Notes under the pieces: model-generated | Seen by the model: only the letters and a program-made list of their open reading frames with translations | Databases searched by the model: none | Told to the model about the DNA's origin: nothing | Translations under genes and position numbers: made by a program | Source of the DNA: Stenotrophobium rhamnosiphilum | GTDB taxonomy: Bacteria; Pseudomonadota; Gammaproteobacteria; Nevskiales; Nevskiaceae | Reading direction: 5' to 3' | Assembly (NCBI RefSeq): GCF_003052265.1 | Contig: NZ_QANS01000007.1 | Span: 62,001-126,000, forward strand | DNA length: 64,000 nucleotides | In this document: piece after piece, positions 1 through 64,000 of the stretch | How positions within the stretch are numbered: the first letter of the stretch is position 1 | Layout: each line of letters begins with the position of its first letter

Positions 1-1234
1 ATCCGGCAGCGCCAATTTGAGCAACGCTGCTTGTGCCTAGCATGCTGACTACAGTGGCTCGGACATTGTTGCTTGTCATGTCTGGAAGAATGGACGTCGT
101 GTAGTTGGCGCCTGTTGTCCAAGCCACGGCTTTTTTCTTTCCTGCTGCGTTGGCGAAGATCAGGATGTAGTCCTGACTGTTCGCAGTCGCTACTCGATTC
201 ACCAATTTGTAACTGCCCAATTGTTGGCTGAGGGTTTTTAAGGCGTAGTACGCAGGCTTTAGGCCCAGTGTTGCCGTGACAATGCCAAAGTTATGTTCTT
301 TATTGGACGCATCCGTGCCGTTATTTTTCCAGTCATACCAGATGGAAATGGGGACGTTGTTGAGCAGATTGTTGAGTTGCATGCGCACCGCATAAGCGGC
401 CTGTAAATCCAGCGGATATGCGTTGGTAAATGTTGGATATCCCCATTCGCCACTGATCAGTGGAATTGGAGTGCTACGTGATGCTGGCGTTAATTGGCCA
501 ATCACCCACTGCAGATATTGAAATTCCGCGTCTACTGTTTCAGGTACATCCCAGCGGTAAGCGTGAACGCTGACGGCATCAATGCAGTCCAGTACACCAG
601 CGCCTAAATAAGCGTAGAGATAGTTCCAATCCAAGCCGGCTATGGCACCGCCGACAACGACAGCGTTTGGTGCCACGCTGTGAATTGCATTACATGTTGC
701 GGTAGTCAAAGTGGTGTAGTCCACAACATTGGGTGTGGGTTTCCAGAATGCGGCCATATTGGGTTCGTTCCAGATTTCCCAGATCACATTTTTGGATTTG
801 TAACGCAGTGCTGCCGCTTTTGCCCAAGCTGAAAATCCGGCGACGCTACTTGGTGAGTTTGGGGCGTCAATGTATGCGGCATAGGGCACGCCGTTTTGCG
901 TAAGAATTCGGACTTCTTCGTATAGCGCGTTGGAGTAATCCAAAATGAAGTACGGGCGCATGCCGCGCGCAGTGAGATTGTTGACCAACTCGTCGTAGGG
1001 CGCCCAGTTGTAAACGCCTTTCTGAGATTCGATAGCGTCCCACTTGAAGTCGGCGCGAACAACCTTCACGCCGGCAGCTGCCATCAAGTCGAGGTCTTTG
1101 GTATTGCCTTTGACGAAATGGATGCTCTGACCCGGGCTATTCGCAAGCGCTGGTGCGGGTAGGGTCGCTGCTTGCGCGATCAGTGGCGCAAGCAAGAAAA
1201 GTGCAGCGGCTACTTTTTGTGCTTTCGAAAACAT
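1..1234 (-). CDS. secreted clan GH-A glycoside hydrolase (partial)
   Basis: The reading frame starts at the ATG at 1234 and runs off the left edge, so the C-terminus is missing. The first ~22 residues are a signal peptide (basic start, hydrophobic core, AQA at the end), so the product is exported. A (beta/alpha)8 glycosidase is indicated by the WEIWNEPN motif near residues 152-159, where Glu157 would be the acid/base. A later SGEWG motif near residue 260 holds the likely nucleophile Glu. This pairing is typical of clan GH-A (GH5, GH39 and relatives). The substrate cannot be read from the sequence; a beta-linked polysaccharide is likely. It is transcribed away from the rest of the window and has no obvious partners. 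Confidence 0.8.
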   Translation of the reverse strand, partial: MFSKAQKVAAALFLLAPLIAQAATLPAPALANSPGQSIHFVKGNTKDLDLMAAAGVKVVRADFKWDAIESQKGVYNWAPYDELVNNLTARGMRPYFILDYSNALYEEVRILTQNGVPYAAYIDAPNSPSSVAGFSAWAKAAALRYKSKNVIWEIWNEPNMAAFWKPTPNVVDYTTLTTATCNAIHSVAPNAVVVGGAIAGLDWNYLYAYLGAGVLDCIDAVSVHAYRWDVPETVDAEFQYLQWVIGQLTPASRSTPIPLISGEWGYPTFTNAYPLDLQAAYAVRMQLNNLLNNVPISIWYDWKNNGTDASNKEHNFGIVTATLGLKPAYYALKTLSQQLGSYKLVNRVATANSQDYILIFANAAGKKKAVAWTTGANYTTSILPDMTSNNVRATVVSMLGTSSVAQIGAAG

Positions 1235-1596
1235 GCGGATTCTTCCTTGATTCCAAGCCGTAAATTTCTACGGCATTGCTCTGTATTTACAATATCGGAC
1301 GCGCACACTTCTTTTTAAAGTGCCAACGTGAGCGTTTATCTATCGTTAGTGCGCCGCTTGTCGGCAGGCATGTTCAGAAGGATGATCTGGCAGTTCGCCG
1401 CTAAGTGTTGTCCGCATTTCACCCGTCGCGTGTGGCAGATTTCCTCAAGCGTGAGAGCTTTTGCCTCGGGATAAGTCAGATATTGCTTTCGTGCAGCATC
1501 ACGGATCTGCAGCGCTATTTTTTTGGGCCATCCCTACCATCGATTGTGGCTGCAAGCGCGCATTCGAAGCGTTTGCCATGTACAGGGAATGGCACC
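1235..1596. other. intergenic region, no gene recognised
   Basis: These ~360 bases separate the divergent glycosidase and small secreted protein. The upstream in-frame extension of the small protein (from 1405) lacks a ribosome site and reads like noncoding sequence. Promoters for both genes should lie here, but I could not assign boxes with confidence. Confidence 0.4.
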
Positions 1597-1890
1597 ATGA
1601 GATTTTTGTACTTTGTGCGAGTCGCTGTTGTGGGTATGGGGATTTATGGGCTTGCTGCTTCGGCGGCTGAGCCTGGGATTAATCTCAATACGCAGATCGC
1701 AAGCCAGAAGATTGCCGTGCGTGTATCGACAGGGAGCCCCACAGCGGTTGTCGTGAAGGCGAAAGGGCCGGTGCTCAATGCGAATATCAATCTGCAAGGG
1801 CAGGGTAGTGATTGCTCGCAGTTGGTGAGCAGGATTGCGTTGGGACTTTGTGTGCCGGGTGGGCCGGATGGGCCGGTTAGTCCGAATTAA
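1597..1890 (+). CDS. small secreted protein of unknown function
   Basis: A 97-residue product. It begins with Met-Arg and a hydrophobic stretch ending ASAAEPG, a good type I signal peptide, so it is probably periplasmic or secreted. The mature part is about 70 residues with two cysteines (in SDCSQ and GLCVPG) that could form a disulfide, and ends in a Gly/Pro-rich tail. I chose this ATG because the signal peptide starts exactly there; the frame stays open upstream to 1405, but that part has no signal character. No family recognised. Confidence 0.5.
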   Translation: MRFLYFVRVAVVGMGIYGLAASAAEPGINLNTQIASQKIAVRVSTGSPTAVVVKAKGPVLNANINLQGQGSDCSQLVSRIALGLCVPGGPDGPVSPN

Positions 1891-1969
1891 AGGTTGTTGT
1901 TTCATCTGGTCCCGCCGCTTTTTGCTAACTCTGCGCGCTCGATTTCAGACGGTATCTAGTTTGCCGACC

Positions 1970-2115
1970 GCGTCGCTCCTGCGCATCCTTGATGTAAGGG
2001 CCCTTCGGCACGAACACCTCCGCTCTTTCGCGTTCGCCAAGCGATAGCATCTCTGCACAAACAGCCCCATTCCTGCGCATCCATGCGCCCATGGGGTACA
2101 GGGCATCCTGCCCAT
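1970..2115 (-). repeat. family F dispersed repeat, copy F0
   Basis: Read on the minus strand, this copy begins after the T-run of the P450 terminator with a hairpin at 2113-2101 (stem GGGC/GCCC, loop AGGAT) and then CTGTACCCC. A second hairpin follows at 2088-2075 (GCGCA/TGCGC around TGGA). About three modules spaced ~47-48 bp follow, ending near 1975. A reading frame crosses it on the minus strand, but its codons simply follow the repeat and I do not regard it as a gene. Confidence 0.7.
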
Positions 2116-2145
2116 AAAAAAAGCCGACTCCTGCGAGTCGGCTTT
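2116..2145 (-). terminator. rho-independent terminator of the P450 gene
   Basis: On the minus strand an 11-bp stem (AAAGCCGACTC with GAGTCGGCTTT, 4-base loop) is followed by seven T. It lies ~45 bp past the P450 stop codon and faces the right way. Confidence 0.85.
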
Positions 2146-2189
2146 GAGTTGTGTCGGAGTGAACCGACCAGCGCATCCTTGCGCCGTTA

Positions 2190-3557
2190 TTAGTGTCTGT
2201 AGCCTTTCACGCGAATCTTGAAGTCCATGGCTGGGCCAGGCGTCGGTGCGGTCTTGGTCTTAAGAACATAGTTAGGTGTTTCGAGTTCCATGTCCACTTT
2301 GTAGAACAGGCGCGCCATCGACAGTGCCATCTGCACTTCAGCCAAGCTCTTGCCCAAGCAGGTGTGCGGGCCGCGGCCGTAGGGTGAGTACACGCCCGGC
2401 TGCAGATGCTCAGCGCGTGGCTTCTGGTAGCGGTCGATGTCGAAGGTTTTGTGGTCGGGGAAATATTCGTCCATGAAATGCGGCACGCTGGTGCCGATGA
2501 AGATCATTTCACCTTCATGAATCTGATGGCCTTCAAACACGAAGTCTTTGTTGGCGGTGCGCATCTGTGCCACGGCAATCGGATACAGACGCATCGATTC
2601 CATGATCGCGCCGTTGAGTGACGGCAGCTTCTTCAGCAAGCCGTCTTCGTCAACTTCACCGGCAGCAAATAGTTCATCAACTTCCTTCAGCACGCGAGCC
2701 TTTACTTCTGGGTGCTTGAGCACAGAGTAAATAACGGCTGCGGTGGTGTTGGCGACGGTGTCGAGGCCAGCAACATAAGGACCGGTGAGAGAAACGATCA
2801 GATCGCTCTCCGGCATGATTTCTGGCGTTTCGATATGCGCAGCCATGATGTCGTCGATCAGGTTGCGATCTTCCGGCTTCGTCGTGGCGTAGCGTGCCTT
2901 GGCGTCCTTGATCATCTTGTAGCCAAGTTCCATCACTTTGCCCTTGGCCTTTTTGTATTCAGGGCGCTGGAGCAGGATTTTGGGACGCTGACGCGTGACC
3001 AATACATTGAGGATATAAATGATCGCGGTACGGATGTCCTTCACGTATTCCAACGGCGCTGCGCCGGTGAGAATCGTGCCGAGCTGATCGACAACCATGT
3101 ACTGCATGCCTTCGACGACGGGGACTTCTTTGCCGACTTGCCAATCGCGTTTGATCGAGCCGTCAGTGATCGACACCAGTTCGTTGTAACGACCTTTGAT
3201 TGATTCTTTGGAGTAGCCGTTGCGCATGATGTCGCGCAGTTGCTTGTGGCTTTCACCGTCTTCGCCGGTGAGCATGCGGTTGGCGCCGTACTCGCCGCAG
3301 AGGCCTTGCCAGAATTCTTTCGAACGCAGCGACTCTTTACCAGCGCGTGTGCCCATGAAGTTGGCGGCTTCAACGCCGGAGATCAACACATATTTCACGC
3401 CGAGGATGCTGAGGCGGCAAACCGGACCGTAAGTGCGATAGCAGTGCACAAAGAATTCGGCTGGGCCTTTGGCCATGTCGAGAACATTACCCAACAGGGG
3501 CAGGCCGGGTACTTTTGGCGTCTTTTTCAGCGCAACGGTTTCTGCAGTAGCACTCAC
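2190..3557 (-). CDS. cytochrome P450
   Basis: A 455-residue soluble-type P450 monooxygenase without a membrane anchor. Visible landmarks are the I-helix oxygen-activation motif AGLDT (263-267), the K-helix E320-x-x-R323, and the heme loop SPYGRGPHTCLG with thiolate Cys400. The usual Phe seven residues before the ligand is Tyr393, a tolerated variant. The start is GTG at 3557 with a G-rich ribosome site just upstream. It needs separate redox partners; a [2Fe-2S] ferredoxin gene exists at 31155 but is distant. The substrate is unknown; fatty acid, terpenoid or steroid would fit the window. It is followed by its own terminator and lies downstream of the WS/DGAT gene on the same strand, ~170 bp away. 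Confidence 0.92.
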   Translation of the reverse strand: MSATAETVALKKTPKVPGLPLLGNVLDMAKGPAEFFVHCYRTYGPVCRLSILGVKYVLISGVEAANFMGTRAGKESLRSKEFWQGLCGEYGANRMLTGEDGESHKQLRDIMRNGYSKESIKGRYNELVSITDGSIKRDWQVGKEVPVVEGMQYMVVDQLGTILTGAAPLEYVKDIRTAIIYILNVLVTRQRPKILLQRPEYKKAKGKVMELGYKMIKDAKARYATTKPEDRNLIDDIMAAHIETPEIMPESDLIVSLTGPYVAGLDTVANTTAAVIYSVLKHPEVKARVLKEVDELFAAGEVDEDGLLKKLPSLNGAIMESMRLYPIAVAQMRTANKDFVFEGHQIHEGEMIFIGTSVPHFMDEYFPDHKTFDIDRYQKPRAEHLQPGVYSPYGRGPHTCLGKSLAEVQMALSMARLFYKVDMELETPNYVLKTKTAPTPGPAMDFKIRVKGYRH

Positions 3558-3728
3558 GTGATCCCCCTAATAATCAATATCTTGGCCGACCATACTGCAA
3601 GCCAAGAGGCTAGAGTAGCTACAAACGGATGAGTTTTAAGAATCGATTCTAGAAACTCTGTGTAAAGACGTGAAACCCCTACGAATAAGGCTGAATTGCC
3701 GGGCGGCAAAAACCGCCCGCCAGGCCCT

Positions 3729-5114
3729 TTAAAGCAGCGCCTCTTCCAGCTCTTCCAGCGCTTCGCGGCTGTAGACGGCCAGGCGCTGCAAATGCGGCAG
3801 GGTGTCGCGGCAGCCGATAAAGCCAAAGTTCAGCGTGTCGACGTAGCTGACTACAGTGATGTTGAGGCCGTAACCAGCAATCGGAATCGACAGTGGGTAA
3901 TAGCCTTCCATTTTGTAGCCGCGGAAATAGAGATGCTTTTTCGGCCCCGGCACATTCGAGATCACCACATTAAATGCCGGGCGCACACGGCCGACGGCAC
4001 CGGGAATCTGCGACAGCATCATCGGCGCCATCAATAGCGCGCTGTATTCCATGATGCCCATCTTGGTCATGCCAGAAAGCTGCGCTTTGGCTTCGCGTGT
4101 CGACGCGATGATGGCGCGGAAGCGTTCGACCGGATCTTCAATATCTGTTGCGAGCGACGCCAAGATCGAGCCGACCGCATTGCCGCCACCCGGATCATCT
4201 TTAGGACGAATGTTGACGGGTAGCATCGCCGTCAGTGGTTTGTCGGGCAGTGCATTCAATTCCAGCATCAACTTGCGCAGGCCTGCGGAAGACAGCGCCA
4301 ACACTATGTCATTGAGTGTGCCGTCATAAGCCTTGGCCACAGCCTTGAGGCGATCGACCGGAAACTGCTGCGTAGCAAAGCGGCGATTGCGACTGATCTT
4401 TTGATTGATGATCGACTTGGGCGCAGACATCGGTGCCACCAGCGTGTTCTTCTCTTTGCCGGGCGCCAGCGTTTTGAATAATGCCTTGGTGATATTGCGA
4501 GAAGCGCCTGCCTGTTCTTTGGCAAGGCTCATCAGTGCTTCAAGCGTTGGCACTTTTTCTTCTGCGGCACGCGCAACGCGTTCAGCAGGTTCACGCGAGT
4601 AGAACATCGGCGTATCGCGTTCTTTAGGATTGCTCGAAAGACCCGCTTCCATCAGCTTGGCGCCGGTGTACCCGTCGACGAGTGCGTGATGCACTTTGAA
4701 GTAGATCGCGAAGCGGCCGCCTTCGAGTCCTTCAATAAAGTGGACTTCCCATGGCGGGCGATGAAAGTCGATGCTGTTGCTGTGTAGGCGTGAAACCAGA
4801 ATGCCGAGCTCGCGTTCGTCGCCGGGCGATGGGAGTGCTGAGCGACGCACGTGATATTCCACATCAAAATTGTCGTCCTCAACCCAACCTTGCAAAGGGC
4901 TGGCGATGATCGACGGCGTTTTGAGTTTGAGATTCCACGGCGAGTAAACCTGTGCGTCCTGCCGAATCTCATCCATCAGCTTGCGCAAAAAATCGGGTGG
5001 GGCATCGGCTGGCGGCGTAAACGGCGACAGCGAGCCCACATGCATCATCGTTTCGCGGGTTTCACCGGCGAGAAAGGTCCAGTCCAAAGGGTTGAGACGT
5101 TTGACGGTTCCCAT
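3729..5114 (-). CDS. wax ester synthase / diacylglycerol acyltransferase (WS/DGAT)
   Basis: A 461-residue member of the bacterial WS/DGAT family, which moves an acyl group from acyl-CoA to a fatty alcohol or diacylglycerol to make storage lipid at the inner membrane. The active-site HHALVDG (142-148) matches HHxxxDG. Other family signatures are PPWEVH, NDIVLA, a GNAVGS block and ISNVPGP near the C-terminus. Length is normal for the family. The ATG at 5114 is preceded by AGGAGA at good spacing. It is transcribed divergently from the sulfur operon, sharing the 5115-5328 promoter region. Storage-lipid synthesis suits an organism living on hydrophobic substrates; the in vivo substrate choice is not predictable. 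Confidence 0.93.
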   Translation of the reverse strand: MGTVKRLNPLDWTFLAGETRETMMHVGSLSPFTPPADAPPDFLRKLMDEIRQDAQVYSPWNLKLKTPSIIASPLQGWVEDDNFDVEYHVRRSALPSPGDERELGILVSRLHSNSIDFHRPPWEVHFIEGLEGGRFAIYFKVHHALVDGYTGAKLMEAGLSSNPKERDTPMFYSREPAERVARAAEEKVPTLEALMSLAKEQAGASRNITKALFKTLAPGKEKNTLVAPMSAPKSIINQKISRNRRFATQQFPVDRLKAVAKAYDGTLNDIVLALSSAGLRKLMLELNALPDKPLTAMLPVNIRPKDDPGGGNAVGSILASLATDIEDPVERFRAIIASTREAKAQLSGMTKMGIMEYSALLMAPMMLSQIPGAVGRVRPAFNVVISNVPGPKKHLYFRGYKMEGYYPLSIPIAGYGLNITVVSYVDTLNFGFIGCRDTLPHLQRLAVYSREALEELEEALL

Positions 5115-5168
5115 GCATTTCTCCTTTCTTATTGTGGAGCGATGTTATCGCTTTCATTAAGATTCGCC

Positions 5169-5195
5169 ATATATAACTAAATAGAATATATAACT
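5169..5195. promoter_or_regulatory. 10-bp direct repeat in the divergent promoter region
   Basis: ATATATAACT occurs at 5169-5178 and again at 5186-5195, 17 bp start to start, in a very AT-rich stretch between WS/DGAT and the rhodanese gene. Two identical decamers about 1.6 helical turns apart could be an operator (the operon's own XRE protein or a CysB-type regulator are candidates) or promoter elements. This is inferred from position only. Confidence 0.4.
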
Positions 5196-5328
5196 CATTT
5201 AATATTATTTTTAAGTTTCATGGCCAGTCCCTAGTATCCCTGCATCGCCGTCTATTGCCACCACGTTCAGCGCCGCTAGAGCGCAGCTGATGTGAGGCGC
5301 AGGCGCCACAGAAAAGGAGAAAGCTCAG

Positions 5329-5826
5329 ATGTCAGTCACAGCTCAAGAAGTGTTTGCTTCAGCTAGCGCGCCCGGCGCAGCTGCAAGCCATCGCGTGTTG
5401 GATGACGCGCGTGCAAAAGCAGTGGCCGCTTCGCTGAATTATGCCGGTGGCGTTTCTCCGAAAGATGCATGGGATTTGGTCGGCAGCGGCGTGGCTGTTT
5501 TGGTTGATGTGCGAACTGCTGAAGAGCGCGCCTTTGTCGGTCAGGTGCCCAACACCTTGCATGTGCCGTGGGCTAGCGGCACGGCGCTCACACGCAATCC
5601 ACGTTTTGTTCGCGAGTTTGAACAGAAGGTCAGCAAAGAACAGGTTGTTCTTTTGCTGTGCCGCAGCGGTAAGCGCTCGGTGTTAGCTGCAGAAGCGGCG
5701 ACTAAAGCGGGCTTCAATAACGTTTTTAATATTCTCGAAGGTTTCGAAGGTGAAATCGACGCACAACTGCATCGCGGCAATAGCGATGGTTGGCGTTATC
5801 ACGGTCTGCCTTGGGTACAGGACTGA
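5329..5826 (+). CDS. rhodanese-like sulfurtransferase, first gene of encapsulin operon
   Basis: A 165-residue single rhodanese domain with a ~40-residue N-terminal extension. Cys111 in the loop CRSGKRS (111-117) is the persulfide-forming residue. Upstream LVDVRTAEE is the usual domain entry. The ATG is preceded by AAGGAGAAAG. Its place ahead of serine acetyltransferase, encapsulin and cysteine desulfurase suggests it carries sulfane sulfur to or from the desulfurase. Rhodaneses are recognised neighbours of family 2A encapsulins; the exact transfer step here is inference. The N-terminal 25 residues are Ala/Ser-rich and possibly disordered. Confidence 0.9.
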   Translation: MSVTAQEVFASASAPGAAASHRVLDDARAKAVAASLNYAGGVSPKDAWDLVGSGVAVLVDVRTAEERAFVGQVPNTLHVPWASGTALTRNPRFVREFEQKVSKEQVVLLLCRSGKRSVLAAEAATKAGFNNVFNILEGFEGEIDAQLHRGNSDGWRYHGLPWVQD

Positions 5827-5855
5827 GTCTGTCAAAGATTCAAGGAGGAATCGGC

Positions 5856-6791
5856 GTGAGTAAATCTGTACCGCAAGCGGCACATTGGGATTTGGTTGGC
5901 ATCGTCACCGAGCTGCGTGAAACACGCGAGCGTTGGCGACTGAAGCGCAACCGTGATCTCGGTGCGCATGAGTTTCCTTCGCGCGACATTATTCGAGACA
6001 TCGTTACGCAATTGCGTGGCGCCTTATTTCCATTGCGTTTGGGTCCTGCCGATCTGAAACGTGATGGTGAAGATTTTTACGTCGGCAATGTATTGGATGC
6101 CGCACTGAATGCGCTGGTTGCTCAGGTCAAGCTGGAACTGACTTCGCGTCAGCGCAACGAAGACAAACCGATTGAGGCTGATGTACTGACTTGGAAGGCG
6201 GGCGAAATTGTCACCTCGTTCGCAAAAGCACTGTCGGATTTACGCGCGGTTCTTGATACGGATGTCGAAGCGGCTTATCGCGGTGATCCTGCTGCGCGCA
6301 GCGTAGATGAAGTGTTGCTGTGCTATCCCGGTGTTCTCGCGCTCATCAATCACCGCCTCGCACATGAACTGTATTGGCTCGGCGTGCCATTGATCGCACG
6401 CATCATCGCGGAGTTGGCGCACTCGGAAACCGGTATCGACATTCATCCGGGCGCAACAATTGGCGGGCATTTTTTCATTGATCACGGCACCGGTGTGGTG
6501 ATTGGTGAAACCGCGCAAATCGGTGAGAACGTCCGTGTGTATCAAGCCGTAACGCTAGGTGCAAAACGTTTCGAAGCGACAGAAGATGGCGCGCTGCTGA
6601 AAGGGCAAGCACGTCATCCGATTGTTGAAGACGAAGTTGTTATTTACGCAGGCGCAACCATTCTTGGGCGCGTCACCATCGGTAAAGGATCAACGATTGG
6701 AGGCAATGTATGGCTTACACGCAGCGTGCCACCGGGCAGCCAGATTACACAGGCTCGTTCGCAGCAAGAAGGAACGGAGGCAGCAAAGTGA
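5856..6791 (+). CDS. cysE: serine O-acetyltransferase (CysE-type)
   Basis: Makes O-acetylserine from serine and acetyl-CoA, the precursor of cysteine, in the cytoplasm. The product is 311 residues from a GTG start at 5856, chosen because AAGGAGGA sits 7 bases before it; an ATG at 5790 would lie inside the rhodanese gene. An alpha-helical N-terminal domain is followed by left-handed beta-helix hexapeptides from ~residue 193. Asp195 (DIHP) and His210 (DHGTG) are 15 residues apart, as the catalytic Asp143/His158 pair is in E. coli CysE. It resembles the longer SrpH-like forms found beside encapsulins. It ends in a GTGA overlap with the next gene, so translation is probably coupled. Cysteine made through O-acetylserine would feed the operon's desulfurase. 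Confidence 0.92.
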   Translation: MSKSVPQAAHWDLVGIVTELRETRERWRLKRNRDLGAHEFPSRDIIRDIVTQLRGALFPLRLGPADLKRDGEDFYVGNVLDAALNALVAQVKLELTSRQRNEDKPIEADVLTWKAGEIVTSFAKALSDLRAVLDTDVEAAYRGDPAARSVDEVLLCYPGVLALINHRLAHELYWLGVPLIARIIAELAHSETGIDIHPGATIGGHFFIDHGTGVVIGETAQIGENVRVYQAVTLGAKRFEATEDGALLKGQARHPIVEDEVVIYAGATILGRVTIGKGSTIGGNVWLTRSVPPGSQITQARSQQEGTEAAK

Positions 6792-7015
6792 GCCTTCTTG
6801 AAAAAAGATTTGGACAGGTTGTGCGCGAAGAGCGAGAGAAAAAAGGTTGGTCGCAAGAGTTGCTGGCTGAAGCGGCGAATTTGAATCGCAGCTATCTCGG
6901 CGAGATTGAGCGCGGCTTGGTGACGCCATCACTAGTGACGATCAGCAAGTTGGCTGCGGGCTTAGATGTTGCGCCGTCGACGCTGATTACGCGCTGGGAA
7001 AACGACGCGGCATAA
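6788..7015 (+). CDS. XRE-family DNA-binding regulator
   Basis: A 75-residue protein that is almost entirely one HTH_3 domain: WSQELLAEAANL is the first helix pair and SYLGEIERG the recognition region. The start is the GTG at 6788, which overlaps the cysE stop codon by 4 bases and has GGAGG 7 bases upstream; the open frame before it lies inside cysE. Being embedded in the operon, it may regulate the operon itself, perhaps at the direct repeat near 5169-5195. That target is inference. Confidence 0.88.
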   Translation: MSLLEKRFGQVVREEREKKGWSQELLAEAANLNRSYLGEIERGLVTPSLVTISKLAAGLDVAPSTLITRWENDAA

Positions 7016-7146
7016 ATCCTGCTGTAGAAAAGGAACAGAATTTTTACTGGCATAGATATTGATGGCGATAGCCTGTGGCTAGCGTTGTCGTAAGAAGTAA
7101 ATATGCTTTGCTTATTCATTTTTGTAATTAACACCCGGAGTACGTT

Positions 7147-8073
7147 ATGGCGGACGAAGTAGCCCCACAAACCTTGGGCGACCAAGCAGCACGGCAATTA
7201 GCGAATGCAACCAAAACGGTTGCGCAATATTCAGTTATTACGCCGCGTTGGCTCGTACATCTGCTGCAATGGTTACCGGTTGAAGCGGGCATTTACCGCG
7301 TCAACAAAGTTAAAAATCCTGCGGATGTGAAAACCGCTTGCACGGTGCGCGAGAACGGTCAGTTGCCGGACTCATTTGTTAACTACGAAGAAAGACCACG
7401 CGAATATTTCCTCAACGCGGTTTCGACCAAGCTCAACATCCACACGCGGGTTTCGGATCTTTATTCGAGCCCGCATGATCAGATCAAAGAACAGCTGCGT
7501 CTGACGATCGAAACGATCAAAGAGCATCAGGAAAGCGAACTGATCAACAACCCGGACTACGGTTTGCTGGCCAGCGTTGCCGACAGCCAGCGCATTCTGC
7601 CCTTGACTGGTGCGCCGACGCCGGATGATCTCGATGAACTGCTGACCAAAGTTTGGAAAGAACCTGCGTTCTTCCTCACGCATCCTTTGGCGATTGCTGC
7701 TTTCGGTCGCGAATGCACACGTCGTGGCGTGCCGCCTCCAACGGTGAGCTTGTTTGGTGCGCAGTTCCTCACCTGGCGCGGTATTCCGCTGATTCCTAGC
7801 GACAAGATTCCGGTTGCCGATGGCAAATCGAAAATCTTGCTGATCCGCGTTGGTGAAAAGCGTCAGGGTGTTGTTGGCTTGTTCCAGCCTGGTTTGCCGG
7901 GCGAACAGAATCCAGGTTTGTCTGTGCGTTTGATGGGCATTGATCAGCACGCCATCGCGTCGTATCTGATCTCGCTGTATTGCTCGCTCGCCGTCCTCAC
8001 CGACGACGCCATCGCTCTGCTGGATGATGTGGAAGTCAACAAGTTCCATGACTACCCAGATACCTACAAGTAG
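7147..8073 (+). CDS. srpI: family 2A encapsulin shell protein (SrpI-like)
   Basis: A 308-residue HK97-fold shell protein that should assemble into a hollow protein compartment around cysteine desulfurase. I recognise the family 2A pattern from the N-terminal arm, the LINNPDYGLL segment (132-141), and the stretch at 170-221 containing FFLTHPLAIAAFGRE and FLTWRGIPLIPSDK. C-terminal helices IASYLISLYCSLAVL and DDVEVN complete the axial domain. Length fits the family (~310). No phage portal, protease or terminase genes are nearby, which argues against a prophage capsid. The ATG has CGGAG 8 bases upstream and lies 131 bp past the XRE gene, where an internal promoter is possible. Its 3' end overlaps the desulfurase gene. 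Confidence 0.93.
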   Translation: MADEVAPQTLGDQAARQLANATKTVAQYSVITPRWLVHLLQWLPVEAGIYRVNKVKNPADVKTACTVRENGQLPDSFVNYEERPREYFLNAVSTKLNIHTRVSDLYSSPHDQIKEQLRLTIETIKEHQESELINNPDYGLLASVADSQRILPLTGAPTPDDLDELLTKVWKEPAFFLTHPLAIAAFGRECTRRGVPPPTVSLFGAQFLTWRGIPLIPSDKIPVADGKSKILLIRVGEKRQGVVGLFQPGLPGEQNPGLSVRLMGIDQHAIASYLISLYCSLAVLTDDAIALLDDVEVNKFHDYPDTYK

Positions 8074-10126
8074 CCCCAGCGCCGCGAGCGGTCTCGCAGG
8101 CGTTCCGGATTTGGATTCACTCACCGCACTCGCCAACCAGTTTTTTACTGCGTTGCCGGGTGCGGGGATTCCCAATACGAATCTAGATTCGCAATTCCCT
8201 GCGTCGCCATCGCGTCCTGTGAGCATTGCACTGCCGGGCTTGCCCGGCGTTCCAACGTTGCCGCAGGCGAATCAATTGCCGCTAGCAACGTCGCTGCCGT
8301 ATTCGCCGCCTGTTGCGGTGTCGCAACCAGCAGCGGCATCGCTGGCAACGCCACCTTCAGTGATTACGCCGCGCGTGTTGCCAACGCAGGCGCAATCGCT
8401 GGATGCGCATGCAGTCACAACAACGACTTCACCAGCCATCACACGTGGCGGCCCAGCCTTGGGCGTGCCTGAGGCTTACGCTGCGGGTGTGCCCGTTGTG
8501 GCGCCAGTACCAGCGGTGAGTGATGCAGCGATTCCTTCAGGCAATGCTGCTGCGCCGACGTCATTGGCTCCAGCAAGTCCGTTCTATTTTTTGAACGAAG
8601 GTAATGGTGCGCCGCAGGCGCGTGGGCAGTCGCAAGACATCGACGTGCCTCGTTCGAATCTGCCTTTTGATTTGTCAGCGTTGTCGTCGCCTATCGCGCC
8701 GGCTGCTCCAATTGCTCCGTCTGTATCGGCAGCGCCGTCTGTGCCATCAGCTCCGTCGACTCCGACGGTTGCTGGAGCACCAACGCCACCGAATTCACCC
8801 GCGCCTTCTTCGCCGTATTACTTTGTTGGTGAATCAAGTTCGTATCCGTCAGTTGCGACTCCGATCAAGGAAGAGCCTGCGGCAACGCCTTCGTTCTCAT
8901 CGAATGGCATCTTCGATGTGCACGCGATTCGTCGTGATTTCCCGATTCTGCAAGAACGCGTCAACGGTCGTCAGTTGGTTTGGTTTGACAACGCTGCAAC
9001 GACGCAGAAACCGCAGGCGGTGATTGATCGCATTGCACACTTCTACGCACACGAGAATTCAAACATTCATCGTGCTGCGCATGAGTTGGCTGCACGTGCG
9101 ACGGATGCTTATGAAGGTGCGCGCAACAAGGTCGCGCGTTTCATCGGCGCGAGTTCTCCAGAAGAAATTATTTTTGTACGCGGCGCGACCGAGGCCATCA
9201 ACCTTGTAGCGCAAAGCTGGGGCTGGCAGAACATTGGTGAAGGCGACGAGATCATCGTTTCCAATCTCGAGCATCACGCCAATATTGTTCCTTGGCAGAT
9301 GCTGGCAGCAGAGAAGGGCGCCAAGCTGCGCGTGATTCCGGTGGATGATACTGGGCAAGTGCGGCTCGACGAGTATCAAAAGCTGCTGAACGATCGCACC
9401 AAGATTGTTGCTGTCACTCAGGTCTCCAACGCGCTAGGCACTGTCGTGCCAGTGAAAGAAATTATTGAACTCGGCCATCGTGCCGGCGCAAAAGTTTTGA
9501 TCGATGGCGCGCAATCGGTTTCGCATCTGCGCGTTAACGTGCAGGCGCTGGATGCTGACTTCTTCGTGTTCTCCGGCCACAAGATTTTTGGGCCGACGGG
9601 CATTGGCGTTGTCTACGGTAAGCGCGAGATTCTTGAAGACATGCCGCCGTATCAAGGCGGCGGCAACATGATCGAAGACGTGACCTTCGACAAGACCATC
9701 TATCACGGTCCTCCTGCGCGCTTTGAAGCAGGCACTGGCAACATTGCCGATGCTGTTGGCCTTGGCGCTGCGCTGGATTATCTGGATCGCATTGGCTTGG
9801 AGAATGTGGCGCGTTACGAGCACGAGTTGCTGGAATACGGCATGCATCATCTGCGTGGCGTTCCCGGGCTGCGCTTGATTGGCACGGCCAAAGAGAAAAC
9901 TAGTGTGATGTCGTTTGTACTTGATGGCTTCAAGACTGAAGAAGTCGGCAAGGCGCTTAATCAAGAAGGCATTGCTGTCCGTTCTGGACATCACTGCGCG
10001 CAGCCAATTCTGCGTCGCTTTGGTGTTGAGGCGACGGTGCGGCCATCCATCGCGTTCTACAACACGCATGAAGAGATTGATCGACTGATTACTACTTTGC
10101 ATCGCTTGGTGGGTCAGCGGCGTTAA
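8048..10126 (+). CDS. cysteine desulfurase with long N-terminal encapsulin cargo domain
   Basis: PLP enzyme (NifS/SufS class) that converts cysteine to alanine plus enzyme-bound persulfide. The product is 692 residues from the ATG at 8048, 26 bases inside srpI; ATGs at 8024/8027 are alternatives. Residues 1-287 are low-complexity Pro/Ala/Ser/Val, almost certainly disordered, matching the cargo-loading domain known for family 2A cargo. Within it a motif is repeated: SPFYFLNEG (177-185) and SPYYFVGES (255-263). The catalytic domain runs from IFDVHAIRRDFP to the end, with PLP Lys512 in SGHKIFGPTG and Cys650 in RSGHHCAQ. Single SufS-type enzymes are ~400 residues, so the extension accounts for the excess. 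It is presumably packed inside the shell encoded just upstream, coupling cysteine desulfuration to sulfur storage or controlled release. Confidence 0.94.
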   Translation: MTTQIPTSSPSAASGLAGVPDLDSLTALANQFFTALPGAGIPNTNLDSQFPASPSRPVSIALPGLPGVPTLPQANQLPLATSLPYSPPVAVSQPAAASLATPPSVITPRVLPTQAQSLDAHAVTTTTSPAITRGGPALGVPEAYAAGVPVVAPVPAVSDAAIPSGNAAAPTSLAPASPFYFLNEGNGAPQARGQSQDIDVPRSNLPFDLSALSSPIAPAAPIAPSVSAAPSVPSAPSTPTVAGAPTPPNSPAPSSPYYFVGESSSYPSVATPIKEEPAATPSFSSNGIFDVHAIRRDFPILQERVNGRQLVWFDNAATTQKPQAVIDRIAHFYAHENSNIHRAAHELAARATDAYEGARNKVARFIGASSPEEIIFVRGATEAINLVAQSWGWQNIGEGDEIIVSNLEHHANIVPWQMLAAEKGAKLRVIPVDDTGQVRLDEYQKLLNDRTKIVAVTQVSNALGTVVPVKEIIELGHRAGAKVLIDGAQSVSHLRVNVQALDADFFVFSGHKIFGPTGIGVVYGKREILEDMPPYQGGGNMIEDVTFDKTIYHGPPARFEAGTGNIADAVGLGAALDYLDRIGLENVARYEHELLEYGMHHLRGVPGLRLIGTAKEKTSVMSFVLDGFKTEEVGKALNQEGIAVRSGHHCAQPILRRFGVEATVRPSIAFYNTHEEIDRLITTLHRLVGQRR

Positions 10127-10146
10127 ATGTGGCTGGAGTTTGAATG

Positions 10147-10180
10147 GCGGTGTTGGCTCAGCTAACACCGCTATTTTTTT
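10147..10180 (+). terminator. terminator of the encapsulin operon
   Basis: GCGGTGTT pairs with AACACCGC and is followed by TATTTTTTT, starting ~20 bp after the desulfurase stop codon. Confidence 0.85.
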
Positions 10181-10308
10181 GCCCGCCGCATTTGTTTTAA
10201 AAAGTTGATAAATGTTTATTATCAAACAATAAAAAACATCCTTGATCGCTACGGCTTCTCGCTTTAGGGTGGCGGCCACTTTCTCCCGCATTCACAGCTA
10301 ACGCTCGT

Positions 10309-10770
10309 ATGACAATTTTTGACCGCATCATTGCCGGACAACTTCCAGCCAGCTTTGTGTATCAGGACGATATTTGCATCGCATTCCTAGATATCAGCCC
10401 GATGACGCGTGGACACACACTGGTGGTGCCGCGCCGCTCTGTGCCAACGCTGGATCTCCTCGACGCTGCAACGCGCGCGCACTTGCTGGAAGTGGTGCAG
10501 AAGGTCGGGGCGGCACAGCGGAAGGGCTTAGGCAGCCTCGCACAGCACTTGCTGGTGAATGACGGCAAGGACGCGAGCCAGAGCGTGCCGCACGTGCATA
10601 TCCACGTGATTCCGCGTTACAGCGGCGACATGCTGCACACGATCACGCGAATGATCTGGCACGTGACCACGCTAGCGATTCCGCGCCGCGAGACTGTGGC
10701 ACGCCGCGCAGAGCTTGATCGCGTCGCAGAGAAGATCCGCGGCGCGATCGGTGCTCAAACACGCTACTGA
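10309..10770 (+). CDS. HIT-family nucleotide-binding hydrolase
   Basis: A 153-residue histidine-triad protein. HVHIHV at 95-100 is the triad that gives the nucleotidyl-His intermediate when hydrolysing purine nucleoside phosphoramidates or dinucleoside polyphosphates. The N-terminal half has the usual IFDRIIAG and FLDISPMTRGHTLVVP strands. The C-terminus is longer than in minimal HinT. It overlaps the oppositely transcribed neighbour by 7 bases at the stop codons. Stand-alone gene; physiological substrate unknown. Confidence 0.9.
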   Translation: MTIFDRIIAGQLPASFVYQDDICIAFLDISPMTRGHTLVVPRRSVPTLDLLDAATRAHLLEVVQKVGAAQRKGLGSLAQHLLVNDGKDASQSVPHVHIHVIPRYSGDMLHTITRMIWHVTTLAIPRRETVARRAELDRVAEKIRGAIGAQTRY

Positions 10771-11096
10771 GGCGCTGCGTTTGGATCTGGCTGTGGTTTC
10801 GGTGCTGGAGTGGCAGAAGCAGCGGTGATCAGGTCCTGTGCACGGCCGCAGGCCTGTGCCCAAGCAAGGCGCATCGCAGGTAACTGGGCATCATCGGCGT
10901 TGGCATTCTCGACTGCGCGCACTTTCTGCTTATGCATGGCGCATTCAGCGCGGGCTTTGGTGATTTCCGTGGCGGTGGGCTTTGCGTCGTCTGCATAAAG
11001 GGGCATCGCGAGTGGCGATAGCATGCAGACCAGCAACGCAGTAGTGCTACCTAGTTTGCGCAAAATTTGCGCAGAGGGGCGTGAAATCCTGTTCAT
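10764..11096 (-). CDS. secreted hypothetical protein
   Basis: A 110-residue protein with a signal peptide (basic start, then TTALLVCMLSPLAMPLYA before Asp). The mature part is helical with two cysteines (AECAMH and QACGRA), possibly disulfide-linked, and a Pro/Ala-rich tail. I prefer the ATG at 11096, which has GGAG 9 bases upstream, over the ATG at 11111. No family recognised. It converges with the HIT gene. Confidence 0.6.
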   Translation of the reverse strand: MNRISRPSAQILRKLGSTTALLVCMLSPLAMPLYADDAKPTATEITKARAECAMHKQKVRAVENANADDAQLPAMRLAWAQACGRAQDLITAASATPAPKPQPDPNAAPQ

Positions 11097-11173
11097 AGCG
11101 ACGATCTCCATGATTTATAGCGCGAGTAACGATTGCGCTGCTGGAGGGTACACCCAACTGTCGTAAGCAGGGC

Positions 11174-11362
11174 TTAATCCTGCGTTGGTGTTTCACGCTT
11201 TAAGTGATCCAATTTAATCTTCGCAGCAGCAGTTTCTGCAGCGTCTAACTGCTTCTTTGCCTTGGTACGGCCGAACTTTATGCGATTTTCAGCCGCTTGC
11301 TGATCAGCATCTTTTCGAGCTTTAAGTTTGCGTACTTTATTGAGATTTACGACCTTACTCAT
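11174..11362 (-). CDS. DUF4169-like small basic protein
   Basis: A 62-residue, Lys/Ala-rich helical protein: N-terminal VNLNKVRKLKARKDA, then NRIKFGRTKAKK and a charged helix. The order of motifs (VxNLxxxRKxxAR, then NRxxFGRTKAxK) matches what I know of the DUF4169 family. Function unknown; no membrane segment or metal motif. Confidence 0.75.
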   Translation of the reverse strand: MSKVVNLNKVRKLKARKDADQQAAENRIKFGRTKAKKQLDAAETAAAKIKLDHLKRETPTQD

Positions 11363-11622
11363 GACCGTTGCGCTGTCGTGGAAAGACCCATCCTAAGCCT
11401 TTGTATTGATCATTTGGGGCGAAATGCCGTGCTGCACAATCAGAAAAACTCGACAAACGGTTGTAATAAGGCGCAAAGTGCGAAGCGCATCCGTTTGAGT
11501 ACGTTTTTGTAGTTTCGTTAAACCGGCTGTTTTTCCGGTGTTACGTGTTTCAGACTACCTTCTTGATCGCTTGCAGTACGCGGGGAAACCCGTATTTATG
11601 TTTTATTTCGTAGGAGAGTTTC

Positions 11623-11838
11623 ATGTCTGACGTATCGACCGGCACAGTAAAGTGGTTCAACGACGCTAAAGGCTTCGGCTTCATCACCCCTTCAGAAGGC
11701 GGCGAAGATCTTTTTGCGCATTTCAAAGAAATTCAGGGCGGCACGGGCTTCAAGACCCTCGCCGAAGGCCAGCGCGTTGAGTACAAAGCAGCTCGCGGCC
11801 CTAAGGGCATGCAGGCGACTCAGATTCGCCCTCTGTAA
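11623..11838 (+). CDS. CspA-family cold-shock protein
   Basis: A 71-residue single cold-shock domain. [14 protein letters not shown] carries RNP1 (KGFGFI) and DLFAHF is RNP2; these bind single-stranded RNA or DNA. A strong site TAGGAGAG lies 7 bases before the ATG. The 260-bp gap upstream leaves room for the long structured leader usual for this family, but I cannot place the transcript start. A perfect terminator follows. Role: RNA chaperone, possibly cold- or growth-regulated. Confidence 0.95.
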
Positions 11839-11864
11839 GCCTTAGCTGTAAACGTTTCAAAACT

Positions 11865-11892
11865 AAACCCCAGCTTAGGCTGGGGTTTTTTT
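11865..11892 (+). terminator. terminator of the cold-shock gene
   Basis: AAACCCCAGC pairs with GCTGGGGTTT (4-base loop) and continues into seven T. A family F repeat starts immediately after it. Confidence 0.92.
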
Positions 11893-12132
11893 ATGCACAC
11901 GATGTGCTGTATCCCGTGGGCGCATGGATGCGCAGGAACGGGATCGGTGGGAGCCTTGATGCCATCATTTAATGGTCAGCGCACGAGCGACGCGGTGGGA
12001 GTCTAGATGCCATCGCTTATGGGAACGCGAAAGAGCGGAGGCCCCCGAGCAGAGATGTCATCTCTTGTAGGAGCGCGCAGGAACGGGATTCTCTCCCCAA
12101 ATGCAGGGTCACTAATAGGCCGCGCAGGAGTA
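11893..12132 (+). repeat. family F dispersed repeat, copy F1
   Basis: It begins at the end of the terminator T-run with hairpin GCACA/TGTGC around CGA (11895-11907), then CTGTATCCC and hairpin GCGCA/TGCGC around TGGA (11920-11933). Five modules follow, aligned at their AGGA or equivalent at 11934, 11983, 12031, 12079 and 12126 (spacing 49, 48, 48, 47). This fills most of the 410-bp gap; a short in-frame reading of the units at 12007-12207 is not supported as a gene. Confidence 0.75.
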
Positions 12133-12248
12133 GTGCTTCCAGCCCCCTTTACCCTTCGCAACCCTCAAAACCCCCACATTCATTTCCAATTCAGCAGCCC
12201 AGCGTAGCTTGGTCACCAGCGCCGAATATCGGTGTAGGAGATAGGATC

Positions 12249-12692
12249 ATGAAACGCACGCTGATTTGCACTGCCCTCACACTCACCTTGGCAACACTGC
12301 CGCTGGTTTCAGAAGCTCGCGATGATGATCGCGGCAACGGAAATGGGCGCGGTGGTTATTCCCACGATAACGGACGTGGCCACGGTAATTCCTACCGCGG
12401 TCAGCGAAACGACTATCGCGGCGACAATCGTGGTCATGGCAATTATGGTCATGGAAATTACTACGGCGGCCACAGCGGTGGACGCGTAGATGTACTTCCA
12501 TGGCTCTTAGGCGCGGCCGCGATCGGCGCAGTGGTCTCGATCGGGAGTAGCCCGACGTATTACGAAAGCACCACGTACTACGACGCGCCTCCGCCACCGC
12601 CGTCGCGGGTGTACTACGGTACGCCGAGCTACGGTTACGCAACGCCGCAGACTTGCACGTACTACCCTGACGGCTCGAGCTACTGCCGTTAA
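12249..12692 (+). CDS. secreted Gly/Tyr/His-rich protein
   Basis: A 147-residue protein with a clear signal peptide ending SEARDDD. The mature N-terminal half is low complexity, with repeats of GHGN, YRG and NRGHG. Then comes a hydrophobic segment LPWLLGAAAIGAVVSI (one probable membrane segment) and a Tyr/Pro-rich tail ending in two cysteines (CTYYPDGSSYCR). The architecture resembles small bacterial envelope proteins of unknown role. A terminator follows directly. Function not assigned. Confidence 0.75.
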   Translation: MKRTLICTALTLTLATLPLVSEARDDDRGNGNGRGGYSHDNGRGHGNSYRGQRNDYRGDNRGHGNYGHGNYYGGHSGGRVDVLPWLLGAAAIGAVVSIGSSPTYYESTTYYDAPPPPPSRVYYGTPSYGYATPQTCTYYPDGSSYCR

Positions 12693-12712
12693 TGCAGTAA
12701 TGCATTAAAGAC

Positions 12713-12748
12713 ATGCCCGATCAGCAAATCCGCTGATCGGGCATTTTT
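12713..12748 (+). terminator. rho-independent terminator
   Basis: ATGCCCGATCAGC pairs with GCTGATCGGGCAT (6-base loop) followed by TTTTTAT. It ends the small secreted protein gene and lies between convergent genes, so it may serve both. Confidence 0.88.
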
Positions 12749-12750
12749 AT

Positions 12751-13278
12751 TTAGGCAGCAGGTAGATTTTCGCTGAGCTGAGCAATCAGCTTGCGCTTCA
12801 TCGGAATCACCCAGCTTTGCTTCAGCTGTGCAGAGAGCAGGCCAGCGCCTTCGAGTTCATCGCACAAACGCATCTGATGCGCGAGATCGAAGAGATCGAG
12901 CTGATAAGTGAATAAACCATCGTCACCGACGGTGATAAACGACACGCCCGGCGTTTGGAAATAGCTGCCATCGGCACGCATGCCCGGGCCGCGGTTCCAC
13001 CAATGCGTGATGATGCGATTGCCGTGCGTGGTGTATCGCTCAATTGGAAAGCTCCAGCCTTCCCAGCCCACCAGCATGTCGCGACCGTAATGCGTGGCGC
13101 GGATTTCATCACGGCTCTTTGCATGCACATGCATGGTGCCGGCGTATTCGCAAACATATTCGCAATTTTGCGCGTAGAACTTATCGGCAATCCATGCCCA
13201 CTCGTTGCGGCGCGCAGCCTCAACAAAGGCGTCCTGCATTTCCGCTGCGCGTGCTTCCAGCTGATCTTTGCTGATCAT
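12751..13278 (-). CDS. SnoaL/NTF2-fold protein
   Basis: A 175-residue protein from the ATG at 13278, preceded by GGGGAGA. The frame is open further upstream to 13380 but without a ribosome site. The N-terminal helix (QLEARAAEMQDAFVEAARRNEW), the FYAQNCEYVCEY strand and WWNRGPG suggest the cone-shaped NTF2-like fold used by SnoaL polyketide cyclases, small dehydratases and isomerases. No catalytic residue can be named with confidence. Stand-alone gene. Confidence 0.7.
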   Translation of the reverse strand: MISKDQLEARAAEMQDAFVEAARRNEWAWIADKFYAQNCEYVCEYAGTMHVHAKSRDEIRATHYGRDMLVGWEGWSFPIERYTTHGNRIITHWWNRGPGMRADGSYFQTPGVSFITVGDDGLFTYQLDLFDLAHQMRLCDELEGAGLLSAQLKQSWVIPMKRKLIAQLSENLPAA

Positions 13279-13474
13279 GTTGTATCTCCCCTGAATGCTT
13301 AGTGGCCAGATTGTGCCACGCGATCTACGACACGCATCTACTCCCACTGGACCAGTAGAATGAATGCGAGAGTAGGGCACACAGCGTAAAAAGCGCGGCC
13401 GCCGGATTTCATTTCAATGACATCGAAATCCGGAACAATGATTGGCAACAAGCATGAGCTTTGGGAGAGGCGGG

Positions 13475-15400
13475 ATGGCAACAAGACGTGATTTCATTCT
13501 CGGCGTTGGCGCAGTCGGCGTGACGCTGGCGGGTTGTGGCAGCGATCCTGTTGCGGTTGGCGATGGATCAGGCACGCCACCAGAAGTCCCAAAGGATTTT
13601 GATTTCCCCACGATTACGCCATTGCCGTTTGCGCATGGTGTGGCCAGCGGTGATCCACTGAAAGATCGCGTGATTATCTGGACGCGCGTGACCGAAGTCG
13701 TGCAGAGCGCCAGTGCAATTCCTGTGAGCTGGAAAGTTGCGACTGATCCGACGATGAAGACTGTTGTGAAATCCGGCTCGCAAAGCACGAATGCTGATCG
13801 TGACTGGACTGTGAAGGTCGATGTAGTCGGCCTATTGCCCGCGACAACTTATTACTACCAGTTCAAGGCGCTTGGCTTTCCTTCGATTGTTGGTCGCACA
13901 CGTACGGCGCCCGCCACTGCGGTTGAATCAATTCGCTTCGCAGTGCTGTCGTGTTCCAGTTACTGGTCCAGCTATTGGAGTGGTCTGGCTCACATCGCTA
14001 AGCGCAATGATCTTGATCTGGTGGTGCATTGCGGCGATTACATTTATGACTTCGTTGATGAGGACGAAACTGTTCGCGCGCGTAACGATAAAAAAGATAC
14101 AGCGCACCCGGATTATCGTGACTGGTTAAATCTCACTGAATTACGTCGTCGCTACGCGCTGTATCGCGCAGAGCCGAGCAATATGCGTGCGCATCAGCAA
14201 CATCCTTGGTTCATCGTCTGGGATAACCACGATATCGATGAAGATTACGGCAATGAATTAACGACGCCCTTCGATGCAGAGAAGAGCACAACCACACTCG
14301 CGCAAACCACGCAGGCTTTCTGGGAGTGGACACCGTCGCGTCCCTTGAAGGCGGATGGCTCCGGTGAATTTATTCTGGTCAACGACGGCAGCTATCCCGC
14401 ACCGCAAGACAGCAAGCTTGTTTGGCGTCATCTCCCTTACGGACCGATGTTGGATGTGATCGGTATCGATACGCAGATTGGTTTGCCCGGCCATGGATTG
14501 ACGATGGACAGCTCGCATCTGTCTTCCGGAAATAGTTTGATGGGTCGGCCGCAATTCGAATGGCTGACCAAGACGATGCTTCAGTCGTCACAAGCTGGCG
14601 TGACGTGGCGCTTCGTCAACAATCAAACTTGGCTCGCGCCTGCGGATATTCCGGATGTTGTTGATGGCGTTGCAACACCGAAGCTCGGCCTCACGCGCTG
14701 GCCGGATTACACCGAAGAACGCGCTGCATGGTTCCAATATTTGCGCGGCAGTAATTCAGCTAGCACGCGTGTGCGAAATAACATCGTTGTGTCTGGCGAT
14801 ACCCACGGCAATTGGGGCTCAGACCTCATCGAAGATACGAATCTGATTGGCGAATACTTGCCGGGCGTACCCTTGCCGAATCTTCGTCAAGGCTCAACGC
14901 CTGCCAATTTCCCTGCAGGTTTTGGTCGTATTGGCACGGGCAATCTGGGGCCATTGAATCTGCGTGGAACTTCCGTCGGCGTTGAATTCGCGCCCACCTC
15001 AATGGGCCGCGGTGGCGCTGATGAAATAGTGGCGAATACGTTGAAGCTGCCGCCAGGTTCAGCACCGACAGTGATTGGTGCGCGTGCGATTGAATTGGCG
15101 TTGATTACCGCGAACAAGAATTGCCAGTTCATTGAATGGGTCGATCACGGCTACGGCATCGTCCACATCGCGGCTGATCGCGCGGTGTTTGAGTATTGGT
15201 GGCAAGACAAACTCACGCCCAACTCGCCCGATGTGTTGGGCCGTCAGATGATTGCCTGGGCACAAGAAGACAGCAGCGGTTTGGTCGGCAAATTCCAAGA
15301 CCAATTGAACGAAGTCTCGATGTTTGGCCTGAGCGTAGAGCCTACCAGCGGCACGCGTACCGCTGTGCCTGCACCTGAGGGCGTTCTGAAGCCTGCGTAG
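13475..15400 (+). CDS. PhoD-type alkaline phosphatase/phosphodiesterase, Tat lipoprotein
   Basis: A 641-residue exported metallophosphoesterase. The N-terminus has a twin-arginine motif TRRDFIL followed by a lipobox LAGC (Cys21), suggesting Tat export and lipid anchoring. A PhoD N-terminal beta domain (GVASGDPLKDRVIIWTR) precedes the catalytic part with metal-ligand motifs VLSCSS, HCGDYIYD, WDNHDIDEDYG and VVSGDTHGNW. The family frees phosphate from phosphodiesters and monoesters outside the cytoplasm. Start chosen at the ATG at 13475, with GGGAGAGG 5-7 bases before it; an upstream ATG (13454) and TTG (13442) are alternatives. Confidence 0.92.
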   Translation: MATRRDFILGVGAVGVTLAGCGSDPVAVGDGSGTPPEVPKDFDFPTITPLPFAHGVASGDPLKDRVIIWTRVTEVVQSASAIPVSWKVATDPTMKTVVKSGSQSTNADRDWTVKVDVVGLLPATTYYYQFKALGFPSIVGRTRTAPATAVESIRFAVLSCSSYWSSYWSGLAHIAKRNDLDLVVHCGDYIYDFVDEDETVRARNDKKDTAHPDYRDWLNLTELRRRYALYRAEPSNMRAHQQHPWFIVWDNHDIDEDYGNELTTPFDAEKSTTTLAQTTQAFWEWTPSRPLKADGSGEFILVNDGSYPAPQDSKLVWRHLPYGPMLDVIGIDTQIGLPGHGLTMDSSHLSSGNSLMGRPQFEWLTKTMLQSSQAGVTWRFVNNQTWLAPADIPDVVDGVATPKLGLTRWPDYTEERAAWFQYLRGSNSASTRVRNNIVVSGDTHGNWGSDLIEDTNLIGEYLPGVPLPNLRQGSTPANFPAGFGRIGTGNLGPLNLRGTSVGVEFAPTSMGRGGADEIVANTLKLPPGSAPTVIGARAIELALITANKNCQFIEWVDHGYGIVHIAADRAVFEYWWQDKLTPNSPDVLGRQMIAWAQEDSSGLVGKFQDQLNEVSMFGLSVEPTSGTRTAVPAPEGVLKPA

Positions 15401-15610
15401 CGCTATCTACGCAGGCGGGTGGCAATGCCGTTCGTCTGCGTGGAAAGACCGTTCGTGAGCGGTATCGGTCGAACTGATCCGTTCATCTGTCATGTGCCCA
15501 CAAGCAATAAGTGCAGTGAGAGTATGGCTTCGCACCCCTAAGTGCTGCCTGTTTTCTCCCTGAGCTCAGGCATTCCGTTCCTGCTCCCCCATGTGCAGAC
15601 GGATCCTATT

Positions 15611-15636
15611 GGGCGGCCTGACGGCCGCCCGTTTTT
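15611..15636 (+). terminator. rho-independent terminator after the PhoD gene
   Basis: GGGCGGCC pairs with GGCCGCCC (loop TGAC), then GTTTTT. It sits ~210 bp past the phosphatase stop codon with no gene between, and a family F repeat begins directly after the T-run. Confidence 0.85.
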
Positions 15637-15876
15637 ATGTACAGGATGTACTGTACCCCGCGGCGGCAGGATGCCGAGGAGCGGGGTTCTCGCCCCACGC
15701 GCTGGTCTCTATTACAGACCACGCAGGAACGGGATTCTCACCCCAAGAACAGACATAAATAAATGGCCGCGCAGGAGCGACGCGGTCAGCGAACTAGATG
15801 TCCTCTATTTCAGAGCGCGCAGGAGTGGAGTTCTCGCCACGCTCACTACCATCCCTAAATGGCCGCGCAGTGCAGC
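15637..15876 (+). repeat. family F dispersed repeat, copy F2 (best-ordered array)
   Basis: Hairpin 1 is at 15639-15651 (GTAC/GTAC, loop AGGAT), followed by CTGTACCCC. Hairpin 2 is at 15664-15676 (CGGC/GCCG, loop AGGAT). Tandem units then follow, with AGGA at 15677, 15725, 15773 and 15821 and AGTG at 15869: exactly 48 bp each time. Several units also carry a GGGG-TTCTC-CCCC-like inverted repeat. The rest of the 515-bp gap (15401-15610) shows nothing recognisable. A reading frame crossing it exists because 48 is divisible by three; I do not call it a gene. Confidence 0.8.
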
Positions 15877-15916
15877 GATTCCCTCTCTCGTACGCCCCAG
15901 CTAATAAGCGTGAAAA

Positions 15917-16483
15917 CTACGCCACCGGCTCACAAACAAACCCAAGCCTCCCAGCCAACTCCGCAGCATCCACGCGAGTAACACTCACCGCGCGCTCCCC
16001 AACAAACAAGCGCAACTCCGTACTCTCCCCAGAATCCAAATTCAGCGCCGCCTCAAGCTGCTCTTCATCAACAACCTCACCATCCACATGCAGCCGCTCC
16101 AACGCCCAATTCAAATCCTGATCATCGAGCACGCCAGGCCCATGTTCAGTAGAAAGCGTGAGCGCACCATGCTCATCTAGAAACGCTGCACTCGCTTGTA
16201 AAACGAGCAACTCAGTGTGAGTGATTAATTTTCCATCGCCATCAATGCGCAAAATCAGCGGCGCATATTCCAGCTTCACATAGCCGCGCTGCGGTCCGTT
16301 CTGAAAAAACCAACGGCCTTGTTCATCCGCCGCGTAGTTGCGATTGATGGTGTCGATGATTTGTGGTCGTGTGATGACTTCGCCGCGTATCGTCCAGCGG
16401 CCTCGACGATCGAGTCCCATCCAGCCGAACACGGCCGGCACATTGGGCCACTTGGCAAGCGCGCGATAAACCCAGTCTTCCAT
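15917..16483 (-). CDS. conserved hypothetical protein (DUF2944-like)
   Basis: A 188-residue soluble protein. It opens with MEDWVYRALAKWPNVPAVFGW, followed by LDRRGRW, QIIDTINRNYAADE and WFFQNGPQRGYVKLEY, blocks I associate with a conserved proteobacterial unknown family, possibly DUF2944. The later part is acidic, with short strands. No catalytic motif seen. It is followed closely upstream by the lipoprotein hydrolase gene on the same strand (15 bp apart), so the two may be co-transcribed. Confidence 0.7.
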   Translation of the reverse strand: MEDWVYRALAKWPNVPAVFGWMGLDRRGRWTIRGEVITRPQIIDTINRNYAADEQGRWFFQNGPQRGYVKLEYAPLILRIDGDGKLITHTELLVLQASAAFLDEHGALTLSTEHGPGVLDDQDLNWALERLHVDGEVVDEEQLEAALNLDSGESTELRLFVGERAVSVTRVDAAELAGRLGFVCEPVA

Positions 16484-16498
16484 GTGCTTAGTCTAACG

Positions 16499-17704
16499 CT
16501 ACTGCAGCGTAGGGCCAGCGCCGCGCATGATCGTCACTTGATCATCCACACGCACTTCGCTATCCCACAAATACGACAGATGCGGATGTGCTGTACGCAA
16601 TGTGGTCAGTGCAACGGGATCGTGTTGGAGGTGGTAGTCCATCCACGCAACAGAATAAATTTTGGCGATGTCGAAACCCCACTGCGCCGTAGGCAGTAGC
16701 GGATAGTTGGTCCACTGCGCATGCGATGAAGCTTCAGCGACGACGAAAGCGCGATCACCAGAAAGCTTCTCGTAAACGGGACGCACGATTGCAGGATTCA
16801 CGAAGGGGATCGGCGCAACAGGGCCATCGTGATCGCCGGTCTGAATCATCGTTGGAATCGGATTTTTGTCGAAAGGCGCAGAGTCTTCACTGATTGGCGC
16901 AGCAGCGACGGCTGCGTGCAGTCGGGGCTCCACCGCTTGCAGACCTAACGTTGTGATGGCCCCAAGACTGTGGCCGATAACGCCAGTACGATTCTTGTCC
17001 AACACGCTGCGCACGGGAGAGTCATGCAGCAGATAAGTGAGTGCGTCTTGCGAGTCCGTGATGTTGGTGCCGGTGTCGTTGGCAACGCGATCACCCGAAT
17101 GACCTTGCCCTGCAAAATCGAATGCAAAAACCAGATAGCCCGCATCCGCAAAAGCCTGATGCCACCAGCGATACATCGCCAGATTCGTCATCACGCCTTC
17201 CAAGGCAAGGATCGAAGCAAACGGTCCGGCAGTCGGCGGCACAGTGCCGCGCTTAGGCAACACGATTTCGCCATATAACGAAGTGCCGTAACGATTCTTG
17301 AAAGTCACCGGCACAATCGCAACGCCTTCGTTGTAGTAAGGGCTGCCGTACCAGTTGTAGACCTGATTGATGCGCGAACCATCTTGCAACTGCGCGAGTG
17401 TCGCGCGGACGGTGAAGGCGAGCAGCACAGGGTCGGTGATGTCGCGAATCGTTGTGCCAAGTGCGACGGGATCAAACAAGCGCGCGACTGCGTTCAGTGG
17501 CAGAACAGCGGCGAGTGCATCAACGTTCGTGATCACCGCTTCCACTTCAGCGGGAGCAGGCGGTGGGTTTTCACCGGTCCGGAAAGCGGGCCATTCGGTG
17601 AGCGCAGCATCAGGCGATGAACTGCTCGTGCAGGCGGCGAGCAGTGTCACCAAACTCAAAAATATTACTCGCAGTACAAAGTTGCGACTCTCGCCAATAC
17701 GCAT
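16499..17704 (-). CDS. alpha/beta-hydrolase lipoprotein
   Basis: A 401-residue envelope protein. The N-terminal hydrophobic segment ends in lipobox LAAC (Cys25), so it should be lipid-anchored. The hydrolase domain shows the oxyanion region LALEGVMTN, then AFDFAGQGHSGD and the nucleophile elbow GHSLG near residue 247. A DHDG-type acid follows later and a His comes in ASSHAQW. It resembles dienelactone-hydrolase-like or lipase-like enzymes; substrate unknown. The gene after it on the same strand is the DUF2944-like one. Confidence 0.85.
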   Translation of the reverse strand: MRIGESRNFVLRVIFLSLVTLLAACTSSSSPDAALTEWPAFRTGENPPPAPAEVEAVITNVDALAAVLPLNAVARLFDPVALGTTIRDITDPVLLAFTVRATLAQLQDGSRINQVYNWYGSPYYNEGVAIVPVTFKNRYGTSLYGEIVLPKRGTVPPTAGPFASILALEGVMTNLAMYRWWHQAFADAGYLVFAFDFAGQGHSGDRVANDTGTNITDSQDALTYLLHDSPVRSVLDKNRTGVIGHSLGAITTLGLQAVEPRLHAAVAAAPISEDSAPFDKNPIPTMIQTGDHDGPVAPIPFVNPAIVRPVYEKLSGDRAFVVAEASSHAQWTNYPLLPTAQWGFDIAKIYSVAWMDYHLQHDPVALTTLRTAHPHLSYLWDSEVRVDDQVTIMRGAGPTLQ

Positions 17705-17797
17705 CTGGATTGCCTCTTCCTAAAGTGTCAGAGGTCTTAAGCCTCTGTTCTGATGGCCGTCAGGATATCAGCGAGGACGAAGGCGAGAGCTAGTAAA

Positions 17798-17823
17798 TTC
17801 CCGTCTGCGAGCGCAGACGGGAA
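17798..17823 (-). terminator. probable terminator of the parvulin gene
   Basis: A 12-base arm TTCCCGTCTGCG pairs with CGCAGACGGGAA around a 2-base centre (the tip pairs will open). It begins just after the parvulin stop codon. The T-run on the minus strand is weak, so efficiency is uncertain. Confidence 0.6.
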
Positions 17824-17832
17824 GGGTGCGTC

Positions 17833-18111
17833 TTAGTCGCGTTCCAGCACTTCGATGATGTGATAACCGAAGCGTGAGTGAACCGGGCCATGCACCGTGC
17901 GCAGTGGCGCAGTGAAAGCGACGCGATCAAACTCTGGCACCATCTTGCCCGGCTCAAAGCTGCCGAGATTGCCGCCGTTGCGAGCAGACGGGCAGGTGGA
18001 GTTCTGTGCGGCGAGCAAACCAAACTCCGCGCCGTTGCGCAGCTGGGTCATCAGTTTGCGGCACAGTTCGTCAGACGAAACGAGGATGTGGCGGGCAGTG
18101 GCTTGCGGCAT
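17833..18111 (-). CDS. parvulin-type peptidyl-prolyl isomerase (PpiC-like)
   Basis: A 92-residue single rotamase domain, cytoplasmic because it has no signal peptide. ARHILVSS is the first strand with the conserved His, NGGNLGSFEPGKMVPEFDRVAF is the central signature, and FGYHIIEVLERD the last strand. It catalyses cis-trans isomerisation of prolyl bonds. Length and motifs fit E. coli PpiC. It has its own probable terminator. Confidence 0.92.
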   Translation of the reverse strand: MPQATARHILVSSDELCRKLMTQLRNGAEFGLLAAQNSTCPSARNGGNLGSFEPGKMVPEFDRVAFTAPLRTVHGPVHSRFGYHIIEVLERD

Positions 18112-18180
18112 AAAAAATCCTTAATACGAAAAATGCAGTGGGCAACACCATAGTCAGCCGCATCCCAAGTTTCAATACCC

Positions 18181-18456
18181 TTACGGCCCTACCCATGGCC
18201 ATTCGGCTGCCCAGAGCAATTTAGCCGGACGCAGTAGCTTTTTAAGTTGCGCTTCGGCCTTGCTGGCTTCACTGCGATCGGCGCAAGGCATCACGGCCAC
18301 AACGCGCACAGGTTTGTGCATGCGAGTAAACGCGGCACCTTGGCCGCTGCAGTGTTTTGCGTAACGCGCTTCGACATCCACAGTAATGCCGGTGTAGATG
18401 CGGCTGCCCTTGCACTCCAGCATGTAAACAAACCAACTGGACGCGGCTTTGCTCAT
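18181..18456 (-). CDS. GIY-YIG nuclease-domain protein (UPF0213/YhbQ-like)
   Basis: A 91-residue single GIY-YIG domain: FVYMLEC and YTGIT make the two strands, RYAKH supplies the conserved Arg, and the C-terminal helix ends ...LLWAAEWPW. I start it at the ATG at 18456, 10 bases after the nitroreductase stop; starts at 18495 or 18501 would overlap that gene. Small members of this family are thought to act on DNA or be structural relatives of UvrC's nuclease; in vivo role uncertain. Confidence 0.82.
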   Translation of the reverse strand: MSKAASSWFVYMLECKGSRIYTGITVDVEARYAKHCSGQGAAFTRMHKPVRVVAVMPCADRSEASKAEAQLKKLLRPAKLLWAAEWPWVGP

Positions 18457-18466
18457 CGTGTCGAGA

Positions 18467-19150
18467 TCAATCGAAGTGAAACGTGGTGAACTCATCAACA
18501 CTGGCGCGTTCAGTGCGCAGCGTATTCACCTTTGCAGATTCATCGGCATAACCCAAAGCCATGCCGCTGTAGATCAATTCGTTTTCACCCAAAGCAAAAT
18601 GCGTTTTCAACGTCGTGCGCAGAGTGCCCCAGAACTCCTGAAAGCAAGTCGACAGACCGCGCTCCGTTGCAGCCAGAGCGAGCGACTGCATGAACATGCC
18701 GAGATGCGCCCACTGGCCATGACCCATGCGCGTATCAATGACAAAGAACATACCGACTGGCGCGCCAAAGAATTCAAAGTTGCGCGCGAGCTGCGTAAGA
18801 CGCCCCACTTTGTTCTCACGCGGAACGCCGAGCAACTCGTACATATCTTCGCCAACCTTGAAGCGGCGGCTGCGGTAGGGCTCCCAAAGATTGGCGGGAT
18901 ACACCGGTTTGTCGGCATCTTCATTCGGAAACATGCCGGGATAATTTTTTGCTTTGCTGATCACTGCTTGCTGCGCAGCGCCAGAAACCACAATCACTTT
19001 CCATGGCTGTAGATTGCCACCGGATGGCGACCAGCGCGCAGCGTCAAGCACTTCACGCACCAGCGCTTCTGGCACCGGCTTGGACTGATACGCGCGAATA
19101 GAAGTACGTTGCTTGAGCGCTTGCGTCACGCTGAGAGTATTGGAGTTCAC
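18467..19150 (-). CDS. nitroreductase-family FMN oxidoreductase
   Basis: A 227-residue protein from the GTG at 19150, chosen because AAGGA lies 7 bases upstream; an ATG at 19180 is the alternative. KQRTSIRAY near the N-terminus and ARWSPSGGNLQPWKVIVV are FMN phosphate- and ring-binding signatures of the NfsB/NfnB-type fold. The enzymes reduce nitroaromatics, quinones or flavins with NAD(P)H. It lies 31 bp downstream of the LysR gene on the same strand and may be co-transcribed with it. Confidence 0.88.
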   Translation of the reverse strand: MNSNTLSVTQALKQRTSIRAYQSKPVPEALVREVLDAARWSPSGGNLQPWKVIVVSGAAQQAVISKAKNYPGMFPNEDADKPVYPANLWEPYRSRRFKVGEDMYELLGVPRENKVGRLTQLARNFEFFGAPVGMFFVIDTRMGHGQWAHLGMFMQSLALAATERGLSTCFQEFWGTLRTTLKTHFALGENELIYSGMALGYADESAKVNTLRTERASVDEFTTFHFD

Positions 19151-19181
19151 TGTTGGGTCCTTAAATAGAATTCGTTGCACG

Positions 19182-20132
19182 CTAGCCCATGTGAGTGCGC
19201 GCTTTTTCCAGAAGCCATGTATGAAAAGCTGAGACTTCGGGTCGTGATAAAGCAGTTTCAGAAGCGATCACGTAATAAGAATTTTCAAGCAGCAATGGAT
19301 GCTGTATCGCGATGACCACTTTGCCTGCTGACATTTCTGCGGCTGCGAGCAATGGGGAGGCGAGAATCACGCCCAGTCCGTCGGCAGCTGCATCTAACGC
19401 TAGTGTTGAGTGCTCAAACTGTAAGCCGCGACGCGCATCAACATCGCTTGCGCCGACATCGCGCAACCAACGCGCCCAAGTCGAGTTTGTGCGATCAGCA
19501 TTGAGACCATCGCCGTGTAGAAGCGTTTGATGACGTAAGTCTGATGGTGTTTGCAGTGGGTGCGGTCCGAGCAAAAGCTGCGGATTACACATGGGCAAAA
19601 CTTCAACACGAAAAAGTCGGTGTGCTTGTGGGCCTGCCAACTCTTCACTGGTAAAGAGGATATCGATATCGGGCGCTGCATTGCGCGACGTGTTTTTTTT
19701 GCGCCGCGTTTTGCCTTCGCTAGGCTCGGACGAGCGACTGTTGGCTGACACGCGAACATCAATGCCTGGATGCGCGAGCAAAAACTCGCGAAGGCGCGGC
19801 ATCAACCAGCGCGATGCAAAGGTTGGCGAAGTGCCGACGGTTAGTTGCGGCGTTTGCTTCTGCGTGTGCAACTCCGCGACGGCTTGTGCAAGCGTTGCAA
19901 AACCCTTCTGAAGCAATGGCAGTGCGGCTTCGGCTTCAGCAGTAAGGCTGATCCGCTGACTCGTGCGCTTGAACAACTGCATGCCCAAACGTTCTTCGAG
20001 TTGCTTGATTTGATGAGTGATTGCAGCCGGCGTGACGAACAATTCTTCCGCTGCACGCTTAAAGCTGCGATGCCTCGCCACTGCTTCCAGTGCGCGTAAG
20101 GAATTGAGTGGCGGCAAATCGACGGGGTTCAT
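19182..20132 (-). CDS. LysR-family transcription regulator (GcvA-like)
   Basis: A 316-residue regulator. The N-terminal winged HTH is plain: LRALEAVARHRSFKRAAEEL, then TPAAITHQIKQLEERLG. A linker helix and periplasmic-binding-like sensor domain follow. A Lys/Arg-rich insertion (KTRRKKNTSRNAA, ~residues 140-155) is unusual in this family. The domain layout resembles the GcvA/AmpR branch. It precedes the nitroreductase gene and may control it, although LysR proteins usually act on divergent genes; the divergent neighbour is the small membrane protein at 20252. Confidence 0.9.
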   Translation of the reverse strand: MNPVDLPPLNSLRALEAVARHRSFKRAAEELFVTPAAITHQIKQLEERLGMQLFKRTSQRISLTAEAEAALPLLQKGFATLAQAVAELHTQKQTPQLTVGTSPTFASRWLMPRLREFLLAHPGIDVRVSANSRSSEPSEGKTRRKKNTSRNAAPDIDILFTSEELAGPQAHRLFRVEVLPMCNPQLLLGPHPLQTPSDLRHQTLLHGDGLNADRTNSTWARWLRDVGASDVDARRGLQFEHSTLALDAAADGLGVILASPLLAAAEMSAGKVVIAIQHPLLLENSYYVIASETALSRPEVSAFHTWLLEKARTHMG

Positions 20133-20251
20133 GCCTCATAGGATAACGTGTCCTATTTAGAAAATCTAAACTTACTTCTAAGTAAATATCAATTGCTGCA
20201 TCGCAACAATAGGCGTAAAAAGTGCGCCCTAGATTCAAGTTGGAGTTTCAC

Positions 20252-20464
20252 ATGTCCTTAATCACTGCCTTTGAAATCATCACGTTGGCCGGCGTTAGCC
20301 TCAGCCTTCTGGCCGTCATTATGTTCGAAATGGGCGATTCCATCGTTGACCAGAAGCGCGTGGCATTAGGCCGCAAACCGCTGATCAAGCCTGCACGCCG
20401 CGTGACCGATGTTATGGCCGCTGCCGCCAACAACCAGCTGGTTGACCTGCCTAAGGCCGCTTAA
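20252..20464 (+). CDS. small single-pass membrane protein
   Basis: A 70-residue protein from the ATG at 20252, with GGAG 7 bases upstream. Residues ~5-24 (FEIITLAGVSLSLLAVIMF) form one transmembrane helix, followed by a basic, presumably cytoplasmic, tail. It lies divergent from the LysR gene with ~120 bp between, where AT-rich sequence may hold both promoters. Function unknown. Confidence 0.65.
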   Translation: MSLITAFEIITLAGVSLSLLAVIMFEMGDSIVDQKRVALGRKPLIKPARRVTDVMAAAANNQLVDLPKAA

Positions 20465-20538
20465 TCGCACAAGTTTATGTAGTACCTATCGGATTCCCCC
20501 AATCTCGATAGTCCCCCGCAGCAAGTTCTCCTCCAATT

Positions 20539-20572
20539 TCCCCTCACCTGGCAACAGCTGAGGGGATTTTTT
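20539..20572 (+). terminator. rho-independent terminator
   Basis: TCCCCTCA pairs with TGAGGGGA, followed by TTTTTT, ~75 bp after the small membrane protein. A family F repeat follows immediately. Confidence 0.82.
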
Positions 20573-20860
20573 ATGGACAGGAAGTCCTGTACCCCACGGG
20601 CGCAGGATGCGCGGGAGTGGGGTTCTCGCCCCGCTCACTGAGCTCTCAAAAAGAAAAATGCGCAGGAGGGGAGGCGTCGGCGCCGTGATGTCACCTCCAA
20701 AAGAGAAAGCGCTGGAGCGGAGGCCTCTCCCCACGCACTGAACTCTCAAAAAGAAAAATGCGCAGGAGGGGAGGCGTCGGCGCCGTGATGTCACCTCCAA
20801 AAGAGAAAGCGTTGGAGCGGAGGCCTCTCCCCAGCCACTGAACTCTCAAAAAGATGGGGC
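20573..20860 (+). repeat. family F dispersed repeat, copy F3
   Basis: Hairpin 1 is at 20575-20587 (GGAC/GTCC, loop AGGAA), followed by CTGTACCCC. Hairpin 2 is at 20600-20612 (GCGC/GCGC, loop AGGAT). The units that follow have expanded into a longer dimeric repeat, listed separately. The rest of the ~600-bp gap (20861-21062) shows nothing I can name. Confidence 0.75.
20643..20854 (+). repeat. 100-bp tandem direct repeat, 2.1 copies
   Basis: Units start at 20643, 20743 and (partial, ~12 bases) 20843. The first two differ by only a few substitutions, so the duplication is recent. Each 100-bp unit is a dimer of two family F modules (internal spacing ~51 and 49 bp), with GCAGGAGGGGAGG in one half and GGAGCGGAGG in the other. 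Confidence 0.9.
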
Positions 20861-21062
20861 TCTCTCCTCCTGAGCCAAATATCTAAACGGCCATGTAGCA
20901 CCCTCAGCCACTGTCCAAACTCCTGCAGATTCTGCCGAGAACCCCCGTAGCGGTTCCTCGAATATCGCCTCTAGTTTCATAGGGAAAACAGTTCCCGGTG
21001 CGCTCGCGTATCCGAAAAACGGTTGGCCCTTCGTGATTTAAAGACGATAGAGATCTGCTGCC

Positions 21063-22898
21063 ATGTCATTTGAACTGAATAAAAAGCTGGCCGCCAAACG
21101 CGCGCCGCTGGAAACCAAAGCGACTGTTGATCCGGTGACCGCGAGCATCATCCGCGGCGCCTTCGAAACGGTTTGTTTTGAAGCCGCGACCCATCTGGGC
21201 CGCGCCGCTTCCTCGCCCATCATCAATCAATCGAACGAGCGCAACGGCAGCATCATCGATGCGCATGGTCGTCTCGCTGGCGTATCCGTCGGCACGCCAC
21301 ATCTGGTGTTCATCTCCCAGCTTGCTGTGCGTTACGGCCTCGAATTTTTCAAAGATTACGATTGGGGTCCGGGCGACGTATTCGTGGGCAACGATCCGGA
21401 TTACGGCGGCGGACATTTGCCTGACTACAACGTCTATGCGCCAGTGTTTGATAAAGACGGCAAGCTCGTTCTGATTCAAGCACTGCAGGCGCATCAAGGT
21501 GACACCGGTGGTAAAACGCCCGGCGGCTTTACGCTCGACGCGACGGACATCTTCACTGAAGGCTTGGCGATTCCATGTTTGAAACTTGTGCATCGCGGCC
21601 AGAAGCGCGCCGATGTCATCAAGCTACTCGAACGTAACAATCGCTTCCCATCATTCGCAGGCGATCTCGCCGCAATGATCGGCGCCGTGCAGCACTGCGT
21701 GAAGCTGCTCGAAGATGTCATCAACAAGTGGGGCGCTGATGTTGTTAAGGCAGCGGTCAACTACAACATCGATCACACCGAGAAGCGCTTCCGCGAAGAA
21801 ATCTCCAAGTGGCCGGATGGTTCCTACGAAGCTGAAGTACTGATTGATCACGACACACTCGGCACTAAGGACGTCAAAGTCCATGTGACCTGCACGGTGA
21901 AGGGCGATCAACTCACCGTCGATCTCACCGGTTCTGATGACCGTCAGAATCTGGTCGGCGTATGGAACACCTTCGCCAACAGCCGTGGCTACGCGATGGT
22001 GCAGATCGCGTCGATGATTGATCCGGGCATCATTAAGAACGAAGGTTTGTTCCACGCGGTAGAACTCATCCTCCCTGAAAACACCATCGTGCATCCGGGC
22101 ATCAACAAGCCCGCAGCACTCGGCTCGTTCCATCCAGCGGTAGAAATCATCGAAGCCATTTGCGTTGCGATGGCGAGCGCGGTGCCAGAACGTTCGACGC
22201 CACAGGTTTACAAAATCGGCATGCCGAACGCCGTTATTGGCTTCGATAAGAACGGCATGATGTGGATGGATCAAGGCGTCGATGCGCGCTCGATGGATTC
22301 GTCTGCGGTGAAGGACTTCGATGGTTGGGGTTCATCTTGCGTTGGTCTTGGCAATCTCCTGTTGTCAGAAGCAGAAGACGCCGAGAGCCGTTTCCCAATC
22401 ATCAACATCAGTCGTGAGATGACGATTGATACCGGCGGCCCCGGCCAATGGCGCGGTCAGCCCGGCAGCTTGAACAGCAAACAGATTCTCGAACCGACGA
22501 TGGCGATGGCGTGGATGGTTTCATCTGAACATCCGCTGCGCGGCATGTGCGGTGGCGATGACGCGGGCCCTTACTCCAATCACTTCGAAGTCGGCACCGA
22601 ACGCGAACGAAAAATTGAACTGACCACGCAGGCGCAGCTGCCAGCGGGTGCTGTCATTGCGTATCAGCACGGCGGTGGTGGGGGTTTTGGTTCCGCAATT
22701 CTGCGCGATCCAGAAGCGGTGAAAGATGATGTGCTCGACGAAAAAGTCAGCCTCAAGGCCGCACGCGAAAGATACGGCGTTGTTTTGAAAGGAACGCTTG
22801 AAGAGTACGACCTTGAAGTCGACGTGGTGGCCACCGTCGCAGCCAGAACACAGATGAAAGCAGCGCAACAAGCTGCAGCAGCGGGGAGCAAGCAGTGA
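21063..22898 (+). CDS. hyuB: hydantoinase B/oxoprolinase family subunit
   Basis: A 611-residue HyuB-type subunit. The family, together with HyuA, hydrolyses hydantoins or 5-oxoproline with ATP, or carboxylates ketones as in acetone and acetophenone carboxylases. DPVTASIIRGAFE, FVGNDPDYGGGHLPDY and HQGDTGGKTPGG near the N-terminus and MTIDTGGPGQWRGQPG late are typical. A glycine run (QHGGGGGFG) lies near the C-terminus. It overlaps the next gene by 4 bases (GTGA). Substrate unknown; neighbouring CoA-transferases suggest a carboxylation or ring-opening step that feeds CoA intermediates. Confidence 0.9.
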   Translation: MSFELNKKLAAKRAPLETKATVDPVTASIIRGAFETVCFEAATHLGRAASSPIINQSNERNGSIIDAHGRLAGVSVGTPHLVFISQLAVRYGLEFFKDYDWGPGDVFVGNDPDYGGGHLPDYNVYAPVFDKDGKLVLIQALQAHQGDTGGKTPGGFTLDATDIFTEGLAIPCLKLVHRGQKRADVIKLLERNNRFPSFAGDLAAMIGAVQHCVKLLEDVINKWGADVVKAAVNYNIDHTEKRFREEISKWPDGSYEAEVLIDHDTLGTKDVKVHVTCTVKGDQLTVDLTGSDDRQNLVGVWNTFANSRGYAMVQIASMIDPGIIKNEGLFHAVELILPENTIVHPGINKPAALGSFHPAVEIIEAICVAMASAVPERSTPQVYKIGMPNAVIGFDKNGMMWMDQGVDARSMDSSAVKDFDGWGSSCVGLGNLLLSEAEDAESRFPIINISREMTIDTGGPGQWRGQPGSLNSKQILEPTMAMAWMVSSEHPLRGMCGGDDAGPYSNHFEVGTERERKIELTTQAQLPAGAVIAYQHGGGGGFGSAILRDPEAVKDDVLDEKVSLKAARERYGVVLKGTLEEYDLEVDVVATVAARTQMKAAQQAAAAGSKQ

Positions 22899-24973
22899 GC
22901 TATCGCGTAGGTATCGACATTGGCGGCACGTTCACCGACTTCGCATTGTTGAAGTCGTCGGAAGTGGTGCTGCATAAAAATCTGAGCACGCCGGAAGATC
23001 GCTCCATAGGAGTGATGACGGGCCTGAAGAAACTCGCAGACATTGAAGGCCTGTCGCTCGGTGATTTCCTAAATAAGTGCGATGCCATCGTGCATGGCAC
23101 CACGGTTGCCGACAACACGCTGATCGAAATGAATGGCGCTGTCACTGGGCTGATTACGACCGAAGGCTTCCGCGACGAAATCGAATATCGTCGCGGTTAC
23201 AAGGAAGATATCTGGGATGTTCGTCTGCCGCCGCCCAAGGAAATCACGCCGCGCCGCCGCCGCCTCACAGTGCCAGAGCGCATCCTGTTCAACGGCACAG
23301 TCCATAAAGAGCTAGACGAAGCTGCAGTACGTGAATGCTGCCGCCGCTTCAAGAAACAGAACGTCGAATCCGTTGCGATCTCTTTGATCTTCTCTTTTGT
23401 GAACACCGTTCACGAAAAACGCGTTGCAAAAATCGTGGCCGAAGAAATGCCTGGCGTACAGATCTCCTGCTCGCATGAAGTACTGCCGCGTGCGCCGGAA
23501 TACGATCGCACCAGCACGACGGTTGTGAACGCCTACGTTGCGCCGCGCGTGAATTCGTATCTAGAGAAGCTCGTCGTTCGCCTCAAAGACGGTGGTTACA
23601 AACATCAGCTGATGGTGATGCAGGCCAGCGGTGGTGTGATGACAAAGGAATACATTGAAGGCGCACCGATTCGCGTGCTTGCCTCTGGCCCGGCTGGTGG
23701 TGTTATTGGTTCGGCACATGTTGGTGCAGCGAAGGGTTATCCGAATCTACTCTGCGTCGACATGGGCGGCACCTCATACGACATGTCGATGGTGATTGAT
23801 GGCGCCGCACCGGCCGAAGTCGGTTGGAACATGCATCACCGCTATCTCGTCGGCGTGCCGATGGTGAAGGTTGAAACGCTGGGCGCGGGTGGCGGCTCCA
23901 TCTGCCACGTTAACAATGGCGCACTCGAAGTGGGGCCAGCCTCTGCTGGTTCTGAGCCGGGGCCAATTTGCTATGGCCGTGGCGGTACACAGCCCACAAT
24001 TACCGACGCGCTGTTGATGCTCGGCATTCTCTCTGCTGATGCGGGTTTTGCAGGTGGTAGCTTCTCGCTGAGCAAGACGGGCGTTGAGGAAGCCTTCAAG
24101 AAATTAGGCGATCAGATGGGATACAGCGCAGAAGCTGCTGCATTCGATTGCTGGCGTGTAGTGAATGCCAATATGAGTCAGGCCGTGCAAAGAACGGTCG
24201 CGGGCAAGGGAATTGATCCGAAAGATATGGTCATGCTCGCTTACGGCGGCAACGGCCCAGTCTTCGCCGCAGTCCAGGCTGAAGATCTGGGTATCGACAA
24301 AGTACTGGTGCCGAAAGCGTCGCCAACGTTCTCGGCGCTCGGCACCTTGGTCGCGAATCCCAGCATCGATGAAGAGCGTTCCTACATCGCACCCGCCAAT
24401 GCACTCGATATCGCGAAACTGAATTCGCTATGGAGCGAACTCGAAGCACGTGCTGAAAAGTATTTCTCTGACGCCAAGTTCCCGGCGAACACGGTGACTT
24501 CGAAATATCAGATGAAGATGCGTTATCCAGGACAGAACTGGTCATTGGCTTTCGATGTGAAGGTTAATCCAGGTCTGCATGATCTCGCTTTCATCAACGA
24601 AGCCTTGAGTGCGCAAGCCATCGCTTCCTTCAACCAACGTCACACGGAAGAGTTTGGTCACGTGCGTGAGGGTGAGATGCCAGAGGTGACGGGTATTCGT
24701 CTCGTGACGACAGTCGAAACGCCGTCGCCAAAAATCATTAAGGGTACGACCGCGCCAGCTGTTGCAGGTAAGGCTGCAAAGACGCGTCGCGCCAATCTTG
24801 GTAAGGGTTACAGCGATACGCCGATTTTCTATGGCAAGGATCTTAAGCCCGGTTACGAAGTGACTGGCCCGGCCATCATCGAAGAGACTTTCACCACGAT
24901 TGTTGTTTATCCGGGCTGGAAAGCGCACGTCGATGATGCGGGTGATTACGAGTTAACGCTGCTGAAGAAGTAA
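22895..24973 (+). CDS. hyuA: hydantoinase A/oxoprolinase family subunit
   Basis: A 692-residue ATP-dependent partner of the upstream subunit. The ASKHA ATPase phosphate loop is visible at the start (VGIDIGGTFTDF), and a second phosphate motif VDMGGTSYDMSMV follows at ~residue 290. The GTG start overlaps the hyuB stop, with GGGGAG upstream. It activates the substrate carbonyl by phosphorylation before hydrolysis or carboxylation in known members. Length is normal. A family A repeat separates it from the CoA-transferase pair. Confidence 0.9.
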   Translation: MSYRVGIDIGGTFTDFALLKSSEVVLHKNLSTPEDRSIGVMTGLKKLADIEGLSLGDFLNKCDAIVHGTTVADNTLIEMNGAVTGLITTEGFRDEIEYRRGYKEDIWDVRLPPPKEITPRRRRLTVPERILFNGTVHKELDEAAVRECCRRFKKQNVESVAISLIFSFVNTVHEKRVAKIVAEEMPGVQISCSHEVLPRAPEYDRTSTTVVNAYVAPRVNSYLEKLVVRLKDGGYKHQLMVMQASGGVMTKEYIEGAPIRVLASGPAGGVIGSAHVGAAKGYPNLLCVDMGGTSYDMSMVIDGAAPAEVGWNMHHRYLVGVPMVKVETLGAGGGSICHVNNGALEVGPASAGSEPGPICYGRGGTQPTITDALLMLGILSADAGFAGGSFSLSKTGVEEAFKKLGDQMGYSAEAAAFDCWRVVNANMSQAVQRTVAGKGIDPKDMVMLAYGGNGPVFAAVQAEDLGIDKVLVPKASPTFSALGTLVANPSIDEERSYIAPANALDIAKLNSLWSELEARAEKYFSDAKFPANTVTSKYQMKMRYPGQNWSLAFDVKVNPGLHDLAFINEALSAQAIASFNQRHTEEFGHVREGEMPEVTGIRLVTTVETPSPKIIKGTTAPAVAGKAAKTRRANLGKGYSDTPIFYGKDLKPGYEVTGPAIIEETFTTIVVYPGWKAHVDDAGDYELTLLKK

Positions 24974-24996
24974 ACCGAATACTTTCAAAAGAGACT

Positions 24997-25108
24997 CCCT
25001 CTCCCCGCATGCGGGGAGAGGGCCGGGGTGAGGGGCAGGCAAGTGGTGCGCCCTTTCGTGATAAGCCCCTCATCCCAGTCTTCTCCCCATCGTCATGGGG
25101 AGAAGGAG
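24997..25108. repeat. family A dispersed repeat (copy A1)
   Basis: A ~110-bp intergenic element: palindromic CCCTCTCCCC-GCAT-GCGGGGAGAGGG arm, GGGGTGAGGGG core, its inverted counterpart, and a second palindromic arm. Seven copies occur in the window. Here the arm nearest the downstream gene reads GGGGAGAAGGAG rather than GGGGAGAGGG. Confidence 0.9.
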
Positions 25109-25142
25109 TCAACCGCAGTGCGTGAAGAATAGAGAACGCTGA

Positions 25143-26309
25143 ATGTCTGCAATGCGCGGAATCAAAGTGCTGGAGTTGTCAGAGAACGTCAGCGGTGAAT
25201 ACTGCGGCAAGCTCCTGTCTGACTTTGGCGCTGAAGTGATCAAGCTAGAGAGGCCGGGCATAGGTAGCCCGACTCGGCAGCTTGGTCCATTTTCCGAAAA
25301 GGGTGACGACAACGAACGCAGTGGACTCTTCGCTTACCTCAACACCAACAAGCGTTCTGTTGCGCTTGATGTGACAACGGCTGCAGGCTCCGTCGCGTTG
25401 CAAAAATTACTAAGTCATGTCGATGTCGTGATTGATGATCATGCTTCGGGCTGGCTCAAGCGTATCGGCCTTGACCCCGAGACGCTGGATGAAAACTGGC
25501 CGAAGCTGGTGTTGTGCTCGATTACGTCATTCGGCCAATCACCACCAGAAGATCGTCTGCACGCTGAAGACCTCACTGTGTTTCAGGCCAGCGGTTTGGG
25601 CTATCACACGCCAAGCGGTTCACCTGACGACATGCCGCCGCTCAAAGGTGCAGGACGTTTTCTCACCAGTTACGAAGCAGGTTTGGATGCCGCACTGTGC
25701 ATCAGCGCCTCGCTGTATGAGCGTGAAGTATCCCAGCGAGGCCGCTTCATCGACATCTCCAAGCAGCAAGTTCTCGCTTCGCGTCTCGACTATGTACTGG
25801 GGCAGATGGTCGCAGGCGATATGGATGTCAGCACCAATCGCACGCAATTTGATTTGTTTGGTCCCGCAGGCATCTTCCGTTGTCGCGATGGCTTTGCCTA
25901 CATATGGATGTCCGCGCCTTCGCATTGGGATGGTCTGCGAAAATTGCTCGGCGATCCTGAATGGATGAACACATTTCCGGAGCGTTGGCTTGAACGTGAA
26001 TGCACGCCTGAGCGTGTGAAGTTGTGCCGGCAGTACATTGCGGAATGGCTCGCGACGCAGGAGAAAGAGAAGGTTGCAGCAGAGGCGCAGAAACTTGGTT
26101 TGATTCTAGTTGCGGTGAATAACGCAGAAGATCTCAAAGCTTCGCCGCAATATGCTTTCCGTAAATTTTTTGCTGAAGTGAATCATCCAGTGCTGGGCGC
26201 AACGCTGCACCCAACCGTGCCTTACAAGTTGAGTGCGACACCAGCGCTGATCACGATGTCTGCGCCATTGTTGGGTCAGCACACTTCGCTCCTAGGAGAG
26301 CAGCCGTGA
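25143..26309 (+). CDS. CaiB/BaiF (class III) CoA-transferase family protein
   Basis: A 388-residue family III CoA-transferase. The N-terminal GIKVLELSENVSGEYCGKLLSDFGAEVIKLERPG and the SVALDVTT segment are diagnostic. At the place where formyl-CoA transferase has its catalytic Asp (DVSMQD), this protein reads DISKQQ (Gln209), so it may lack the covalent intermediate or act with the following paralogue. It overlaps the next gene by 4 bases, implying coupled translation and probably a heteromeric enzyme. Presumed role: making or exchanging CoA thioesters for the pathway. Confidence 0.87.
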   Translation: MSAMRGIKVLELSENVSGEYCGKLLSDFGAEVIKLERPGIGSPTRQLGPFSEKGDDNERSGLFAYLNTNKRSVALDVTTAAGSVALQKLLSHVDVVIDDHASGWLKRIGLDPETLDENWPKLVLCSITSFGQSPPEDRLHAEDLTVFQASGLGYHTPSGSPDDMPPLKGAGRFLTSYEAGLDAALCISASLYEREVSQRGRFIDISKQQVLASRLDYVLGQMVAGDMDVSTNRTQFDLFGPAGIFRCRDGFAYIWMSAPSHWDGLRKLLGDPEWMNTFPERWLERECTPERVKLCRQYIAEWLATQEKEKVAAEAQKLGLILVAVNNAEDLKASPQYAFRKFFAEVNHPVLGATLHPTVPYKLSATPALITMSAPLLGQHTSLLGEQP

Positions 26310-27502
26310 CACAGCGCATGCGTGGTGGTCCGCTTGAAGGTGTGCGAGTCGTAGAGCTGACCAAGGTCTGGGCGGGCCCTTATGTTGGCAAGCTTCTCGC
26401 ATTTCTTGGCGCAGAAGTGATTCGTATCGAAAGTCTTGATTCACTGGACGTCACTCGCACGTATGGCGTCAAAGACATCAACAAAGCGCCAGGCTTCCAA
26501 GCGGTGAATCCGCAGAAGCTCAGTGTGCAAGTGGATATGAAGAAACCGGAAGGCATCAAGTTGGTGCTCGACCTTCTTAGTAAATCCGATGTAGTCGTTG
26601 AAAATCTCCGCCCTGGTGCTGTGAAGCGTTTGGGTCTCGGTTACGACGTCGTCAAAGCCGCAAAGCCCGATATCGTTTTCGTCTCAATGGGCATGTATGG
26701 CAGCGAAGGTCCGCTGAGTTATCAGACCGGCTATGCGCCATGTTTTGCTGCGCTGGGCGGCTTGAGTTTGCTCGTGGGTCACGAAGGTAGTGCTCCGGGT
26801 GCGATGAATATTCGTTACGCCGATTCAACCTTTGGCGCTGCTGCAGCTTTTGCCACGGTTACGGCGCTGTTGCATCGTCGCCGAACGGGAGAAGGCCAGT
26901 TCATTGACGTCTCTGCTGTCGAGAGCATGACCAGCATGATCGGAGACACGATCATGGATTTCTCTCTCAATGGTGTCGTTCACGAATGCGACGGCAACCT
27001 GCACGCTGAGATGGCGCCGCACGGCGTTTATCGCTGCGCAAATAACGAATGGCTCAGCATCGCTGTTTCTTCGGAAGAGGCCTGGCGCAGCATGGCCAAA
27101 GTGATGGGGCAGTCCGACAACGCTTTGTTCAGCACGCATGCTCATCGCAAAGCCAACGAAGCCGCATTGAATCAGGCCGTTTCCGCATGGACTGCAGATC
27201 GCGATGTGCACGAATTGGTCGAGCTGTTGCAGCAGAATGGCGTGGCCGCAGCCAAGAGCCAAAGCTCGGTTGATTTGGTTGCTGATCCGCACCTGTGGAG
27301 TCGCGGGTTCTATCGCGAAGTGACGGATAAGACGGGCCAAACCAAGAACATCATCGGGCCGTCATGGAAGATGTCGCGAGATGCCGAGATCACCAACGCT
27401 GCACCGCAGTTGGGTGAGCACAATGCCTATGTGTTTGGGGAGCTTTTGGGGCTGTCTGTTGAGCAGCAGAAGCAGTTCGCGGATTCGGGCGTTACTCGGT
27501 AA
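26306..27502 (+). CDS. CaiB/BaiF (class III) CoA-transferase family protein
   Basis: A 398-residue paralogue of the preceding protein. It opens with VRVVELTKVWAGPYVGKLLAFLGAEVIRIE, then VENLRPGAVKRLGLGYD and a GQFIDVSAVE segment, where Glu206 aligns by eye with the usual catalytic Asp. The GTG start overlaps the previous stop. Tandem CaiB-like genes can encode two-subunit transferases; benzylsuccinate CoA-transferase (BbsEF) is a known case. It ends the HyuBA-CoA-transferase unit. Confidence 0.88.
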   Translation: MTQRMRGGPLEGVRVVELTKVWAGPYVGKLLAFLGAEVIRIESLDSLDVTRTYGVKDINKAPGFQAVNPQKLSVQVDMKKPEGIKLVLDLLSKSDVVVENLRPGAVKRLGLGYDVVKAAKPDIVFVSMGMYGSEGPLSYQTGYAPCFAALGGLSLLVGHEGSAPGAMNIRYADSTFGAAAAFATVTALLHRRRTGEGQFIDVSAVESMTSMIGDTIMDFSLNGVVHECDGNLHAEMAPHGVYRCANNEWLSIAVSSEEAWRSMAKVMGQSDNALFSTHAHRKANEAALNQAVSAWTADRDVHELVELLQQNGVAAAKSQSSVDLVADPHLWSRGFYREVTDKTGQTKNIIGPSWKMSRDAEITNAAPQLGEHNAYVFGELLGLSVEQQKQFADSGVTR

Positions 27503-27513
27503 GCAAATACGAC

Positions 27514-27596
27514 GTCATTCCCGCGTAGGCGGGAATCCAGTTCTCGCTGTACTTGATTCAAAAGCAACACTGGATCCCCGCCTGCGCGGTGATGAC
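27514..27596. repeat. family B dispersed repeat (copy B1)
   Basis: GTCATTCCCGC-GTAGG-GCGGGAATCCAG and its inverted counterpart CTGGAT...GATGAC flank ~30 bp of spacer. This is the common proteobacterial long palindromic repeat with GTCAT/ATGAC ends. Copies also lie at 31484, 35765 and 63723. Confidence 0.85.
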
Positions 27597-27794
27597 ACAT
27601 AACAAAACCGCGTCAAATCGGTACACCCTCCGCCCTCTGTACACCCCTCTATTTTGCTGATGCGCCAAATGTCGACATGCCCGCGCTATCTGCGGGGACT
27701 GGGGGTAGGTAGGCCGATACGATCAACTCAGCTAGAGATCGAACTTGCCTTCGTGGCAAGGGACAGACAGCAAGATGATCCGGAGGGTGAGCTG

Positions 27795-28820
27795 ATGGAA
27801 ACGCTATTTACATTCGACAAGAGAAATTATCTCGACTGTCAGAATAGTTTTCGCGGGCCAAGAAATCGGGAGTACTACTCGGGTGATTATTCAATCGACC
27901 CGGGTTCAGTGATTGAAGTGCGCGCTGAGCGCAAAGCCGTGGGCTCTTGCTCCATCATTCGCCTGCGCTCAAAAACCACGCTGCACTTCAAACGCACTTG
28001 GGCCCACATTCGTGAAGATGCAACGGATGTCGCCGTGCTGTGGTTTGTTAAGCGAGGCCGTTTATCGGTGTCGCATCAAACCGGTCAGAGCGTTGCCAAT
28101 CCCGGTGACTTTCTTGTCACCAAGTCGATGACGCCATTCTCCATCGATTGCCAGCCCGGCGATGACACTGTTCATGAAGTGTTGCATGTGATCGTGCCAA
28201 TGCATGTGCTGCGCGGTTTGCTTTCACAAGATATTCAGACTGGATTTTGCGTATCAGCCGGTGGGCGAAAGTTCGCTATTGCAGAACGCATTCTCAGCGA
28301 CATCTTCGAAGATGCTGGTGAGTTGAAAGATCACGTCATGCAGCTTTTGCTCGACAGTGCGTTGAGCGTTCTCAGTGACGCCATCAAAGATCACGAATCC
28401 TGCGCACCTCAGCGTCAAACACTTTCTGATAAGCGTCTTAGCGATGTGCTGCGCTTTATCGAGATTCACCTTTCAGATCCCAAGCTCAGCATCGCGACGG
28501 TCGCCAAAAGCTGCGGAATCTCATCGCGCTATTTGTCGTTGCTGCTCAAGCTCCATGGCACGCCATTCTCGACCTTGATCTGGGACAAGCGTTTGCAGGC
28601 TGCGCAGCAATGGCTTTCTTCATCGAAGGCGATCGAAGCATCAGTGAGCGAAATCGCATATCGCGTTGGCTTCAAAAGCGCAGCGCATTTCAGTCGCATG
28701 TTTAAACAAAAATTCAGAGTTAGTCCGCGCCAATATCGGACGCCTGAATTGCAATCACCACCTCAAGCGCTACGCGAACAGAAAGCCATCGTCGCGGATG
28801 GCGGTTTGTCACGGCATTAA
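27795..28820 (+). CDS. AraC-family transcription regulator
   Basis: A 341-residue regulator from the ATG at 27795, preceded by GGAGG at 8 bases; the open frame upstream to 27654 has no ribosome site. The N-terminal ~200 residues form a cupin-like sensor of the AraC_binding_2 sort. The C-terminal double HTH is clear: LSIATVAKSCGISSRYLSLLLK, then ASVSEIAYRVGFKSAAHFSRMFKQKF. It immediately precedes the P450-SDR-ferredoxin-flavoprotein genes (20 bp to the P450) and is the likely regulator of that pathway. Confidence 0.92.
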   Translation: METLFTFDKRNYLDCQNSFRGPRNREYYSGDYSIDPGSVIEVRAERKAVGSCSIIRLRSKTTLHFKRTWAHIREDATDVAVLWFVKRGRLSVSHQTGQSVANPGDFLVTKSMTPFSIDCQPGDDTVHEVLHVIVPMHVLRGLLSQDIQTGFCVSAGGRKFAIAERILSDIFEDAGELKDHVMQLLLDSALSVLSDAIKDHESCAPQRQTLSDKRLSDVLRFIEIHLSDPKLSIATVAKSCGISSRYLSLLLKLHGTPFSTLIWDKRLQAAQQWLSSSKAIEASVSEIAYRVGFKSAAHFSRMFKQKFRVSPRQYRTPELQSPPQALREQKAIVADGGLSRH

Positions 28821-28839
28821 ATAATAAAGAGCAAGAAAC

Positions 28840-30159
28840 ATGGAAGCAGGCCAAGTCGAAGCAGCGCAGAAAACAGGCAAGTGCCCTATGGGGCATGGCA
28901 GTGCCTCACTCGCCGGTGTGTCGATGACCGACCCGCAGGTGATGGCGGCTCCCGGCCCGTTCTATCAGGCGTTGCGCAAAGACAGTCCGGTGCATTACGA
29001 CGCCAAGCTCAATATGTGGTTGGTCTCGCGCTATGACGATATCGTCACCGTGCTGCGCGATCCGTTGACCTATTCCGACAAGCACGGCTACGCAGCGCAA
29101 TACGCCAGCGGTTTCTTCGAAGAGTTCAAGCAAATTCTTGAGCGCGATGGCGGTGGGTTTTTCCCGGACGTCATCAAGGACGATCCCCCAGCGCACACGC
29201 GTGTACGTCGCTTGATGGACAAGGCGTTCACTGCGCATCGCGTTGCAACGCTGGAGCCGCAGATCACTGCGCTCGTGAACAAGTTGATCGATCAACTAGT
29301 CGCCAAGGCTGGCGATGGACAGGTTGTTGATGGCGTCAACGATTTCGCAATTCCGCTGACCATCGCAGTGATCTGCGAGCAGCTCGGCTTCGGCCAACTC
29401 AGTGCTGACAAGGTCAAGGCCTGGTCGCAGGCCGTCACCGCGCAAATCGGTCGCATGCAGAATCGTGAGCAGATGCTTGCTAACGCTGCACAGATTTGTG
29501 ATCTGCAGAACTTCATCATCGCCGAGATGCGCGCTCGTGAAGCGCAGCCGCGCGAAGACATGGTTTCTGACTTGGTTCATGCGCAGACCGAAGACGGCAA
29601 GTTAGAGTTCGGCGAAGCGGTGTCGTTGGTGCGCGCCATGATCATCGCCGGTAACGACACAACAGCAAGCGCGATCGGCAATCTGATCTACGTGCTGGCA
29701 ACCCAGCCTGAGGTCGCCAAGACCTTGCAGGAATCGGTCGACGATGATCGTCTGCTGAACCGATTCGTCGAAGAGCTACTGCGCATCGAGCCGCCGGTCC
29801 GCGCGCTAGCGAAGATGACGACGAAAGAAGTTGAACTCGGCGGCCAGAAGCTGCCGGAGCACGCGCACGTGATGGTGCTGTACGCCTCGGGCAACGACGA
29901 CGAGACCCAGTTTGAGTGTCCGCGTAATTTCGATCTGAACCGTACGAATCTCGGCAAGCACGTTGCGTTCGGCGTCGGCGTACATCGCTGCATCGGCGCC
30001 TCGCTGTCGCGCATGGAAATCAAGGTCGTTGCACGCGAAGTCGTGCGTCGTCTCGGCGACATCAAGCTGGCGATCCCGGTTGACCAGATCACCTATGCGC
30101 CGACCGTCGCAGTCCGCACGATCGAGCGCTTGCCCATCACCTTCACGCGTCGAGGCTGA
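28840..30159 (+). CDS. cytochrome P450
   Basis: A 439-residue soluble P450. Landmarks: I-helix AGNDTT (270-275), E312-x-x-R315, and heme loop FGVGVHRCIG with Cys384. The N-terminus has a KCPMGH segment seen in some CYPs. It probably receives electrons from the [2Fe-2S] ferredoxin at 31155, two genes downstream. Its setting with SDR, KstD-like flavoprotein and enoyl-CoA hydratase suggests hydroxylation of an alicyclic or steroid/terpenoid substrate that is then oxidised and opened. The SDR starts 1 base after its stop. Confidence 0.93.
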   Translation: MEAGQVEAAQKTGKCPMGHGSASLAGVSMTDPQVMAAPGPFYQALRKDSPVHYDAKLNMWLVSRYDDIVTVLRDPLTYSDKHGYAAQYASGFFEEFKQILERDGGGFFPDVIKDDPPAHTRVRRLMDKAFTAHRVATLEPQITALVNKLIDQLVAKAGDGQVVDGVNDFAIPLTIAVICEQLGFGQLSADKVKAWSQAVTAQIGRMQNREQMLANAAQICDLQNFIIAEMRAREAQPREDMVSDLVHAQTEDGKLEFGEAVSLVRAMIIAGNDTTASAIGNLIYVLATQPEVAKTLQESVDDDRLLNRFVEELLRIEPPVRALAKMTTKEVELGGQKLPEHAHVMVLYASGNDDETQFECPRNFDLNRTNLGKHVAFGVGVHRCIGASLSRMEIKVVAREVVRRLGDIKLAIPVDQITYAPTVAVRTIERLPITFTRRG

Positions 30160-30160
30160 T

Positions 30161-31000
30161 ATGGCGCAGGAACTGGCAGGCAAGGTCGCCATCATCACCG
30201 GCGGTGCCAGCGGCATTGGCCGTGCGACCGTTGAACTGTTTGTGAAAGAAGGCGCCAAGGTTGTTCTGGCCGACATCGACGCAACGCAGGGTGAAGCGCT
30301 CGCTGCGCAGCTCGGTACTTCCGTGCGCTTCAAGCGTTGCGATGTTGGCGATGCAACGCAGATTCAAGAATTGGTTGAGTTTGCCATAAGCACTTTTGGC
30401 GGCCTGCACATCATGTTCAACAACGCCGGCATCTCCGGCGCGATGCACGCACGCTTTCTTGATGACGATCTCAAAGACTTCCAGAAAGTCATCGGCATCA
30501 ATCTTTACGGTTCGATGATTGGTGCTCAGTGCGCAGCGCGCCATATGTCGAAGAACGGCGGTGGCGTCATCATCAACAACGCGTCCATCGCGGGAATTCT
30601 CGCAGGGCAGGCGTTGATTACTTATCGCACCAGCAAAGCGGCGCTGATTCATTTCAGCAAGTCGATTGCAATTGATCTGGCTGAGTACGGCATTCGCGTA
30701 ATCTGTCTTGCGCCTGGACACATCCGCACGCCACTCACTTCGTTTGCACCGCCGGGCACCAGTCCAGAAGTTGCGGAACGAGTGAAGAAGGCCGTTGGTG
30801 ATGTGTTCGATTCCAACCAACCGCTCAAGCGTCAGGGCAGTCCGGAAGACGTTGCCAACGCCGTGCTGTTTATCGCCAGCGACAAGGCCGCGCAGATCAC
30901 CGGCATCGTCATGCCTATCGACGGCGGCATCACCACCGGCGATCCGGTGAATCATTTAAACGACATCATGGCCGCGCGCACAAAAGCGCTGGCTCAATAA
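30161..31000 (+). CDS. short-chain dehydrogenase/reductase (SDR)
   Basis: A 279-residue classical SDR: TGGASGIG (13-20) binds NAD(P), NNAG at 87-90 follows, and the catalytic set is Ser142, Tyr155 and Lys159 (YRTSK). Asp38 after strand beta-2 suggests NAD preference. The start is the ATG at 30161, directly after the P450 stop; the frame remains open upstream only because it crosses the P450 gene. Likely oxidises the alcohol made by the P450. Confidence 0.92.
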   Translation: MAQELAGKVAIITGGASGIGRATVELFVKEGAKVVLADIDATQGEALAAQLGTSVRFKRCDVGDATQIQELVEFAISTFGGLHIMFNNAGISGAMHARFLDDDLKDFQKVIGINLYGSMIGAQCAARHMSKNGGGVIINNASIAGILAGQALITYRTSKAALIHFSKSIAIDLAEYGIRVICLAPGHIRTPLTSFAPPGTSPEVAERVKKAVGDVFDSNQPLKRQGSPEDVANAVLFIASDKAAQITGIVMPIDGGITTGDPVNHLNDIMAARTKALAQ

Positions 31001-31016
31001 AGAACACTAAATTGTT

Positions 31017-31127
31017 CCCTCTCCCCGCGTGCGGGGAGAGGGTTAGGGTGAGGGGCCGCTGGCAAGTGGCACGCCATTTTCAGAAACCCCTCATCCCAAC
31101 CTTTTCCCCGCACGCGGGGAGAAGGAG
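31017..31127. repeat. family A dispersed repeat (copy A2)
   Basis: Same architecture as A1; the arm towards the downstream ferredoxin again ends GGGGAGAAGGAG. The spacing to the ATG (31155) is too long for that copy to act, and a second AGGAG lies closer. Confidence 0.9.
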
Positions 31128-31154
31128 TTTAAAGACAAGAAGGAGAAAAGCGGC

Positions 31155-31481
31155 ATGGGAGTCAAGGTAACTTTTGTTCAGGCCGACGGCGTCGAGAAAA
31201 CATTCGACGATGTTGCGACCGGACAATCGCTGATGGAAGTCGGCCGCTTCAACAACGTTGAAGGAATCATGGGTGATTGCGGTGGTAGCTGTGCTTGCGC
31301 CACTTGCCATGTCTACGTGACACCCGAGTGGCAAGCCGCGGTTGGTCCAGCGGACGACATCGAAGTTGCAACGCTCGACATGGTCTCGGATCTGTTCAAG
31401 AGCAATAGCCGTTTGTGTTGCCAGATTCAGCTTCGTGAAGAGTTGAATGGTATTCGTGTTGTTGTTGCGCCTAGTTTGTGA
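31155..31481 (+). CDS. [2Fe-2S] ferredoxin, adrenodoxin type
   Basis: A 108-residue electron carrier. Cluster ligands are Cys42, Cys48, Cys51 (C-x5-C-x2-C) and Cys88, the spacing of adrenodoxin and putidaredoxin. An additional Cys46 lies in the loop and Cys89 follows the last ligand. AGGAG precedes the ATG. Position between a P450 and a flavoprotein makes it the probable P450 redox partner; a dedicated ferredoxin reductase gene is not seen in the window. Confidence 0.93.
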   Translation: MGVKVTFVQADGVEKTFDDVATGQSLMEVGRFNNVEGIMGDCGGSCACATCHVYVTPEWQAAVGPADDIEVATLDMVSDLFKSNSRLCCQIQLREELNGIRVVVAPSL

Positions 31482-31483
31482 TC

Positions 31484-31566
31484 GTCATGCCCGCGAAGGC
31501 GGGCATCCAGTTCTTGACACTTTCAGGTAGCGAGAAAAACTGGATTCCCGCCTTCGCGGGAATGAC
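31484..31566. repeat. family B dispersed repeat (copy B2)
   Basis: GTCATGCCCGCGAAGGCGGGCATCCAG and its inverted counterpart ending GGGAATGAC, between the ferredoxin and flavoprotein genes. Confidence 0.85.
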
Positions 31567-31592
31567 AAGAGAAAATCATTAAGGAAAATGCG

Positions 31593-33296
31593 ATGAGCAC
31601 CCCTGAAACCTATGACGTCGTTGTAATCGGATCCGGCGCAGCCGGTGCCACTGCTGCGTTACGTGCAGCAGAGCGTGGCCTGTCCGTACTCATCGTTGAG
31701 AAAGCACACAAGTTCGGCGGTACCTCGGCGGCATCGGGCGGTGTGATCTGGGTGCCCAATCATCAGTTCACGCCTAATGACGACAGCCGTGAGAAATCGC
31801 TGGCCTATCTCGACGCGCTGATCAAGAAGCCTGTAAAGCGTGATCGTCTTGAGGCTTATGTCGATCAAGCGCCAGAGATGCTGCGCTTCGTCAAGTCGAT
31901 GGGCGTGCCGGTCTCGCCCGCACCTTATTACCCAGATTATTTCCCAACCGCACCGAATGCACGTGTCGATCGCTCGGTCATCTGCGAGACCTTCGACGGT
32001 CAACTACTCGGCCCGCGCTTCCCGCTGATGCGCGAGCAGTACGCGCGCTTCAAGATTCTCAATCGTTATGCGATGGACGTCATGCAGTTCTTCGCGATCT
32101 CGACGCGCGGTCCGGGCTGGATCAAAACATTCCTGAAGATGGCTTGGACCTACTGGTCCGATCTCTCGACGCGCCTGCTGACGAAACGTGACCGCCGCTT
32201 TACCCAAGGCGCTGCGCTGATGGGCCATCTGTATAAGCAAATCTTTGATCGCAAGGTCGAAGTGCGTTTAGCAACCAAGCTCGACGACTTGATCGTCACC
32301 GATGGCAAAGTCAGCGCCGTAACGGTGAACAGCTACGGTCGTCGCTACAACATCAACGCGCGTCATGGCGTCGTGCTTGCAGCCGGTGGTTTCGAATGGA
32401 ATCAGGAACTGCGTGATCGTTATTTCACCGTGCCAGGCCTGACGCGTCACAGCTCGACGCCAGAGGACGCAAATCGTGGCGAAGCACTGATAGCGGGTTT
32501 GAAGGTTGGCGCAGATGTCGAACACACCGAAAGCGCTTGGTGGATTCCGACCATGCACATCCCGATGGAGAGTCGCTCGAACTTCGAAGACATCGTGCAG
32601 GCGGCGTTCGACGTGGGCCGCCCGCACAGCGTCTGCGTGAATCGCAATGGGCATCGCTTCGTCAACGAAGCAGGCAGCTACGATGAGTTCGGTGCAGCCA
32701 TGGTTGCTGACCAGGTCAAGACCGGCGCCAACACGCCATGCTGGCTGGTGTTTGACGCAACGTTCCGTCAGAAATTCACCGCTGGCGGCATCATGCCGAC
32801 GATTCTGATGCCAGATCGCAGCATTCCGCCAGATTGGTGGGATCAATATATTTTCCGCGCCGATACGCTGGATGCGCTCGCAGCGAAAATCCATGTGCCG
32901 ACAGCAGCGTTGAAGAAAACCGTCGACGACATGAACCAGTACGCAGCAAGCGGCGTTGATCCACAGTTCAGCCGTGGCGCAAATCCTTACGACCAGATGT
33001 TTGGTGATGCCAACGTCAAACCGAATCCTTGCCTCGGCCCGATTGGCAACGCCCCTTATTACGCAGTCGCAATCAATCTCGGCGATCTCGGCACCAAGGG
33101 CGGCCTCAAGTGCGATGCGCAGGCACGCGTGCTTGATGCCAGCGACAAACCAATTCCGCATCTGTATGCCGCTGGCAACAACTCGGCGAGCCCGTTCGGC
33201 AATCTGTATCCGGGTGCTGGTGGGACTATTGGGCCGGGCATGACGTTTGGTTATGTTGCGGCGAATGACATCGCGGCGCGTGCTGGCAAGGTCTAA
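31593..33296 (+). CDS. KstD-like FAD-dependent dehydrogenase
   Basis: A 567-residue flavoprotein of the fumarate reductase / 3-ketosteroid delta-1-dehydrogenase superfamily. The FAD Rossmann motif GSGAAG (13-18) is followed by Glu36 and GGTSAASGG (42-50). The C-terminal NLYPGAGGTIGPGMTFGYVAANDIA binds the flavin again. Length and ends match KstD (~560), which introduces a double bond into ring A of 3-ketosteroids; specificity for a steroid is inferred, not shown. The neighbours (P450, SDR, ferredoxin) support a cyclic lipid substrate. Confidence 0.85.
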   Translation: MSTPETYDVVVIGSGAAGATAALRAAERGLSVLIVEKAHKFGGTSAASGGVIWVPNHQFTPNDDSREKSLAYLDALIKKPVKRDRLEAYVDQAPEMLRFVKSMGVPVSPAPYYPDYFPTAPNARVDRSVICETFDGQLLGPRFPLMREQYARFKILNRYAMDVMQFFAISTRGPGWIKTFLKMAWTYWSDLSTRLLTKRDRRFTQGAALMGHLYKQIFDRKVEVRLATKLDDLIVTDGKVSAVTVNSYGRRYNINARHGVVLAAGGFEWNQELRDRYFTVPGLTRHSSTPEDANRGEALIAGLKVGADVEHTESAWWIPTMHIPMESRSNFEDIVQAAFDVGRPHSVCVNRNGHRFVNEAGSYDEFGAAMVADQVKTGANTPCWLVFDATFRQKFTAGGIMPTILMPDRSIPPDWWDQYIFRADTLDALAAKIHVPTAALKKTVDDMNQYAASGVDPQFSRGANPYDQMFGDANVKPNPCLGPIGNAPYYAVAINLGDLGTKGGLKCDAQARVLDASDKPIPHLYAAGNNSASPFGNLYPGAGGTIGPGMTFGYVAANDIAARAGKV

Positions 33297-33303
33297 TTGA
33301 TTG

Positions 33304-33357
33304 TAGGAGCGCCTCTTAGGCGCGATTAGCGCCATCGCGCCTAAGAGGCGCTCCTAC
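33304..33357. repeat. family C palindromic repeat (copy C1)
   Basis: TAGGAGCGCCTCTTAGGCGCGAT and its near-perfect inverse around a short centre form a ~25-bp-arm palindrome. A second copy lies at 58171-58231. Confidence 0.88.
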
Positions 33358-33370
33358 TGAGGACAATTCC

Positions 33371-33910
33371 GTGAGCAATTCTCCGACCAAAGCTCCCCGC
33401 AAACGCATGGCGTTCTTTTACGCCAAGGACGCGGTCACGCTCGGCCCGGAGACGATGTCACGCGAAGCCATGAGCGAGTCCGCGCTCGCAGGCCTCGCCA
33501 AAGTTACCGAAACCAAAACGCCGATAGGCCTTGGCGAAAAGAGCCTGCTGCTATTCAAGGAGCCGGGCGAGAAGGGCATGAGCCTGGTGTATCTCTGGCT
33601 CAAGAGCGGCTACGTTTTGCCGCCTCACAGTCATGACGGCGACTGCCTCTACTACGTCGTCGGTGGTGAGCTGCACATCGGCGCAAAAGTTCTGCGCAAG
33701 GGCGATGGCATGTTCATCCCTGCCGATGCCGCCTACACCTATCACGCTGGCGAGGAGGGCGTCGAAGTGCTCGAATTCCGCAATGCCACCCACTTCAATA
33801 TTGCCCTCAAAGGCAATGAAGGTGGTCTCTGGGACCACTTAGCTACAGCGTTTCGTGAGCGGGCCGTAGTATGGGAAACTGAAACAGTGCCTCCCTCTGC
33901 AAGGAAGTAA
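33371..33910 (+). CDS. cupin-domain protein
   Basis: A 179-residue protein with one cupin barrel: LPPHSHDGDCLYYVVGGELHIG is the first motif (His ligands) and GDGMFIPADAAYTYHAGEEG the second. Such small cupins may be isomerases, dioxygenases or sensors. GTG start with GAGGA 6 bases upstream. It abuts the enoyl-CoA hydratase gene (2-base gap), so it belongs to the same transcription unit. Confidence 0.83.
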   Translation: MSNSPTKAPRKRMAFFYAKDAVTLGPETMSREAMSESALAGLAKVTETKTPIGLGEKSLLLFKEPGEKGMSLVYLWLKSGYVLPPHSHDGDCLYYVVGGELHIGAKVLRKGDGMFIPADAAYTYHAGEEGVEVLEFRNATHFNIALKGNEGGLWDHLATAFRERAVVWETETVPPSARK

Positions 33911-33912
33911 TC

Positions 33913-34716
33913 ATGTCGTCTGAAAAGGTGCCCGCCTACAAAACCCTCTTGCTCACGCGCAAGAATCGTTTGCTGACGATCATGCTCAATCGTCCGGATG
34001 CGCTCAACTCCGTTAACCTCGCGATGCATGAAGAGCTGGCAGAAGTCTTCGTCTTCGCCGCTGCAGATCCGCACTCCGATGTCATCGTGCTCACTGGCGC
34101 AGGCCGTGCATTCTCCGCTGGCGGTGATCTCGATCATGTGAAGCACAACGCTGAAAACCCACATTTGTTTGACGAAGAAGTGCGAATCGCTAAGCGCATC
34201 GTCTTCGCGATTCTTGATCTTGATAAACCACTGATCTGCCGCCTCAACGGCCACGCTGTTGGCTTGGGCGCAACGCTTGCGCTGTTCTGCGATGTGATCT
34301 TCGCTGCAGACAGCGCCAAGATTGGCGACCCGCATGTCGCGATTGGTTTGGTTGCAGGTGATGGCGGTGCGGTGATCTGGCCGCAGCGCATTGGTCTATG
34401 CAAAGCCAAAGAATATTTGTTGACCGGTGAATTGATCCCTGCAAAGAAAGCCGAAGAGATTGGCTTGATCAATCACAGCTTGCCAATCGCAGAACTCGAC
34501 GCAGCAGTGGATGCTTTCGCCGAGCGTCTGCTCGCAGGTTCAAGAAACGCCATCCGTTGGACCAAGGTTTTGCTCAATCTCGAACTCAAGCGCGTCGCCA
34601 CCGCCGTTATTGATACAGGCATTGCGTATGAGGCCGTGAGCCAGCGTTCGCCAGATCACCGCGAAGGCGTTCAGGCGCTAATCGAAAAACGTAAGCCGGT
34701 TTTCGGGCGCGAGTAG
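33913..34716 (+). CDS. enoyl-CoA hydratase/isomerase
   Basis: A 267-residue crotonase-fold enzyme. RPDALNSVN, then GRAFSAGGDLDHV (oxyanion hole and CoA loop) and LNGHAVGLGATLALFCDVIFAAD are typical. Position AGDGGAVIWPQRIG replaces the usual second catalytic Glu region, so hydratase versus isomerase cannot be decided. AAGGAA precedes the ATG. It likely hydrates an unsaturated CoA ester of the ring-cleavage product. Confidence 0.9.
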   Translation: MSSEKVPAYKTLLLTRKNRLLTIMLNRPDALNSVNLAMHEELAEVFVFAAADPHSDVIVLTGAGRAFSAGGDLDHVKHNAENPHLFDEEVRIAKRIVFAILDLDKPLICRLNGHAVGLGATLALFCDVIFAADSAKIGDPHVAIGLVAGDGGAVIWPQRIGLCKAKEYLLTGELIPAKKAEEIGLINHSLPIAELDAAVDAFAERLLAGSRNAIRWTKVLLNLELKRVATAVIDTGIAYEAVSQRSPDHREGVQALIEKRKPVFGRE

Positions 34717-34732
34717 GCTTCATCGTTCAGCG

Positions 34733-35074
34733 ATGAGTCAGCGACATTACAAGATGATTGTCCTGAGTCGTCCCGCCGCAGGGCGTGAGGATGAGTACAA
34801 CGACTGGTATCAGAACTTTCATTTGAGCCAGGTCGTCAATATCAGAGACATCAAGTCTGCGCAGCGCTTTCGTCTGGCTCGCAAGCTGGTAGAAGGCGAA
34901 GCGAGTCCTTACGCCGCTATTTACGAAATTGAAACAGATGATATCGATGCTGTTGTTGATGAGATTAAAGCTTTAGCAGGAACTGAGAGTCTCCAAATCT
35001 CTGATGCACTCGCAACTGATTTCACCAATGCAACCATCTACGAAGAATTTGGCGCTGTAGTGAGGAAACCTTGA
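34733..35074 (+). CDS. dimeric alpha/beta-barrel protein (EthD/DUF4286-like)
   Basis: A 113-residue ferredoxin-like fold protein: MIVLSRPAAGREDEYNDWYQNFHL is the first strand-helix typical of EthD/DUF4286-like dimeric barrels, which include small monooxygenases and proteins of unknown role in degradation operons. TIYEEFG closes the fold. It overlaps the next start by one base. Role in the pathway not assigned. Confidence 0.72.
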   Translation: MSQRHYKMIVLSRPAAGREDEYNDWYQNFHLSQVVNIRDIKSAQRFRLARKLVEGEASPYAAIYEIETDDIDAVVDEIKALAGTESLQISDALATDFTNATIYEEFGAVVRKP

Positions 35075-35754
35075 TGTCGCATTTAATGCTGTCCCGCAAA
35101 GGATCGAAGTGGTCGCGTCTTGTTCTGGCTTTGTCGCTGTGCGTTATGAGCAGCGTGAGCATTGCTGCAGACAAAGATTGGAAGGTACTCAAGTCTGCAA
35201 ATGGCGTGGAAATTTCTTCCCGTCCCGCCGCAGGCTCGGCGATTGACCAGATTCGTTCCAGTACCAAGATCAAAGCCAGTCTCGATAGCGTCGTTGCACT
35301 GCTCCGAGATTATCCAGCGCGCCCACAGTGGGATTCCATGTGCGGTGAAATCAAAGTCATCAAACAAGGCTCAGCGAGCGAGACGGTCTACGTCCACAAC
35401 AAACTGCCATGGCCAGTCACTGATCGTGATCTGGTGATGAGTGTTGAATGGAAGCAGGACCCGACCACGGGCGTTGTCACCATGAATGCGGTGGGTGTGC
35501 CAGATGCCGTTCCGCTTCGCGATGGTCGCGTTCGTATGTCCAAGTTCACCAACGTTTGGACGCTCACTCCTATGGAGGGTGGCATCATCGACGTTGAAAG
35601 CATTGCACATGCCGATCCAGGTGGTCCGATGCCAACGTGGATGATTAACAAGCTTTCAGCTGATGCGCCTTTGGAAGCGATGACAAAGATCAAAGCCATC
35701 GCGGCGAATGGGCACAACGCCAAGAGTGCTACGGCGTTCATGACCAAGCATTAA
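35074..35754 (+). CDS. exported START-domain protein
   Basis: A 226-residue protein with a signal peptide (LVLALSLCVMSSVSIAA) followed by a START/SRPBCC lipid-binding domain. The landmarks are KVLKSANGVEISSRP, LLRDYPARPQWDSMCGEIKVI, KLPWPVTDRDLVM and the WMINKLSADAPLEAMTKIK C-terminal helix. START domains bind sterols, phospholipids and other hydrophobic ligands in a cavity. An exported one ending a hydrophobic-substrate operon could bring the substrate across the periplasm; that is inference. The ATG at 35074 overlaps the previous stop, with GAGGAAA upstream. Confidence 0.82.
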   Translation: MSHLMLSRKGSKWSRLVLALSLCVMSSVSIAADKDWKVLKSANGVEISSRPAAGSAIDQIRSSTKIKASLDSVVALLRDYPARPQWDSMCGEIKVIKQGSASETVYVHNKLPWPVTDRDLVMSVEWKQDPTTGVVTMNAVGVPDAVPLRDGRVRMSKFTNVWTLTPMEGGIIDVESIAHADPGGPMPTWMINKLSADAPLEAMTKIKAIAANGHNAKSATAFMTKH

Positions 35755-35764
35755 TAAGCGATCC

Positions 35765-35861
35765 GTCATTCCCGCCTTCGCGGGAATGACGGCGGTGTAG
35801 CCCGGGTGCAACCCGGGGCTTTTGATTTGAATGCGCAACCCCGGGTTTCACCCGGGCTACA
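35765..35861. repeat. family B (short) plus family D palindromic repeats
   Basis: A minimal B unit (GTCATTCCCGCCTTCGCGGGAATGAC, 35765-35790) is followed at 35796-35861 by a palindrome whose arms are TGTAGCCCGGGTG and CACCCGGGCTACA with CCCCGGG repeats inside. It lies between convergent genes and may help end transcription from both sides. Confidence 0.82.
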
Positions 35862-35862
35862 G

Positions 35863-36855
<993 letters not shown>

Positions 36856-36861
36856 TTAACT

Positions 36862-36972
36862 CCCTCTCCCCACGAATGTGGGGAGAGGGTTGGGGTGAGG
36901 GGTGCTGGGAAAAGGGAGCGCCATTTGCTGGCGCCCCTCACCCTAGCCCTCTCCCCGCAGGCGGGGAGAGGG
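36862..36972. repeat. family A dispersed repeat (copy A3)
   Basis: Between the nitronate monooxygenase and acyl-CoA dehydrogenase genes; both arms have the plain GAGAGGG ends. Confidence 0.9.
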
Positions 36973-36983
36973 GACAAGTATTT

Positions 36984-38111
36984 CTAGAGAGACCGCGCAA
37001 TAACCATCCGCTGAATATCCGAAGTGCCTTCATAAATCTGACTCACGCGCACATCGCGATAAATCTTGGCTAGACCAAACTCTTCGAGATAGCCGTAACC
37101 GCCGAGGGTCTGAATTGCGCCAGAGCAAACCGCCTCAGCCGTTTCAGAAGCAACCAGCTTGGCCATCGATGCTTCCTTCAAACAAGGCAGCCCTGCATCT
37201 TTCACGCTAGCCGCATGCAGCACCAACTGGCGCGCAGCTTCGAGTCTTGAAGCGAGATCAGCGAGGCGAAAGCCAACAGCCTGATGCTCGATGATCAGCT
37301 TGCCCATCGATCGACGTTCCTTCGCATAACCGGCTGCAATCTCCAGCGCGGCACGTGCCATGCCGATGGATTGTGCGGCGATACCAATGCGGCCTGCTTC
37401 GAGGTTGGATAGCGCCATGCTGTAACCACGGCCTTCGCCGCCGAGGAGCAGGGCATCTTCAATAAACAGATCTTCGAAACGCAGGCTGCAAGTGTCAGAC
37501 GCCAATTGTCCGAGCTTGTGCTCCACCTTATCGACGAAATATCCCTTGCGATCGGTCGGTACGATAAATCCGGAAATACCTTTCTTGCCCGCAGCAGGAT
37601 CAGTCACGGCATAAACCATCGTGATGCCTGCGATCTTGCCAGAGGTAATGAACTGCTTGGTGCCGTTGAGCAGATAACCGCCGTCGACTTTCGTTGCACG
37701 TGTGCGAATCGCTGAGGCGTCTGAGCCTGCGTCAGTTTCAGTCAATGCGAAGGCGCCAATCATGCGGCCAGCAATCAGCTCGGGTAGATAGCGCGCTTGC
37801 TGTTCGGGTGTGCCGTCTTTGAGCAAGCCAGAAACGATAAGACTGTTCTGAATCGACAAGATGGTTGAGAGCGCGCCGTCTGCCGCAGCAATCTCCATCA
37901 ACGCTAGCGCATAAGAAACGTAATCTGCGCCTGTGCCGCCCTTGTCTTCCGGTGCGGTCATGCCCATCAAGCCGAGTTCTGCTAGCTCTTCAAAGAGCGA
38001 AGACGGATAGCAGCGATCGGCTTCAAACTTCTGAGCGTGCGGACGAATACGTTCTTGCGCGAACTCGCGCACGCTGTCGGTGATCGCCTGTTGGGTCGCG
38101 TTGAGTAGCAT
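36984..38111 (-). CDS. acyl-CoA dehydrogenase
   Basis: A 375-residue homotetramer-type acyl-CoA dehydrogenase. It shows FALTETDAGSDASAIRTRA (FAD/substrate signature 1), GGYGYLEEFGLAKIYRDVRV and IYEGTSDIQ with the canonical catalytic Glu. AAGGAA lies upstream of the ATG. It starts 12 bases after the indolepyruvate oxidoreductase stop, so they form an operon: the oxidoreductase would make an acyl-CoA that this enzyme oxidises at the alpha-beta bond (branched or arylacyl-CoA). Confidence 0.95.
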   Translation of the reverse strand: MLLNATQQAITDSVREFAQERIRPHAQKFEADRCYPSSLFEELAELGLMGMTAPEDKGGTGADYVSYALALMEIAAADGALSTILSIQNSLIVSGLLKDGTPEQQARYLPELIAGRMIGAFALTETDAGSDASAIRTRATKVDGGYLLNGTKQFITSGKIAGITMVYAVTDPAAGKKGISGFIVPTDRKGYFVDKVEHKLGQLASDTCSLRFEDLFIEDALLLGGEGRGYSMALSNLEAGRIGIAAQSIGMARAALEIAAGYAKERRSMGKLIIEHQAVGFRLADLASRLEAARQLVLHAASVKDAGLPCLKEASMAKLVASETAEAVCSGAIQTLGGYGYLEEFGLAKIYRDVRVSQIYEGTSDIQRMVIARSL

Positions 38112-38123
38112 CTTTAAATTCCT

Positions 38124-41100
38124 TCAGGCTGCGCGAGCACGTGGTTGCGCAGCAATCTTTTCGAATGTGTCGAGAAGAGACTTCAGCTTGATTTCATACT
38201 TCTCGACGGCAGCGTCTTTGACCAGACCATAACCGCCGATTTCGCCCGCAGCGCGGGCAATCTCGATCCCAGTGCCGATCGTCGCCTCATCCAATTTCGG
38301 AACAAGGCTGGTCACCAGCGTACGGTAGTCAGAAATCAAGCGACGTTCCAGACGACGCTCTGGAAAGTACCCGAACGGATCAAACACAGTGCCGCGCAAG
38401 GCTTTTAGCTTGGCCAACATTCTGAACGCAGGGAGCATCCACGGGCCAAAGCTACGTTTCTTCGGGCGACCTGTTGAGTCCTTGCCCGGCAGCATTGGCG
38501 GGGCGAGGCTGAAGCGGAGTTTGAAATCACCGCTGAACTGTTCGCGCAAACGCTCCATGAACTTCGGGTCGGCATACAGGCGCGCAACTTCGTACTCGTC
38601 CTTGTAGGCCATCAGGCGCGCCAACGAGAGCGCCACTTCACGAACGAAAGCTTCGCCATCTTTTAATTTCAGTGCAGAAACTTGCGAGCGCAGATCACCA
38701 ATGAAGCTGCGATAGCCTTCGGCATAGTCAGCGTTCTGATACGAGGTGAGCAGGCGAGTGCGGCTGGCGAGTACGTCATCGACAGTGACGAGTGGAGCGA
38801 TCACCGTCTTCTCTTCAAGCTCGCGTGCCAGTTCTGCAGGCGCATGTGCAGCAAGACGACCGAGTGCAAAGGTGCGCAGATTGCCTTCAACAAAAGTACC
38901 GTTGAGACGGATCGCCTGCTCAATCGATGCAACCGAAATCGGGATCAAACCTTTCTGCACCGCATAACCCAGCATCAGAATATTGGTGCCGATGCTGTCG
39001 CCAGTGAGATCAGTTGCAAGCTTGCTGGCGTTCAGCTCATACAGCGGCGCGCCATCAATCGCGTTGAGAACCGCGCTGCGCATGCGGCCTTCGCCGAGAT
39101 CAATGTTCTTGTTGCTTTGGAAATCGCCTGTGGGTGCGACGTCCGTGTTGAGAATCGCAACAGTGCGGCCAGGGCGTACAGTTTTCAGAACCGGCGCGCC
39201 AGAAGCCACAATCATGTCGCAACCAATCAACACATCGGTCATGCCTTCGCTGAGGCGTGAGGTGAAGATGCCTTCGGGTGTGCGACCAATGCGGATATGA
39301 CTGGTGACCGCGCCACCTTTCTGCGCCATGCCGGTCAGATCAAGAATCGTGCAGCCCTTGGCATCAAGATGCGCCGCCATGCCGAGCAGTGCGCCAATCG
39401 TCAGCACGCCGGTGCCGCCGATGCCACCGACGAGAATATTGCAGCCTTGTTCGTCCAGTGTCGCAACGACAGGTACTGGCAGTGATGCGATCAGTTGTTG
39501 CAAGCGAGTCGGATCGCCGCTAGAACGCACCGCGATCTTTGCACCAGTCACCGTGACGAACGAAGGGCAGAAGCCTTTCACGCAGCTGTAATCCTTATTG
39601 CAAGACGACTGATCAATCTTGCGCTTGCGTCCGAACTCGGTTTCCACCGGCAGCACGCTCAAGCAATTCGATTGCACCGAGCAATCACCACAGCCTTCGC
39701 AAACTGCTGTGTTGATGAAGACGCGCGTGTTCGGATCTTCCAACAATCCACGTTTGCGGCGTCGACGTTTTTCAGCCGCACAGGTTTGTTCGTAAACAAT
39801 GCCTGAAACGCCTTTGACCAATTGCAGTGCGCGCTGAACAGCATCGAGATCATCGCGGTGATGAACCGTGACGCCTTCAGGCACGCCTGCATTGATGTAG
39901 TGATCCGGATTGTCCGTCACCAGCTTCACCGGCTTCACGCCTTCGGCAAGCAACTGCTTGACCATGCCGATCGGCGACATCATCGATTCCACTGGCTGAC
40001 CACCGGTCATCGCCACCGCATCGTTGTAGAGCAGCTTGTAAGTGAGATTGGCTTTAGATGCGACCGCAGCACGGATCGCGAGAACACCGGAGTGCGAGTA
40101 CGTGCCATCGCCCATGTTTTGAAACACATGCGGTCTGTCGACATACTGACTCACCGATAACCACGGCGAGCCTTCATGTCCCATCGGCACGAACTGCATG
40201 GTGTTGCGATCCATCACTACCGCAGCAAGGCCATGGCAGCCGATGCCGCCGAGTGCGAGTGCGCCATCTGGAATCTTGGTGCTGGTGTTATGCGGGCAAC
40301 CCGAGCAGAAGAATGCGGGGCGCGTGGTGCCACTGCCTGCGCTCAGCGCACGCGTTTCGAGTTCGCGATAGCCATTGATATGCGTCTGCACATGCTCGTC
40401 GTGAATGCCGAGCTGTTCGAGCAGCGTGCTAATTGCGAGGCGCACATGCGAGCCGGAGAGTTCGCCAGTGGAAGGCAACAGCGCGTCACCGTTCAGATCC
40501 TGCTTGCCCGCAAGAGCAGGGCGTTGATCCGAAGACACGGCGTAGAGATGACGCGCGATCTGGTCTTCCATCACCGGTCGCTTTTCTTCTACGACGAGCA
40601 CCGCCTTGCTGCCCTGTGCAAATTCTGTGAGACGCACCTTGTCCATCGGCCATATCAAGCCCGGCTTGTAGACGCGGATGCCAAGGCGTCGGCAAGTTTC
40701 TTCATCAAGCGCGAGGTCAGCGAGTGCCTGACGCACATCGAGATACGCTTTGCCAGCGGTGACGATGGAAAGCGTGCGGCGCTCGCCATCAATCACAACG
40801 CGGTCAATTCCATTCGCGCGTGCAAAGGCGGTCGCTGCAGGCAGGCGCTTGTTGACGAGGGAATCTTCTTCAACCAGCGGTGGCTGGTTCTGTTTCAAAC
40901 TGACGCCGCCTGCGGGCAACTGATAATCCGTAGGCGTTACGTATTCGCGATAGGGATCAGGCAATTCCGCCGAGGCGGAGAGATCCAGCGTATCGGTGAT
41001 GCACTTTAGGCCGACATAGCAGCCGCTGTAGCGCGACATCGCAATGCCGAACAGGCCGTACTCCATGATCTCGCTGATCGTCGCTGGATACAGAATCGGC

Positions 41101-41603
41101 AACATCGCAGCGATCAGTGTGTGTTCGGATTGATGCGCGCTGTCAGAAGATTTGCCGCCGTGATCATCGCCGGCGATGGCGAGGAAACCGCCTTTCGCCG
41201 CGCTGCCTTCGAGATTGCCAAGCTTGAGTGATTCGCCAGCGCGATCAACGCCAATGCCTTTGCCATACCAAAGTCCGAAGATGCCTTCGAAATCCGACTT
41301 GCCATACCACGCGAGTTGCTGCGTGCCACGGATTGCGCTGACGGCCAGCTCTTCGTTGAGACCGGGCACAAAGCGGATGTCGTGCTCGTCGAGAAGTTTC
41401 TGCGCGCCCCACAGTGCGGAGTCGTAAACGCCAAGCGGTGAGCCGCGATAGCCGGAGATGTAGCCGGCTGTTTTCAAACCCGCTGCGCGGTCGCGTTTTG
41501 CTTGATCGAGAGGCAGGCGAACCAAAGCTTGATTCGACGAAATGAAAACGCGGCCGCTTTCTTGGCGGTACTTGTCGTCGAGCGTGGTGACAGACTTGGT
41601 CAT
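38124..41603 (-). CDS. indolepyruvate ferredoxin oxidoreductase, fused subunits
   Basis: A 1159-residue fusion of the alpha and beta parts found separately in archaeal IorAB. It decarboxylates 2-oxo acids such as indolepyruvate to acyl-CoA using TPP and iron-sulfur clusters. The N-terminal half has thiamine-enzyme motifs (GYRGSPLG, PGLNEELA, FCSGCPHN, GDGTYSHSG). The cysteine-rich clusters CEGCGDC...NC and CNKDYSCVKGFC lie near residues 635-670, and the gamma-type domain starts at GGIGGTGVLTIG. The ribosome site GAAGGAG is provided by the end of repeat A4, 6 bases from the ATG. Such fused forms are common in aerobic proteobacteria that degrade aromatic amino acids. Confidence 0.93.
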   Translation of the reverse strand: MTKSVTTLDDKYRQESGRVFISSNQALVRLPLDQAKRDRAAGLKTAGYISGYRGSPLGVYDSALWGAQKLLDEHDIRFVPGLNEELAVSAIRGTQQLAWYGKSDFEGIFGLWYGKGIGVDRAGESLKLGNLEGSAAKGGFLAIAGDDHGGKSSDSAHQSEHTLIAAMLPILYPATISEIMEYGLFGIAMSRYSGCYVGLKCITDTLDLSASAELPDPYREYVTPTDYQLPAGGVSLKQNQPPLVEEDSLVNKRLPAATAFARANGIDRVVIDGERRTLSIVTAGKAYLDVRQALADLALDEETCRRLGIRVYKPGLIWPMDKVRLTEFAQGSKAVLVVEEKRPVMEDQIARHLYAVSSDQRPALAGKQDLNGDALLPSTGELSGSHVRLAISTLLEQLGIHDEHVQTHINGYRELETRALSAGSGTTRPAFFCSGCPHNTSTKIPDGALALGGIGCHGLAAVVMDRNTMQFVPMGHEGSPWLSVSQYVDRPHVFQNMGDGTYSHSGVLAIRAAVASKANLTYKLLYNDAVAMTGGQPVESMMSPIGMVKQLLAEGVKPVKLVTDNPDHYINAGVPEGVTVHHRDDLDAVQRALQLVKGVSGIVYEQTCAAEKRRRRKRGLLEDPNTRVFINTAVCEGCGDCSVQSNCLSVLPVETEFGRKRKIDQSSCNKDYSCVKGFCPSFVTVTGAKIAVRSSGDPTRLQQLIASLPVPVVATLDEQGCNILVGGIGGTGVLTIGALLGMAAHLDAKGCTILDLTGMAQKGGAVTSHIRIGRTPEGIFTSRLSEGMTDVLIGCDMIVASGAPVLKTVRPGRTVAILNTDVAPTGDFQSNKNIDLGEGRMRSAVLNAIDGAPLYELNASKLATDLTGDSIGTNILMLGYAVQKGLIPISVASIEQAIRLNGTFVEGNLRTFALGRLAAHAPAELARELEEKTVIAPLVTVDDVLASRTRLLTSYQNADYAEGYRSFIGDLRSQVSALKLKDGEAFVREVALSLARLMAYKDEYEVARLYADPKFMERLREQFSGDFKLRFSLAPPMLPGKDSTGRPKKRSFGPWMLPAFRMLAKLKALRGTVFDPFGYFPERRLERRLISDYRTLVTSLVPKLDEATIGTGIEIARAAGEIGGYGLVKDAAVEKYEIKLKSLLDTFEKIAAQPRARAA

Positions 41604-41609
41604 TAGTAC

Positions 41610-41719
41610 TCCTTCTCCCCGCGTGCGGGGAGAAGGTTGGGATGAGGGGTGTTTGGAAAGAGGCGCGCCATTTGCCAGAGCCCCTCACCCTGACCCTCTC
41701 CCCGTAAATGGGGAGAGGG
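41610..41719. repeat. family A dispersed repeat (copy A4)
   Basis: The arm next to the oxidoreductase start reads, on the minus strand, GGGGAGAAGGAG and appears to supply that gene's ribosome-binding site; the distal arm has the plain GAGAGGG end. Confidence 0.9.
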
Positions 41720-41748
41720 AAATCTCGTTGCGAAGAGATTGCTCAAAT

Positions 41749-42231
41749 TCATTTCCGCGTCGGCTCTCGATTCAAATTCGCCAACGGAAAATCACACTTC
41801 CCCTCAACCGTCTGCTGAATCTCAATCAAATTTCCCTCAGGGTCACGACCATAAATCGTTTTCACATGCCCCACATCAATTGGCCCCGGCTGCCCAAAGC
41901 TCATGCCCAGGCCCTTGAGCCGCTCGTACTCCTGCTCAATCTCGGTCACATCCACGCAAAAGTGCGTATAGCCCTTGTCGTAAGCATTGCGAGCTGTGGT
42001 CTCGCCCTTAGGGCGGATGTACTCGAACATTTCCAGATAGCAGGTGCCACAACGCAGCATCGCGCCGCGTGCTGCTGAATTTTGCACATCGACAATGCGG
42101 TCGATGAACTCGTTGCCGTCCCATTCAAAAGGCTCGCCGACCAGCTCAAAACCGAAGGCATCCTTGTAAAAACGGATCATTTTGTTGAGGTCGTGGACGT
42201 GTACCGCCACGTGGTGGATTCCCCTGATCAT
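41749..42231 (-). CDS. VOC/glyoxalase-fold protein
   Basis: A 160-residue protein with paired beta-alpha-beta-beta-beta modules: IHHVAVHVHDLNKMIRFYKDAFGFELVGEP and THFCVDVTEIEQEYERLKGLGM, then YGRDPEGNLIEIQQT at the end. His6, Glu and the C-terminal Glu are the usual metal ligands. Members include glyoxalases, extradiol dioxygenases and methylmalonyl-CoA epimerase; which applies here is unknown. It is transcribed divergently from the amidohydrolase gene. Confidence 0.88.
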   Translation of the reverse strand: MIRGIHHVAVHVHDLNKMIRFYKDAFGFELVGEPFEWDGNEFIDRIVDVQNSAARGAMLRCGTCYLEMFEYIRPKGETTARNAYDKGYTHFCVDVTEIEQEYERLKGLGMSFGQPGPIDVGHVKTIYGRDPEGNLIEIQQTVEGKCDFPLANLNREPTRK

Positions 42232-42421
42232 TCGAATTTATCTCCCCGCATGGATTAACCACCCGTAACAAAGGCTTAGGGCGAGTCTATCGACGCACAG
42301 AAGTGGCATGAAGACGTTGGCCTTAGCAGGCAAATGCGTCTGCGCTCGTAGTCATTCGGGGCCGGGAGGGGAAAGCCATAATCCAAGCAGGCAGCAACCA
42401 TAGCTGCGTGGAGACGGGTGC

Positions 42422-43702
42422 ATGAGCAAAACACTGTTTGTCGGTGCAAAAATCTGGGACGCCACCGGCGCCGCGCCTTACTTGGGCGACGTGCTCGTCG
42501 AGGGCAACCGCATCAGCGCCGTCGCCAAAGGCGCAGGCAAATTGCCGCAGGCCGACTGCCAGGTGATCGACGCCAAAGGCATGTTCCTGATGCCGGGCAT
42601 GACCGAAGGCCACGCGCACCTATCGTTTGAAGCCGTTACCGCGACGGAAGATCTCATCACGCCGTCGCCAGAAGCGCACACGCTACTTACCGCACGCGTC
42701 GCCAAAGTGTTACTCGACTACGGCTTCACCAGCGCATGGGGCGCATCAGAAGCCAAGCTGCGACTCGGCGTTGCCGTGCGTGATGCCGTCAACGCAGGTC
42801 TGTTGCCGGGCCCACGCATCCGCGCTGGTTCACTCGAAATTTCCGTCACTGGCGCGATGGGCGATGAGAGCCGCCAACACAATCCCCGCGTCGGCCCGTC
42901 GATCATCGTCGACGGCCCAGAAGAAATGCGTAAAGCCGTACGCATGTGCTGCCGCGAAGGCTGCGACAACATCAAGCTCGATGTCTCCGGCGATCCGTTC
43001 TACCCAAGCACGCCGGCGCACACCACGCCGATGGCGTATGAAGAAATCCTGATGGCGGTTGAAACCGCGCACGCTTACGGCCGCAAGGTCAACGCACACA
43101 CGCGCTCCATCGGCGGCACGCAAGCTTGCGTACGCGCTGGTGTCGATGTTCTTTTCCACGTCGAATACTCCGACGAAAAAACCCTCGACATGCTGGAAGA
43201 AGCCAAAGACCGCGTCTTCGTCGTGCCCACCGTCAGCCTGTTCCACACCATCAACAACAACGAAGCCAAGAGCATTGGCCTCACCGCAGAAATCGGCGGC
43301 TACATGGGCATCCCCGGCCTGCTCGAAGAATCGGTAAAGACGCATACCGAACTGCGCAAGCGCGGCATCAAGCATCTCATCGGTGGTGACTACGGTTTCG
43401 CATGGAGCCGACAAGGAACCAACGCGCGTGATCTCCAATTCTTCGTTGATTACTACGGCTACACACCAGCAGAAGCATTGCAGTGCGCCACGCGTAACGG
43501 CGGTTTGCTGATGACCTACGGCAGCAGCGAGCGACAGGGCGAAATCACGCAAGGCCATCTCGCCGACTTGTTGTTGGTCGATGGTGATCCGCTCAGCGAT
43601 CTCTCCGTGATGCTCGATGCCAAGCGCCTCGTTGTCATCATGAAGGATGGGCAAATTCACAAGAACGAAAGCGCCGCGCTGCAGCAGCGCGTCGCAGCCT
43701 AA
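42422..43702 (+). CDS. amidohydrolase-superfamily metal-dependent hydrolase
   Basis: A 426-residue TIM-barrel hydrolase. The HxH metal motif lies at GHAHLSF (~residue 63), NAHTRS and FHVEYSDE give later ligands, and GGDYGFAW holds the last Asp. The C-terminal strand module (GHLADLLLVDGDPLSD) is typical of imidazolonepropionase/prolidase-like members. Presumed role is hydrolysis of an amide or lactone. GGAGACGGG lies before the ATG. Followed by a B-type repeat and the Rieske oxygenase. Confidence 0.88.
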   Translation: MSKTLFVGAKIWDATGAAPYLGDVLVEGNRISAVAKGAGKLPQADCQVIDAKGMFLMPGMTEGHAHLSFEAVTATEDLITPSPEAHTLLTARVAKVLLDYGFTSAWGASEAKLRLGVAVRDAVNAGLLPGPRIRAGSLEISVTGAMGDESRQHNPRVGPSIIVDGPEEMRKAVRMCCREGCDNIKLDVSGDPFYPSTPAHTTPMAYEEILMAVETAHAYGRKVNAHTRSIGGTQACVRAGVDVLFHVEYSDEKTLDMLEEAKDRVFVVPTVSLFHTINNNEAKSIGLTAEIGGYMGIPGLLEESVKTHTELRKRGIKHLIGGDYGFAWSRQGTNARDLQFFVDYYGYTPAEALQCATRNGGLLMTYGSSERQGEITQGHLADLLLVDGDPLSDLSVMLDAKRLVVIMKDGQIHKNESAALQQRVAA

Positions 43703-43704
43703 CT

Positions 43705-43788
43705 GTCATCCCGAGCGTAGAGAGGGATCTCGCTGTAACTCTTAGCGAAGAGATTCAAAGCAAGATTCCTCAATGCGTTCGGAATGAC
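43705..43788. repeat. family B-variant palindromic repeat
   Basis: GTCATCCCGAGCGTAGAGAGGGATC at one end and GATTCCTCAATGCGTTCGGAATGAC at the other form an imperfect long inverted repeat. The same variant occurs, interrupted by a family F element, at 61614-61745. Confidence 0.82.
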
Positions 43789-43826
43789 ATGAAATTAATT
43801 GAAATGTTTTTTCTTGGAGTATCAAG

Positions 43827-45233
43827 ATGAGCGACACAATCAAACTGGCCGACCTCAAGAAAGGCGAAGCCCGTTGCCCCGGCGCACCGAGCACGCAGGA
43901 CATCATTGCGGCCGATAAGGTTGCGGCGCCAGGCTGGGTGCGTTCGGAGTCTTACCAGTTCCTTGGTGACGAAGACATTTCCAAAGATCGTTACATCGAT
44001 CCCGCCTACGCCAAAAAAGAAATCACCAGTCTGTGGGCCAAGACCTGGCAGTTCGCCTGCCGCGAAGAGCACATCCCTTCAGTTGGCGATTATCACGTCT
44101 ACGATCTCGGCCCTTACTCCTTCATCATCACGCGCGTTGCCGAGAACGACATTCGCGCTTACTACAACGCGTGTTTGCATCGCGGCACCAAGCTGCGTGC
44201 ATCGGGCACTGAAGGCAATGCAGAAGAGTTCAAGTGCAGCTTCCACGGCTGGACCTGGAACATCGACGGCACGCATAAAGAAACGTTGTGCCCTTGGGAT
44301 TTCCCCCACGTTGAATTCAAGAAACTCACGCTGCCAGAAGCCAAAGTCGAACGCCTCGGTGGTTTCGTCTTCATCAACATGGACAAGGACGCGCCAACGC
44401 TCGCTGAATATCTTGGCCCCGCCGCCAAGTCACACATCGACGCGTGGAAGCTGGAGAATCGCTACATCTATCTGCACGTCTCCAAGCGCCTGCCTTGCAA
44501 CTGGAAGCTCGCCATCGATGCGTTCCTTGAGGCGTATCACGTTATCGAAACGCATCCACAGGTTGCGCCTTCGAACGGCGACGCTAACACGCAGTACGAC
44601 GTTTATGGCGAGCATGTGAATCGCTTCATCTCGCCGCTCGGCGTGGTCAGTCCGCATCTTTACGGCAAGATCAGCGAGCAGGATGTTCTCAACCAATTTA
44701 CCTTGGGTGACAGCAGCGCGATGGGCGATACCAAGCTCAGCGTCAAAGATGGCGGCACTGCACGCGCTGTAATGGCAGAGATGTTCCGCGGCATGTTTGA
44801 AAAGGCAACGAATACCGATCTTTCGAAAGTATCGGACTCCGAACTGCTCGACTGCTTCTCCTACACCGTATTCCCCAACATCTTCCTGTTCCCCGGCATT
44901 TCACTGCCGATGATTTATCGCTTCCGCCCTGATCCACGCGATCATCGCAAGTGCATTTACGAAGTCTTGTTCATGCGCCCGTTGCCACTCGACGGCAATC
45001 GCCCGATGCCAGCAGAACCGATCCATCTCGAAGATCACCAGTCGTTCTGCGAAGCCGAAGGCATGGACCCAGGCTTTGGCGCCATCCTCGATCAAGACAC
45101 TGACAACCTCATCCTTCAGCAAGAAGGTTTGGAAGCCAGCGCCAAACCGGGCCTCACACTCGGCAACTATCAGGAAATCCGCGTGCGCCACTTTGAGCGT
45201 GCCGTTGATAAATACGTCAAGCCCAACAGTTGA
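43827..45233 (+). CDS. Rieske non-heme iron oxygenase, alpha subunit
   Basis: A 468-residue ring-hydroxylating oxygenase. The Rieske cluster ligands are in CLHRG (C115, H117) and CSFHGW (~136-139). The mononuclear iron site is in EAYHVIETH (~235-242), with the late Asp in GAILDQDTDN. No small beta subunit gene is nearby, so it may be an alpha-only (KshA/carnitine-type or PobA-like) enzyme. TTGGAG precedes the ATG. It works with the Rieske ferredoxin encoded 6 bases downstream. Substrate unknown. Confidence 0.92.
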   Translation: MSDTIKLADLKKGEARCPGAPSTQDIIAADKVAAPGWVRSESYQFLGDEDISKDRYIDPAYAKKEITSLWAKTWQFACREEHIPSVGDYHVYDLGPYSFIITRVAENDIRAYYNACLHRGTKLRASGTEGNAEEFKCSFHGWTWNIDGTHKETLCPWDFPHVEFKKLTLPEAKVERLGGFVFINMDKDAPTLAEYLGPAAKSHIDAWKLENRYIYLHVSKRLPCNWKLAIDAFLEAYHVIETHPQVAPSNGDANTQYDVYGEHVNRFISPLGVVSPHLYGKISEQDVLNQFTLGDSSAMGDTKLSVKDGGTARAVMAEMFRGMFEKATNTDLSKVSDSELLDCFSYTVFPNIFLFPGISLPMIYRFRPDPRDHRKCIYEVLFMRPLPLDGNRPMPAEPIHLEDHQSFCEAEGMDPGFGAILDQDTDNLILQQEGLEASAKPGLTLGNYQEIRVRHFERAVDKYVKPNS

Positions 45234-45239
45234 GTTCAC

Positions 45240-45572
45240 GTGAGTACAGAAACTAGTGCAGCGTCAGCACAATTTGAACGCGTCCTGAAACTTGCTGACC
45301 TGCCTGCAGGTAGCAAGAAGGCGGTTGAGATCAACGGCAAGTGCGTGTTGGTGTGCAACGTCAACAGCAAGTTGTTCGCCATCTCCAACATCTGCTCGCA
45401 CAACGAGAAGCCACTGGAGCGTGGTCGCCTAGGCAACGGCTGGATTGCGTGTCCGACCCATGGCGCGCGTTTTGATCTGGCGACCGGTGCCGCGCTCAAT
45501 CTACCTGCGAAACTTCCTGTCGCCACTTTTGAAGTGCGCACAACAGACGAGTGGATTGAAGTTCTAGTCTAA
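45240..45572 (+). CDS. Rieske-type [2Fe-2S] ferredoxin
   Basis: A 110-residue carrier with C52-x-H54 (CSH) and C71-x2-H74 (CPTH), the two-Cys/two-His cluster of BphF/NdoA-type ferredoxins. GTG start immediately after the oxygenase gene. It should deliver electrons to that oxygenase; the reductase must come from elsewhere, as none is in the window. Confidence 0.93.
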   Translation: MSTETSAASAQFERVLKLADLPAGSKKAVEINGKCVLVCNVNSKLFAISNICSHNEKPLERGRLGNGWIACPTHGARFDLATGAALNLPAKLPVATFEVRTTDEWIEVLV

Positions 45573-45588
45573 GAACGCAGTCTTCAAT

Positions 45589-45702
45589 CCCCTCTCCCCG
45601 CGTGCGGGGAGAGGGCTAGGGTGAGGGGCTATACGCAACTGGCGCACCATTTCCAAACAGCCCCTCACCCCAACCCTCTCCCCACATTCGTAGGGAGAGG
45701 GA
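45589..45702. repeat. family A dispersed repeat (copy A5)
   Basis: Typical ~110-bp element with plain GAGAGGG arms, between the Rieske ferredoxin and acyl-CoA dehydrogenase genes. Confidence 0.9.
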
Positions 45703-45778
45703 GACCAGCCATGAAATACGAACCCTCTAGACGCGCACAACAGATGTGCGCATCAATTGATTGCGGTAAAGTCTACTG

Positions 45779-46972
45779 ATGAACAGTACTGTTGATTCCA
45801 ATAATCTGCGCGAAGAAGTCCGCGCCTGGCTAACGCAAAACGTCCCGCAGGATTGGCGCCAAGCCATGACCGGCACTGATCAGGACGCATTCGTTAAAGC
45901 GCAGCGCGACTGGTTCAATAAACTCGTTGCCGCTGGCTACGCCACGCCGCATTGGCCAGAAGGTTGGCCCGGTGGTGGCCGCTCACTCGCAGACCAGAAA
46001 ATCATCTACGAAGAAACCGCACGCGCTGATGCGCCTCGTTTGATTCTGTTCTTCGTTGCGCTCTATCACTCCGCTTGCACGTTGATGGAGTGGGGCACGC
46101 AAGAGCAAAAAGAAAAATATCTACCCGGAATCCTCAAGGGCGAAATCTGGTGCCAAGGTTTCTCGGAACCCAACGCCGGTTCAGATCTCGCATCCGTCAA
46201 AACACGCGCAGAACTCAAAGGCGATCGCTACGTCATCAACGGCCAGAAAACCTGGTCGACCATGGCGCAGTACGCAGACAAATGTCTGCTACTCACGCGC
46301 ACCGGAAAATCAGAACCGCCGCAGGGTGGCCTCACTTATCTATTGCTCGACATGAAAGCCAAGGGCGTCTCCGTGCGTCCCATCTCGCAGATCACCGGCG
46401 ACGACGAATTCGCCGAGATTTTCTTCGACGATGTTGAAGTGCTCGTTGAAGATCGCGTAGGTAAAGACGGCGAAGGCTGGGCCGTGGCGCAATCAACACT
46501 CTCATCCGAGCGCGGCCTCACGCTCGTCGAGCTTACGCAGCGCATGCGTTACTCACTCGCCAAGGTTGCAGAAGTGATGCGTGAACGTGGTCGCGCAAGT
46601 GATCCAGCAATTCGCAAAGAGTTGGGTGCACTTATTGCCAAAGTAAATGCTTCATGTGCACTAGCGGATCAATATCTGCTCAAGCGCATCTCTGGCACTG
46701 AAGCTGCGGGCGATGCTTCCATCGTCAAGCTTAACTACGCCAGAACGCTGCGCGAGTTCACCAAGCTCGGCATGAGCATCAGCGGTCTTCAAGGTCAGTA
46801 CTTTGAAGACTTCACGCGTGGCGGAAGTCAGGAGACTGGCAACTGGACCGTCGATTTCATGAACTCCTACAACTGGTCCATCGCCGGTGGCAGTGACGAA
46901 ATCCAACGCAACATCATCGCCGAACGCATGCTGCTGATGCCGCGCGAGCCGAAGAACTGGCAGCTGTCATGA
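45779..46972 (+). CDS. acyl-CoA dehydrogenase (heteromeric type, subunit 1)
   Basis: A 397-residue acyl-CoA dehydrogenase. GFSEPNAGSDLASVKTRA is signature 1, ITGDDEFAEIFFDDVEV the central strand, and SYNWSIAGGSDEIQRNIIAERML the C-terminus. Overlaps the next dehydrogenase by 4 bases (ATGA). Paired genes like this encode alpha2beta2 dehydrogenases, as in the ChsE/FadE pairs of steroid side-chain oxidation; the resemblance in arrangement is what I see, the substrate is inferred. Confidence 0.9.
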   Translation: MNSTVDSNNLREEVRAWLTQNVPQDWRQAMTGTDQDAFVKAQRDWFNKLVAAGYATPHWPEGWPGGGRSLADQKIIYEETARADAPRLILFFVALYHSACTLMEWGTQEQKEKYLPGILKGEIWCQGFSEPNAGSDLASVKTRAELKGDRYVINGQKTWSTMAQYADKCLLLTRTGKSEPPQGGLTYLLLDMKAKGVSVRPISQITGDDEFAEIFFDDVEVLVEDRVGKDGEGWAVAQSTLSSERGLTLVELTQRMRYSLAKVAEVMRERGRASDPAIRKELGALIAKVNASCALADQYLLKRISGTEAAGDASIVKLNYARTLREFTKLGMSISGLQGQYFEDFTRGGSQETGNWTVDFMNSYNWSIAGGSDEIQRNIIAERMLLMPREPKNWQLS

Positions 46973-48024
46973 GCGCCTCAAATACTTATCAGCGCAGTGA
47001 TGCTGAAAGCCAATTGATTGAACTGCGCGATTCCGCGCGCCAAGTGTTGAGTGGACTCGGCCTTGCCGTTAACGAAGAGAAAGTCTGGCCTATCGTTACT
47101 GACTTAGGTTGGTTGCTCGTTGGCGTTCCAGAAACACTCGGTGGACTAGAGCAGGGCGTCACAGGTTCTTGCGCGTTCCACGCGGAATTGGGCCGCAGCC
47201 TCGCAGCAGCGCCATATGCCGCCGCAACAATCGCTATCGATGCAATCTGCCATTCCACCCTCGCAAATCAGCAAAGCTTGATCGAACGATTTGCGACGGG
47301 TGAAATCGTCACGGCTTCGTTGGCAGAGTCTGCCGTTGCCATTGCAAGCAACAAAGTCACCGGCACGATGACTGCGGTTCCATCCGCAGATAAAGCGAGT
47401 CATGTTCTCGTCTGCGTTGAAAACAGCGAACTCGTCGCATTGTTGTCACTCAATCAACCCGGCGTAGAAATTACCGCACGCCAGACTTGGGACACAACAC
47501 GTCGCTTGTTTGATGTGCGTTTCGCTGACGTGGCTCTAGATGAAACGCTGACGCTTGCGAGTGGAGCTGACGCCAAAACACTCAGCAGCCGAATCTCCAC
47601 ACTACGCGATTTCGCACTGGCAGCAGACGCAGTCGGCGGTGCGGAAGCGTTGCTCGAAATGACTGTGGAATATCTAAAAACGCGTAAACAGTTCGGCCGT
47701 CCTCTGGCACTGTTCCAGGCGCTGAAGCATCGCTGCGCCGATCTGAAGATGCTTATCTCCAGCGCCGAAGCCTTGTTGAACGACAGCCTGAGCCGAGTTG
47801 GTAATCAGCTTGATGGTGCACAAGCTGTAGCGATGGGAAAAGCGGCAAAATATCTGGCTTGCTCTGTGTATGCCCGTGTTGCGGAAGAATCGTTGCAGTT
47901 GCACGGTGGTATCGGTATGACTTCCGAGTATCCCTGCCATTTGTATTTGAAGCGTGCGTTGCTTAATGAGCATTTGGGCTCAGGAAATTACGAGCTTGAT
48001 ATTGCGGATCACTTCTTGTCTTAA
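46969..48024 (+). CDS. acyl-CoA dehydrogenase (heteromeric type, subunit 2)
   Basis: A 351-residue, shorter and more divergent dehydrogenase. It retains LAESAVAI in place of the usual TEPxAGSD motif, TRKQFGRPLALFQALKHRCADL and LQLHGGIGMTSEYPCHLYLKR. The changed first signature suggests this subunit may bind little FAD alone and works with the upstream partner. ATGA overlap implies translation coupling and 1:1 assembly. Confidence 0.88.
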   Translation: MSASNTYQRSDAESQLIELRDSARQVLSGLGLAVNEEKVWPIVTDLGWLLVGVPETLGGLEQGVTGSCAFHAELGRSLAAAPYAAATIAIDAICHSTLANQQSLIERFATGEIVTASLAESAVAIASNKVTGTMTAVPSADKASHVLVCVENSELVALLSLNQPGVEITARQTWDTTRRLFDVRFADVALDETLTLASGADAKTLSSRISTLRDFALAADAVGGAEALLEMTVEYLKTRKQFGRPLALFQALKHRCADLKMLISSAEALLNDSLSRVGNQLDGAQAVAMGKAAKYLACSVYARVAEESLQLHGGIGMTSEYPCHLYLKRALLNEHLGSGNYELDIADHFLS

Positions 48025-48034
48025 ATGCTGTTCT

Positions 48035-48143
48035 CCCTCTCCCCATGCTTTTTATGGGGAGAGGGCGGGGGTGAGGGGCCAGCGCACTTAGCAAATATCG
48101 CAGCCCCTCACCCTGACCCTCTCCCCGCAAGCGGGGAGAGGGA
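48035..48143. repeat. family A dispersed repeat (copy A6)
   Basis: Between convergent genes (acyl-CoA dehydrogenase and DoxX-like); plain GAGAGGG arms. Confidence 0.9.
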
Positions 48144-48152
48144 AGTAAAGAC

Positions 48153-48542
48153 TTAAGCCGAAGCCGTGAGTTTGCGTGCGGCCCGTTCGGGAAAAATCGC
48201 AAACCAAACAAACCAGACAAACAAGAACTGAAACGGCAAACGGATATAAAGGAACTTAGGCGGAATATCCGCATAAAGCTCCGGGTGCATCGCCATGTAA
48301 ACATTGGCAGGGTAGACCGCAATGATCAGTGCGATGAGGCCGTAGCCTGCGAGCAAACGCGTTTGTGGCACCAGAATGCCGATGCCGCCGAGCAATTCGA
48401 ACACGCCGCTGATGATGACCAGCTCTTTGTGATAACCCAGATAATCGGGCATCGCCATGACAAAGAAATCCATCAAGGCAAAGTGAGCAATACCGCCGCC
48501 GATGAAGAATGTCGCAATAACCAGCAAAGGAATACGAGGCAT
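48153..48542 (-). CDS. DoxX-like small membrane protein
   Basis: A 129-residue protein with four predicted transmembrane helices (residues ~4-24, 43-59, 64-81, 100-118). It has the GGGIAHF and VFELLGGIGILVP motifs of the DoxX/DoxD group. The family is linked to redox reactions at the membrane, but a specific role cannot be given. Confidence 0.82.
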   Translation of the reverse strand: MPRIPLLVIATFFIGGGIAHFALMDFFVMAMPDYLGYHKELVIISGVFELLGGIGILVPQTRLLAGYGLIALIIAVYPANVYMAMHPELYADIPPKFLYIRLPFQFLFVWFVWFAIFPERAARKLTASA

Positions 48543-48625
48543 GGTGTTTCCTGTTGGAACTACAGTTTGATTGAAGCATCATCTGCCCACATCGTGGCCA
48601 CAGCCTCACCCTTACGGCTTATCTC

Positions 48626-49099
48626 ATGAATGACATCCAAGCACTCCATGACATCGAAGCAATCAAACAACTCAAGGCGCGCTATTGCCGCTTTCTAGAT
48701 GCCAAGGACTGGACCGCATGGCGCGACATCTTCACTGATGACTTTGTCAGCGATACAACTGGCGCAGGCGGTCAGCTCATTACCGGCGCAGATGACTTCA
48801 TCGCCCTGGTGAAAAAATTCCTCGGCAAGCCCAAGCAAGTCACCGTCCACCAAGTGCACGCACCAGAGATCGAACTGACCTCTGTCACCACGGCCAAGGG
48901 TATCTGGGCGCTAGAAGATTTTGTCAGGTTCGCTCTAGGCCTCAACCTACGCGGCTACGGCCACTATGAAGAGACCTACGAAAAGGTTGATGGCCAGTGG
49001 CGCATCAAATACTCCAAGCTGACCCGCCTACGCGAAGACCTCGTTACCCCATTCTTTTCGTTCTATGTCTCAAACCTGCTCAGAAAAGTACGAAAGTAA
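48626..49099 (+). CDS. SnoaL-like (NTF2-fold) protein
   Basis: A 157-residue protein: IEAIKQLKARYCRFLDAKDWTAWRDIFTDDFV is the conserved start of SnoaL_4/BaiE-type proteins, with Tyr, Asp and later His (TVHQVHAPEIEL) around the pocket. Relatives include bile-acid 7-alpha-dehydratase and steroid isomerases; exact chemistry unknown. It lies alone between DoxX-like and histidine kinase genes. Confidence 0.8.
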   Translation: MNDIQALHDIEAIKQLKARYCRFLDAKDWTAWRDIFTDDFVSDTTGAGGQLITGADDFIALVKKFLGKPKQVTVHQVHAPEIELTSVTTAKGIWALEDFVRFALGLNLRGYGHYEETYEKVDGQWRIKYSKLTRLREDLVTPFFSFYVSNLLRKVRK

Positions 49100-49323
49100 T
49101 CTGAGCCTGCCCCGGCCCTGTTTCATCCCTGAAACACCCCTCCCCAATTCTTCCGCGTAAGACATAAGTCGTTGCCAGTGAGGGCACGTTTGGGCTTTCT
49201 TGCGGCCGTATAGTCAGGGCAGACATATAAACCGAGCTGGGCAGTAAAGAGACTCAGTCGGTCAAAAAAGCCCAACGAAGGGCTATGCGAAAAACCGAAT
49301 TACGGGCGCATGGGGAGTCAGGG

Positions 49324-51123
49324 ATGCTCCAAAGAGCGATTGTTGTCGCAGCTATTTTCATGGCTTTGGCTGTGCTTGGGTTTTTGGTTTTCAAAACCCA
49401 GTCCACACCACAAGATCTCAACCAACACATTGAGCGCGTCTCAAAAATCACGCGCCTGCAGCAGCTCAATGCCGAGTTCGATCAAGAGATCGCCAAGGCT
49501 CGACTCGGTTTGGATGCCGAACCCAAAGCCCTCGCAGCTGCTCAGAAAAAATTCCAAGACGAAGCCGCCGCATTCGCAGAAAGCAATTCTGTGCTCAGCA
49601 ATGTTGGCGCTCAGGTCGAGAACGCCCTGCGTGATTACTTTCAGGCCGCACGCCAAAAAGAACAGTTGCTAAGCGACTACCGCGCACAGCTCAGCGAATA
49701 CAACAGCAAGTTTCGCGACATGCGTGAAGAAGGCGAGCAAGTGTTGTCGCAGATCGGCCAACGCGAACAAGCGCGCAAGCAAGTCCTGACCCTTATGGTT
49801 GAAGCCACGACCTACTGCGTGGCCGCCGCGCCATTGAATGGCGATTATCTTGAACGCATCAGATCGTCACTCGCTGACAGCGTCTCAGAAGGTGATAACG
49901 CCGTCTTGCACAGAAAGCTACTCGCCCTGTCCGCAGCCGTACGCAGCGTGCGTTTCGCCAAAGACAATCTGCAAACCAAAACACAAACCCTGCTCGCCGT
50001 GCCAACGGCAGACGCACTGCAAAACGTGCTCAACGAGTACTACAACGCCTACTCAACACAAGAGTCCTCCATCAGTCGCTACAGATTGCTGCTCGCGATC
50101 TATGCATCCGCGCTGTTACTCGTCTTTGCACTCGTCGGCTGGCGCCTGCGCTACAGCTATCGCGCATTGGATCGCAGCAACGCACAGCTGCAAGACAGCA
50201 ACGCGCACCTTGAAGAATCCGTGCAAGCGAGAACGCAAGAACTCCGCAAAGCACTCAGCGATTTGCGTCTGCAACAAGCGCAACTCGTGCAATCCGAAAA
50301 AATGGCCTCACTCGGTCAGATGGTCGCCGGCGTCGCACACGAAATTAATACACCACTCGGCTACGCCCGCAGCAATGTCGAAACCGTTCGTGAATCCACC
50401 AACGGCATGCGCGCACTCATTCAAAGCTTTGAGGCCGCCATCAAAACGCCAGGCGCCGCCACTCTCGCAGCGCTCGAAGAATCACGCCGCAACTGGAACC
50501 CAGAAGAAGGCCTGGAAGAACTCGATGTGCTGCTAGGCGACGCCGACCACGGCCTTGGACAAATCTCCGAGCTGGTCATGAGCCTCAAAGACTTCTCACG
50601 CGTCGATCGCTCAATGACCGAACTGTTTGATCTCAACGATGGCTTGGAAAACGCCATCAAGATCTGCCAAAACCAGTTCAAGCATCGCATCGAAGTCCAA
50701 AGAAACTACGGCACGCTGCCACGCATTCCATGCGCACCGTCGCAGCTCAATCAGGTGTTCCTCAACATCATCAATAACGGCGCACAGGCCATCGATGGCG
50801 AAGGCTTCATCCAGATCAACACGCGTGATGTCGGTGACACCGTAGAAGTCTCCATCATCGACAGCGGCTGCGGCATGGATGAGCAAACGCAGGCGCATAT
50901 CTTTGAGCCCTTCTTCACCACCAAAGATGTCGGCCAAGGCACAGGCCTCGGACTGTCGATTGTCTTCCGCATCATTGAAGATCATCGCGGCACCATCCGC
51001 GTGATATCCGCGCCGGGGCAGGGCACAGAGTTTGTGATCTCACTGCCCAAGAAAGCACACAAAGCCGCCGCAAATCAGGCCAGCGCCTCCGGCCCAACAG
51101 AGGCCGAGCTAAGCCCGGCGTAA
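49324..51123 (+). CDS. membrane sensor histidine kinase
   Basis: A 599-residue kinase. TM1 lies at ~5-23, a helical sensor region at ~30-250, TM2 at ~252-275, and then a coiled coil (LQDSNAHLEESVQARTQELRKAL). The HisKA box MVAGVAHEINTPLGYARSN has the phospho-acceptor His near 339, and the ATPase has N-box QLNQVFLNIINNGAQAI and G-boxes DSGCGMD and GQGTGLGLS. Start at 49324 chosen because GGGGAG lies 6 bases upstream; the ATG at 49285 is possible. It starts a three-gene unit with a response regulator and a TonB-like protein. Confidence 0.92.
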   Translation: MLQRAIVVAAIFMALAVLGFLVFKTQSTPQDLNQHIERVSKITRLQQLNAEFDQEIAKARLGLDAEPKALAAAQKKFQDEAAAFAESNSVLSNVGAQVENALRDYFQAARQKEQLLSDYRAQLSEYNSKFRDMREEGEQVLSQIGQREQARKQVLTLMVEATTYCVAAAPLNGDYLERIRSSLADSVSEGDNAVLHRKLLALSAAVRSVRFAKDNLQTKTQTLLAVPTADALQNVLNEYYNAYSTQESSISRYRLLLAIYASALLLVFALVGWRLRYSYRALDRSNAQLQDSNAHLEESVQARTQELRKALSDLRLQQAQLVQSEKMASLGQMVAGVAHEINTPLGYARSNVETVRESTNGMRALIQSFEAAIKTPGAATLAALEESRRNWNPEEGLEELDVLLGDADHGLGQISELVMSLKDFSRVDRSMTELFDLNDGLENAIKICQNQFKHRIEVQRNYGTLPRIPCAPSQLNQVFLNIINNGAQAIDGEGFIQINTRDVGDTVEVSIIDSGCGMDEQTQAHIFEPFFTTKDVGQGTGLGLSIVFRIIEDHRGTIRVISAPGQGTEFVISLPKKAHKAAANQASASGPTEAELSPA

Positions 51124-51133
51124 GCAGAACCAT

Positions 51134-52072
51134 ATGACTGATCTTCCAATCTCAGCGCGCCCGCGCATCCTGTTTGTAGACGACGAGCCGCGCATCCTCA
51201 TCGCACTCAAAGCGATGTTCAAACAAGATTACGAAATCACCACCGCCCCAGGCGGAGCCGCCGCAATTGATTTGATCAAGACCAATGTCTTCGATGTCAT
51301 CGTCAGCGATCAACGCATGCCCGGCGTCACCGGTGTAGAAGTGCTCCGCGCCGCGCGAGACAACCAGCCCAAAGCCGTGCGCCTCTTGCTCACTGGCTAT
51401 TCAGACCTCAACGCAATTATTGGTTCGATCAACGAAGGCGAGATCTTCCGCTTCATCTCCAAGCCTTGGTCCAACACCGAACTGCGCGCCACGCTCGCGT
51501 CTGCAGTGCGAGCTTCATCAGTAGAACAAATCGCACTGCCACCGATCACAGATGCCGCAGGCGTCCAACAACCGCCTTCCGGCGTTGGTGTGCTCGTGCT
51601 CGATGATGATCCGCAAACATTCGCAAACCTCAAACACGCACTAGAGAGCAGTCGCGATGTTTTCGCAGCCTCCACCGTTGATGGCTGCCTAGAGATACTC
51701 AGCAAAAACTCCATCGGCGTGATCTTCACCGAGCTTGTTGTGGGTGGGGAGGAAGTCGCACTGTTGTTATCCGCACTGCGTGAGCATCACCCGAGTCTGG
51801 TTGTGGTGGTCATCACCCATCAAGCCGATGCAGGCCACAGCATTGAGCTCATCAACCACGGGCAGATCTATCGCCTGTTGCTCAAGCCCAGCAGCGATAG
51901 CGTGCTGCGCGGCACCGTCAACATCGCCACTCGCCGCTTTCAAATGCTCCAGCAACATCCCGAGCAGATACAGCGCATCGTTGTTGAGCCCAATCCACAA
52001 CTACAAGCGCCTGCTGCTGGTGGGCTCTTATCCCGCATCAAAAAGATCTTCACTTCAAGCTGGGCGTCGTAA
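51134..52072 (+). CDS. double-receiver response regulator without DNA-binding domain
   Basis: A 312-residue protein. The first receiver (~10-125) is intact: acid pocket D16/D17, phospho-acceptor Asp59 (VSDQRMPG), Thr87 and Lys110. The second (~150-275) is degenerate: LVLDDDP keeps the acid pocket, but the acceptor strand reads IFTELV with no Asp. A helix-turn-helix is absent; the short basic C-terminus ends ...LLSRIKKIFTSSWAS. Output may therefore be by protein contact. Cognate of the kinase just upstream. Confidence 0.88.
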   Translation: MTDLPISARPRILFVDDEPRILIALKAMFKQDYEITTAPGGAAAIDLIKTNVFDVIVSDQRMPGVTGVEVLRAARDNQPKAVRLLLTGYSDLNAIIGSINEGEIFRFISKPWSNTELRATLASAVRASSVEQIALPPITDAAGVQQPPSGVGVLVLDDDPQTFANLKHALESSRDVFAASTVDGCLEILSKNSIGVIFTELVVGGEEVALLLSALREHHPSLVVVVITHQADAGHSIELINHGQIYRLLLKPSSDSVLRGTVNIATRRFQMLQQHPEQIQRIVVEPNPQLQAPAAGGLLSRIKKIFTSSWAS

Positions 52073-52080
52073 GGATCAAC

Positions 52081-52833
52081 ATGGCCGAAGAAAATCCTGA
52101 GAATCAAACCTTGATGGGCAAGCTGGCCGCGCTGCTCGGAAAATCTGCCGAGTACTCCATCGCCTTTGCCCTACTCGCCGTGTGCTTGATCGTCGGCGTA
52201 GCCGTGTGGCTGCTCCAGCCCGGCGCACCGCCAGCCTCAAACGCAAACAACCAACTCGCACGCCCAACGCAAACACAATCATCAGCAACAACCGGCGCAG
52301 ACGAACAAGCCGCACTCGGCGCGTGGAAACAAAAACTAGAAGGCGGCTTTGATCAGGCAGAAAAACGCCCAAGCCGCACAGAAGACAGAAAAGAAATCCA
52401 AGAGCGCAAACAACAAGCAGAAGAGCCACCACCAAAACCACAAGCCAAAGCGCCAACACCTGTTGCAGCACCAGACCCAACGCCAGTCGCTGCCGCACGC
52501 GTAGTCGCCACGCCTGCTCCCGTTGTCGCATTGCCAAAGCCACAACCCGTACGCACCAACGCAGCCATCGACTGGTCAAGCTGCAAACGCCCCTCGTACC
52601 CAGAGACCTCAATTCGAAAGAACGAAGAAGGCGTAGTGATCATTGATGTAGATCTCGCCTCAGACGCTCACATCATCAACACGCGAGTGTCACAATCGAG
52701 CGGACATGAGCGCTTGGATGCCACCACTCAGCGCGCAATCGAAAAGTGCCGCTTCAATCCCGCAACGCTAGATGGAAGGCCGCAGGCATCAACGGCGGTT
52801 GTGCGGTTTACTTGGGCGTTGCAGAAGAAATAG
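52081..52833 (+). CDS. TonB-family protein
   Basis: A 250-residue inner-membrane protein: short cytoplasmic N-terminus, one TM at ~25-45, a Pro/Gln/Ala-rich spacer with Lys/Glu (EEPPPKPQAKAP) and a TonB C-terminal domain (RPSYPETSIRKNEEGVVIIDVDLASD...). AAGGA precedes the ATG by 7 bases. TonB proteins pass energy from the ion gradient to outer-membrane transporters; here no ExbB/ExbD or receptor gene is adjacent. Its pairing with a two-component system is unusual. Confidence 0.85.
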   Translation: MAEENPENQTLMGKLAALLGKSAEYSIAFALLAVCLIVGVAVWLLQPGAPPASNANNQLARPTQTQSSATTGADEQAALGAWKQKLEGGFDQAEKRPSRTEDRKEIQERKQQAEEPPPKPQAKAPTPVAAPDPTPVAAARVVATPAPVVALPKPQPVRTNAAIDWSSCKRPSYPETSIRKNEEGVVIIDVDLASDAHIINTRVSQSSGHERLDATTQRAIEKCRFNPATLDGRPQASTAVVRFTWALQKK

Positions 52834-52988
52834 CCTGAGATGCGCAGGGGTTAGTAAAAAATTAGAAATAAATCGAGCCTAGCCCATCGATTGGTTGAAT
52901 TTATAGCGCGCATGGCCCATTGCGAATGGACGCATAGGATACCGATACGGTAGAACGTCAATCTAAATTGATATCTGGAATTAGATAT

Positions 52989-55900
52989 ATGACGAAAGCA
53001 TCTTCTGAAATGAAAATTCCAGAGCTTATGGTGTTTGTTCGAGTTTTCTGTATTTGGTTTGTGGCAATTGAAGTGTTCCGCATTTCTTACTATATCGGTG
53101 GGAGTGTGGTTCCACATCTAGACCATGTGTGTTTATACCTAAAGGTCATCGGCATTATTTTGGCATTGGTCCTATGTATGGCCTACGCGTACAAGCGGGA
53201 CACTGCTAAATATCTGTCTCTATTGAAGCAAAGTTTTCGTGTTGATTTGCTACTTATCGCGATAATTGGAATATGGGTGAATGTGTTGATTTCACATTCG
53301 CTGGGCCAATTTCATGAATTCATAAAAGACTATATGCAGGGCGCGAGCCCTTGGTCAGCGCCCACGCTATTGTTTACTTTGATATTGCTTTTGGCAGCGC
53401 CACTCGTCAGAAGTTATAGGCCACAGAATGAAGACGTCGTTCCTCAATTGTATTTTCTCTCTGATGATGAAATAGAAGATAAGAGTGAGGATATTTTAAA
53501 GAGCGACGATCAGGCGATCGATTTTGCGAAGACAGTTCTTGCAAGCGGAGCGCATACAGGCCTTGTATTTGGTGTTGATGGCCCTTGGGGTGTTGGCAAG
53601 ACGAGCTTTATTAATCTTGCTGAGAAATATTGGGAGAAGGAAGGAGGTGAGTCGGTCATAGTCTTCCGCTTTGAACCTCTGCGCTACGCCAACGATCCAG
53701 ATTTGCCTGAACGTTTTATACGTGATCTTTCATTAGCGATTCAGAAAAAAGTGTTCGCTCCTGAATTTAGATCAGCCGCGTCACGCTATTCCAAAATGCT
53801 TAAAGGAAAAGCAGAGTTTTCATTTTTTGGTTTTAAGCTGGAACTTGAGCCATCAAATGAAACCATTGACGATCTTTTGGATGGTATTGATGATGTTCTT
53901 AAGCGAGTGGATCGACGCGTCATCGTAGTGGTAGATGATCTGGATCGCCTCGAAGCAAAAATGGTAAATAACGTTTTATTCACTGTGCGAAGGACATTTA
54001 ACTTGTCTCAAGCGACCTATATCTTATGTTATGACACCGAATGTTTGGTTAGCGATCAAAATGGTCAAGACCGTAATAAGCAAAACGATGAAGAGCGCAG
54101 TAGAGCTCGAGAATTCCTGGAAAAATTTTTAACTGTAAAAATAAGTCTGTTTGTTGATACGCACGAGCTTGTAAGATTTTTAAAGACAGAATGGAGGCAG
54201 GACGAGCGTCACTTTCAATCGATTCCATCGAGAACGATGCTGCAACTTTCCTCATTGTTAAGTGAGATTGCAGAAATGTTGCAAAGCGACATCGCTGCGC
54301 AATACATTCCGCTTGTTGGAAACCTGAGAAAAATAAAGCGATTTGTGAATTCCGCTTTGCTAGTAAAATTTGGAGATTTTGATATTGGATCGACAGATTT
54401 TAATCGGCGTGACTTGGTCAACCTTATGCTGTTGCACCTTAACTATCCTGGGCTATTTAGAAATATTTATAGAGAAGAGAGCGAGGGAAGAAAGGGAATT
54501 TATTCTGTTTACCGGTTTGATGATTCTTCTAAAGTAAAATTTTGCAACCATTCAAAATATGAAGGGGAAGTCGAGAAAGCGGAGCCGAGCGCTCGCTTTT
54601 TACTAGGGCAATTATTTGACGTAAAAGTCTTGGAAATCGAAGATTCAGACGATTTGGACGAGGGCGCTTTAAGTTCTCGCGCTTGCTTTAATGAGAAAAA
54701 TTCCAGAAATCTTGAAACGTATTTGGAGTTAATTGTTAGGTTTAGAAGACCTGAGCTGGAAAAAACGTTCAAGCTGTATCAGCGAGCGGTAGAACGTGTA
54801 ATGCGTGAAGGAGTGTCGATCGCTTCTATATTCTCAAGGCCAGAGTTCGATCTCCATAGAGGAGAATTCTCTCATGATCAATTCTGGCGTGTACTTCTCA
54901 GCAATTCGAATGAATTTACAAAATCTGTCGCTGACGACGCTATTGTTACTCTATTGGAATATCTCCCCCTATATTCGAGTGTTGATACAAAGAATGAAGG
55001 TTTGAGGCGACAATCTATTTACTCGCTTATTCGTATATTGGATCGTGCGGGGTGGGACAAAAAACAGGGGCGACGACTAGATAATTCGAATAAAAGTATT
55101 GTGGAAATTGCTGAGCGTATCTACGGAGAAAGACAATACGTTGGCAGGGGAATTCTCCAATCGTTGGCATCGGAGGATCGAGGCGCACTAGGATGGTATG
55201 ACCTGATGCTGTTTAGGTTGCAGTGCTCTGCGGATAGGCTAGGGCAGATTTATAACGTCCACTCTGCATTGATTCTGCACGAAAACATTCAAGCTCCTAC
55301 AAGTGGTCAGCAAGCATCGCAGCTGGCGACTAGTGGCATGCGGATTATTTCTCAAAAAATCTTTCAATTGTTTAAGTCAACCTACATAGATAAGAAGAAA
55401 AACTTTCTACATGAAGTTGACGCTACCCCGAGTGAAAAGTTCTACGGTAATTCAGGAAAATGGTTGGTAGAGCAGTTTTCAGATAGCGAAAATAATTATC
55501 GGCGAGAAGATCATGTATTAATTGCGCGAACATCTGTTAAAAGTTTCGTGATTTATCAGCTATCAAATCGGAATAAGCCGACTGGATCAGGGGTTGGATG
55601 CGGGCTGTATGATGTATCAGGTACGAAAGATTTGGGAGGGATTAGCGTCGCCATGAACAAGTATGTTTTTGGCATTTGCTTTAATCCTTTGATTAGTGAA
55701 GAAAACATTTATACATTTGCCGACTATTGCTTATACAACTTGAGCAATAGTTTCTTCTCCATGATGAATGACGAAGGATACGTTCCTACGGAAGCAGGTC
55801 TAACAAGTGGACTTGATGCTGATGAATTAAAAAAATATTGGAAAAAATTCCGCAGCAGAATTTTAAAGAAAAATCTTTATGGCATGGACAGGAAAGTAGT

Positions 55901-56000
55901 AACGCATGGCTACATCGCGACCTACGCACAGGATTTGCCGAAGGTTTTTGTCGTTCTTGATGAGATGACGAAAGCGATGAGGAAGAGGTCAAAAAAGTAA
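52989..56000 (+). CDS. membrane KAP-type P-loop NTPase
   Basis: A 1003-residue protein. The N-terminal ~145 residues contain four likely transmembrane segments (about 12-32, 49-67, 86-103, 125-141). The NTPase follows with Walker A GPWGVGKTS (198-206) and Walker B VIVVVDDLDRL (311-321), the pattern of the KAP family (STAND-like P-loop proteins often found in accessory and defence loci). The long C-terminal part is unrecognised and Asn/Ser/Lys-rich. Base composition is much more AT-rich than its neighbours, implying transfer. I took the ATG at 52989; a TTG at 52968 is in frame. Presumed anti-phage or stress sensor at the membrane; function unproven. Confidence 0.85.
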   Translation: MTKASSEMKIPELMVFVRVFCIWFVAIEVFRISYYIGGSVVPHLDHVCLYLKVIGIILALVLCMAYAYKRDTAKYLSLLKQSFRVDLLLIAIIGIWVNVLISHSLGQFHEFIKDYMQGASPWSAPTLLFTLILLLAAPLVRSYRPQNEDVVPQLYFLSDDEIEDKSEDILKSDDQAIDFAKTVLASGAHTGLVFGVDGPWGVGKTSFINLAEKYWEKEGGESVIVFRFEPLRYANDPDLPERFIRDLSLAIQKKVFAPEFRSAASRYSKMLKGKAEFSFFGFKLELEPSNETIDDLLDGIDDVLKRVDRRVIVVVDDLDRLEAKMVNNVLFTVRRTFNLSQATYILCYDTECLVSDQNGQDRNKQNDEERSRAREFLEKFLTVKISLFVDTHELVRFLKTEWRQDERHFQSIPSRTMLQLSSLLSEIAEMLQSDIAAQYIPLVGNLRKIKRFVNSALLVKFGDFDIGSTDFNRRDLVNLMLLHLNYPGLFRNIYREESEGRKGIYSVYRFDDSSKVKFCNHSKYEGEVEKAEPSARFLLGQLFDVKVLEIEDSDDLDEGALSSRACFNEKNSRNLETYLELIVRFRRPELEKTFKLYQRAVERVMREGVSIASIFSRPEFDLHRGEFSHDQFWRVLLSNSNEFTKSVADDAIVTLLEYLPLYSSVDTKNEGLRRQSIYSLIRILDRAGWDKKQGRRLDNSNKSIVEIAERIYGERQYVGRGILQSLASEDRGALGWYDLMLFRLQCSADRLGQIYNVHSALILHENIQAPTSGQQASQLATSGMRIISQKIFQLFKSTYIDKKKNFLHEVDATPSEKFYGNSGKWLVEQFSDSENNYRREDHVLIARTSVKSFVIYQLSNRNKPTGSGVGCGLYDVSGTKDLGGISVAMNKYVFGICFNPLISEENIYTFADYCLYNLSNSFFSMMNDEGYVPTEAGLTSGLDADELKKYWKKFRSRILKKNLYGMDRKVVTHGYIATYAQDLPKVFVVLDEMTKAMRKRSKK

Positions 56001-56130
56001 ATTCATCTATTAAATGTCTTCCGCTAAGGAAGGTGCAGTGATTGAAAGGGGCGGGAGCGTATTTGACAGTACGAATCTGGCCCCTTTGGATTCGAATTTA
56101 TACAGTCACCTTAATCCCTGCAATGTGTAT

Positions 56131-56940
56131 TTATATATCTTGCATGCAACTGGCACAAAGTTCCTCCAATGCAAGAAGATATGGCCGAACTTCCTTGTCA
56201 ACATTTGGATCTATGGGAGCGTATCCAAATGATTTTTCCAGTTTGAGGTGTGCACAACGATGGCGAACATCGACGGCTGTATTCACAAATTCTTCAAAAT
56301 TTCTATTTGGGAATAGTTCGATAAAATTTCTTCTGAGCTTATCGGAGCTTTTGAACGCCGTCTTAAGGGGCTCCTGTCTAGTCCCAGAAAATAGGCTCTC
56401 AAGAATCCTAAAAAACCCAAGAAATTTTTTAATAGGATTATTTTCTGCGGCTGCATCGTTGAATTGAGATAAAAGTCGCATGTCAATCGGCTTTCGTACG
56501 TTCTTTTGAAACTGCTCGGAATTGAATGCTGGAGAAGGCATGATTTCTTCGAGATGTACTTCGACAGAATAAAGCCTGTCACCAAGTTCCTGTGCTTCCT
56601 CTTCTGTTTCAGGAATTCGCTTACAAGAAACTAGGCCATAATTTATTCTGAACTGACCTGATTGAAATGAAATCTGTTGCGTCATGTACTGAGCAAGCCA
56701 ATAAGCAAGAGGCTTTGCTTCTTTCAGCCCCAATGCAACGGTAATGTACAAGTCTCCAACTTGTTCAACCCCAGGAGGACATTCTTGGTTTTTCTCAGGT
56801 TCAATTCGCGCTTCAAACTCAAAGTTATCAATTAATCCATTTCCAAAATCGAGCGCCTGCTCGGAAGTGCCTTTGTATTTGTGCTCCTTCGAGAAGTGAA
56901 AATTGATTGCTTCGAATCGAAATTGCCATTCAGTTTTCAA
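56131..56940 (-). CDS. HEPN-like domain protein (MauJ-like), unknown function
   Basis: A 269-residue soluble protein of AT-rich composition. The C-terminal third looks like a HEPN domain: NPIKKFLGFFRILESLF, later FVNTAVDVRHRCAHLK, where R226-x4-H231 matches the RX4-6H ribonuclease motif. The N-terminal part is a beta-rich unknown domain. Proteins with this layout are often labelled MauJ without evidence of a methylamine role. Converges with the KAP NTPase gene (130 bp between stops). Candidate toxin or effector of the same island. Confidence 0.7.
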   Translation of the reverse strand: MKTEWQFRFEAINFHFSKEHKYKGTSEQALDFGNGLIDNFEFEARIEPEKNQECPPGVEQVGDLYITVALGLKEAKPLAYWLAQYMTQQISFQSGQFRINYGLVSCKRIPETEEEAQELGDRLYSVEVHLEEIMPSPAFNSEQFQKNVRKPIDMRLLSQFNDAAAENNPIKKFLGFFRILESLFSGTRQEPLKTAFKSSDKLRRNFIELFPNRNFEEFVNTAVDVRHRCAHLKLEKSFGYAPIDPNVDKEVRPYLLALEELCASCMQDI

Positions 56941-57046
56941 TTGCTAACCTCTTATGGCAAATAACAGAATCTAAAGGGGCAGGTTCTCATTATTTCCTTC
57001 ATTAGAAATGGCCAGTGCGTTGGCCGTCTACTAAAGATTATTAGTT

Positions 57047-57916
57047 TTACTGAACAGCCGGCAATGATCTCTGCCTAAACTCCTGCGGCGTCTCATCCGT
57101 AGCCTTCCGAAACGCATAACAAAAACTAGAAGGCGATGAGAACCCCAACGAGTACGCAACTGCTTTAACGCTGGTATCCGTAGCGAGCAGTTTCTTTGCG
57201 TGTTCAAGCCTGCAACTCACAACATGTTCGCCAATGGAGCAGCCACGGCTTTCGCGGAAGCCACGGGTGAGTTGTCGGACGGAGAGTCGGCATAGGCCGG
57301 CGAGTTCTTCTAGCGTCGGTGGTTCGCGTACTTCGCGCAGGCGTTCGTCGATGAGTCGCAGACGCCATGCGGCGAGGCCGCCGGTGGTGGGGCCTTCGTT
57401 GATGTTGGCGCAGTAGCGGCCTAGCTCTATCGCCATTTGTCCGGCGACGAGTTCTACGAGCATTTCGCTGGCAAATCCCGGGTGACGCATTTCTTCTGCC
57501 AGACGCAGGAGCAGGCGACGGATGTTTGCGTCGTTAAGGTCCAGGCCTGCGTGCAGGCGTCGGTCGGTCCATTCGAGTTCGCCGCCGAACCAGGTGCGGA
57601 TGAGTTCTGGGCGAAGGTTGCAGACGATTGAATCCTGACGGCCGCCATCGCTGCGTGCTTGCATGGCTTCGCCGGGTGGTACGACAAAGATGTTGCCGAG
57701 TCGCTCGAACCGTTGCGGGTTCCAGCGATTGCGATAGCAGGCGCGGGCGTTGCGCATGCGTGGTGTGAGTGAGAGATCAAAGCGGTATACGCCTTCGTCG
57801 CGCATGACGTTGTCGACGGGCTCTGCGAGATCAAAGTGGACGATCTGCGCGGTGGCAACTGGCACGCGCAGTTCGGCTTCGATTGTCGCCAATGCTGTTG
57901 CGGTGTGCTGCGTCAT
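57047..57916 (-). CDS. AraC-family transcription regulator
   Basis: A 289-residue regulator. The N-terminal ~170 residues form an unknown sensor domain. The C-terminal HTH pair is LEELAGLCRLSVRQLTRGFRE and VKAVAYSLGFSSPSSFCYAFRKATDETPQEFRQ. It is transcribed away from the SDR gene at 58394 across 476 bases of repeats. A regulatory link with the SDR-dehydrogenase-MBL genes is possible. Confidence 0.9.
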   Translation of the reverse strand: MTQHTATALATIEAELRVPVATAQIVHFDLAEPVDNVMRDEGVYRFDLSLTPRMRNARACYRNRWNPQRFERLGNIFVVPPGEAMQARSDGGRQDSIVCNLRPELIRTWFGGELEWTDRRLHAGLDLNDANIRRLLLRLAEEMRHPGFASEMLVELVAGQMAIELGRYCANINEGPTTGGLAAWRLRLIDERLREVREPPTLEELAGLCRLSVRQLTRGFRESRGCSIGEHVVSCRLEHAKKLLATDTSVKAVAYSLGFSSPSSFCYAFRKATDETPQEFRQRSLPAVQ

Positions 57917-58019
57917 TTTGATGACTCTCCTCTACGTTGATCGGTCTTTGCCGGGGGCTCTTTGGGCCTGTTTTTGTACTGTACAGGATTGTTGATTAGA
58001 GGGGCTGGATTGGGGCTTT

Positions 58020-58151
58020 GTAGGGTGGGTAGACGAGGGCATGGATGCCCGATGTAGAGCAATGCAGGAGCAATTGCCGAGCGTAGAGAAACCCACCATT
58101 GGCGCTTGGGCGGAGAACGGTGGGTTTCACTGCGTTCTACCCACCCTACGG
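58020..58151. repeat. family E dispersed repeat (copy E1)
   Basis: TAGGGTGGGTAGA at one end and TCTACCCACCCTA at the other, with CCCACC/GGTGGG inside. A short version is at 63766-63800. Confidence 0.85.
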
Positions 58152-58170
58152 TTTGGGGATTGCTGCTTTT

Positions 58171-58231
58171 GTAGGAGCGCCTCTTAGGCGCGATTGGCGA
58201 TGGAGCAATCGCGCCTAAGAGGCGCTCCTAC
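58171..58231. repeat. family C palindromic repeat (copy C2)
   Basis: GTAGGAGCGCCTCTTAGGCGCGAT and its inverse flank a short centre, as at 33304-33357. With E1 it occupies most of the gap 57917-58393; the remainder shows nothing recognisable. Confidence 0.88.
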
Positions 58232-58393
58232 AGGGGAAGGCCATTTTTATTGGGTCATGTCATCGCCAAGGCCGGGCATGTGGATTGTGTCCGGCTATCG
58301 ACATTCTTTTGCGTTGTAAGGACTTGGGCGTGGGCTGAAACTGGTTTTCAGCTTGAGCCGGTGTGCGGCTCCGCATGAGATGGGAGAACTCTA

Positions 58394-59179
58394 ATGACGA
58401 AAGGTTTGTTTGATCTGAGCGGCAAGGTCACGGTGATTACGGGCGGCAACAGCGGCCTGGGGCTGGGCTTTGCGCGTGGCATTGCCAAGCAGGGCGGTGA
58501 TCTGGCGATTTTGGCGCGCAATGAAGAGAAGAATGCGGCGGCCAAGAAAGAGCTGGAGGCTTTCGGCGTGCGGGTGACGACGCACAAGGTGGATGTGGCG
58601 TCGGAGGCTGAGATTGTCGCGGGCTATCAGGAAGTGTTGAAGATACATGGTCGCGTGGATTGCGTGATCGCCAACGCTGGCCTGCCACCACCACAAACGC
58701 GCTCGATGTTGGATCTGCCGAGCAAAGAGTTTCAAGACTTTATGAATGTGAGCCTCAACGGCGCGTACTACACACTCCGCGAAGGCGCGCGCGTGATGGT
58801 GAAGCGCGCAGAGGCGGGCGAGCCTGGCGGCTCACTAATTTTTTGCGGCAGCCTCTCCATGTACAAGGGCCTAGCGGGCAAGCCTTCGTATGCGGGCTCC
58901 AAGGGCGCGATGGGCGCGATCGTGCGTTCGATGGCGGTGGAGTTCGGCAAGTACGGCATTCGCGCCAATTCGATTGCCCCGGGCTATGTGAAAACCGGCA
59001 TGACGGGCGAGGGTGAGTTGAGTGCGCTGGATAAATTCATGCTGATCAAAAACGCGATTCCGCGTCCGGGTTATGGGGCGGACTTTGAAGGTGTTGCGGC
59101 TTATTTGGCTAGTGATGCGTCTTCGTTTCATACCGGCGACACGCTTGTGATCGACGGTGGGTGCATGGTCATGCTTTGA
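58394..59179 (+). CDS. short-chain dehydrogenase/reductase (SDR)
   Basis: A 261-residue classical SDR: TGGNSGLG at the N-terminus, NAGLPPP after beta-4, YAGSKGAMG with the catalytic Tyr/Lys, and a C-terminal DGGCMV. Position LARNEEK after beta-2 suggests NADP. GGGAG precedes the ATG. Substrate unknown; first gene before the dehydrogenase/MBL pair, from which it is separated by repeat A7. Confidence 0.92.
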   Translation: MTKGLFDLSGKVTVITGGNSGLGLGFARGIAKQGGDLAILARNEEKNAAAKKELEAFGVRVTTHKVDVASEAEIVAGYQEVLKIHGRVDCVIANAGLPPPQTRSMLDLPSKEFQDFMNVSLNGAYYTLREGARVMVKRAEAGEPGGSLIFCGSLSMYKGLAGKPSYAGSKGAMGAIVRSMAVEFGKYGIRANSIAPGYVKTGMTGEGELSALDKFMLIKNAIPRPGYGADFEGVAAYLASDASSFHTGDTLVIDGGCMVML

Positions 59180-59189
59180 CGCTTTTATT

Positions 59190-59299
59190 CCCTCGCCCCG
59201 CTTGCGGGGAGAGGGCTAGGGTGAGGGGCTTGCGCACTTAGCTGATTGAGTTGGCCCCTCACCCCGGCCCTCTCCCCACAAGAAGCGTGGGGAGAGGGA
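59190..59299. repeat. family A dispersed repeat (copy A7)
   Basis: Typical element; an in-frame extension of the downstream dehydrogenase crosses part of it, which is why that upstream start was rejected. Confidence 0.9.
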
Positions 59300-59341
59300 G
59301 ACAAGAAATTAGTGATTCGAAATTACTTGCGAGAGATTTCT

Positions 59342-60364
59342 ATGGGACACGTTCTCAACATTCACGGCGTTGATGATTTCCGACTCGACCCGATTGATCC
59401 GCCCAAGCCCGGCGCCAAAGATGTAGTGGTGAAGGTGAAGGCCTGTGGCATCTGCGGTAGTGATCTCACTTACATCAAGGTCGGCGGCATTCATCGCAAG
59501 CCCGGCGGCACTACGCCTATTGGGCATGAAGCGGCGGGTGAAGTGACGTTTGTTGGTAGCGAGGTGAAGGGTGCGACGGTGGGCCAGCGCGTGATCATTA
59601 ACCCGATGATGACGCCGAGCTACATCGGCAGCGGCGGGCCAGAAGGTGCGTTCACCGAAGAGCTGCTCGTGCGTGATGCGCGTGTGGGCGATAGCTTGTT
59701 GCCGATTCCAGAAGATTTGCCTTACGAAGTCGCCGCGCTCACTGAGCCGCTGGCGGTTGCACTGCACGGCGTTAATCGCGCGCAGGCCAAGGCGGGTGAC
59801 AAGGTGGTGGTGTTTGGTTGTGGGCCGATTGGGCTCGGCATGATTGTGTGGTTGATCGATCGCGGTGTGACGGATGTTGTCGCGCTTGATCTTGCGCCCG
59901 AGCGTTTGGCCCGCGCTAAAGCACTCGGCGCACGCGCTGCGTTTGATCCCACGCGCGAAGATGTTCGTGCGCGCTTGCTGGAGTTGCATGGCAGCGCACG
60001 TGTGTTCAGTCGCGAAGTGGTGGGCACTGATGTCTATATTGATGCCGCAGGCGCACCGAATATTTTGTCTGACGTGGTGAAGATGGCTAAGTTTCAATCG
60101 CGCATGGTGGTGACGGCGGCGTACAGCAAGCCAGTGCCGCTAGATCTCGGCGCGATGCTGACAACTGAAATGACGATCACCACCGCCGTGGGTTATCCAA
60201 CAGAAATGCCAGACGTGATCGCCGCACTGCCACGCTTGCGCGACAAGGTCAGCAGCTTGATCAGTCATCGCTTTGCCTTCGACCAAATCATCGATGCCTT
60301 CGGCGTGGCCGCAACGCCCGCCTCGGCAAAAGTGATGATCAATTTTGATGAGGCTGTGAAATGA
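59342..60364 (+). CDS. zinc-type alcohol/threonine dehydrogenase-like oxidoreductase
   Basis: A 340-residue MDR-family dehydrogenase. Catalytic-zinc ligands Cys38 (in CGICGSD), His62 and Glu63 (GHEAAG) are present, and GCGPIGLG is the NAD(P) Rossmann loop. The segment 84-104 that normally carries four Cys for the structural zinc instead reads Gly/Pro/Ser-rich without Cys, so the second zinc is lost. ATG at 59342 lies after GAGAG. It ends in an ATGA overlap with the MBL gene, so the two are coupled. Confidence 0.9.
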   Translation: MGHVLNIHGVDDFRLDPIDPPKPGAKDVVVKVKACGICGSDLTYIKVGGIHRKPGGTTPIGHEAAGEVTFVGSEVKGATVGQRVIINPMMTPSYIGSGGPEGAFTEELLVRDARVGDSLLPIPEDLPYEVAALTEPLAVALHGVNRAQAKAGDKVVVFGCGPIGLGMIVWLIDRGVTDVVALDLAPERLARAKALGARAAFDPTREDVRARLLELHGSARVFSREVVGTDVYIDAAGAPNILSDVVKMAKFQSRMVVTAAYSKPVPLDLGAMLTTEMTITTAVGYPTEMPDVIAALPRLRDKVSSLISHRFAFDQIIDAFGVAATPASAKVMINFDEAVK

Positions 60365-61599
60365 GCGCGACAGAAAGTAAGCCGCTGCTAGCCTCGCTGG
60401 TGCAAGCGGGCGATGAGCAGAAAGAGGCAGTGAAGATTAACGACTTCATCTTCATGGCCAAGGATATTTCCAACGCTTATCTGGTTACGACTAGTGCAGG
60501 CGATGTGCTGGTGAACACCGGCTTTATGGACAACGCCGAACGCAGCAAGCGTTTGTTCGCGCCGCATCGCACGGGCGCCTTGCGCAAGATCATCATCACG
60601 CAGGGGCATCCGGATCACTACGGTGGTGTGCCGGTGCTGCGTGAAGAGGGCACGGAGATTATTGCGGAGCGTCGCTTTGTCGATACCTTGCGTTACTTCA
60701 AAGAGCTAGGCCCTTATCTGGCCAAACGCTCACGCAAGCTGTGGGCGAACACGATCAAGCGCGCGGCGAATCCGCTGCCACCGCCTGATGTGGTGCCGGA
60801 TATTGCGGTGGATCGTCGTCATGAGTTTGAGTTGGGTGGTCGACGTTTTGAGTTGTTGTCGACGCCTGGTGGTGAGGCGCTGGATTCACTCGTTGTCTGG
60901 CTGCCGAAAGAGCGTGTGGCTTTCACCGGCAATTTGTTGGGGCCAGTGTTTCTCGCTATTCCGAATCTCGTGACGATGCGTGGCGACAAGCCTCGCTTGG
61001 TGCAACGTTATCTGCATTCTCTCGATGTGCTTCGTAATCTCGGCGCGGAGCTGTTGATCACGGGGCATGGTGATCCGATTGTTGGTGCCGACAAGATTCG
61101 TGCGGATCTCGACAAGCTGCATGCGGCGGTGAGCTATGTGAACAAGACCACTATCGATGGCATGAATGCGGGTAAGGATGTGCACACGCTGATGCGTGAA
61201 ATCCGTTTGCCGGATGAACTGAAGGTCGGCGAATTCCACGGCAAGGTTTCATGGGCTGTGCGTTCTATCTGGGAGGAATACTCCGGCTGGTTCCATCACG
61301 ATTCCACCACTTCGCTTTACGGCGTGCCGCGTTCGAGTGTTGATGCGGATTTGGTTGAGCTTGCAGGTGGGGCGGCGGCGTTGGCTGCGCGGGCTAAGCA
61401 GAAGGTGGCGAGCGGGAAGTTTTTGGAGGCGTTGCATTTAACGGATATCGCGTTGGGAACTGAGCCCAAGCAGGCTGATGCGCTTGCTGTGAAGAAGGAC
61501 GCATTGCAGGGGCTGTTGAAAGAATCGGGTGGCAGTAATTTGAGTGAGACGATGTGGTTGAGGTCTGAGATCACTGCTGTTGAAGCGGCGCTTGTATGA
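60361..61599 (+). CDS. metallo-beta-lactamase-fold protein, alkylsulfatase-like
   Basis: A 412-residue MBL-fold hydrolase. The metal motif reads TQGHPDHYGG (80-89): Gln81 replaces the first His of THxHxDH, while His83, Asp85 and His86 stay. The later GGEALDSLVVW and GHGDP fit the fold; Glu in GGEALDS is reminiscent of SdsA-type sulfatases. The C-terminal ~100 residues are helical, resembling an alkyl-sulfatase dimerisation region. Its operon partner is the dehydrogenase. Activity on an ester or sulfate is likely but unproven. Confidence 0.82.
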   Translation: MSATESKPLLASLVQAGDEQKEAVKINDFIFMAKDISNAYLVTTSAGDVLVNTGFMDNAERSKRLFAPHRTGALRKIIITQGHPDHYGGVPVLREEGTEIIAERRFVDTLRYFKELGPYLAKRSRKLWANTIKRAANPLPPPDVVPDIAVDRRHEFELGGRRFELLSTPGGEALDSLVVWLPKERVAFTGNLLGPVFLAIPNLVTMRGDKPRLVQRYLHSLDVLRNLGAELLITGHGDPIVGADKIRADLDKLHAAVSYVNKTTIDGMNAGKDVHTLMREIRLPDELKVGEFHGKVSWAVRSIWEEYSGWFHHDSTTSLYGVPRSSVDADLVELAGGAAALAARAKQKVASGKFLEALHLTDIALGTEPKQADALAVKKDALQGLLKESGGSNLSETMWLRSEITAVEAALV

Positions 61600-61613
61600 A
61601 GAATTTTTCTTTT

Positions 61614-61745
61614 GTCATTCCGAACGTAGTGAGGAATCTTGCTTTATGTACAGGATGTACGGTATGCCGCGGGCGCAGGATGCGCAGGAGCGGCAAGCTC
61701 GCCATCAAGGGCAAAGGCGAGATCCCTCGCTGCGCTCGGGATGAC
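61614..61745. repeat. family F element (copy F4) nested in a B-variant repeat
   Basis: GTCATTCCGAACGTAGTGAGGAATC starts the outer palindrome at 61614 and GATCCCTCGCTGCGCTCGGGATGAC ends it at 61745. Between them lies F4: hairpin 1 at 61648-61660 (GTAC/GTAC, loop AGGAT), hairpin 2 at 61673-61685 (GCGC/GCGC, loop AGGAT) and one GCAGGAGCGG unit. The F element therefore replaced the centre of an older repeat. Confidence 0.82.
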
Positions 61746-61761
61746 AAGGTTGAGATTTGAT

Positions 61762-62580
61762 ATGAATCCTTCTTTCCGCGAGCGCTATGGCGAGTGGGGC
61801 ATCGTTACTGGTGCCTCCTCCGGCATCGGTGAAGCCTTCGCCTATGCCTTGGCTGCACGAGGTATGAAGCCATTGCTGCTTGCACGTCGCGAAGAAGAAC
61901 TGCATCGCGTCGCCTTGGCAGTGAAGGAGCGTTACGGCATCGAGTGTGGCTGGCTGGTTCTGGATGTGGCTGACCACAATTTTATTGAGCGCGTGATGCT
62001 GGCGTGTGGTGATCGTGATGTCGGCATGGTGGTTGGCAACGCTGCGTACAACCCTGCGGGTGCATTCACTGATCTGTCTCGTTCAGATCTCATGCGCACG
62101 CTCGACGTGAATAACCGCGCTAACCTGCTGCTGGCTCATGCCTTCCTGCCGCGCTTCAAGAAGCGTAACCGTGGCGCATTCGTGCTGGTGAGTTCAGTTG
62201 AAGCCTTCACCGGCATGCCGTACTCGGCTGCCTATTCGGCAAGCAAGGCTTATGTGCTTTCTCTGGGCGAAGCGCTGTGGGGTGAATTCAGTGGTAGCGG
62301 CGTTGATGTGTTGACCGTGGTGCCCGGGCCCACCGATACGCCGCTGCTGGCAAGTCGAAAGCTCAAGATCAAGGGCATGCCGGCCCGCGACGTCACCGAG
62401 ATTGGCCTCGATCATCTCGGCAAGGGCCCCAGCGTAGTGCCGGGTGCACTCAATCGCTGGAGCTTCCGTCTGCTGCGACGTTTGCCGCGGCGCTGGATCG
62501 TGAAGGCTACTGGCGGGGCGATGAAAAAGATCGTCGCGGATATGCGCGCAGATAAAAATAATTCGGAGACTGGTAAATGA
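61762..62580 (+). CDS. short-chain dehydrogenase/reductase (SDR)
   Basis: A 272-residue SDR: TGASSGIG in the first loop, ARREEE after beta-2 (NADP-type), VGNAAYNP, then SSVEAFTGMPYSAAYSASKAYV with Tyr and Lys. It resembles the DltE/YdfG-like branch. Start at 61762, since upstream codons belong to the repeat. Its last codons overlap the sulfotransferase-like gene (ATGA), suggesting a paired function. Confidence 0.9.
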   Translation: MNPSFRERYGEWGIVTGASSGIGEAFAYALAARGMKPLLLARREEELHRVALAVKERYGIECGWLVLDVADHNFIERVMLACGDRDVGMVVGNAAYNPAGAFTDLSRSDLMRTLDVNNRANLLLAHAFLPRFKKRNRGAFVLVSSVEAFTGMPYSAAYSASKAYVLSLGEALWGEFSGSGVDVLTVVPGPTDTPLLASRKLKIKGMPARDVTEIGLDHLGKGPSVVPGALNRWSFRLLRRLPRRWIVKATGGAMKKIVADMRADKNNSETGK

Positions 62581-63719
62581 ATGCAGAACAACTAATCGAG
62601 AAAGCACGCAAGACCACCGAGCTCTCTGACCTCGGTGAACTCAAGGCGCTCGAAGGTTTGGAAGTGTTGGTGAAAGCGGCCAACGAAGAAGCGCAGTTGT
62701 CACCTGCAGGCGGTATGCGCTTTGGCGAAAACCTCTACACGATTCTGTGCAACCGCCTGCGCATGGTGGATTACCTAAAGAAGAAACCTGAACTGCTGCA
62801 GCGTCCAGTCGAAAAACCAATGTTCGTCTTCGGCCTCCCACGCACCGGCACCACGCTTACGATTAATTTGTTGAGCGCAGACCCGATGCGTCGCTGTCTC
62901 TTGCGCTGGGAAGCGTTGAATCCCGCGCCTCCAGCGAAGAAGGGTGAACTCTCTACCGATCTACGTTGCGGCGCCCAGCGACAGCTACTCAGCATGATGT
63001 TGCAAATCGCGCCACAGATCGCAGCGGCGCATTTAGAAGAAGCCGACAGTCCAACCGAATGCCAGTACGCGATGCAGCTTTCTTTCTGCGCAGAAATTTT
63101 CGACTCAATCGTCCATGTGCCGAGTTATCACGACTGGCTGATGGGCACGAGCTATCGCCATGCTTTTGAGTTTCACAAGCAGTTGCTGCAAATGCTTCAA
63201 GAAAACAATGGCGGCCGTTGGACGCTGAAGAATCCTTGGCATCCGTTGTTCCTCAATGACCTAACTGCGGTATATCCGGACGCGCAGCTGGTGATGACGC
63301 ATCGCGATCCAGTGGAAGTAGTCGGTTCCGCCTGCGGCCTGCTGAACCTGGTGCGACCGATGTATAGCGACAAAGTCGACAAGCGCGAGATTGCGAAAGT
63401 GTTGCTGGATACCTTCGATGTGATGATCGAACGCCAGAACGCTTATCGCGCAAAGCATGGCGAGAAGTCGATTTATGACATTCAGTATTTAGAACAGCTA
63501 CGCGATCCTGTTGGCACGATGCGTAAGCTCTACAAACACTTCGACGAACCGTTTACGCCTGCGGCTGAAGAGCGGATGACGAAGTTGATGACTGAGAATC
63601 CTAAGGATAAGCATGGCAAGCATGTTTATTCCTTAGAGGAGTTTGGGTTAACGGCTGAGGGGGTGCGTAAACATTTTCGGGATTATTCGGAGAGGTTTTC
63701 CATCCAAACCAAATCTTAG
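62577..63719 (+). CDS. sulfotransferase-family protein
   Basis: A 380-residue P-loop-like protein. GLPRTGTT (86-93) is the 5'-phosphosulfate binding loop, THRDPVEVVGS near 240 is the 3'-phosphate site, and a helical N-terminal domain (~80 residues) precedes it. This is the Sulfotransfer_3-type arrangement common in actinobacteria and Nevskiales-like gammaproteobacteria. Acceptor unknown; coupling to an SDR suggests a lipid or steroid alcohol. Confidence 0.88.
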   Translation: MNAEQLIEKARKTTELSDLGELKALEGLEVLVKAANEEAQLSPAGGMRFGENLYTILCNRLRMVDYLKKKPELLQRPVEKPMFVFGLPRTGTTLTINLLSADPMRRCLLRWEALNPAPPAKKGELSTDLRCGAQRQLLSMMLQIAPQIAAAHLEEADSPTECQYAMQLSFCAEIFDSIVHVPSYHDWLMGTSYRHAFEFHKQLLQMLQENNGGRWTLKNPWHPLFLNDLTAVYPDAQLVMTHRDPVEVVGSACGLLNLVRPMYSDKVDKREIAKVLLDTFDVMIERQNAYRAKHGEKSIYDIQYLEQLRDPVGTMRKLYKHFDEPFTPAAEERMTKLMTENPKDKHGKHVYSLEEFGLTAEGVRKHFRDYSERFSIQTKS

Positions 63720-63722
63720 GCC

Positions 63723-63800
63723 GTCATTCCCGCGCAGGCGGGAATGACAAGCGATGAGTTTTTGTTGGGTGGGTTTCGCTGCGCTCTACCCACCCTACGG
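63723..63800. repeat. family B (short) and family E (short) repeats
   Basis: GTCATTCCCGCGCAGGCGGGAATGAC at 63723-63748, then GGGTGGGTTTCGC and its inverse ending CTACCCACCC at 63766-63800. They lie between convergent genes. Confidence 0.82.
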
Positions 63801-63823
63801 TTCAGGCGCGGATTTTATCCAAA

Positions 63824-64000
63824 TCACCAAGCCCCATTCGTAACCTTCACCACATAAAACCCACTATTCGGATCGGTGAACCAAATCTCTTTGCGCTCTG
63901 GCACAAACGATGGACTCGACACTGCGCCGCTGCTTTTTACTGTCGGCGGATTGAAGTAAGCCACTTCACGCGGTTTGTGTGGGTCTCGGATGTCGAAGAT
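63824..64000 (-). CDS. beta-propeller-like protein, C-terminal fragment
   Basis: The last ~58 residues of a gene that enters from the right edge. The reading IFDIRDPHKPREVAYFNPP followed by EIWFTDPNSGFYVVKV is typical of LVIVD-repeat or similar propeller blades in exported proteins. Nothing more can be said from the fragment. Confidence 0.65.
   Translation of the reverse strand: MFDIRDPHKPREVAYFNPPTVKSSGAVSSPSFVPERKEIWFTDPNSGFYVVKVTNGAW

Follow-up and report, generated by a model that had tools for sequence, protein, structure and literature searches.

The five dispersed repeats recognized in the window analysed here, a 64,000-nt stretch of the Stenotrophobium rhamnosiphilum genome, are probably headed by copies (F0 to F4, Table 1) of a single dispersing palindromic element of about 51 nt. 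It would be of the REP/RPE-like kind with an architecture of its own, favouring transcription terminators and carrying CsrA-type hairpins. The element consists of a small hairpin, a linker and a second hairpin surrounded by a further stem, both loops being of the A(N)GGAX type and set on C–G pairs. It is multi-copy and patchily distributed, its stems covary, it is placed behind terminators in this genome, and in other genomes it occurs in tandem and as in-frame insertions, with one exact empty site. If this reading is right, a large new family of small palindromic repeats would be added to the gamma-proteobacteria, with two unusual habits, namely terminator placement and the addition of 17 codons, in frame, to genes of core enzymes. 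The spread of repeats with no known transposase, such as RPE, would then become testable in Marinobacterium, Amphritea, Dyella and Solimonas, and loops so strictly of the A(N)GGAX form would provide, if transcribed, a genome-wide set of natural CsrA sites.

Table 1. Positions and composition of the five element copies of the window, of their stems and of the Rho-independent terminators preceding them (L numbers are rows of the terminator test).
Feature	Position	Strand	Details
F0, copy	2059..2116	-	79.8 bits
F0, hairpin 1	2113-2101		GGGC AGGAT GCCC
F0, hairpin 2			GCGC ATGGAT GCGC
F0, enclosing stem			CCCCAT/ATGGGG
F0, upstream terminator	2117..2142	-	GCCGACTC/GAGTCGGC + T-run (L038)
F1, copy	11892..11949	+	78.0 bits
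F1, hairpin 1			GCAC ACGAT GTGC
F1, hairpin 2			GCGC ATGGAT GCGC
F1, enclosing stem			TCCCGT/ACGGGA
F1, upstream terminator	11868..11892	+	CCCCAGC/GCTGGGG + T-run (L042)
F2, copy	15636..15692	+	80.1 bits, covariance model
F2, hairpin 1	15639-15651	+	GTAC AGGAT GTAC
F2, enclosing stem	15656-15661/15681-15686	+	CCCCGC/GCGGGG
F2, hairpin 2	15664-15676	+	CGGC AGGAT GCCG
F2, third AGGA	15677-15680	+	
F2, upstream terminator	15611..15636	+	GGGCGGCC TGAC GGCCGCCC, then G + T-run (L037)
F3, copy	20572..20628	+	77.1 bits
F3, hairpin 1			GGAC AGGAA GTCC
F3, hairpin 2			GCGC AGGAT GCGC
F3, enclosing stem			CCCCAC/GTGGGG
F3, upstream terminator	20540..20572	+	CCCCTCA/TGAGGGG + T-run (L045)
F3, tail	20604..20854	+	~100-bp tandem units with more GCGCAGGAG-like motifs
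F4, copy	61645..61701	+	81.8 bits
F4, hairpin 1			GTAC AGGAT GTAC
F4, hairpin 2			GCGC AGGAT GCGC
F4, enclosing stem			TGCCGC/GCGGCA

The sequence was reread at each of the five heads, and the two hairpins proposed in the preliminary description lie and fold where it had placed them. Hairpin 1 indeed differs between copies and remains paired (GGGC/GCCC in F0, GCAC/GTGC in F1, GTAC/GTAC in F2 and F4, GGAC/GTCC in F3), and hairpin 2 has CGGC/GCCG in F2 and GCGC/GCGC in F0, F1, F3 and F4. Two features had been overlooked: an enclosing stem of 6–7 bp around hairpin 2, which covaries too, and an AGGA or GGGA motif on the 3′ side of this stem. Loop 1 of F1 reads ACGAT, GGA being lost in this copy.

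The same description had seen selection on stem-loop structure behind these changes. Such a constraint is supported, since the paired changes go beyond both slid and shuffled controls. The covariation could be assessed in an alignment that owes nothing to the fold, made with MAFFT on 16 of the 53 copies of the genome (A2; 14 pairs, 224 cells). In A2, 98.7% of the cells are paired, and both sides have changed in 9 of the 14 pairs, giving 28 double-change cells versus 0–2 when the partners were shifted by 1–3 columns. On four of five measures none of 500 shuffles equalled the observed value; the remaining one, a count of additional pair types, was no better than the shuffles (10 versus a mean of 9.9). 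Two larger sets, A3 (58 copies) and A4 (108 matches, at the listed loci of other genomes), were aligned to the covariance model and are thus biased towards it. Double-change cells amount to 149 in A3, with 98.1% of its cells paired, and to 137 in A4, versus at most 39 and 28, respectively, in the slid controls. In the enclosing stem they affect all six pairs in A3 and four of six in A4, where the outermost pair is unpaired in 50 of 96 cells. Covariation thus extends to each of the three stems, but the double-change cells cannot be counted as independent events, given the relatedness of the copies. Folded one by one, the five heads are only moderately better than shuffles (z from −1.4 to −2.3), and the structural case rests therefore on comparison. 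G–U pairs are scarce (10 of 791 cells in A3; 15 of 1,292 in A4, excluding the outermost pair), and their scarcity does not favour RNA over single-strand DNA. With most copies of this genome lying behind a terminator and one tested gene copy being antisense as well (see below), folding at the DNA level accounts for the stems equally well.

When all genomic copies were collected with a covariance model built from 16 of them, 53 were found at E ≤ 1e-3 in the 3.96-Mb genome, with a unit length of about 51–58 nt and a best E-value of 1.5e-19. A second model, built from 58 matches, was used for the family and the order. The family is patchy between relatives: 6 of its 58 genomes are positive, this one counted, with 53 copies here, 5 in one genome of the same genus and 0–2 in the other 56; the same six are the positive ones among 85 genomes of the order. 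At the class level, with a threshold of 1e-6, the element is detected in at least 56 of 369 genomes and at least 44 of 272 genera, the former being a lower bound since the scan used strict filters and scored 15 candidates per genome. A pattern scan of named genomes returned at least 112 stretches, of which 80 were read, the others being used only in the local search for Y2 transposases described below. Among the stretches listed, the carriers include Marinobacterium, Amphritea, Sedimenticola, Thiohalomonas, Dyella, Luteimonas, Rhodanobacter, Solimonas and Erwinia, together with many uncultured gamma-proteobacteria and a few assemblies named as other groups. Copy number ranges from 1 to 78 in 33 genomes picked from the listed stretches, and hence positive by construction. 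A single 51-nt query gave no match in 5,426 E. coli genomes; in E. coli plasmids, a weak 82.6% match appears in four records, one of them within an IS66 transposase gene. Phages gave no match to the element, and two stretches from viral contigs match an exact pattern. Some sites are common to species or genera. The element occupies in two genera (L061 and L062) a spacer read by eye as gap–pgk, with a terminator-like hairpin before both, and another spacer with the element (L036/L065) is common to two species. The distribution is therefore partly vertical.

Placement is highly regular in this genome. Forty-three of the 53 copies directly follow a Rho-independent terminator on the same strand, compared with 20 of 2,112 control positions. 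Between the final G/C pair of the terminator stem and the element there are 4–11 nt in 43 of 45 measured copies, with a mode of 7. In F2 the T-run of the terminator extends into the element itself, and no terminator was detected upstream of F4 (row L035 of the terminator test). Upstream of 47 of the 53 copies, a same-strand open frame of 80 or more codons terminates within 200 nt; on the other strand this holds for 34. In other genomes the habit depends on the 5′ end of the copy: 21 of 32 TATG-type starts lie behind a terminator, versus 2 of 68 for all other starts (mostly GACG, GATG and GCCG, with second units of tandems counted in) and 21 of 1,886 control positions; 8 of the 108 matches, too short or near an end, were omitted. 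Two or more subfamilies with differing habits are likely.

Units can be repeated, nested or inserted in genes. Tandem units of 51–52 nt are found in Marinobacterium (L128), Pseudoxanthomonas (L156) and at locus L105. A module of about 48 nt, with two extra GGA hairpins, is lodged within the hairpin 2 loop of seven copies of this genome (L072, L075, L076, L079, L081, L082 and L084), and a related one is present in L091, from a genome of the same genus. Two of the forward frames run through the element without a stop, yielding peptides like KDVxVPRAQDAQERP or DAQGCxSxAGAGCAGA. Gene candidates were open frames spanning it by 40+40 codons on either strand, a list used solely for choosing candidates, since many such frames are spurious in GC-rich DNA. 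The PQQ dehydrogenase of Solimonas provides the one clean empty site: its gene segment measures 900 bases with the element versus 849 in three sisters, an exact 51-bp in-frame difference. Alignment with five sisters (L275, L277 and L278 being excluded by the motif filter) gives a clean gain of 51 bases, with a target duplication of at most 2–3 bases of ambiguity. Compared with solved structures, TrpC (16 residues), EngB and YfiH contain additional residues where the element lies, flanked by homologous sequence on either side, and so does PrmA, in which the element is antisense. According to Pfam, the insert lies inside the domain in TatD, a site of varying length among sisters, and in Aldolase_II, between domains in a 3-hydroxyacyl-CoA dehydrogenase, and, in a prolyl oligopeptidase, past the better of the two stretches that match its N-terminal domain; L130 had no Pfam match. 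RibD was discarded as a clear insertion: it has about five extra residues relative to the best structure, and a 17-residue gain is therefore not shown by this protein.

The element is proposed to move as a folded single strand, either DNA or RNA copied back, by means of an enzyme supplied in trans. Like group IIC introns, it would enter preferentially at a terminator hairpin followed by its T-run, and a need for folding during movement may be what keeps the stems paired. No transposition event was seen, and no mobilising enzyme was found. Two families were considered as mobilisers. Y1/RAYT proteins (PF01797) are matched in 30 of the 40 genomes tested and have no match in 8 of 33 element-bearing genomes, several of the eight being metagenome assemblies; Y1 is thus not required in the same genome, and this family was set aside. 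The IS91/ISCR-like (Y2) family is the sole transposase family recurring by elements, at 10 loci, nine of them within 800 bp. The Y2 label is based on Pfam Y2_Tnp, matched by 5 of 6 frames, and on NCBIfam, matched by 4 of 4, although every NCBIfam score falls short of its cut-off. Elements lie inside or adjoining Y2 genes in several genomes (L093, L130, L152, L159, L172, L204, L225, L288 and L296), at differing positions and in either orientation, and no Y2 gene was found in the ~1.5-kb flanks of the 53 copies, nor in the window. As these genes carry copies themselves and were not found in those flanks, Y2 was not retained as the mobiliser; it remains a lead, as a candidate for either mobiliser or favoured target. 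The other neighbour clusters, among 14 listed, each appear to correspond to one spacer shared by related genomes; L108, L118 and L155 were excluded from this clustering.

The GGA-type loops had been likened to Csr/Rsm targets, and they do fit this description. Of 154 distinct copies 50 nt or longer (from 166 rows), 133 have the pattern C-A(N)GGAX-G at loop 1 and 135 have it at loop 2, the flanking C and G being required and not the full stem. In the loops that follow this rule N may be missing or may be any base and X is variable, A, GG and A being constant; the loops outside the rule include GGA losses, as in F1, and rows where the pattern expression failed. This is the target seen in RsmE structures, A(N)GGAX in a 5- or 6-nt loop closed by a C–G pair, as summarized in the accessible part of PMC4005645. 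Of the 53 copies of this genome, 48 fit at loop 1, 49 have a site beyond position 26 (which may belong to the nested module in module-bearing copies), and 42 have a 3′ AGGA(A/G). The genome contains a single csrA match, with an intact core (MLILTRRVGETLVI...VSVHREEI), and csrA is matched in 33 of 35 genomes tested. The search gave no match in G110 (35 copies) and G107 (8 copies), which is weak evidence because both are metagenome-assembled. E. coli CsrA, used as a control, was detected. With Rfam 15, the window and 10 element loci gave no gathering-score match, the best rsmX hit reaching 20.6 bits versus a cut-off of 56, on the opposite strand.

These loops are what CsrA would be expected to bind, judging from their sequence. 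RNA containing the element would present CsrA-type hairpins, and read-through or 3′ transcripts should thus bind CsrA, which may be a mere side effect or may contribute to the tolerance of the element by its host. The Csr reading may then be a layer on top of a dispersing element, and the sponge role put forward in the preliminary description is possible. A more ambitious proposal would combine both aspects. In this proposal, mobile CsrA-binding hairpins would be spread over the whole class, entering at the 3′ ends made by intrinsic terminators or as 17 extra codons in genes; with dozens of copies per genome, their read-through RNA would form a dispersed CsrA sponge linking termination efficiency to the Csr regulon, and CsrA recognition would be part of the life cycle of the element. 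We consider it doubtful.

As a separate observation, an Acidiferrobacterales assembly (G089) has 53 elements and 12 csrA-like matches, many of them partial. GGA hairpins are found in five of the nine stretches around csrA-like matches (L256-L264). An element-encoded CsrA was considered for this assembly and rejected, the hairpins being read as insertions into or beside csrA fragments.

The repeats might instead have been selected by the host as CsrA/RsmA-binding RNA. Read-through transcripts, each with two or three A(N)GGAX sites, would jointly titrate CsrA, substituting for or supplementing a CsrB-type sRNA. Agreement of the loops with the RsmE rule (133 and 135 of 154; PMC4005645, accessible part) speaks in its favour, as do the counts in this genome (48, 49 and 42 of 53), the presence of CsrA in 33 of 35 genomes with its core intact here, and the frames ending upstream on the same strand (47 of 53, against 34 on the other strand). 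The nested module, which adds two GGA hairpins to seven copies, and the precedent of a 3′ UTR-derived RsmA sponge in Xanthomonas (as outlined in PMC7694677) go in the same direction. However, 43 of the 53 copies start behind a terminator, outside the terminated transcripts, and are therefore present only in read-through RNA. Elsewhere copies lie in frame in genes, and even antisense in prmA; G–U pairs are few (10 of 791 cells); and E. coli possesses CsrA but gave no match in 5,426 genomes with one 51-nt query. The lack of a csrA match in G110 (35 copies) and G107 (8) adds a weak argument, these being metagenome assemblies. This host-selected origin appears thus unlikely.

The paired changes in the stems could also be purely mutational, template switching in single-stranded hairpins copying one arm to the other without any selection. 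Quasi-palindrome correction of this kind would keep the stems of any inverted repeat perfect. The stems are indeed nearly perfect (98.1% paired, 10 G–U pairs in 791 cells), with probably few intermediates. Yet A-GGA is conserved in loops whose N and X positions are free to change, the enclosing stem, although interrupted by hairpin 2, has double changes in 6/6 pairs (A3) and 4/6 (A4), and the architecture recurs across the class, which makes this explanation very improbable. Chance likeness of GC-rich sequence following terminators deserves hardly any credence. The composition is GC-rich, and L108, L118 and L155 carry an exact 21–22-mer pattern without hairpin 1, that is, outside the element; these three loci, however, give no match with the second model. 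Chance similarity is taken as refuted by this test, by E-values down to 1.5e-19 and by the slid and shuffled controls of A2; the slid controls of A3 and A4 also speak against it.

The dispersing element preferred here can be compared with several known systems. Rickettsia palindromic elements (RPE) are 105–146 bp long with 12-bp terminal inverted repeats, as given in the available text of PMC2229807. RPE and other protein-fused small repeats are likewise short palindromes lying between genes and in frame in conserved genes (PMC2229807, PMC3733652, in the parts accessible), and the present element also supplies an in-frame palindromic repeat in conserved protein genes. It differs from RPE proper by its unit of about 51 bp (51–58 nt), which lacks the length and terminal repeats of the latter, by the A(N)GGAX loops of its two hairpins and by its preference for terminators. 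The GTAG and CGTC superfamilies of REPs share palindromes mostly downstream of genes, some of them intragenic, with complementary stem changes; they are described in the accessible sections of PMC3733652 as short stem-loops tagged GTAG or CGTC, whereas the element has three stems. The GTAG terminal tag is absent, the 5′ ends of the copies listed being mostly TATG, GATG, GACG or GCCG, and the 3′ end of those listed in other genomes mostly GCGGC. CGTC does appear at one end as the reverse complement of GACG-start copies, and not of TATG- or GATG-start ones. The architecture of CGTC REPs, which include RPE-4 and RPE-6, was not found: a single stem of 8–9 bp with leading A–T pairs, a 4–5 nt loop and a CCA tail (PMC3733652, same sections). 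As a whole, the element does not seem to fit either REP superfamily of this 2013 survey (Di Nocera, PMC3733652), as far as its available text defines them.

Among regulatory RNAs, CsrB, RsmX, RsmY and RsmZ similarly display several A(N)GGAX loops closed by C–G, some of them 5-nt loops without N. Unlike these sponges, the element is dispersed in 53 copies, mostly behind terminators, with no discrete RNA gene evident. RsmU, a 3′ UTR-derived RsmA-binding sRNA or sponge of Xanthomonas, resembles it in that the 3′ region of a gene possibly serves as an RsmA sponge. It differs in that its long form contains the terminator, it comes from a single locus, and RsmA is still bound after GGA changes (PMC7694677, accessible part). 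Group IIC introns, according to the available portion of PMC4424553, insert at intrinsic transcriptional terminators, a preference comparable to the 43 of 53 copies observed here. These introns are ribozymes with a reverse transcriptase, whereas the element has 51–58 nt, no such parts, and no Rfam match in the window. A Whalefall-1 RNA near the array in L166 was discarded, the hit scoring 21.7 bits versus a cut-off of 37 and aligning to a different GC-rich inverted repeat. No description of this family was found in the parts of the open-access literature that were searched, subscription papers lying outside the search.

The surroundings of the heads in the window vary. F4 sits between the halves of another repeat, at 61612-61746 (TGTCATTCCGAACG...GGAATC and GATCCC...GGGATGACA), which may resemble the CGTC/dRS3 type, and two other copies of this genome, L046 and L072, come after the same upstream half-repeat. 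The tails of F0, F1 and F2 contain motifs similar to the GCGCAGGAG-like ones of the F3 tail, with varying tail lengths. In F3, unit 2 of the ~100-bp tandem duplication is 89% identical, and the third unit is partial.
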